Below are positions 1-25,568 of a stretch of DNA of 25,568 bases, piece by piece. The notes beneath the pieces were generated by a model. The model worked only from the letters and a program-made list of their open reading frames with translations. It was not told where the DNA came from and did not search any database. This DNA comes from a virus, in IMG/VR virus record IMGVR_UViG_3300017788_000154, positions 1-25,568 of that record; one strand, written 5' to 3'. Made by a program: the position numbers and the translations under genes. Each line of letters begins with the position of its first letter. Position 1 is the stretch's first letter.

Positions 1-66
1 GGCGCCCGCTGGATGGATGCCAAGATCGACACCGCCGAACTGGATGAGATGCTGGCAGAACTGTGA
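1..66 (+). CDS. 3' end of an unrecognised gene (partial)
   Basis: An open frame runs from the first base of the window to a TGA at 64-66, encoding 21 residues (ending MLAELstop). The tail is acidic and probably helical, and the codons are strongly G/C-ending (GCC, CTG, GAC, ATC), matching the rest of the first 880 bases and unlike the later phage genes. A strong hairpin follows 7 nt after the stop. Too little is visible to assign a function. It may be only the end of a reading frame that happens to be open, but the codon pattern and the hairpin after the stop favour a real gene end. Confidence 0.45.
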   Translation, partial: GARWMDAKIDTAELDEMLAEL

Positions 67-73
67 CACCTGA

Positions 74-95
74 GGGGGTGGCACACACCACCCCC
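74..95 (+). terminator. GC-rich hairpin after the first gene
   Basis: GGGGGTGG at 74-81 pairs perfectly with CCACCCCC at 88-95 across a 6-nt CACACA loop. It lies directly downstream of a stop codon, as a terminator would. There is no U-run after it; a C/T-rich tract follows instead. It is therefore not a standard intrinsic terminator and could be a processing or mRNA-stabilising hairpin. Confidence 0.4.
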
Positions 96-147
96 CTCCC
101 CCTCGCCTGACCCTGTAGAATTAACGCATCAACCAAACGACCTGACC

Positions 148-576
148 ATGGCAACTACTTCCTTCGCTTACGGCGACTCCTACTCCCAGTCCGACCGCTT
201 CTATAAGGACTGCGAGCACGACGACCTGATGGACGCCGATGATTTCGGTCCCCCCCGCTTTGGGCGGGACGGTTGGGCAGAGGCCCGGTCCGCCCGCCCA
301 CCCTGGTGCCCCCCCCCCCCCCTCGGGGGGTGCTATACTGATCACATCGACAACCAAACAATGACCCCTGCAGAACTCACCGCCGCCATTGAAGCGGGCA
401 CCATGACCCTCACCCGCCTGCCCGCTGCCCGCCCCCAGCGGTGGAATCTCACGATGACCCGTGTGGGGGGGTCTCGCTCCAGTGTCAAGGGCGCCCGCCC
501 CGATGGCACTAAGGTTACGGGCACCACCGCCAAACCACGCCGCAACCGTAGAGGGGCATGGACCGCCTGCGGTTGA
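148..576 (+). CDS. Hypothetical protein in GC-rich islet; may be two genes
   Basis: This 142-codon frame starts at ATG 148 and I do not recognise it. The first ~34 residues (MATTSFAYGDSYSQSD onward) are acidic and aromatic and look like a genuine short protein. Residues 35-65 are Pro/Gly/Arg-rich and encoded by hairpin-forming DNA and a 14-C homopolymer (309-322), which does not look like normal coding sequence. From ATG 361 (MTPAELTAAIEAG) the frame again looks like a normal, basic small protein of 71 residues, ending RRNRRGAWTACG. A -10-like element at 331-339 and a leader resembling that before ATG 148 stand in front of ATG 361. The most likely reality is two small genes, one from 148 and one at 361-576, joined in frame by chance or by a homopolymer miscount. 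There is no clear Shine-Dalgarno sequence at either start. Confidence 0.4.
   Translation: MATTSFAYGDSYSQSDRFYKDCEHDDLMDADDFGPPRFGRDGWAEARSARPPWCPPPPLGGCYTDHIDNQTMTPAELTAAIEAGTMTLTRLPAARPQRWNLTMTRVGGSRSSVKGARPDGTKVTGTTAKPRRNRRGAWTACG
248..270 (+). other. Imperfect GC hairpin
   Basis: GTCCCCCCC at 248-256 can fold onto GGGCGGGAC at 262-270 across a GCTTT loop, with one C:C mismatch in a 9-position stem. It falls inside the nominal 148-576 frame, at the point where the protein sequence stops looking natural. That suggests the real upstream gene may end near here, or that the region is intergenic. Confidence 0.3.
309..330 (+). repeat. 14-C homopolymer followed by 6 G
   Basis: There are fourteen consecutive C at 309-322, then TC, then six G at 325-330. 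The C and G runs can fold back on each other. Such tracts slip in replication and in sequencing, so the true length, and with it the frame linking 148 to 576, is uncertain. The tract sits immediately upstream of a -10-like box. Confidence 0.8.
331..339 (+). promoter_or_regulatory. Possible extended -10 promoter
   Basis: TGC at 331-333 followed by TATACT at 334-339 matches an extended -10 element (TGnTATAAT) at five of six hexamer bases. No -35 is visible because the upstream DNA is the C/G tract. Initiation would fall near 346, about 15 nt before ATG 361. It supports a separate gene starting at 361. Confidence 0.4.
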
Positions 577-610
577 CCCCCCCTATCCTGTCCCATCGCA
601 CCCCCCTCTC

Positions 611-799
611 ATGATCATGACCCCCGCCTCATGCCTCACCACCCGCCAGATCGTGTGGGCAGGTCGCCCCACTGACGACGCACAGCAGACCATGGGCCTG
701 CATGTGCCCATCACGGTGGAGGCATCGTGGCTAGCAGGTGCTCACGCCGACCGCTTCCGTGAAGAGGCACTCGCCCGCCTGCCTCAGTGGCAGGACTGA
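611..799 (+). CDS. Hypothetical 62-aa protein in GC-rich islet
   Basis: The frame is open from 461, but the stretch before 611 overlaps the previous gene and is low-complexity Pro/Arg/Ala, so ATG 611 (MIMTPASC) or ATG 617 is the sensible start. The product is unrecognised. Residues 10-30 are mixed and soluble-looking, and the C-terminal half (SWLAGAHADRFREEALARL) is probably an amphipathic helix, ending WQD. Codons are G/C-ending. It begins MTPA like the product from ATG 361, so the two may be distantly related or simply share a start context. There is no Shine-Dalgarno sequence; a C-rich 35-nt gap separates it from the previous stop. Confidence 0.5.
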   Translation: MIMTPASCLTTRQIVWAGRPTDDAQQTMGLHVPITVEASWLAGAHADRFREEALARLPQWQD

Positions 800-847
800 C
801 CCGCCACCCTAGCACACCCCCGACGCCATCGCCCCCACGGGCAGTTG

Positions 848-875
848 ATCGGGGGTAATACGTTTGTATCGGGGG
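848..875 (+). repeat. Direct repeat ATCGGGGG, 20-nt period
   Basis: ATCGGGGG occurs at 848-855 and again at 868-875, two helical turns apart. It lies in the non-coding stretch (800-969) where GC-rich sequence gives way to AT-rich sequence. It could be a repeated binding site or a relic of the junction. Nothing else in 800-969 is recognisable apart from AT-rich leader sequence after 890. Confidence 0.4.
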
Positions 876-969
876 CGCCGAGCGAAATCCCATAGATACT
901 ATAAACCTACAAAACTTTGAAAACGCTCGATAGATTACACATTCATAAAAAAATTTTTCCCCCAACAAA

Positions 970-1125
970 ATGACTCAAAAACCTCTAAGTACTCGGACCA
1001 CACCAATCGAAGAGTTTTCGTATATCTTCATGGTATTGAAAGAACTTTGGAAGATGACCACAGAAAGCTTGACAAAGCGTAGAGGGGATGCTAAGATTGA
1101 AATATCTCAAAAGACCACATTATGA
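970..1125 (+). CDS. Hypothetical 51-aa protein
   Basis: The frame ATG 970 to TGA 1123-1125 encodes MTQKPLSTRTTPIEEF onward, with a central YIFMVLKELWKM hydrophobic/aromatic helix and a basic C-terminal part (SLTKRRGDAK). Its stop overlaps the next ATG as ATGA (1122-1125), the usual signature of translational coupling. The next gene has no Shine-Dalgarno sequence of its own, which supports this ORF being translated. The product is not recognised. A near-consensus promoter lies inside its 3' half, so downstream genes can also be expressed without it. Confidence 0.5.
   Translation: MTQKPLSTRTTPIEEFSYIFMVLKELWKMTTESLTKRRGDAKIEISQKTTL
1069..1097 (+). promoter_or_regulatory. Strong sigma70-type promoter
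   Basis: TTGACA at 1069-1074 is a perfect -35. After a 17-nt spacer comes TAAGAT at 1092-1097, preceded by TGC at 1089-1091, so the -10 is also of the extended type. Transcription would begin near 1104, giving an ~18-nt leader to ATG 1122. It lies within the 51-aa ORF. No terminator is seen until 2889, so it may serve the whole small-gene string through the PAAR gene. Host-type promoters of this quality usually mark early phage genes. Confidence 0.65.
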
Positions 1126-1520
1126 AAAAACTTGGTATTCTTGGAATTGCCGTGGCAACGCTCACATCTCCTTTGAGTGCTTTTGCCGCCGCCTCATATG
1201 CTCAGCAAGCTGCTACAGAATGGTCTGACAAACCATATGGTGCAACGTACTACAAAAAAGATGGCACAAAAATCTTTATTTCTCCTGGACCTGGAATTAA
1301 TGCCAGAATGCGAGAAGTCGAAGCAATGTTAAAAAATGAACAAATTGCTCAATACGCTCCTCCTGCTCAAGTACAGTATCAACCGCCGAGCTTCTTTCAA
1401 GGTTCATCTGGTGCCCCAGTTGTAGTTCCTCCTACCGTAATTAACACTCAACCAAATCGCTGTCGTCAGAAGCGTATTAATTTACTGTTAGTTTTTGACG
1501 TTGAATCAGCTGATTGTTGA
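1122..1520 (+). CDS. Exported hypothetical protein with Sec signal peptide
   Basis: The 132-residue product starts MKKLGILGIAVATLTSPLSAFAA: a short basic N-region, a hydrophobic core to about residue 20 and an AFA-A type signal peptidase I site near residues 22-23. The mature part has an aromatic/charged segment (EWSDKPYGATYYKKDGT, about 33-50), a helical stretch (NARMREVEAMLKNEQI), then a Pro/Gln/Ser-rich linker and a C-terminal tail with Cys near 113 and at the end. I do not recognise the family. Export suggests action in the periplasm or envelope of the host. The start overlaps the preceding stop (ATGA) and the stop overlaps the next start (TGATG). Confidence 0.7.
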   Translation: MKKLGILGIAVATLTSPLSAFAAASYAQQAATEWSDKPYGATYYKKDGTKIFISPGPGINARMREVEAMLKNEQIAQYAPPAQVQYQPPSFFQGSSGAPVVVPPTVINTQPNRCRQKRINLLLVFDVESADC

Positions 1521-1687
1521 TGGAACAAGTAACACATATACTTGTTGATCATAATACGCATAGTATTATTATATGTGGAAATAGAGGATCTCAGAGAATA
1601 TTGAGATTTCACTTTTCCACATTTTATGATGCTTTAGATTATTGTGCTACAAAAATAAGACATGAACATATGTTGTATATAAGTTGA
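1520..1687 (+). CDS. Hypothetical 55-aa protein
   Basis: ATG 1520 shares its A with the TGA of the exported protein gene (1518-1520), and the frame runs to TGA 1685-1687. The product begins MEQVTHILVDHNTHSIIICG and continues with RILRFHFSTFYDALDYC. It is rich in His, Ile and Phe and reads as a small alpha/beta fold (two strands, then a helix such as STFYDALDYCATKI). No family is recognised. The one-base stop/start overlap and AT-rich codons like its neighbours make it a credible gene, though it is short. Confidence 0.55.
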   Translation: MEQVTHILVDHNTHSIIICGNRGSQRILRFHFSTFYDALDYCATKIRHEHMLYIS

Positions 1688-1712
1688 TATATAATGCAGT
1701 TGTAAACAAATC

Positions 1713-1910
1713 ATGATTCCACACATTTACGAAACAACCGTAGAATATAATGAAGATTTTGATGAATACTTTATTACACTACCTGATGAACTGACTGATT
1801 TAGTTGGTTGGGAAGAAGGTGATGTAGTAGAATGGAAGATCAATAAGGATGGTTCAGTACTTATAGAAAAAGTAGACGAATTTTTTGATGAAAGCGAAAA
1901 CAATGACTGA
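1713..1910 (+). CDS. AbrB/SpoVT-like small protein
   Basis: This 65-aa acidic protein has residues 18-54 reading YFITLPDELTDLVGWEEGD then VVEWKINKDGSVLIEKV. This matches the swapped-hairpin AbrB/SpoVT/MazE pattern: a strand with I-x-L/I-P, a short helix ending in L/V-G, then W/K-x-G-D and two strands. Family members are usually dimeric DNA-binding regulators or antitoxins. Here the surface is very acidic (C-terminus KVDEFFDESEND-like), which argues against simple DNA binding and leaves room for a protein partner. Related small proteins are, as I recall, common in T4-like cyanophages. Its last codons overlap the next gene by 8 nt. No toxin gene is apparent beside it. Confidence 0.7.
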   Translation: MIPHIYETTVEYNEDFDEYFITLPDELTDLVGWEEGDVVEWKINKDGSVLIEKVDEFFDESENND

Positions 1911-2247
1911 AGATAAAACAGTACAATATAAAATTGTAGACAAAGAAGGAAAAGTTGTTGAAGACGTATCATTCAATGACTACGAAAAACTGGCGGATCA
2001 TATGCTAGGTTTAGCAGAAAAGTGGTACACTGGATTGTATAATGCTGATGATACGTTAGAGATTTCTACGTTTGATCAAACTGGAGAGTTAATTTACTCT
2101 GATACAGCAACATTTGGAGAAACGATGAATGACGAATCAAGTTTGGAAGACGAGCTTAAGCAACTTGCTGCAACACAACACCAATCAGCAGGTGAAGGTT
2201 TTGGAGGAAATCCTACAAAATCTCGAAAGAAGAGTAAAAAGAGTTGA
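1903..2247 (+). CDS. Hypothetical 114-aa protein
   Basis: ATG 1903 (MTEDKTVQYKIVDKEGK) is preferred; a TTG at 1885 and an ATG at 1888 in frame would overlap the AbrB-like gene more deeply. The N-terminal ~75 residues form an acidic, mixed alpha/beta domain (YKIVDKEGKVVEDVSF, then DYEKLADHMLGLAEKWYTGLY, then LEISTFDQTGELIYSD). The last 20 residues are basic and low-complexity (TKSRKKSKKS) and overlap the next ORF in another frame. I do not recognise the family. The 8-nt overlap with the previous gene suggests coupling. Confidence 0.65.
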   Translation: MTEDKTVQYKIVDKEGKVVEDVSFNDYEKLADHMLGLAEKWYTGLYNADDTLEISTFDQTGELIYSDTATFGETMNDESSLEDELKQLAATQHQSAGEGFGGNPTKSRKKSKKS

Positions 2248-2380
2248 GAATCGTTTAGCACAGATTCCACATCCCTTCGTTATACTATACAGACCACCCA
2301 ACTCGGAATATATAAAGCTTAACGAGGCATTGGATTCTTTGTTTGATCGTCTAAATAATATAGAACAACAGTTGAAGTAA
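2129..2380 (+). CDS. Small coiled-coil protein before PAAR (start uncertain)
   Basis: The frame runs to TAA 2378-2380, whose last A is the A of the PAAR ATG. ATG 2129 gives 83 residues but overlaps the preceding gene by 119 nt. GTG 2192 (62 residues, beginning VKVLEEILQNLERRVKRVENR) or TTG 2201 would cut the overlap to 47-56 nt and leaves exactly the part that looks real. That part has a heptad-patterned helix with Leu/Ile/Val, a short Pro-containing hinge (AQIPHPFVILYRPPN), and a second heptad helix (ALDSLFDRLNNIEQQLK). The coupling to PAAR suggests co-synthesis with the spike tip, perhaps as an assembly partner. The function is otherwise unknown. Confidence 0.6.
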   Translation: MTNQVWKTSLSNLLQHNTNQQVKVLEEILQNLERRVKRVENRLAQIPHPFVILYRPPNSEYIKLNEALDSLFDRLNNIEQQLK

Positions 2381-2694
2381 TGCCAGGAATTGCAAGACAA
2401 AACGATACGGTAGCAACTGGTCACGGATGTGATACTACGACGACGATTCAGGAAGGATCTCCCAATGTTCGTATCAACGGAAGGGGAGCGGCTTATGCGA
2501 ATGCTGCGTTATCACCTCACACGATCACAAATTCTGCTCCTCTACCTGCTCCTCCCTGTATTGGGCATTCAGCACAAGTCAATGCAGGTTATGGAAGAGT
2601 GCTTGTCAACGGCAGACCGATTGCAAGAATCGGTGATTCTGCCGATCTTGGGCAAATTACCACTGGATCTGCAAATGTCTTGACAAGCGGGTAA
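2380..2694 (+). CDS. 5.4: PAAR-domain baseplate spike tip (T4 gp5.4-like)
   Basis: The 104-aa protein opens MPGIARQNDTVATGHGC, the typical PAAR N-terminus, followed by three short strands with INGRGAA and VNGRPIARIGDSAD, the repeated v-N-G-r-p/g-a-r pattern of the family. Candidate metal ligands are His15, Cys17, His47, Cys60 and His63. PAAR proteins form the sharp conical tip of contractile-tail spikes and cap the gp5 beta-helix; T4 gp5.4 is about the same size. Its start overlaps the stop of the coiled-coil ORF (TAATG), so the two are probably translated together. The -35 of the next gene's promoter lies within its last codons. Confidence 0.9.
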   Translation: MPGIARQNDTVATGHGCDTTTTIQEGSPNVRINGRGAAYANAALSPHTITNSAPLPAPPCIGHSAQVNAGYGRVLVNGRPIARIGDSADLGQITTGSANVLTSG

Positions 2695-2708
2695 AAATAT
2701 TGTATACT
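2680..2708 (+). promoter_or_regulatory. Near-consensus sigma70 promoter
   Basis: TTGACA (2680-2685), a 17-nt spacer and TATACT (2703-2708) give a nearly perfect host vegetative promoter. The -35 is inside the end of the PAAR gene and the -10 is just past its stop. Transcription would start near 2715. A GAGG ribosome binding site follows at 2721-2724, ahead of ATG 2731. It is a host-type promoter within a late structural region. Confidence 0.75.
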
Positions 2709-2730
2709 ATTGAAGTTATTGAGGTAACGA

Positions 2731-2874
2731 ATGGCAAAATCACCAAGTTTTAACAAGTCAAGTTATGTCCCTGGCAAACCTAAATGCACTCGTCAAGGTC
2801 GCAGTAAAAATACAAACCTTGCTGCATCCTCACGTAATGGACGCAAAAAGCGTTATCGTGGGCAAGGACATTAA
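2731..2874 (+). CDS. 47-aa highly basic protein with YRGQG C-terminus
   Basis: The product starts MAKSPSFNKSSYVPGKPK, continues with CTRQGRSKNTNLAASSRNG and ends RKKRYRGQGH. It is very rich in Arg, Lys, Ser and Gly, has almost no hydrophobic core, and is likely disordered or nucleic-acid binding. Small basic proteins with a T-x-Q-G-x-S and KxYRGQGR-like ending are, to my knowledge, recurrent in T4-like cyanophages but uncharacterised; this is recall, not a search. It has its own strong promoter, a GAGG ribosome binding site 6 nt before ATG, and a terminator starting 14 nt after the stop, so it is a one-gene transcription unit. An RNA- or DNA-binding role is only an inference from composition. 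Confidence 0.75.
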   Translation: MAKSPSFNKSSYVPGKPKCTRQGRSKNTNLAASSRNGRKKRYRGQGH

Positions 2875-2888
2875 AAAATAATGAAATT

Positions 2889-2911
2889 AACGCCAGTTTT
2901 GGCGTTTTTTT
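2889..2911 (+). terminator. Intrinsic terminator
   Basis: AACGCCA (2889-2895) pairs perfectly with TGGCGTT (2900-2906) over a GTTT loop, and the second arm runs into a T tract through 2911. It ends the 47-aa gene unit and would also stop read-through from the small-gene string upstream, separating it from the late structural genes. Confidence 0.85.
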
Positions 2912-2975
2912 ATGTTTTGACGGGATAGCAACCCCGTAAAAAGTTCTGTTTTCACTCAAATAAGGAGAAAAACAG

Positions 2976-3176
2976 ATGGCTACGCACTCAAATCCAGACA
3001 GAGACACAAAATATATGAAAGAAACGTGGGGAACGACACGTTTAATCACTGATTATGTTCCTTTGGAGAGAGGAACTCCGTCAAAAACAAGAAAAAATGA
3101 TCCTCCAAAAAATAGAATGTCAAAAATGTGTGGCGGTAAGGAAGGATTTGATGATTATGTTGAGTGGTGGGTATAA
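2976..3176 (+). CDS. Hypothetical 66-aa protein
   Basis: The start ATG 2976 has a good Shine-Dalgarno sequence (AGGAG, 2963-2967) 8 nt upstream. The product (MATHSNPDRDTKYMKETWGT onward) is polar, with a basic middle (SKTRKNDPPKNRMSK) and an aromatic end (DDYVEWWV). It contains a single Cys (residue 52). I recognise no family. Its stop codon lies inside the TATAAATA late promoter of gp25. No clear promoter of its own is visible in the 60 nt after the terminator, only a weak 5-bp hairpin (2920-2937). Confidence 0.7.
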   Translation: MATHSNPDRDTKYMKETWGTTRLITDYVPLERGTPSKTRKNDPPKNRMSKMCGGKEGFDDYVEWWV

Positions 3177-3179
3177 ATA
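3172..3179 (+). promoter_or_regulatory. T4-type late promoter for gp25
   Basis: TATAAATA is an exact match to the T4 late -10 element read by the gp55-type sigma factor, without need of a -35. It lies 20 nt upstream of the gp25 start. The leader is short and carries no Shine-Dalgarno sequence. The motif overlaps the stop codon of the 66-aa gene. Confidence 0.7.
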
Positions 3180-3199
3180 ATAGAAAATAGTATATTTCT

Positions 3200-3595
3200 A
3201 TGCCTGTCAGTAGGTCGTTTAAAGATCTTAGCATCACTTTTGATAAGAATCCTATTACCGACGACCTCATGGTGGTCAAAGATTTCGTTGCAATTAAAAA
3301 ATCAATACAAAATTTATTGACCACCTACCCAGGCGAACGCTTTTTTAACCCAAATATTGGTAGTCGAGTAACAAGATTGTTATTTGATCCTGTCGATTAC
3401 ATCAATGCTACATCAATTCGTTCTGAAATTGAGTATACGATAGGTGCATTTGAACCACGAGTGTTGTTGAACTCCGTCAGTGTAGAACCAAATTTTAATG
3501 AAGATGGATATGATATTGTAATCGATTATTCAATTGTTGGTTTAGAAGAGAAAACAGACAGTATAGACCTCTTCTTAGAGAGAACTAGAGGATAA
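3200..3595 (+). CDS. 25: Baseplate wedge subunit gp25
   Basis: The 131-aa protein is the same size as T4 gp25 (about 132 aa). It is the lysozyme-like-fold baseplate protein that joins the inner wedge to the tail sheath/tube start and is conserved in all contractile systems (TssE in type VI secretion). Diagnostic parts are DFVAIKKSIQNLLTTYPGER (about 31-50), the N-P-x-x-G-S core (FFNPNIGSRVTRLLFDP) and the family E-P-R motif (GAFEPRVLLNSV, about 87-98). Its stop shares an A with the gp6 ATG (TAATG), so gp6 is translationally coupled. It is driven by the late promoter at 3172. Confidence 0.95.
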   Translation: MPVSRSFKDLSITFDKNPITDDLMVVKDFVAIKKSIQNLLTTYPGERFFNPNIGSRVTRLLFDPVDYINATSIRSEIEYTIGAFEPRVLLNSVSVEPNFNEDGYDIVIDYSIVGLEEKTDSIDLFLERTRG

Positions 3596-5400
3596 TGGCA
3601 TACAATCAGTTAACAAGTTTAGATTATTTTGAGATAAGAAATGCTCTTAGAGATTACCTAAGAGCTAATTCTGACTTCAGTGACTACGATTTCGAAGGAT
3701 CTACTCTTGGTATGCTACTGGATGTGTTGGCATATAACACATATTACACATCATTTAATGCGAATATGCTTGTCAATGAGTCATTTCTTGACTCTGCAAC
3801 GCTAAGAGACAATGTAGTATCGCTTGCAAAACAGTTAGGATACACTCCACGATCTGCAGTAGCTGCTTCATGCGCTGTAAATTTAAATGTAACTCTAACA
3901 GGAACTAATTTACCTCAGTCAGTTTTTTTAAGAAGAGGTAATGCATTTCTTACAAATGTAAATGAATCATTATATCAATATGTTTTACTTGATGATGTTC
4001 AGACATCAGTGCTGCCAGACAACACAGTAAACTTCGAAAATTTAAAAATATACGAGGGAACGTATATTTCCAACAGATATACCGTTTCAGCGTATACAGG
4101 GTCATACAGCATCGTATTACAGAACTCAAACATCGATACATCAACCATTCGTGTGAATGTGTTTGATAGTTCAAATTCATCATCGTTTCAAAAGTTTTTT
4201 CAATCAGATAATATTCTGAATGTCGGTAGCAATTCTCCAACGTATTTTGTTACTGAGGTAGAAGATGAAAATTATAAAGTTACTTTTGGCGATGGAACTT
4301 TTGGTAAAAAGTTAACAGCAAATCAGGTTATTGAGATTAGTTATCTAACGACAAATGCATCTGCAACGAATGGTGCTTCTATTTTCACTTACAATGGTAT
4401 AATTACAGATGTTGCTGGTTCAGGATCATTCACAACCACTGTAAATAGCGTCACATCGCTTACAAAGGCATTTGGCGGCGAAGATATCGAAAGTATTGAT
4501 AGTATCAAAAGAAACGCCCCTGCTTCATTTGGTGCTCAAAACAGAGCCGTCACTTCATTAGATTACGAAGCAATTATTCGTCGTATCTATCCAGCTGTTG
4601 CTGATGTCATTTCTTATGGTGGAGAAGAAGAAAATCCACCCGAATACGGAAAAGTAAAAGTTTCTATCAAACCAAGAAACCTCAATTTCTTATCGTCATA
4701 TACGAAAGGTATTATATTACAAGAATTGAAAAAGTATTCAGTTGCTGCAATCACTCCAGAGATTGTTGATCCTTCAATTATCTTTGTAGAATTATTTTCA
4801 AGAATTTTTTACGACCAAGCACAAACAAACTTAACATCAGATCAAGTTAAACAAAAAGTGATTGCTAACTTAACAAACTATATTGCTTTATCAGATACAG
4901 AAAAATTTGGTGGTAAGTTTAGATATAGTAAATCAATCAGTACAATTGATGCTTCTGATACTTCTATTCGTTCTAATTTAACCGACATTAGAATGAGAAA
5001 GGATTTCTATCCTTCGTTAAATAATAGTGCATACTATGAATTTTGCTTTAATAATCCGTTTGACGATGATATTGATGTACAAACTCTAGTTTCTACTGGA
5101 TTTGTAGTACAACAATATCCAAACTTTATTGTTTATATTGAAGACAGAGATTCAAAAGTTGTTCTTTATCGTTTAGATCCACAAACAGGTGATAAAATTA
5201 TTTTAAATTCCGAACAGGGTGAAATTGACTATGCAAAAGGTGATGTTAGGTTATATGATTTAACAATTATCAAAGGATCTTTCCTAGACAACAAAATAGA
5301 AATTCGTCTGAAACCACAATATAATGATATTGTTGCAAAACGTCAAGTTTACCTTGATGTAGACATCGAAAAAAGTTCGTTTACTCTAATTCAAGAATAG
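3595..5400 (+). CDS. 6: Baseplate wedge subunit gp6
   Basis: The 601-aa protein is similar in length to T4 gp6 (about 660 aa), the protein that forms the inner baseplate ring (gpJ-like family). Visible hallmarks near the N-terminus are SDYDFEGSTLGMLLDVLAYN (about 26-46), then NESFLDSATLRDNV and LAKQLGYTPRSAVAA. Mid-protein are YKVTFGDGTFGKKL and the TTNASATNG segment, and then RNAPASFGAQNRAVTSLDYE, typical of baseplate J-like proteins. The C-terminal part carries QQYPNFIVYIEDRDSKVVLY and a final beta-rich domain ending in LKPQYNDI. It sits between gp25 (1-nt overlap) and gp7 (6-nt gap), all on one late transcript. Confidence 0.95.
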   Translation: MAYNQLTSLDYFEIRNALRDYLRANSDFSDYDFEGSTLGMLLDVLAYNTYYTSFNANMLVNESFLDSATLRDNVVSLAKQLGYTPRSAVAASCAVNLNVTLTGTNLPQSVFLRRGNAFLTNVNESLYQYVLLDDVQTSVLPDNTVNFENLKIYEGTYISNRYTVSAYTGSYSIVLQNSNIDTSTIRVNVFDSSNSSSFQKFFQSDNILNVGSNSPTYFVTEVEDENYKVTFGDGTFGKKLTANQVIEISYLTTNASATNGASIFTYNGIITDVAGSGSFTTTVNSVTSLTKAFGGEDIESIDSIKRNAPASFGAQNRAVTSLDYEAIIRRIYPAVADVISYGGEEENPPEYGKVKVSIKPRNLNFLSSYTKGIILQELKKYSVAAITPEIVDPSIIFVELFSRIFYDQAQTNLTSDQVKQKVIANLTNYIALSDTEKFGGKFRYSKSISTIDASDTSIRSNLTDIRMRKDFYPSLNNSAYYEFCFNNPFDDDIDVQTLVSTGFVVQQYPNFIVYIEDRDSKVVLYRLDPQTGDKIILNSEQGEIDYAKGDVRLYDLTIIKGSFLDNKIEIRLKPQYNDIVAKRQVYLDVDIEKSSFTLIQE

Positions 5401-5406
5401 AAATAA

Positions 5407-8400
5407 ATGGCAACTAAAGTTAAAAGCCTATCTGCTCTTATTGATAATCAGTTACCAAATTTTATTGTATCTGAATATCCTAAATTTTCTGCGTTTATGC
5501 AGAAATACTATGAGCAGCTTGAATTACCAGGGCAACCAGTTGATTTAATATCAAATTTAACAAAGTATCGTGATATTGATACATACACTCACGACTTACT
5601 TAATCAACAAACAGTTTTAACACAAAATATTAGTGGTTCGTCAACAACTATTAACGTAGAAAATACTTCGTCTTTTCCTGATGTAAATGGGTATATTTTA
5701 ATTGACGATGAAGTAATTTTTTACAAAACAAAAACATCAACTTCATTTGTAAATTGCTATAGAAACGTCAGCTCAACTACAAAGATTGGTGATTTATATA
5801 ATTCTTTAAATTTTAAGAGCGTATCTAATGATGATGCTGGAACTGGGGTTCAGCACTTAAATGGATATCCTGTTTTCAACATCAGTCATCTATTTTTATA
5901 TTCTTTAGTAAAAAATTTCGAAACTGAATATCTATCGTCATTTCCAGAAGCGTCATTAAAATCTTCTGTTGATAAATCTCTTTTAATTAAGAACATTAAG
6001 AATTTTTATGCATCCAAAGGAACTGAATCTTCAATTAAGTTTCTTTTTAACGCATTAGTTCCTTCTGATGGTCCAAATGATCCTACAGTATATTATCCCA
6101 AAGATTCCACGTATAAAGCATCTTATGGTGAGTGGGTCAGTAACTATTCACTAAAGGCAAAAATTGTAGGTAATGTATCGGATATTAGATATTTAATTGG
6201 AGCAAGAATAATTCAGCAACAAGATCAGAATGATTCTAGCATTGGTTATGCCTCTGCCGTTATTGATAATATTGTTTCTATTGGAGAAGGGTATTACGAA
6301 ATAATTCTTTCAGAACAAAGCGTAGTGGGAGAGTTTTCTGTAATATCAGAAACATATTTAACTTCATCTCTATTATCAAACACTGCATCTAATAAAAGAA
6401 TCAATGTTTATTCAACAAATGGTTGGAGAACTCCCACAGGAACTCTGATTGTTGGATCAGAAGAAATTAGCTATAAATCCAAAACAGTAAATCAGTTTAT
6501 CATTGGAAATCGTGGAGTAACACCAGGAACATATTCTGCTAATACTGCAGTATATAAAAAATCAAATGTTACTGTTTCATATATTAATGAAAATAATCAA
6601 CCACAATCAAGAACTATTCTAGTATTAGGAATTTTATATAATTTAAATCAAGATACTCCAGTTCCATATTCTTCAGTTGGAGATGCCGTACAAATCTCTG
6701 CATCTGGGTTTGATTCAAAAAATCCAATTATTTTCAATAAATTAACCAACTCTATACGTTGGAATTTGAACGAAAATAATTCAGTATCATCTATATCTTC
6801 GTTATCTGATGTTCTTGTAAATGTAGCCGCAATTTATGAAGATGATCAATATTATTATATTGCTTCTTCTGGGTATCCAAGCCATGCAATCGGAAAAAAT
6901 AATTGGAGTATTACTTTAGCGGATCAGAAAAATTTAAAACTAATCAGAAAATTTCCAACAAGAACCACTGAAATCTACGAAACCACAAATAAAGATGTTG
7001 GAGTTCTAATTAATGGTGTTCCTATTCGTGGAGTAAAGGATGACGAAGTAATTACTTTTGGTGAAATTACAAAATTTGATTTAATTAAGAAAGGAAGCGG
7101 TTATTTAGATCCACCTAAAGTTTTAGTTATTGATACTGCTGGAGTAAGTGGTGTAGCAGAAGGTAAAGCAGTTCTTTCTGGAGACACTGTTGATAGAATT
7201 GATGTAGTAGAGGGAGGCGCTGGATTTTTCCCACCAGTTCCAACTATTATTATTACATCTGGTAGAAATGCAACTGCAGAACCAGTCATTACGAATGGCA
7301 GAATAACAAGTATAAAAGTAGTTAATCCTGGCGAATATTATACTACTGCTCCTAAAGTAATTATTACCGATTCTTCAGGAAAGGGAAGATTTGCTAGATT
7401 CAATTCAGTAATTTCGGAAGAAGGAAATCTCATTGGATTTGAAAAAATCGAAGAGGGAAAATCATACGATCCATTAACAACTACAGTAACAATACAATCA
7501 ATTGGTTCTGGAGCTGAAGCAACTTCTATTGTTAGAACTTGGACCAGAAATAGATTTGAAAAATTAAAAACAAATTTAGATGATAATTATGGGCATTACT
7601 TTTTAAATAATAATCCATCTTTGGGGTATGGATACAATTATATTGCAAATCCTAAAGCACTTCGAGTTGCGCTTGGAGATAATCTAGATAATTTAGATAA
7701 TGTACCAAATACTTTAGTACATTCCCCTATTATTGGTTTTGCATATGATGGAAATCCCATTTATGGTCCATATGGATATCAAAATGCGGGTAATCCTTCT
7801 TCATCTATTGTGAGGATGACAAGTAGTTACAAGTTAAAAACTACTCGTTTAGGAGGACCATCAACCATTTCATATCCTCTGGGATCATTTGTAGAAGATT
7901 ATGAGTATTTACACAGATCTGGTAGTTTAGATGAAAACAATGGAAGATTTTGCGTAACACCAGATTATCCAGAGGGAGTATATGCATATTTTGTATCTAT
8001 ACAGCAAAATAATACTCCAGTATATCCATATTTCTTAGGAAAAAATTATTATTCTATTCCAGTAGATTCAAATTATAATAAAACTATTTCCCAGGATGAT
8101 GTTCCATTAAATATCACAAGATTAAGAACTGCCAGAACAAAAAACAATGGTGACAATATTACTGCATTTGTGGAAAATGTAAAATCTGGTTCTGTTTCTG
8201 GAATTGATATATCTTCATCAACTCCCACATTTTCAGTAGATGGAATTGTTGAAGTAGATTATTCCAATACTGGTGGATCTGATGTTTTAGCAAAAGTTTC
8301 TAGCGTAAAAGGGAAATCTGTAAATTCTTTGTTTGCTTCTTTTGGTATTTACAAGTTTTTTGATTATTTTAATGCAACCATTAATTCACCACTGATTTCA

Positions 8401-11400
8401 TCTGGTATTACAAATTATCCGTTAAACGTCAATACGTTAGGATTCTCCACAACAATTGATGCGAATACCATTACAGATTATTCATTAAATACTACCGATG
8501 TTTTACTACGTGATAGCTCTATTTTAGTATTACTCCCACCATCATTAGATAAATGCGTAAAACTTACTACAGAATCTCCATGTTATCTATTTAATGGTGA
8601 TATTATTACACAGATTGGAAATTCATCAACAGGTCGTGTGGTTGGTAATGTATTTAATTCGAAAACAATTGTCCTAAAAGAAGTAACAAAAAGATTTGAA
8701 AATATTAATGAATCTGGTTCAAACACACTATCTTCTTCAATTGAAGTAATTAATTTAGTTGTAGATAAAATTTCTAGTTATAGTTTGGGATCAGAAATTT
8801 CTCAAACAAATGGAAAGCAGGCAATTATATTATCGGTTTCTAATAATAGAATAAGATTAGCGTCAAATACTTTCATTAATAACGAACCAATTATTTTTTC
8901 CTCTGCTTTTTCTGGACTTGATATTAGTAAAATTTATTATGTTGCTGATTCTGATTTGACTAGTTTTAGAATTTCCACATCTCCTAATGGCAATCCAATT
9001 TTATTACCAGATTCTTCAAATCCAGGGTCTGTAGTTTTAAATCAAAAAGCATTGGGTGTGGTATTAGAGTCAACTGAAGAAAAAAATACATGTAAGGTAA
9101 AAGTATTACGTGGAAGTTTTGATGTATCATCAGAATATTTCTTAAAAACTAATAATTTACGTGATACAGTTGGTAGTAAAATTGTTCAAAAAAATCCTCT
9201 AAGTTCTGGAATTAGAGTTCTGACAAATACCGATAAAATTGCAATATTAAAAACTAATACTAACCATAATGTTTCGGTGGGCGATTTAATTAATGTTGAT
9301 ATTAGACCAGATGATAGCACCACAACGACTACAATTTATGTAAGAAAAACAATTTACCAAAAATTAAAATTAAATGTTCCTGCATACAACAAAGTATTAA
9401 ATGACAGTGGTGTTGGTAGGGTTGTTGTTTTGAATAGTGGTTCAGATTATGCATATGATACTTCTGGAAACGCTACTTATACTAATGTTGAATTAATTTT
9501 TGCCGATCAAACAAAATGCAGAGGAGAAACTGGACAAATTACATCTGATCTTTCTGCGGCAGTAATTGGAAACCCAGGAAATACAAATAATGCAAGAGCT
9601 ACTGTGGGAGTAACTAATGGATTGGTTACTTCTGTTGTAATTACTACTAAAGGAAAATTTTATAAGAAAGGTGATATCCTAACCGCAAGTCCAACATCAA
9701 TTTATAGAAATCCTACCTCGTCAACATCAAGATTTTTAACAATTGAAGTTGATCACGCTGGGTTTGCATCAACGAACACCAAACTATTCTTGAATGAAAT
9801 TACAGGAATATCCAATAATGATTTCATTAAAATAGGAACAGAAGTTGTTAAAGTAGTATCTATAGATGCTTCAACAAATTCATTGATTGTTCTACGTGGT
9901 CAAGAAAATACTAACAGTTTAGATCACATTGATAAATCAATTGTATCTTCATATTTGCCAAAATATTTACTGAATTTTAATTATCAATTAGGAAATACCC
10001 CATCAGATCCATACGTTTCTTCTTATGATTTCGATTCACGAGAATTGGTAGTTTATTTTAATTCTACAAATACATTAACAACGATAAATCCACTCTCCGC
10101 TTCCAGTTTCTTCTATGATCAAAATACGCCAAGAAAATTAGTAGGTGTCGTCGATATCATAGAATCACCAAAATATAAATTTGAATTTTCATACGATAAC
10201 ATAAATTGGACAAAAAATCCAATTACGCCAGTACAAAATTACTATAAGTATAAATTTGATACTTCGCATCCTTCTATGTCTGGTAGTTTTCTGGAATTTT
10301 CTCCTAGTGGAAACTTTAATATTTTAACTACTGAAGTTGAAAAAGGATCTGCTATTCCTGGATTTGCTAATTCATTTGTAACATTAAAAATTGGATTTGG
10401 TGCTAATATTGCATCAAATTCATTCACCAATAAAAAAAATACAGAATTTACGAATTATTATTATTTTGATAAAAATGAAATTGTTGATTCTGAAAAAGCT
10501 TATTTAAAAATTATTGATGATCCATTACAGGGAGAACATGAAATTATCTACAATACTCCCACGGAAATGGTATATGAATTTAAGACATACCCCCAACACT
10601 CTGGGTCTGGAGTAATAAACTATACGACTACTTCCACAAATGCAATTGGAGAGATTAATTCTCTCAAAATTGTAAATTCTGGTAAAGACATGAGTAAATT
10701 GCCAGTTATTACTGGCGTGCAACCATCTATATCAAATGAATGCACAGTGAATGTTTCATGGAATTCAGATACTGGTAGTATGACAGGCATAGAAATTGTA
10801 AATCCTGGCGCAAATTATTCAAAACCAAAAGCAGTTCTTTCAAAAGGAGACGGTAGAAATTATGCTTTTGAAGTCAGAAAAAATGCTGATAATTCTATAG
10901 CTGCAGTTGTCTTGATCAATGGTGGAGTAGGATTTACCACCAAACCCGAAATTAGAATCATAGAAACTGATGTAAAGTTGTATTTTTCAAGCAATGAAAT
11001 TGGTATTCCTACAAAAATTACCTTAATTAATAATGGTAAAGGATTTAACAGTGATTTAACAACAAAACGTAAAATTACTTCAGACAGAATACTTGTTCTT
11101 AAAAATTTTCCAGAAAAATTATTCTTTGAAAATGAAATTGTAGAACAGTATGATGGATTGACCAAAATTGCTTCTGGATATGTTTCTAAAGATGGTTGGA
11201 GAGAAGGAAGTAATATTTTAAGATTAAACAGAGTTGAAGGAGAATTTAAAAAAGATCTCCAAATAATTGGAAAAACGCAAAATAAAACAGCAACTGTAGT
11301 AAATTCATTTGTGGGAGAATTTTCATACGATATTAAATCGTATTTTGATAATATTGGGTACTATGCATCTGATAGATCTAAAATTGGAGCATCCACTCAA

Positions 11401-14355
11401 AAATTAACAGATTCTTACTTCTATCAGGATTATTCATATGTTGTAAGATCCAGAACTCCCATCGATGTATGGAGAAGATTAATAAAATCTTCAACTCACC
11501 CAGCTGGATTTAAATTGTTTGGTGAGGTTGCTATTGATTCTAAAGGTGATGCACAAATTAGTCAACAACAACCACAAAGCGATCACGTTTCAATAATACA
11601 ACTTTGGGATCCAGAAAAGAATAAGATAACAGTAGAAAAATCATACAGAACACTCACGCAAGTTCAATTATCTTCTTCTTTTGTCGATAAACAACGTGGT
11701 AAAGGATCTTTATTTGTTAATACATTTGATGATTCAGAAACACAAAGTTTTGAGATTTATTTGACTCCAGAATTTAATGGTTATTTTGATGCAAATGGTA
11801 ATCGAGCTGGCAATAAAACATTTACTATGAAAATTTTAGGAAGTAATAATTTATTGTTTGTTCCTAAACAAGAAAATTTAATTATTTCTTTAGACGGTAT
11901 TTTACAACAACCAGGAGATGCATTTACTATTTCTGGTACTCAAATTACATTCAAAGAAGCTCCATTAGGATATAGAAATTCTAATGGAAATTCTATTACT
12001 TCATCGCAATATGTAGAAGGGTCCGATACTCCTAAGCAAAAATTTTCTGGAAGAGTAATAAGGTATAAAGATACCACAATTAATTCAACTTATTTTAAAA
12101 AAATTAAAAATATTTCTTCTCAGTTTGATGGCATAAAAACTTCATTTAATTTGTTAAATTCTGTAGATGATTCAAATATCATACTAGAGTCAAATGATAA
12201 TTTATTCGTAACTGTTGATGGAGTTTTACAAAATTCTGGAATAACACCTGTCTTTCCTGTAGATAGATCTTATTACATAAGAAGAAATGTAACACCAAAT
12301 CAAATAGTATTTACACAACCACCAAAAACTGGTCAAACATTTGGTGCATATTCTATTTCCAATTACGAAATTGCAGAAATAGATGAAACTTTTGTTACAG
12401 GATCTTTTTATGGTCCATTTATTATGCGAAGAAAAATTAACAAAAAACCATTAGAAGTTTTTAATGATAATAACTTATTAGTTTTTGTTGATAGAGTTTT
12501 ACAGAAAAAAACAAGAAATTATAATATTCAAGGATCTTCTATTACTTTCACAAATCCAATTCTTCCTGGGCAAAAAGTTTACATCGTTTACTTCTACGGT
12601 AGATCTTCATCAACTACTGTCACCGCTTTTAATTATGAAGAAGATACTTACTTCAATCTAGTTAAAATTAATTTAGATTATGTTCCACCATTAGCACAGT
12701 ATGCTGATAGAATTTGCTATCAAGGCAATGATATCCATAGTTACACAGCTATAGGTAAAGCAAAAGGAGTATCGGTTACTTCTACTGGATCAGTTTTAGT
12801 AATTGAAGCTCAAAATGCTCCGTTTGTTATCAACAAAGATATTGTTATCATAAATGGTTTAGCATCTGGATTGGGGAATCTCACAATTCCAGCATCATCT
12901 ATTATTAGCGTTAGTCCTTTTGAATTCGACGAGGAAACTAATGGAATATTGCAAAAAACTAATTCTGGATGGTTAATTGGATCTTCACTAGATAAAAAAA
13001 TACCTAATTTTGTTGATATTGGCGACAAAATTAAAATTGATGGAGAAACTAATTATAGAACTGTTATTTCTTTACCAGATAAAGTTCTCAAGAGTCAATA
13101 CAATACCAATTCATCAATTGCTAATAATTTTTATGGTAAATTAACTGTAACTCCAAATGATGAAACATTTAAAGGTGAGGGGTTGAGTGTTTTTGCAAAA
13201 GTGGAAAATGGAAAAATTACACAACTTGATTGGAATGATAGAAAATATGGTCAGTATGGTTTTGGTAAAATTCAACCTGGAGCATATGGGTATGAAAATG
13301 CACCAAAGTTAGTATTTGTACCGCAACCTCTTCGTGATGAAGGCGGAAGCATTATATCGCCAGCTCAAGGTGGTGGAGCCGAAGGATTTGTTGTAGTTAG
13401 TGGCGGCGAAGTTATTGATGTAGTTTTAACTAGTCAAGGAAGTGGATATCTAACTTCACCTAAGGTATATGTTGCCAAAGGATATGATATTATTAAAAAT
13501 CCTGAAAAGAAAGTAAATACAAAATTTGAGATTACATTCTTTCCAACTATTTCCACAACATTATTAGTATCTTCGATTGTTAATTTAGAATATGGTTTTG
13601 CGGTCCATGAAGCAGAATCTATTATTAGTCCAACTGAATTATTAGAAACTTTTACAGTAATTACCACTGAAATCAATACATTAAGCAAATCTCCAATTAT
13701 TTTGGATGTTAAAGGTAGTTCTGCACAAATTAATCAAGAAATTCATTTAACGGCAATTTTAAATTCAGTTGTTTCACTCAAGCAAGATATTATTGTAAAT
13801 GTTCATACACTATGGGAAAATGTAAAAGAAGCAACCATTAAAAATATTGGACAAGAAATTGTAAAAACTATTCCAACTGGATTTGTAGATTTGCTTGCAG
13901 AGATAGTGAATACTCCAATTTCGTATGCTTCTCTTACTCTTGGTCCCACGTTAAGTAAATTTGAGAACGGCGCTTTTAATGATATGGGATTTGTAAATAT
14001 TGGTGGAATTAGTTTAGATCAATTTGAAAGAACTTATGGCAATATAACTATTGAAGATTTTGAGTTGAGACCAAATAGTGCTAAAGCTGTATCAGAAGAA
14101 ACTTTAATGAATTTAGGATATGGATCTACTAATGAATATGGAGCATATTTACAAACTTCATTAACTACAACAAGTTCTGTTATTTACATTTCCAACACAA
14201 ATAGATTCCCCGCATCAGGTAAACTTTTGGTTGGTGATGAAATAATTACATATAGTTCTAAGTTGTCTGATCGTTTTATTGGTGTTTTGCGAGGTCAATA
14301 CAACACTATTGCAAAAACACACGATGCTGGAGATTATTTAAGAACTCTTAATTGA
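5407..14355 (+). CDS. 7: Giant gp7-like baseplate wedge protein
   Basis: The product has 2982 residues, nearly three times T4 gp7 (about 1030). gp7-like segments are visible at both ends of a huge insertion. Residues 1-40 include LPNFIVSEYPKFSAFMQKYY, residues 199-216 include NFYASKGTESSIKFLFNAL, and residues 1999-2040 include DYSYVVRSRTPIDVWRRL and HPAGFKLFG, matching the YxTKGxExSxKFLF and SYYVxxIKS...W...HPxGFxxF segments of T4 gp7. Between and after these lie repeated beta-rich modules: G-x-G-Y-x-x-P-P repeats (about 545-700 and 1740-1890), a YHYH-type domain (about 755-880), three VDGVLQ repeats exactly 100 residues apart (2159, 2259, 2359), and four FP..G.L.IG.EIIxY modules (about 80, 330, 1458 and 2919 to the end). 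gp7 is the long outer-wedge scaffold linking the inner ring to gp8, gp10 and the fibres. The start ATG 5407 follows the gp6 stop by 6 nt without a strong ribosome binding site. Confidence 0.85.
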   Translation: MATKVKSLSALIDNQLPNFIVSEYPKFSAFMQKYYEQLELPGQPVDLISNLTKYRDIDTYTHDLLNQQTVLTQNISGSSTTINVENTSSFPDVNGYILIDDEVIFYKTKTSTSFVNCYRNVSSTTKIGDLYNSLNFKSVSNDDAGTGVQHLNGYPVFNISHLFLYSLVKNFETEYLSSFPEASLKSSVDKSLLIKNIKNFYASKGTESSIKFLFNALVPSDGPNDPTVYYPKDSTYKASYGEWVSNYSLKAKIVGNVSDIRYLIGARIIQQQDQNDSSIGYASAVIDNIVSIGEGYYEIILSEQSVVGEFSVISETYLTSSLLSNTASNKRINVYSTNGWRTPTGTLIVGSEEISYKSKTVNQFIIGNRGVTPGTYSANTAVYKKSNVTVSYINENNQPQSRTILVLGILYNLNQDTPVPYSSVGDAVQISASGFDSKNPIIFNKLTNSIRWNLNENNSVSSISSLSDVLVNVAAIYEDDQYYYIASSGYPSHAIGKNNWSITLADQKNLKLIRKFPTRTTEIYETTNKDVGVLINGVPIRGVKDDEVITFGEITKFDLIKKGSGYLDPPKVLVIDTAGVSGVAEGKAVLSGDTVDRIDVVEGGAGFFPPVPTIIITSGRNATAEPVITNGRITSIKVVNPGEYYTTAPKVIITDSSGKGRFARFNSVISEEGNLIGFEKIEEGKSYDPLTTTVTIQSIGSGAEATSIVRTWTRNRFEKLKTNLDDNYGHYFLNNNPSLGYGYNYIANPKALRVALGDNLDNLDNVPNTLVHSPIIGFAYDGNPIYGPYGYQNAGNPSSSIVRMTSSYKLKTTRLGGPSTISYPLGSFVEDYEYLHRSGSLDENNGRFCVTPDYPEGVYAYFVSIQQNNTPVYPYFLGKNYYSIPVDSNYNKTISQDDVPLNITRLRTARTKNNGDNITAFVENVKSGSVSGIDISSSTPTFSVDGIVEVDYSNTGGSDVLAKVSSVKGKSVNSLFASFGIYKFFDYFNATINSPLISSGITNYPLNVNTLGFSTTIDANTITDYSLNTTDVLLRDSSILVLLPPSLDKCVKLTTESPCYLFNGDIITQIGNSSTGRVVGNVFNSKTIVLKEVTKRFENINESGSNTLSSSIEVINLVVDKISSYSLGSEISQTNGKQAIILSVSNNRIRLASNTFINNEPIIFSSAFSGLDISKIYYVADSDLTSFRISTSPNGNPILLPDSSNPGSVVLNQKALGVVLESTEEKNTCKVKVLRGSFDVSSEYFLKTNNLRDTVGSKIVQKNPLSSGIRVLTNTDKIAILKTNTNHNVSVGDLINVDIRPDDSTTTTTIYVRKTIYQKLKLNVPAYNKVLNDSGVGRVVVLNSGSDYAYDTSGNATYTNVELIFADQTKCRGETGQITSDLSAAVIGNPGNTNNARATVGVTNGLVTSVVITTKGKFYKKGDILTASPTSIYRNPTSSTSRFLTIEVDHAGFASTNTKLFLNEITGISNNDFIKIGTEVVKVVSIDASTNSLIVLRGQENTNSLDHIDKSIVSSYLPKYLLNFNYQLGNTPSDPYVSSYDFDSRELVVYFNSTNTLTTINPLSASSFFYDQNTPRKLVGVVDIIESPKYKFEFSYDNINWTKNPITPVQNYYKYKFDTSHPSMSGSFLEFSPSGNFNILTTEVEKGSAIPGFANSFVTLKIGFGANIASNSFTNKKNTEFTNYYYFDKNEIVDSEKAYLKIIDDPLQGEHEIIYNTPTEMVYEFKTYPQHSGSGVINYTTTSTNAIGEINSLKIVNSGKDMSKLPVITGVQPSISNECTVNVSWNSDTGSMTGIEIVNPGANYSKPKAVLSKGDGRNYAFEVRKNADNSIAAVVLINGGVGFTTKPEIRIIETDVKLYFSSNEIGIPTKITLINNGKGFNSDLTTKRKITSDRILVLKNFPEKLFFENEIVEQYDGLTKIASGYVSKDGWREGSNILRLNRVEGEFKKDLQIIGKTQNKTATVVNSFVGEFSYDIKSYFDNIGYYASDRSKIGASTQKLTDSYFYQDYSYVVRSRTPIDVWRRLIKSSTHPAGFKLFGEVAIDSKGDAQISQQQPQSDHVSIIQLWDPEKNKITVEKSYRTLTQVQLSSSFVDKQRGKGSLFVNTFDDSETQSFEIYLTPEFNGYFDANGNRAGNKTFTMKILGSNNLLFVPKQENLIISLDGILQQPGDAFTISGTQITFKEAPLGYRNSNGNSITSSQYVEGSDTPKQKFSGRVIRYKDTTINSTYFKKIKNISSQFDGIKTSFNLLNSVDDSNIILESNDNLFVTVDGVLQNSGITPVFPVDRSYYIRRNVTPNQIVFTQPPKTGQTFGAYSISNYEIAEIDETFVTGSFYGPFIMRRKINKKPLEVFNDNNLLVFVDRVLQKKTRNYNIQGSSITFTNPILPGQKVYIVYFYGRSSSTTVTAFNYEEDTYFNLVKINLDYVPPLAQYADRICYQGNDIHSYTAIGKAKGVSVTSTGSVLVIEAQNAPFVINKDIVIINGLASGLGNLTIPASSIISVSPFEFDEETNGILQKTNSGWLIGSSLDKKIPNFVDIGDKIKIDGETNYRTVISLPDKVLKSQYNTNSSIANNFYGKLTVTPNDETFKGEGLSVFAKVENGKITQLDWNDRKYGQYGFGKIQPGAYGYENAPKLVFVPQPLRDEGGSIISPAQGGGAEGFVVVSGGEVIDVVLTSQGSGYLTSPKVYVAKGYDIIKNPEKKVNTKFEITFFPTISTTLLVSSIVNLEYGFAVHEAESIISPTELLETFTVITTEINTLSKSPIILDVKGSSAQINQEIHLTAILNSVVSLKQDIIVNVHTLWENVKEATIKNIGQEIVKTIPTGFVDLLAEIVNTPISYASLTLGPTLSKFENGAFNDMGFVNIGGISLDQFERTYGNITIEDFELRPNSAKAVSEETLMNLGYGSTNEYGAYLQTSLTTTSSVIYISNTNRFPASGKLLVGDEIITYSSKLSDRFIGVLRGQYNTIAKTHDAGDYLRTLN
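7039..7506 (+). repeat. Four tandem ~40-residue GxGYxxPPxV repeats in gp7
   Basis: Within gp7 residues 545-700, four copies of a short beta motif follow each other every 39-42 residues: KKGSGYLDPPKVLVI (Gly563), VEGGAGFFPPVPTIII (Gly603), VNPGEYYTTAPKVIIT (Gly642) and IEEGKSYDPLTTTVTI (Gly684). The last copy is degenerate. The repeats are at protein level; the DNA copies have diverged. Similar copies occur elsewhere in gp7, gp8 and the DUF4815 protein. Confidence 0.8.
7669..8052 (+). other. YHYH-type domain within gp7
   Basis: Residues 755-882 of gp7 carry IIGFAYDGNPIYGPYGY (775-791), then LDENNGRFCVTPDYPEG (841-857), then VYAYFVS and a final YPYFLGKNYY (873-881). The order GFAxDGxPIYGPYG, LDxxNGR, tP-x-Y-P, YPY-x-x-G is that of the YHYH domain family (Pfam YHYH), which is found in secreted and surface proteins of unknown function. 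The name-giving Tyr-His-Tyr-His is here VYAY, so the His positions are missing. The assignment is by motif order and is fairly firm; a function cannot be given. Confidence 0.65.
10624..11076 (+). repeat. Second tandem GxGY-type repeat array in gp7
   Basis: gp7 residues 1740-1890 contain four copies spaced 37-42 residues: KIVNSGKDMSKLPVITG (Gly1759), EIVNPGANYSKPKAVLS (Gly1801), VLINGGVGFTTKPEIRI (Gly1840) and TLINNGKGFNSDLTT (Gly1877). They match the first array in the strand-N/G-G-x-x-F/Y-x-x-x-P-x-V pattern but the first and last are degenerate. The array lies about 110 residues before the gp7 core at 1999. Confidence 0.7.
11854..12576 (+). repeat. Three 100-residue VDGVLQ repeats in gp7
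   Basis: ENLIISLDGILQQPGDAF (from ~2157), NDNLFVTVDGVLQNSG (from ~2263) and NNLLVFVDRVLQKKTRNY (from ~2355) start each unit. Each is followed about 20-40 residues later by an I-x-F-x-x-x-P-x-x-G strand pair (ITFKEAPLGY, IVFTQPPKTGQ, ITFTNPILPGQ). The anchor residues fall at 2159, 2259 and 2359. Domains of this type are common in phage fibre and baseplate proteins. Confidence 0.75.
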
Positions 14356-14358
14356 GGG

Positions 14359-14372
14359 TATAAATATAAATA
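14359..14372 (+). promoter_or_regulatory. Two overlapping T4-type late promoters before gp8
   Basis: TATAAATA occurs at 14359-14366 and again at 14365-14372, overlapping by two bases. They lie in the 54-nt gap between gp7 and gp8, placing initiation 25-35 nt before ATG 14410. They give gp8 and downstream genes a late start independent of the 9-kb gp7 message. Confidence 0.75.
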
Positions 14373-14386
14373 AGAATTACGGAACC

Positions 14387-14399
14387 AATTAGCAAGAGA
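14387..14399 (+). promoter_or_regulatory. Shared leader element before gp8
   Basis: AATTAGCAAGAGA ends 10 nt before the gp8 ATG. The same 13-mer with one change (AATTCGCAAGAGA) stands at 16251-16263, 11 nt before the next structural gene. The AAGAGA portion could act as a weak ribosome binding site. The conservation extends upstream of it, so it may do more. Confidence 0.4.
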
Positions 14400-14409
14400 G
14401 AAGTTTTCA

Positions 14410-16236
14410 ATGGCCGCAATCATTTCTGAAAAGTTTAGAATTTTTAATGCCAAACAATTTTATGAATCTCTAACAGAACCTATTTCTGGTTCTGATACTT
14501 CCCCAGAGAGAACAAGAATGTATTTCTTTGTAGGAAGACCTCAGAGATGGTTTGCATACTTAGAAGTTTACAATAAATCAGCAACTGATTTTGTTGCTGG
14601 TCAAAAAGTATTTGTTGGAGCAAATTTTGCTTCCGCTACATTTAGAGCTGATGTAGTAGCATCATATCCCAATAGTTTACTTCTTTCTGCAATTGGTCCT
14701 ACTGCTGCTGCAGTTCCTGCTCCTGGATCCACTTTAACTGGATATAATCCAATTACAAGTACTAATACTGCCGCTACAGCATTAACTGGCGTTTATCGTT
14801 TTGCCACAGACGATATTCCACCCGTTCCATACGATAACCAATCCGAAAAATTCATTTCTTATGCAGATATTCTTGCTGCTAAAAGAATTACGGGAGAATT
14901 TGCACGTCCAGTAGTTAGAAGATATAATTGGGATGTTTCCACCAATAGTCGTTTCGACATGTGGAGACCTGATTACTCAACAGAAAAAACTTCTTCTGTA
15001 ACTATTCCAGGAGGATCTTCAGGATCTCAAAATATTTCTACAGCAAAATTTTATGTTGTAAATAGTCGTTATGAGGTATTTAAGTGCCTGTATAACGGCG
15101 AAAGACCTGCTTCTCTTCTCCCAGGTGGTGTTCTCCCAACAGTTGCGTATGAACCATCCACAGCGCCTTCTAGTGGCACCTACGCTAATGGAATTTACAA
15201 AGAACCAGTAGATGCAAATGGATTCTCAAATTATATTTGGAAATATATGTACACTATTTCCACAAATGATGTTTTAAGATTCCTCTCAACAGATTTTATT
15301 CCCATTGTTAATGATGCTACTGTACAAGCTGCAGCGGTTGATGGAGCAATCAGTGCGGCTGTGTTAAAAACAATTGGTTCAGATCTACCAACAAGTCAAA
15401 CCGCACTTTATACTCCAATTTTCGGAGATGGAACGGGCGGTATTGTTAAATTTGGTACAAACTCCTCGGGTGCAATTAATTATGCTTTCTTACATACCGC
15501 TGGTTCTGGATATACATATGCTAATGTTATCCTAAAGAATGGAAATGTTTATTCCGATGCAGGATTGACGACTCCCGTAGTTCTTGGGGCTTCTGCAACT
15601 GGAGCAATTGAATGTGTTCTTTCTCCACAAGGCGGTCACGGAAAAGAACCTATTGTTGAATTAAATGCTAAGCGTATTATGACAAACATTCGTTTGACAT
15701 ATGCAGAAGGTGGTGGCGATTTCCCAGTAGAAAATGATTTTAGGAGAATTGGTATTCTTCAAGATCCACTACTATATGGAACATCGAATTACGCTACTGT
15801 AGATACTTTATCTAATCTAAGAGCAGTTAAGTTAACTGGTGTTACTGGACTTTTCCAACAGGACGAAGAAATCACTCAAAACTTGGGTAGTGGTAACACT
15901 GCTAAAGGAACTGTTGTTGCTTGGACACCAGATGCTGGCACAACAACCTCTGGAGTTCTAAAGTATTTCCAATCACCTGATTATCATCTCGATAACGGAG
16001 TTGTAAGACCATTTGCATCAAATGCAGCAAATCCTGTAACTGGATTAACTTCAAATATTACTGGAACAGTAGACACTACTTTCACTTCCTCTGCTTTGGG
16101 TTCTACATTTGCAAATGGATTGGCATTACCAGAAATTCAACCAAATTCTGGCGAAATCGTATATATTGAAAATAGAAGATTGATCACAAGAGCACCTGAC
16201 CAAGTAGAAGATATTAAACTCGTTATTGAGTTCTGA
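14410..16236 (+). CDS. 8: Baseplate wedge subunit gp8 (enlarged)
   Basis: The product has 608 residues against about 334 in T4. The identification rests on the ends. The N-terminus has SEKFRIFNAKQFYESL and then RTRMYFFVGRPQRWF, matching the SKFRTEKMLNFYNSI...IFITFGRSEPW pattern of T4 gp8. A central FDMWRPDYS and YIWKYMYTIS follow, and the C-terminal SGEIVYIENRRLITRAPDQ plus VEDIKLVIEF aligns with the GEMIYMENRPPI...DQTEEINILFTF end of T4 gp8. Extra length includes a GSGYTYANVILK repeat (about 366) like those in gp7, and an EEITQNLGSGNTAKGTV module. gp8 forms a dimer on the wedge with gp7 and gp10. It has its own late promoters at 14359-14372 and is followed 38 nt later by the DUF4815 gene. 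Confidence 0.92.
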   Translation: MAAIISEKFRIFNAKQFYESLTEPISGSDTSPERTRMYFFVGRPQRWFAYLEVYNKSATDFVAGQKVFVGANFASATFRADVVASYPNSLLLSAIGPTAAAVPAPGSTLTGYNPITSTNTAATALTGVYRFATDDIPPVPYDNQSEKFISYADILAAKRITGEFARPVVRRYNWDVSTNSRFDMWRPDYSTEKTSSVTIPGGSSGSQNISTAKFYVVNSRYEVFKCLYNGERPASLLPGGVLPTVAYEPSTAPSSGTYANGIYKEPVDANGFSNYIWKYMYTISTNDVLRFLSTDFIPIVNDATVQAAAVDGAISAAVLKTIGSDLPTSQTALYTPIFGDGTGGIVKFGTNSSGAINYAFLHTAGSGYTYANVILKNGNVYSDAGLTTPVVLGASATGAIECVLSPQGGHGKEPIVELNAKRIMTNIRLTYAEGGGDFPVENDFRRIGILQDPLLYGTSNYATVDTLSNLRAVKLTGVTGLFQQDEEITQNLGSGNTAKGTVVAWTPDAGTTTSGVLKYFQSPDYHLDNGVVRPFASNAANPVTGLTSNITGTVDTTFTSSALGSTFANGLALPEIQPNSGEIVYIENRRLITRAPDQVEDIKLVIEF

Positions 16237-16250
16237 TTTAATATTAAGTA

Positions 16251-16263
16251 AATTCGCAAGAGA
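16251..16263 (+). promoter_or_regulatory. Shared leader element before the DUF4815 gene
   Basis: AATTCGCAAGAGA is a near copy of the element before gp8 (one mismatch) at almost the same distance from the ATG (11 versus 10 nt). There is no TATAAATA in this 38-nt gap, so the gene is probably transcribed from the gp8 promoters. Confidence 0.4.
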
Positions 16264-16274
16264 TTGAGAGTAAA

Positions 16275-19200
16275 ATGCCTCAAAAGACACCCCTTAATGT
16301 TCCTCCATATAACGATGATTTTAGCGTAGATAAAGGATTTTACAAAGTATTATTCCGTCCTGGTTATAGTATTCAAACTAGAGAATTAACTACACTACAA
16401 TCGGTACTTCAAAATCAAATTGAAAACTTCGGAAGAAGTAAATTCAAACAAGGTCAACAAGTAGTTCCTGGCGAAGTTTCGTTTAATAATAAATTAGATT
16501 ATGTTAAGTTGGCATCTGTTTCTGAAGTTGCTGTTAACAATAATGGTAACATTGTATTTCAAAAATACGATATTTCCGAACTAGTTGGAAAAACATTAAG
16601 TGGGTTATCTTCTGGTGTTCAAGCTTCCGTTATTTGGTATTCAAAATCTTCTGAAGTTGAATCCGATGTTTTATTTGTTAAGTATATAAACAGCGGTAAT
16701 GCAAATAACGAATTTACATTTAGACAAGGTGAAGAACTAGAAGTACTTGATATTGCTGATACACCCACTTTAGTTGTGGGAACTGATGGTAGTGTTTTGC
16801 CTACGACTATTAGTATTAAAGATTATGATACTGGCACTAGTCAAGTAATTGATAGTCCTGCGATGGGGTATGCTTCGGCTGTAAAAGTAGAACCTGGAGT
16901 ATATTTCGTAAATGGATATTTTGTAAATAACCCCGAAGAATTAATTATTGTAGACAAATATTATAATAAACCTTCCGCAAAAGTAGGATTTGCGATTACA
17001 GAAAATATTGTTACTCCAGAACAAGATATTTCATTATATGACAATTCTCAAGGATCTTCAAATTTTTCAGCACCTGGAGCACATAGATTAAATATTGATT
17101 TAAGTTTAGTTGTTCTTGATTATGATTCTCTAACTGATAGTCAATATGTTCAATTAATTACTATTAAAGATGGCGAGATTCAGCAATTAGTAAAATCTAC
17201 AGATTATAATGTTCTAGAAGAAACTTTAGCTAGAAGAACATTTGATGAATCTGGAGATTATGTTGTAGATAATTTTTCTTTAGATCTCAGAGAATATTAT
17301 CAAAAAGATGGCAACAAAGGCGTATATCCACTAAATGAAGAAACTGGACTAGTAAATAAAAAATCAGTATCAGAGGCTTCGGAATTGATGCTGGCTGGTA
17401 TTGAATCTGGAAAAGCATACATTAAAGGATATGAGATTGTAAATAAAGAAAAAAAATATTTAGAAATCAATAAGGCAAGAGATACATTAGTACAAAAAAA
17501 TAATAGATCTAAGTTTTCATCTCTATCTTATTTCAATATTTCTAATGTCTACGGAAGTATGCCATTGAATGCAGATGGTCAAGAATTAACTGCATATCCG
17601 ACTATCTATTTAAATTCTACTTTTAACGACGGTTCGGTAGGTTTAAATAATACAGAAACTTCTACTTACATTAAACAAACTTTAAATCGCAGAGGACAAA
17701 AGTTTGGTTTAGATGATGGTATCATTACTCTTTATTTGTCAGATCCAGCAAATTTTGCTTCCAGAACTTTCCCAACAGATTCTGAATTTGGATCTACATT
17801 TACTAAACTTTGGTATGTTGTTAATTTAGGAACTTCTGCTGCTGCTACTATAGCTAGAAGTGTTGATGTTTTATCATATTCTATTGTAAAAAGACCCGAG
17901 ATTCCTTATTCTGGAACGGTAGAACCAAATTATCTGGAGCTAACTGTTATAGGAAATAAAGAAGATCTTCAATTTTTCTTAAAAGAATATGATGATTTTG
18001 ATACTGTTAAAAGAAGAAAACTTTTCTTAACTCAAGATGATGCTCGTGAATTTTATTTCCAAGGTCAAGGGCAAAACGCAACCATCTCGCCATATTCACA
18101 TATTATTGATTACAATGATATAATTACTCCTGTAATTGGTGTAACAAAACCAAAGGATTTTTCTTTACAAAAAGTAGGATCTGGATTTAATGTAGATACT
18201 GATATTATTTTATCCAAAGGAAGATTAAATTCTGGACAATCTACTTATAATTCTATTTTTAGATTATCATATTTCAATCCAACTTTTTTCACAAAGATTG
18301 TTCTAGATCAAACTATAGCAACACAAACATTTGTTCCAGGAAAATATGTTACTGGACTATCTAGCAGTGCTTATGGTGTCATAGAAGGTTCAGCAGCATC
18401 AAAATATACATCGGGAAGTATTTTGTGTGTCAGAGTGCTTTCTGGTCAATTTTTATCTGGAGAAACTATTTCAGATGAAGCAGGAAATACTCTAAGAATT
18501 GCCAGAGAAGGAACTGTATCGCATTTTATTGTAAATTACAGAGGAGAAGGATATCCAGCATCAACCAAATTAAAAATAAATGGTGTAACATATGATAACT
18601 CTGCAGTTGAAATAGGAATCAATGGCAACTATATTTTTAAAATAGTAATTAAAGATAGAAACTTAGTTTCGCAAACGTATGCCACAACACCTTCTATTTC
18701 TTTTGATACTGGCACAACTAATGTAATTTCCTCAGCTGTAGTTACTCCAGTTCTTTATAGAAGCACAGTTCAATCATATGGTCCAGAAAATGTAAAATCA
18801 CTGCATTCTTCATTTGGAGCTGGATCGGTATATACATTTACATCGGATGTAGAAACTTTCGATTCTTCATATCTATCAACAAAAGTATTAACTGATTTTA
18901 CTTTCTCTGGAACTAAAGGATCTAAATTTGTTGAATGTAATGGATTTTCAGGTAATCCAGCAACAGAATTAGTTCCTGGAGATTTAATTCAATTTACAGA
19001 TTTTGCTAATAATGTTATTAGAGTAATTGTACAAAGAATTGATTTACCAGAAGGATTAATAAAAGCAAGAATATATTTTGATAATGTATTACAAAATAAT
19101 GTAAGTAATACCAGTGTAATCAGAGTTAGACCTTTAATTGGAAATGCTGCCAAATCAACTTTGGTTATTCCAACCACTTCAAAATATTTAAGTAAAGTTG

Positions 19201-22200
19201 TACAAGATCCAGAAAATTCAGAAATTTCTTATTTCTTTAGAAGAGATTTTGTTACTATTGCTTCTACAAGTGGTGGTAATATTACATTCGCTGCTCAACT
19301 TCCATATGGCACACAAAGATTTGCTCCATTCTCAAAAGAAAATTTTATTCTTACTGTTTTAGATAAAAAATCTTCCACAACAGTTCAAAATGGCGATATT
19401 ATTTTCTTAAAAGATGATCAAGTTGTTATTGAAAATTCTATTATTACAGAAGCTGGCGGTGTTACTGCAGGAAGTGTAACTATTTCATTGCCCAGTACAT
19501 TTTTTGGAACATCTTCTAATTTTCCTATTTTAAAATTAACCGCAACCGTTGAAGTTTTAAAAGCAAGACCAAGATTAAAAACATTTAATGAAAATAAACG
19601 AGTTTTAATTATTACGCCAGGAGATAAAGTTGTTCCTATTCGTGGTATTGATATTGATTCAAGCAGTGATGAAATTATCTCGTATTCTGACGTTGTTAAA
19701 ATTAGATATATTTACGAGGGCACTTCGCAAACTCCCCCCGTAGTATCTTCTACAGGTGATTTGGTTACGGGTACAGATGTAACGGAAAGATTTACATTTG
19801 ATGATGGACAGCGTGATACTTTTTATGATGTTTCTCGTTTAGTATTAAAACCAGGATTAGAAACTCCTACAGGACAATTAATTGTAGCATTTGATTATTT
19901 TGAACATAGTCAGGGAGATTTTTGTACCGTTGATTCTTATACTCACGAGTCGGGAGTTTCTATTTCTGATATTCCAGATTTTAATTCTGCAATTTACGGA
20001 AAAATATCACTAAGAGATGTTTTTGATTTTAGACCAAAAGTAGATTCATCTGCAATTATTAGTGGATATCAAGACAACTCTATATTATCTGTAACAGATT
20101 TTAATAACTTTACTGGATCATCGGGAGTAACTTCAAATACACCTGCATCAGATTTAAATCTTTCATACACTATTTCATATTCTGCTTCGCAATTCTTAGA
20201 TAGAATTGATGGAATTTTCTTAGATAAGAGAGGAACTTTTATTATTAAAGAAGGAAATTCTTCTCTAAATCCCACAAAACCAGCAGATGTTGATGATGCA
20301 ATATCTCTATACTATTTTTATATTCCAGCCTACACATCTAAAGCAGAAGATGTAAAAATTATTTCTGTTGATAATAAACGTTATACTATGCGTGATATTG
20401 CTAAATTAGAAAAACGTGTAGAGAGATTAGAAAAATATACCTTATTGAGTGTTTTAGAACAACAAGCATTAAATATGCAAGTTAAAGATGATATTGGATT
20501 GGATAGATTCAAGAGTGGATTTATTGTAGATAATTTTGAAAATCATGGAATTGGAAATGTAAAAGCATTAGATTATAGATGTTCTATTGATACTCAACAA
20601 TCTCTAACTAGACCATTATCATATGAAACTTCTTTAAGATTAACAGAAATTAATGTAAATGATGACCAACGTGAGTTGAATCACTACAGAAAAACAAATC
20701 AAATTATTACACTTCCTTATGAAAGTATTGCATTTGCAAAAAATCCATTTGCAACTAAAAAAATTCCAGTAAATCCATTCGTGGTCTTGCAATATGTTGG
20801 CGAAGCAAAATTAACACCTAATTTAGATAAGTGGTTTAATCAATCAGAATTTCCATTAGTTTTAGATAATGATAGTAAAGTATTCTCTGCTTTCTACGCA
20901 AAAAGTGACTCTAGAGATGCATACGCAAGCCTTCATAATAATTTTATTACTAATTGGGTCGGTACTAATAGAGTTTTTTATAATACATCTTCGTTAAGTA
21001 ATATTTCTAGAAATATTGCCACTACATCAACTTCAAATGCATCTTTATCAAGCACGTCTAATATAAGCCCACAAAATAACGAATTAGCTCAGAACGTTTC
21101 TTCAAAATCTGTTGGATCGAATACTGTAAATAATTCTTTACAGCAATTCTGTAGATCTGTACCTGTCTTCTTTACTATTACCCGCATGAAACCATTTACG
21201 AAACTATATTCGTTTATGGATAAACAATCTGTAGATAGATGGATAGTTCAAGATTTTAGATATACTGGTGTTCCAGGAAATTCACTGAGCGTGTTTAATA
21301 GTGGTATCATTACTGACGCCAATGGTAACGCTAGCGGCATGTTCTTAGTACCTGCTGGGTATGCACCACAGTCAGGATCTTCTTGGACAGGCAGTATTCA
21401 AACGGTTCAATATGATGAAACTGTAGAGTTATTCTTCACAGCTGGAATTAAAAATTTAAAATTCACTTCTAACAGCGAAGGATTAATCGACAGTACAGTA
21501 GATTCTTTCACAGAAGTAAATTATTATGTGTCTGGCTCATTGCCAGAACAACCATCATCAATCATTTCAACTTCTCCAGCTATTTTCAAAGGAAAAGAGG
21601 GAATTCAGTTTATTGAAAACACAAGAGCACAAGTAAAACCAAATCCATTATCACAATCCTTTAAAGTTGAAAAATTTCCAGGAGGTTTGTTCTTAACTGG
21701 TGTTGATTTATTCTTCAATACAAAAAGTGCAACTATTCCTATTAAAGTATATCTAAGTAATATTGAAAGCGGAAAACCAGGAAAATATATTATCCCTGGT
21801 AGCGAATCAGTATTAAATCCAGATACTTATTTGAGAGTTTATACAAATGGAACTTTAAATATCACAAAAGGCGAAACGTGTTCAGGATCTTCTTCTGGTG
21901 CCGCTGGACCAGTAAAAGATGTTTATGATAGAAATAATATTCTTTTAACTCCATCAACTACAGGAACATATACTCTCACAAACGATCAAGTATACACCAT
22001 TGTTCTGAGCAATCATAATGGAAAATCTTTTATCGGAAACAACAACACTGGCGAAGAACTAAAATTTGATTCTTTAACAAAATATAATGCTGCACAAAAT
22101 ACCAATCTTCGTATAACTATTGCAAGAAATTCTGGCAGAATTGTCGAATTAAAAGTAAATAATTTAGGTTCTGGATATGATAGTGCTACTATTCAAGTAG

Positions 22201-24446
22201 AAAGTCCTCAGTTGCCAGGTGGTGTACAAGCAAGAGCAACATGCTCAGTATCAAATGGTAATATTTTTAATACTGATATATTGGTCGCTGGTAGTGGGTA
22301 TACTGATCCTCCTTCCATTATTATTAATGGACAAGGTACTTCTGCTTCGGCAGCTTCAATTCAATCATTTATTGAAATTGATACTCCATCGGTTAGAATG
22401 GGCGTTGCCACTGATTCCACAGGTGGTAGTGTTTTAAATTCTGTTACTCCAACAAGATTTACATTTGATTATCCAGTTTATTTACAGAATGAAACTGAGT
22501 ATGCTTTAGTTATTGAGTCGGATTCAACAGATTATACATTATGGGCATCTAAGTTAGGGGAAGTCGAAGTAGCTTCTAATTCCGTCGTAACTTCACAACC
22601 ATTGTTGGGTTCTGTATTTAAGTCACAAAACGTTGACGCATGGACAGAAGACCTCCTCGAAGATATTAAGTTTACTTTATATCGTGCCGAGTTTAATACA
22701 TCAAGAAATGGTATCGTGGAATTATCTAATAAAACATTGGGTTATGAATTATTAGATTCTAATCCCTTTGAAACAGATTCTTTATCAGATACAACTGCTA
22801 CTTCAGTTTTATATAAAAATAATAACAGTGTTATTAAAGTAAATCATAAAATTAATGGATTTGAAGATTCTGGAAAATCTTATGTAAGTTTTAAAAATTC
22901 AAATAGTTTTGGTGGTTTTGATAGTTCTCAAATTAATAATGTTTTATATCAAGTCAAAAATAGCGGATCAAATAATTACAATATTTCAGCAACTACTCTT
23001 GCCTCTTCAAATGCTTTTGGTGGTGGTTCTAAAGTTTTAGCATCGTATAATAGAAAATACGAAAAACTCTTTGCTCAATTAGAATTTTTAAATTTTGCCG
23101 AAACAAAGGTTGATGCTGAAGTAAAAACTACAAATATTTTACCAATTGACACCAATATTGTAAATTATCAATCATACAGTCAAAATGATTACGAAAAAAC
23201 TTTCTTAAATGAAGAGCACTTTTTCAATAATCAAAAAGTAGTTTGTTCACGTATAAATGAATTAAAAAATATTACTGGATCTAACAAAAATTCTTTACAG
23301 TATAAATTAACTTTATCGTCAACCAAATCATATCTTTCTCCCATAATTGATTTAAGATCCGCTAATGTAATATTAGTAAATAATCACACAGAAAAATGTT
23401 CGGGACAAGAAAATAGATATGGTAGAAGAGATCAATTATTAGAATTTTATCCTGTTTATAAATTTACAGTAAATGGCACAAACGCAAATACTATAAATCC
23501 AGGCGATGCAGCAAATGTAAAATTAATTTCTGGAAACACTTCAAAAGCAAAGGCATCTATCGTTAAATTTGACTCATCAACTAGTGAGTTATATGTAAAA
23601 ATGCTTACAGACACATTATTTACTCCAAGTGAAACATTAGCATTTTCATCACAACCATCTTTAACTGGATTAACTATTGCTTCGTCTGGTTTAACCGAAG
23701 TTACATTTGCATTTGAATCTAACTCAACCGTAACTGCAGTTGATAAAACAGATACAACAAAATCTTATGATAATTTAATTAATGGTAAAGTAGTTTTCTG
23801 GGATTCGAAGAAAAAAATTCTTAGAGTTTCTTGTAATAAACAACCAATTAATAATAATTTTGTATCGCCTTCTGTTGTTGGTTCTGATTATGCACGTATA
23901 TCTATATCAAGTTCTTCGGGAACTCAAGGTAAAGATATTTTCCGTGTCAATGATTTGGTTGGTTACGAAAATCAAGCAACTGATACTAAATCATTCCTAG
24001 AAGTTAAGAAAGTAACATATGCAGATGGCATATTGTTTGTACCAGAAACAAATAATAATAGTTCATCATTAGCAAAATATTTAACTAAGGAGATAACATT
24101 AGAAACACCAGCAACTTCAATTGATGTTAGATTGACATCTAATATGTTTGAAATTGATGATGTACAAGTTTTATATAAAGTAAATTATGCCACTTCACAA
24201 TATAATTTTGATGACTTATCTTGGGAATTTTTTAACTCTACAGGAAAACCTGATGTTGAAGTTATTCCATCTACAGATAATTTAATATCTGGTTATATCG
24301 AAAGTCAAAATTCTTATAAAGAATACAAGTATTCTGTTGCCAATTTGGCTGAATTTACTTCGTTTGCTGTGAAAATTGTTATGAGATCTGCAAATCCTGT
24401 ATTTGTACCAAAAATTCAAGATATTCGTGTTGTTGCTTCATTCTAA
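16275..24446 (+). CDS. Giant DUF4815 virion structural protein
   Basis: The product has 2723 residues. The N-terminus, DDFSVDKGFYKVLFRPGYS followed by TRELTTLQSVLQNQIENFG, is the signature of DUF4815, seen in phage baseplate-associated proteins. The N-terminal part extends to a coiled coil at about 1373-1410 (IAKLEKRVERLEKYTLLSVL). Next come a segment with TRMKPFTKLYSFMDKQSVD (about 1637), a beta domain GGLFLTGVDLFFNTKSAT (1803 on) and a second FDYPVYLQNETEYALVIE (2064 on) through FTLYRAEF, both familiar from large cyanophage structural proteins. GxGY repeats occur at 757, 1965 and 2006. In position it follows gp8, where T4 has gp9 and gp10, and I see no clear gp9 or gp10 homology. A role in fibre attachment or host contact is inferred from position and domains. 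Confidence 0.8.
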   Translation: MPQKTPLNVPPYNDDFSVDKGFYKVLFRPGYSIQTRELTTLQSVLQNQIENFGRSKFKQGQQVVPGEVSFNNKLDYVKLASVSEVAVNNNGNIVFQKYDISELVGKTLSGLSSGVQASVIWYSKSSEVESDVLFVKYINSGNANNEFTFRQGEELEVLDIADTPTLVVGTDGSVLPTTISIKDYDTGTSQVIDSPAMGYASAVKVEPGVYFVNGYFVNNPEELIIVDKYYNKPSAKVGFAITENIVTPEQDISLYDNSQGSSNFSAPGAHRLNIDLSLVVLDYDSLTDSQYVQLITIKDGEIQQLVKSTDYNVLEETLARRTFDESGDYVVDNFSLDLREYYQKDGNKGVYPLNEETGLVNKKSVSEASELMLAGIESGKAYIKGYEIVNKEKKYLEINKARDTLVQKNNRSKFSSLSYFNISNVYGSMPLNADGQELTAYPTIYLNSTFNDGSVGLNNTETSTYIKQTLNRRGQKFGLDDGIITLYLSDPANFASRTFPTDSEFGSTFTKLWYVVNLGTSAAATIARSVDVLSYSIVKRPEIPYSGTVEPNYLELTVIGNKEDLQFFLKEYDDFDTVKRRKLFLTQDDAREFYFQGQGQNATISPYSHIIDYNDIITPVIGVTKPKDFSLQKVGSGFNVDTDIILSKGRLNSGQSTYNSIFRLSYFNPTFFTKIVLDQTIATQTFVPGKYVTGLSSSAYGVIEGSAASKYTSGSILCVRVLSGQFLSGETISDEAGNTLRIAREGTVSHFIVNYRGEGYPASTKLKINGVTYDNSAVEIGINGNYIFKIVIKDRNLVSQTYATTPSISFDTGTTNVISSAVVTPVLYRSTVQSYGPENVKSLHSSFGAGSVYTFTSDVETFDSSYLSTKVLTDFTFSGTKGSKFVECNGFSGNPATELVPGDLIQFTDFANNVIRVIVQRIDLPEGLIKARIYFDNVLQNNVSNTSVIRVRPLIGNAAKSTLVIPTTSKYLSKVVQDPENSEISYFFRRDFVTIASTSGGNITFAAQLPYGTQRFAPFSKENFILTVLDKKSSTTVQNGDIIFLKDDQVVIENSIITEAGGVTAGSVTISLPSTFFGTSSNFPILKLTATVEVLKARPRLKTFNENKRVLIITPGDKVVPIRGIDIDSSSDEIISYSDVVKIRYIYEGTSQTPPVVSSTGDLVTGTDVTERFTFDDGQRDTFYDVSRLVLKPGLETPTGQLIVAFDYFEHSQGDFCTVDSYTHESGVSISDIPDFNSAIYGKISLRDVFDFRPKVDSSAIISGYQDNSILSVTDFNNFTGSSGVTSNTPASDLNLSYTISYSASQFLDRIDGIFLDKRGTFIIKEGNSSLNPTKPADVDDAISLYYFYIPAYTSKAEDVKIISVDNKRYTMRDIAKLEKRVERLEKYTLLSVLEQQALNMQVKDDIGLDRFKSGFIVDNFENHGIGNVKALDYRCSIDTQQSLTRPLSYETSLRLTEINVNDDQRELNHYRKTNQIITLPYESIAFAKNPFATKKIPVNPFVVLQYVGEAKLTPNLDKWFNQSEFPLVLDNDSKVFSAFYAKSDSRDAYASLHNNFITNWVGTNRVFYNTSSLSNISRNIATTSTSNASLSSTSNISPQNNELAQNVSSKSVGSNTVNNSLQQFCRSVPVFFTITRMKPFTKLYSFMDKQSVDRWIVQDFRYTGVPGNSLSVFNSGIITDANGNASGMFLVPAGYAPQSGSSWTGSIQTVQYDETVELFFTAGIKNLKFTSNSEGLIDSTVDSFTEVNYYVSGSLPEQPSSIISTSPAIFKGKEGIQFIENTRAQVKPNPLSQSFKVEKFPGGLFLTGVDLFFNTKSATIPIKVYLSNIESGKPGKYIIPGSESVLNPDTYLRVYTNGTLNITKGETCSGSSSGAAGPVKDVYDRNNILLTPSTTGTYTLTNDQVYTIVLSNHNGKSFIGNNNTGEELKFDSLTKYNAAQNTNLRITIARNSGRIVELKVNNLGSGYDSATIQVESPQLPGGVQARATCSVSNGNIFNTDILVAGSGYTDPPSIIINGQGTSASAASIQSFIEIDTPSVRMGVATDSTGGSVLNSVTPTRFTFDYPVYLQNETEYALVIESDSTDYTLWASKLGEVEVASNSVVTSQPLLGSVFKSQNVDAWTEDLLEDIKFTLYRAEFNTSRNGIVELSNKTLGYELLDSNPFETDSLSDTTATSVLYKNNNSVIKVNHKINGFEDSGKSYVSFKNSNSFGGFDSSQINNVLYQVKNSGSNNYNISATTLASSNAFGGGSKVLASYNRKYEKLFAQLEFLNFAETKVDAEVKTTNILPIDTNIVNYQSYSQNDYEKTFLNEEHFFNNQKVVCSRINELKNITGSNKNSLQYKLTLSSTKSYLSPIIDLRSANVILVNNHTEKCSGQENRYGRRDQLLEFYPVYKFTVNGTNANTINPGDAANVKLISGNTSKAKASIVKFDSSTSELYVKMLTDTLFTPSETLAFSSQPSLTGLTIASSGLTEVTFAFESNSTVTAVDKTDTTKSYDNLINGKVVFWDSKKKILRVSCNKQPINNNFVSPSVVGSDYARISISSSSGTQGKDIFRVNDLVGYENQATDTKSFLEVKKVTYADGILFVPETNNNSSSLAKYLTKEITLETPATSIDVRLTSNMFEIDDVQVLYKVNYATSQYNFDDLSWEFFNSTGKPDVEVIPSTDNLISGYIESQNSYKEYKYSVANLAEFTSFAVKIVMRSANPVFVPKIQDIRVVASF

Positions 24447-24448
24447 TA

Positions 24449-24664
24449 ATGGATTATTCAAAAATTATAGAGCACGATAATCTGGTTAGAGATAACTCTA
24501 CTGGAGCGGTTATAAATATTGATAAAAGCACATTTGAAGATATAAAAAGGATTCGTAGTAGTAATTGTTCCGTCAAGCAATTGCAGTCAGATCTTGAAAG
24601 TTTAAAGCATGAATTGTCAGACATAAAAAATCTTCTAAGAGAATTAATAAGACATGGCGGTTAG
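24449..24664 (+). CDS. 71-aa coiled-coil protein between structural genes
   Basis: The start is 2 nt after the stop of the DUF4815 gene (TAATAATG). Residues 1-35 (MDYSKIIEHDNLVRDNSTGA, then IDKSTFEDIKRIR) are polar. Residues 42-66 form a heptad-patterned helix (VKQLQSDLESLKHELSDIKN). Small proteins of this layout occur between large structural genes in cyanophages, to my recollection, with no known function. A connector or assembly factor for the neighbouring fibre-like proteins is a guess from the coiled coil. It overlaps the next gene by 11 nt. Confidence 0.75.
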   Translation: MDYSKIIEHDNLVRDNSTGAVINIDKSTFEDIKRIRSSNCSVKQLQSDLESLKHELSDIKNLLRELIRHGG

Positions 24665-25568
24665 AGAAGTATTAAAAACGTATTCGTTTGAACAGCAACG
24701 TCAAGAAATTAATAATCTATCCAGCGATGTTGGAGATGCTAGTTCTCTTACGACCACATCAAAGGTAATTACACTGGCAATTAATGATATTGTCAGTGGT
24801 TCTCAGCAGTTAGTCAATGCAACACTAACTGGAGACCTGACTATTCAAGGCGGAGATATCTATCTGCAGGATGCTGCTACTGATATTTTCATTAGAGACA
24901 ATGTTCTGAACGCTCTGTTGATAACTGAAGGATCAAATCCATATATTAGTGTTGACACCACTAATGGTTCGGAATTGGTAACCATTCATAAAAATACTTT
25001 AGTTGGTGGGAACTTAACTGTCAATGGCGATATAACTTTTAGAGCTGGCGATGGATCTGCTGGGTCTATTACGCTCGGTGATGGAAATACAGATAATATT
25101 GTATTTGGTGCAGATGTTAATTCTAGTATTGTACCAAATACTAATAATACTTATAACTTAGGTTCATCTTCTCAAATTTGGTCTAGTATTTTTCTAACTA
25201 CAATTTCTGGAGGAACAAATGCTGATATTATTGTTGATCCAAATGGTACTGGTGATTTTGTATTTAAAGGCGGCGTAGGTCAAAATTTTGTTATTAATGA
25301 TGGAACTGTAGAGAAATTTAGAATTGATAGCGAAACTGGCAGTGTATTTTTTAGTGGACCTATTAATGTTCCTGGCGGTATTGCATTACAAGATAATACC
25401 GTAAATGCATTTACTATTACCGAAGGAACCAATCCATATTTCACTATTGATACAGTAAATAACGCAGAGAAAGTTACTGTTCATAAAAATTTAGATGTTC
25501 TTGGTGATCTATATATCGCTGGAACGACGACAACAATTAATTCAACTACATTAACGGTTGATGATAAA
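24654..25568 (+). CDS. Tail-fibre-like structural protein (3' end outside window)
   Basis: ATG 24654 lies inside the end of the coiled-coil gene, and the frame stays open for 305 codons to the window edge. The N-terminus is MAVREVLKTYSFEQQRQEIN, a helical attachment-like segment. After it the sequence is a run of short beta repeats such as GDLTIQGGDIYLQDAATDIF, GGNLTVNGDITF, NTYNLGSSSQIWSSIFL and GTTTTINSTTLTVDDK, typical of cyanophage tail fibres and baseplate-linked adhesins. A block near residues 78-130 (LLITEGSNPYISVDTTNG, ELVTIHKN) is repeated near 244-295 (FTITEGTNPYFTIDTVNN, EKVTVHKN). The length and C-terminal receptor-binding part cannot be seen. Confidence 0.85.
   Translation, partial: MAVREVLKTYSFEQQRQEINNLSSDVGDASSLTTTSKVITLAINDIVSGSQQLVNATLTGDLTIQGGDIYLQDAATDIFIRDNVLNALLITEGSNPYISVDTTNGSELVTIHKNTLVGGNLTVNGDITFRAGDGSAGSITLGDGNTDNIVFGADVNSSIVPNTNNTYNLGSSSQIWSSIFLTTISGGTNADIIVDPNGTGDFVFKGGVGQNFVINDGTVEKFRIDSETGSVFFSGPINVPGGIALQDNTVNAFTITEGTNPYFTIDTVNNAEKVTVHKNLDVLGDLYIAGTTTTINSTTLTVDDK

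Follow-up and report, generated by a model that had tools for sequence, protein, structure and literature searches.

The GC-rich islet that opens our window (the 25,568 bases analysed, which are the whole of IMG/VR record IMGVR_UViG_3300017788_000154) is, with a probability that we put at roughly three in four, the downstream end of an array of small genes, conserved and modular, organised as one transcription unit per gene and probably devoted to early host takeover. The array stops about 2 kb short of gp25, at a boundary that is fixed, and its units comprise a palindromic element, a -10 box, a short A/C leader, an ATG (often ATG-ACC), an ORF and, in many cases, a GC hairpin. The GC step at the edge of the islet is real and conserved and marks an ordinary location for this phage family, and the regulatory anatomy is clear, and partly new.

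A two-segment fit to bases 1-3000 places a change point at 884, with GC content falling from 65.7% before it to 38.4% after it, and a log-likelihood gain of 94 over a model with one composition. Positions 1-880 are C-biased (C 38.6%, G 27.0%) and hold 10 C-runs of at least 5 (including 14 Cs at 309) together with 5 G-runs of at least 5, against 3 C-runs and no G-runs of that length in the remaining 24.7 kb; GC3 is 75% in islet ORFs versus 16% in late genes. The original prediction had described the first ~880 bases in these terms, as a GC-rich, C-biased stretch with C runs and G/C-ending codons within a T4-like cyanophage genome, and each part of that description is borne out, the window containing gp25, gp6 and other T4-like structural genes. 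A GC profile of the whole contig brought out no further GC-rich patch: 300-bp windows beyond 900 reach at most 49.7%, so the islet is unique in the record and, the window being the entire record, is also the contig end.

The same step recurs elsewhere. GC was counted directly in 22 relatives, isolates S-PM2 and S-H9-2 among them, and in all 22 the change occurs at the same motif (54-66% upstream, 30-44% downstream), about 2 kb upstream of gp25; every relative whose sequence reaches far enough upstream has a GC-rich block at this position. Exactly at the step lies a non-coding, unstranded boundary block of ~55 nt (877-930, GCCGAGCG..CATAGATACTAT(A/T)AACCTACAAAACTTTGAAAACGC; in outline GCCGAGCG-AAAA-CATAGATACTATTAACCTACAAAACTTTGAAAACGC), which could be aligned between the window and 27 further loci. 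It is nearly invariant in the window's clade and recognisable but diverged in S-H9-2 and S-PM2, and no consensus RNA structure was predicted for 877-930 and its relatives. Because the step is conserved at the same ~55-nt sequence in 22 loci, we conclude that it is ancestral, and the product of neither a chimera nor a recent acquisition, the two origins that had initially been suggested for it.

A chimeric assembly join at about 880 might have been expected from the position of the islet at a contig end, and contigs do often stop within the repetitive, C-run-rich array: relatives often begin inside the islet, and the first bases of one contig (L002) fall in the -10 region of a unit, as breakage of assemblies at array repeats would produce. 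Against a chimera, the joint with its two flanks is also carried by other, independent contigs (L001, L002 and L008-L030) and by the cultured phages S-PM2 and S-H9-2. An exact 22-mer spanning the joint is present in two other IMG/VR contigs, well inside the 189,882-base one (L001), and a gapped boundary pattern, which was too strict, finds two contigs only. The chimera is thereby refuted, and we give it practically no weight.

Recent transfer of the block from a GC-rich phage or a Synechococcus/Cyanobium host, with a composition that has not yet drifted, would account for the strong GC step and for the host-like codon usage of the islet, but the joint conserved at the same place and boundary in 22 relatives largely refutes it. 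Raised GC upstream of gp25 (peaks 54-63%) was found in 8/8 isolates first examined, and BLAST of the islet matched S-PM2 (with window bases 610-775) as well as S-H9-2 and S-CAM3 (within window bases 1-66), in each case a few kb before gp25 there too. In 300 host-family genomes, the family of the last array gene, ORF D (see below), gave no convincing match and a single weak, interrupted one, and the DUF7249 family gave three; neither the phage leader nor a strong palindrome surrounds any of these host matches, and the exact leader is absent from the contigs of 84,980 bacterial and archaeal species. The exact palindrome pattern was found in 0 of 101 host genomes, a weak result since few phage sites match it exactly either. 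We consider recent transfer improbable: the islet genes look like long-term phage genes in a host-like code, and long-standing host-like coding is the better reading of their codons.

Within the islet, where all features lie on the + strand, the first is the 3' end of a small gene that probably belongs to the DUF7249 (NGWxNWETWN) family (1-66; 86% DNA identity to S-H9-2 1009-1074), the C-terminus of which aligns with the DUF7249-family alignment of relatives; the window itself holds the last 21 residues only, and the profile match (PF23907, E 1e-14, 55.8 against a cut-off of 27) is that of relative L011. Overlapping the stop codon of this gene is a 24-bp palindromic element (TGTGACACCTGAGGGGGTGGCACA, 62-85), which is by a wide margin the top position weight matrix match in the 25.6-kb window (at 61-86, score 22.8; next unrelated + strand match 8.2) and is centred 42.5 nt before a -10 hexamer, TAGAAT, at 116-121 (leader HMM match at 104, 34 bits). 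After the first gene, the sequence can form a GC-rich terminator-like hairpin (72-98), one of the GC hairpins originally anticipated. An A/C-rich leader without a Shine-Dalgarno motif (TAACGCATCAACCAAACGACCTGACC, 122-147, identified by the leader HMM) precedes ORF B (148-576), a member of a DADDF..RDGWA family with a relative in L027, the window/L027 pair having a third-position excess. ORF B has TGC where the L027 relative stops at TGA (TGGTGA), so that its frame stays open across the C14 tract and joins that of ORF C; this read-through may be a real fusion, a slippage site or a sequence error. A second hairpin predicted from the sequence (GGTGCCCCCC...GGGGGGTGC, 305-333) ends right before the -10 hexamer of the next unit (TATACT, 334-339; leader HMM match at 331, 17 bits), upstream of which the operator scan of this contig found no good palindrome. 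ORF C (361-576), 71 aa and basic, is predicted from unit anatomy only, and no relatives of it were found.

The last array gene, ORF D (611-799, 62 aa), belongs to an xTRQxVW...DEAIAxLP family with a third-position excess, common to S-PM2 and many IMG/VR contigs (S-PM2 24616-24781 has 78% DNA identity to window 610-775 by BLAST); its predicted structure is of low confidence (pLDDT 67, pTM 0.31). Searches of ORFs B, C and D against Pfam, PHROGs and NCBIfam gave no match, and an Rfam search none either. The small ORFs of the islet had been called unrecognised, which does not hold for 1-66, probably of DUF7249 type, or for the ORFs at 148 and 611, whose families are common to other cyanophages. 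First on the AT-rich side is a conserved small ORF, MTQK..IEEFSYIFMVLKELWKM (970-1125, +), identified from the alignment of loci and without a Pfam or NCBIfam match; a predicted sigma70-type promoter, TTGACA-17-TAAGAT (1069-1097, +), precedes the gene at 1122. Further on are a MazE/AbrB-like protein (1713-1910; PF04014, 30.5 bits, above cut-off), conserved beside the boundary and without an obvious toxin partner, and, just before gp25, a PAAR-motif protein (PF05488, 2380-2694) that is likely a spike-tip protein.

A search with the protein at 1713-1910 yielded 39 loci. We trained a leader HMM on 49 units picked by hand (these seeds match by construction but are a minority of sites). Run over the roughly 0.75 Mb of DNA retrieved, it finds 223 sites of at least 14 bits, against none after shuffling; the sites are all on one strand within each locus, and most are in GC-rich DNA. 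We extracted 147 non-redundant units from 36 loci. Their TAGACT/TATAAT-like -10 hexamer is most commonly TAGACT, with TATACT and TAGAAT next, and the ATG comes about 24 nt after it. A (43%) and C (35%) together make up 78% of the leader, a Shine-Dalgarno-like motif occurs in just 6 of the 147 units, ACC is the commonest second codon and the median ORF length is 62 aa. A -35 box (at most one mismatch to TTGACA, at the right distance) was found in 6 of 134 units, mainly ahead of less GC-rich genes.

Tandem small ORFs, mostly without named homologues, adjoin the gp25-gp6 structural module, and the unit proteins group into about 35 families, arranged in different orders in the 36 loci. In nine pairs compared, differences at codon positions 1/2/3 number 94/92/180, a third-position excess from which it follows that the array ORFs are coding. 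Few of their proteins match anything known: DUF7249, KTSC-like (weakly), ArdA-like, HicA-like and Kyano_Gp96. The HicA-like toxin ORF (PF07927, 25.3 bits; PHROG toxin) is the last array gene in two contigs, after the ORF D relative (L001 minus strand 2793-3005 and L002 679-891). A family of about 142 aa in the array has weak similarity to ArdA antirestriction proteins (E 7.5e-5, below Pfam's cut-off; L012 5030-5458, L020 4486-4911, L008 5517-5939).

Aligning columns on the -10 exposed two further conserved patches, which proved to be the halves of a 24-bp palindrome, TGTGMCAGTT-N4-AACTGKCACA, present in most units with its centre 42.5 nt upstream of the -10. One half correlates with the reverse complement of the other at 0.84 when centred at -42.5, against a median of 0.005 at other centres; a direct-repeat reading is weak beside the palindrome. 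In held-out scoring of 89 units, with matrices that exclude the same locus and the same upstream gene family, the mean palindrome score is +5.2 at the expected place versus -7.4 elsewhere, and the best placement falls within 2 nt of expectation in 79 of the 89. It counts against the favoured reading that, of the three complete units in this window, just one carries a strong palindrome. Twenty-two copies lie wholly within the upstream gene and are spread over all three frames. There is no covariation between the two halves (z -2.9), so the palindrome acts at the level of DNA, and an RNA-hairpin reading is rejected.

Sites of this kind extend beyond the array. About 35 are spread over the S-PM2 genome, in most cases ahead of a -10 and an ATG; they include sites near psbA, gp32 and a helicase, and in the AT-richer ORFanage. 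The site upstream of psbA (135161-135186) is accompanied by a -35 and a -10, and its distance to the -10 exceeds that in array units by about 20 nt. The sites before gp32 and the helicase (145856 and 192425) suggest, from sequence, a genome-wide regulon. Palindrome sites also occur in Syn9, ACG-2014f, B23, S-SCSM1 and P-RSM3, and in Syn9 a palindrome plus -10 lies within the small-gene region at 44-53 kb. Bacterial CRP-type operators have the form TGTGA-N6-TCACA, and the array palindrome resembles them in its facing TGTGA...TCACA half-sites but spaces these by 14 nt instead of 6. A 2016 study by Doron et al. in ISME J reportedly described a novel, conserved early regulatory element of T4-like cyanophages, including Syn9 and P-TIM40. 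We presume that our palindrome is that element, as it occurs among the small genes of Syn9 and is shared by several T4-like cyanophages, although GC-rich arrays and codon regimes are not known to be part of that study. If the two are the same, what is new here is the exact geometry, the persistence inside coding sequence and the GC-rich array that it controls.

A palindrome points to a dimeric binder, which might also be a repressor silencing the units later in infection. Its centre, about 54 nt upstream of the predicted start and away from the -10, suits activation, as does the presence of a -35 in only 6/134 units; neither observation is decisive, and we regard the repressor as unlikely. The MazE-like protein at 1713 was set aside as a candidate reader of the palindrome, no counterpart being annotated in the S-PM2 stretch before gp25. 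Activation by a dimeric DNA-binding protein is the reading that we carry forward.

The nearest published object is the S-PM2 "ORFanage", a small-ORF region of the same type, the published description of which concerns an AT-richer part, at 5.8-15.3 kb, that is lost in culture (Puxty et al. 2015, PMC4503421; Clokie et al. 2010, PMC2984593). Neither a GC-rich end nor repeated promoter-leader units nor the palindrome is mentioned in the ORFanage passages of these two papers. In S-PM2, the islet corresponds directly to 21.4-25.0 kb, just before gp25. With tandem small ORFs beside gp25-gp6 and gene content that is shuffled between the 36 loci, the array is of the ORFanage type known from Kyanoviridae.

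Shuffled gene order with shared leaders, and hairpins in many spacers (28-60 nt spacers have a median MFE of -17.2 against -10.7 when shuffled), also raise the possibility that the units are mainly recombination cassettes, PeSL- or integron-like, in which leader and palindrome are kept as crossover points and the promoter role is secondary. PeSLs have been proposed to drive shuffling in other T4-like phages, and the PeSL cassettes of RB49-like phages likewise place repeated promoter and stem-loop units between the small genes of a shuffled region (as cited in PMC4503421). In the relevant passage of Puxty et al. (PMC4503421), PeSL-mediated shuffling is rejected as unlikely for the neighbouring deleted region of S-PM2, 5.8-15.3 kb, where PeSLs are sparse; the GC-rich end at 21-25 kb differs from it in its dense promoter units, though there is no stem-loop in each. 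Array units differ from PeSLs in that 38 of 85 have a stop-to--10 distance of at most 19 nt, too short for a separate stem-loop, and in adding a palindrome and a leader without Shine-Dalgarno. PeSL genes each have an early sigma70-type promoter; the predicted promoters of the array have a -10, with a -35 in only 6/134 units. Moreover, only the palindrome half-sites, the -10 and the leader are kept while the intervening letters vary, which fits selection on binding sites, and sites also stand alone elsewhere in S-PM2. Cassettes with a secondary promoter role therefore seem to us a minority prospect beside an array of separate transcription units.

Relative synonymous codon usage of the islet genes correlates with that of three Synechococcus/Cyanobium genomes at r 0.78-0.85, whereas the late genes of the window correlate with the same three at -0.39 to -0.61. 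The link to GC-rich picocyanobacteria, part of the first interpretation, has some truth in view of this match of codons, and the islet is absent from the two Prochlorococcus phages sampled (P-TIM68 and P-RSM3), as it is from Syn9 and B23; it is recent transfer from such hosts that falls away. Codon choice would be a reason for the GC content of the islet, though the spacers are GC-rich too, which codon selection does not predict. The operator sites of the outer S-PM2 ORFanage are in DNA of 34-49% GC, and Syn9 and B23 carry sites without an islet, so that GC-richness is not needed for the promoter and early expression alone does not explain the GC. A broader proposal, which we advance tentatively and would put somewhat short of even odds, is that one T4-like cyanophage genome may run two opposite coding regimes switched by promoter class. 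Shuffled one-gene early units, with a palindrome-dependent promoter lacking a -35, a leader without Shine-Dalgarno and host codons, would extend up to the fixed boundary; beyond it would lie late genes with anti-host codons matched to phage tRNAs, the putative palindrome regulator being a host or virion-delivered factor.

Under the favoured reading, a dimeric DNA-binding protein, of host or phage origin, would most likely bind the palindrome and recruit host RNA polymerase to -10 boxes, most of which have no -35, giving many short mRNAs early in infection. The leader would work without a Shine-Dalgarno, and host-like GC-ending codons may allow translation by host tRNAs before phage tRNAs build up. 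The products would probably act in host takeover or counter-defence, to judge from the ArdA-like and HicA-like members of related arrays. What was suspected to be an assembly fault can now be described as a set of small genes found across the phage family, probably early and directed at the host. The signature of palindrome, -10 and A/C leader offers a way to call many unannotated small cyanophage genes, and two questions are made testable: which protein reads the palindrome, and whether codon use is matched to the stage of infection.
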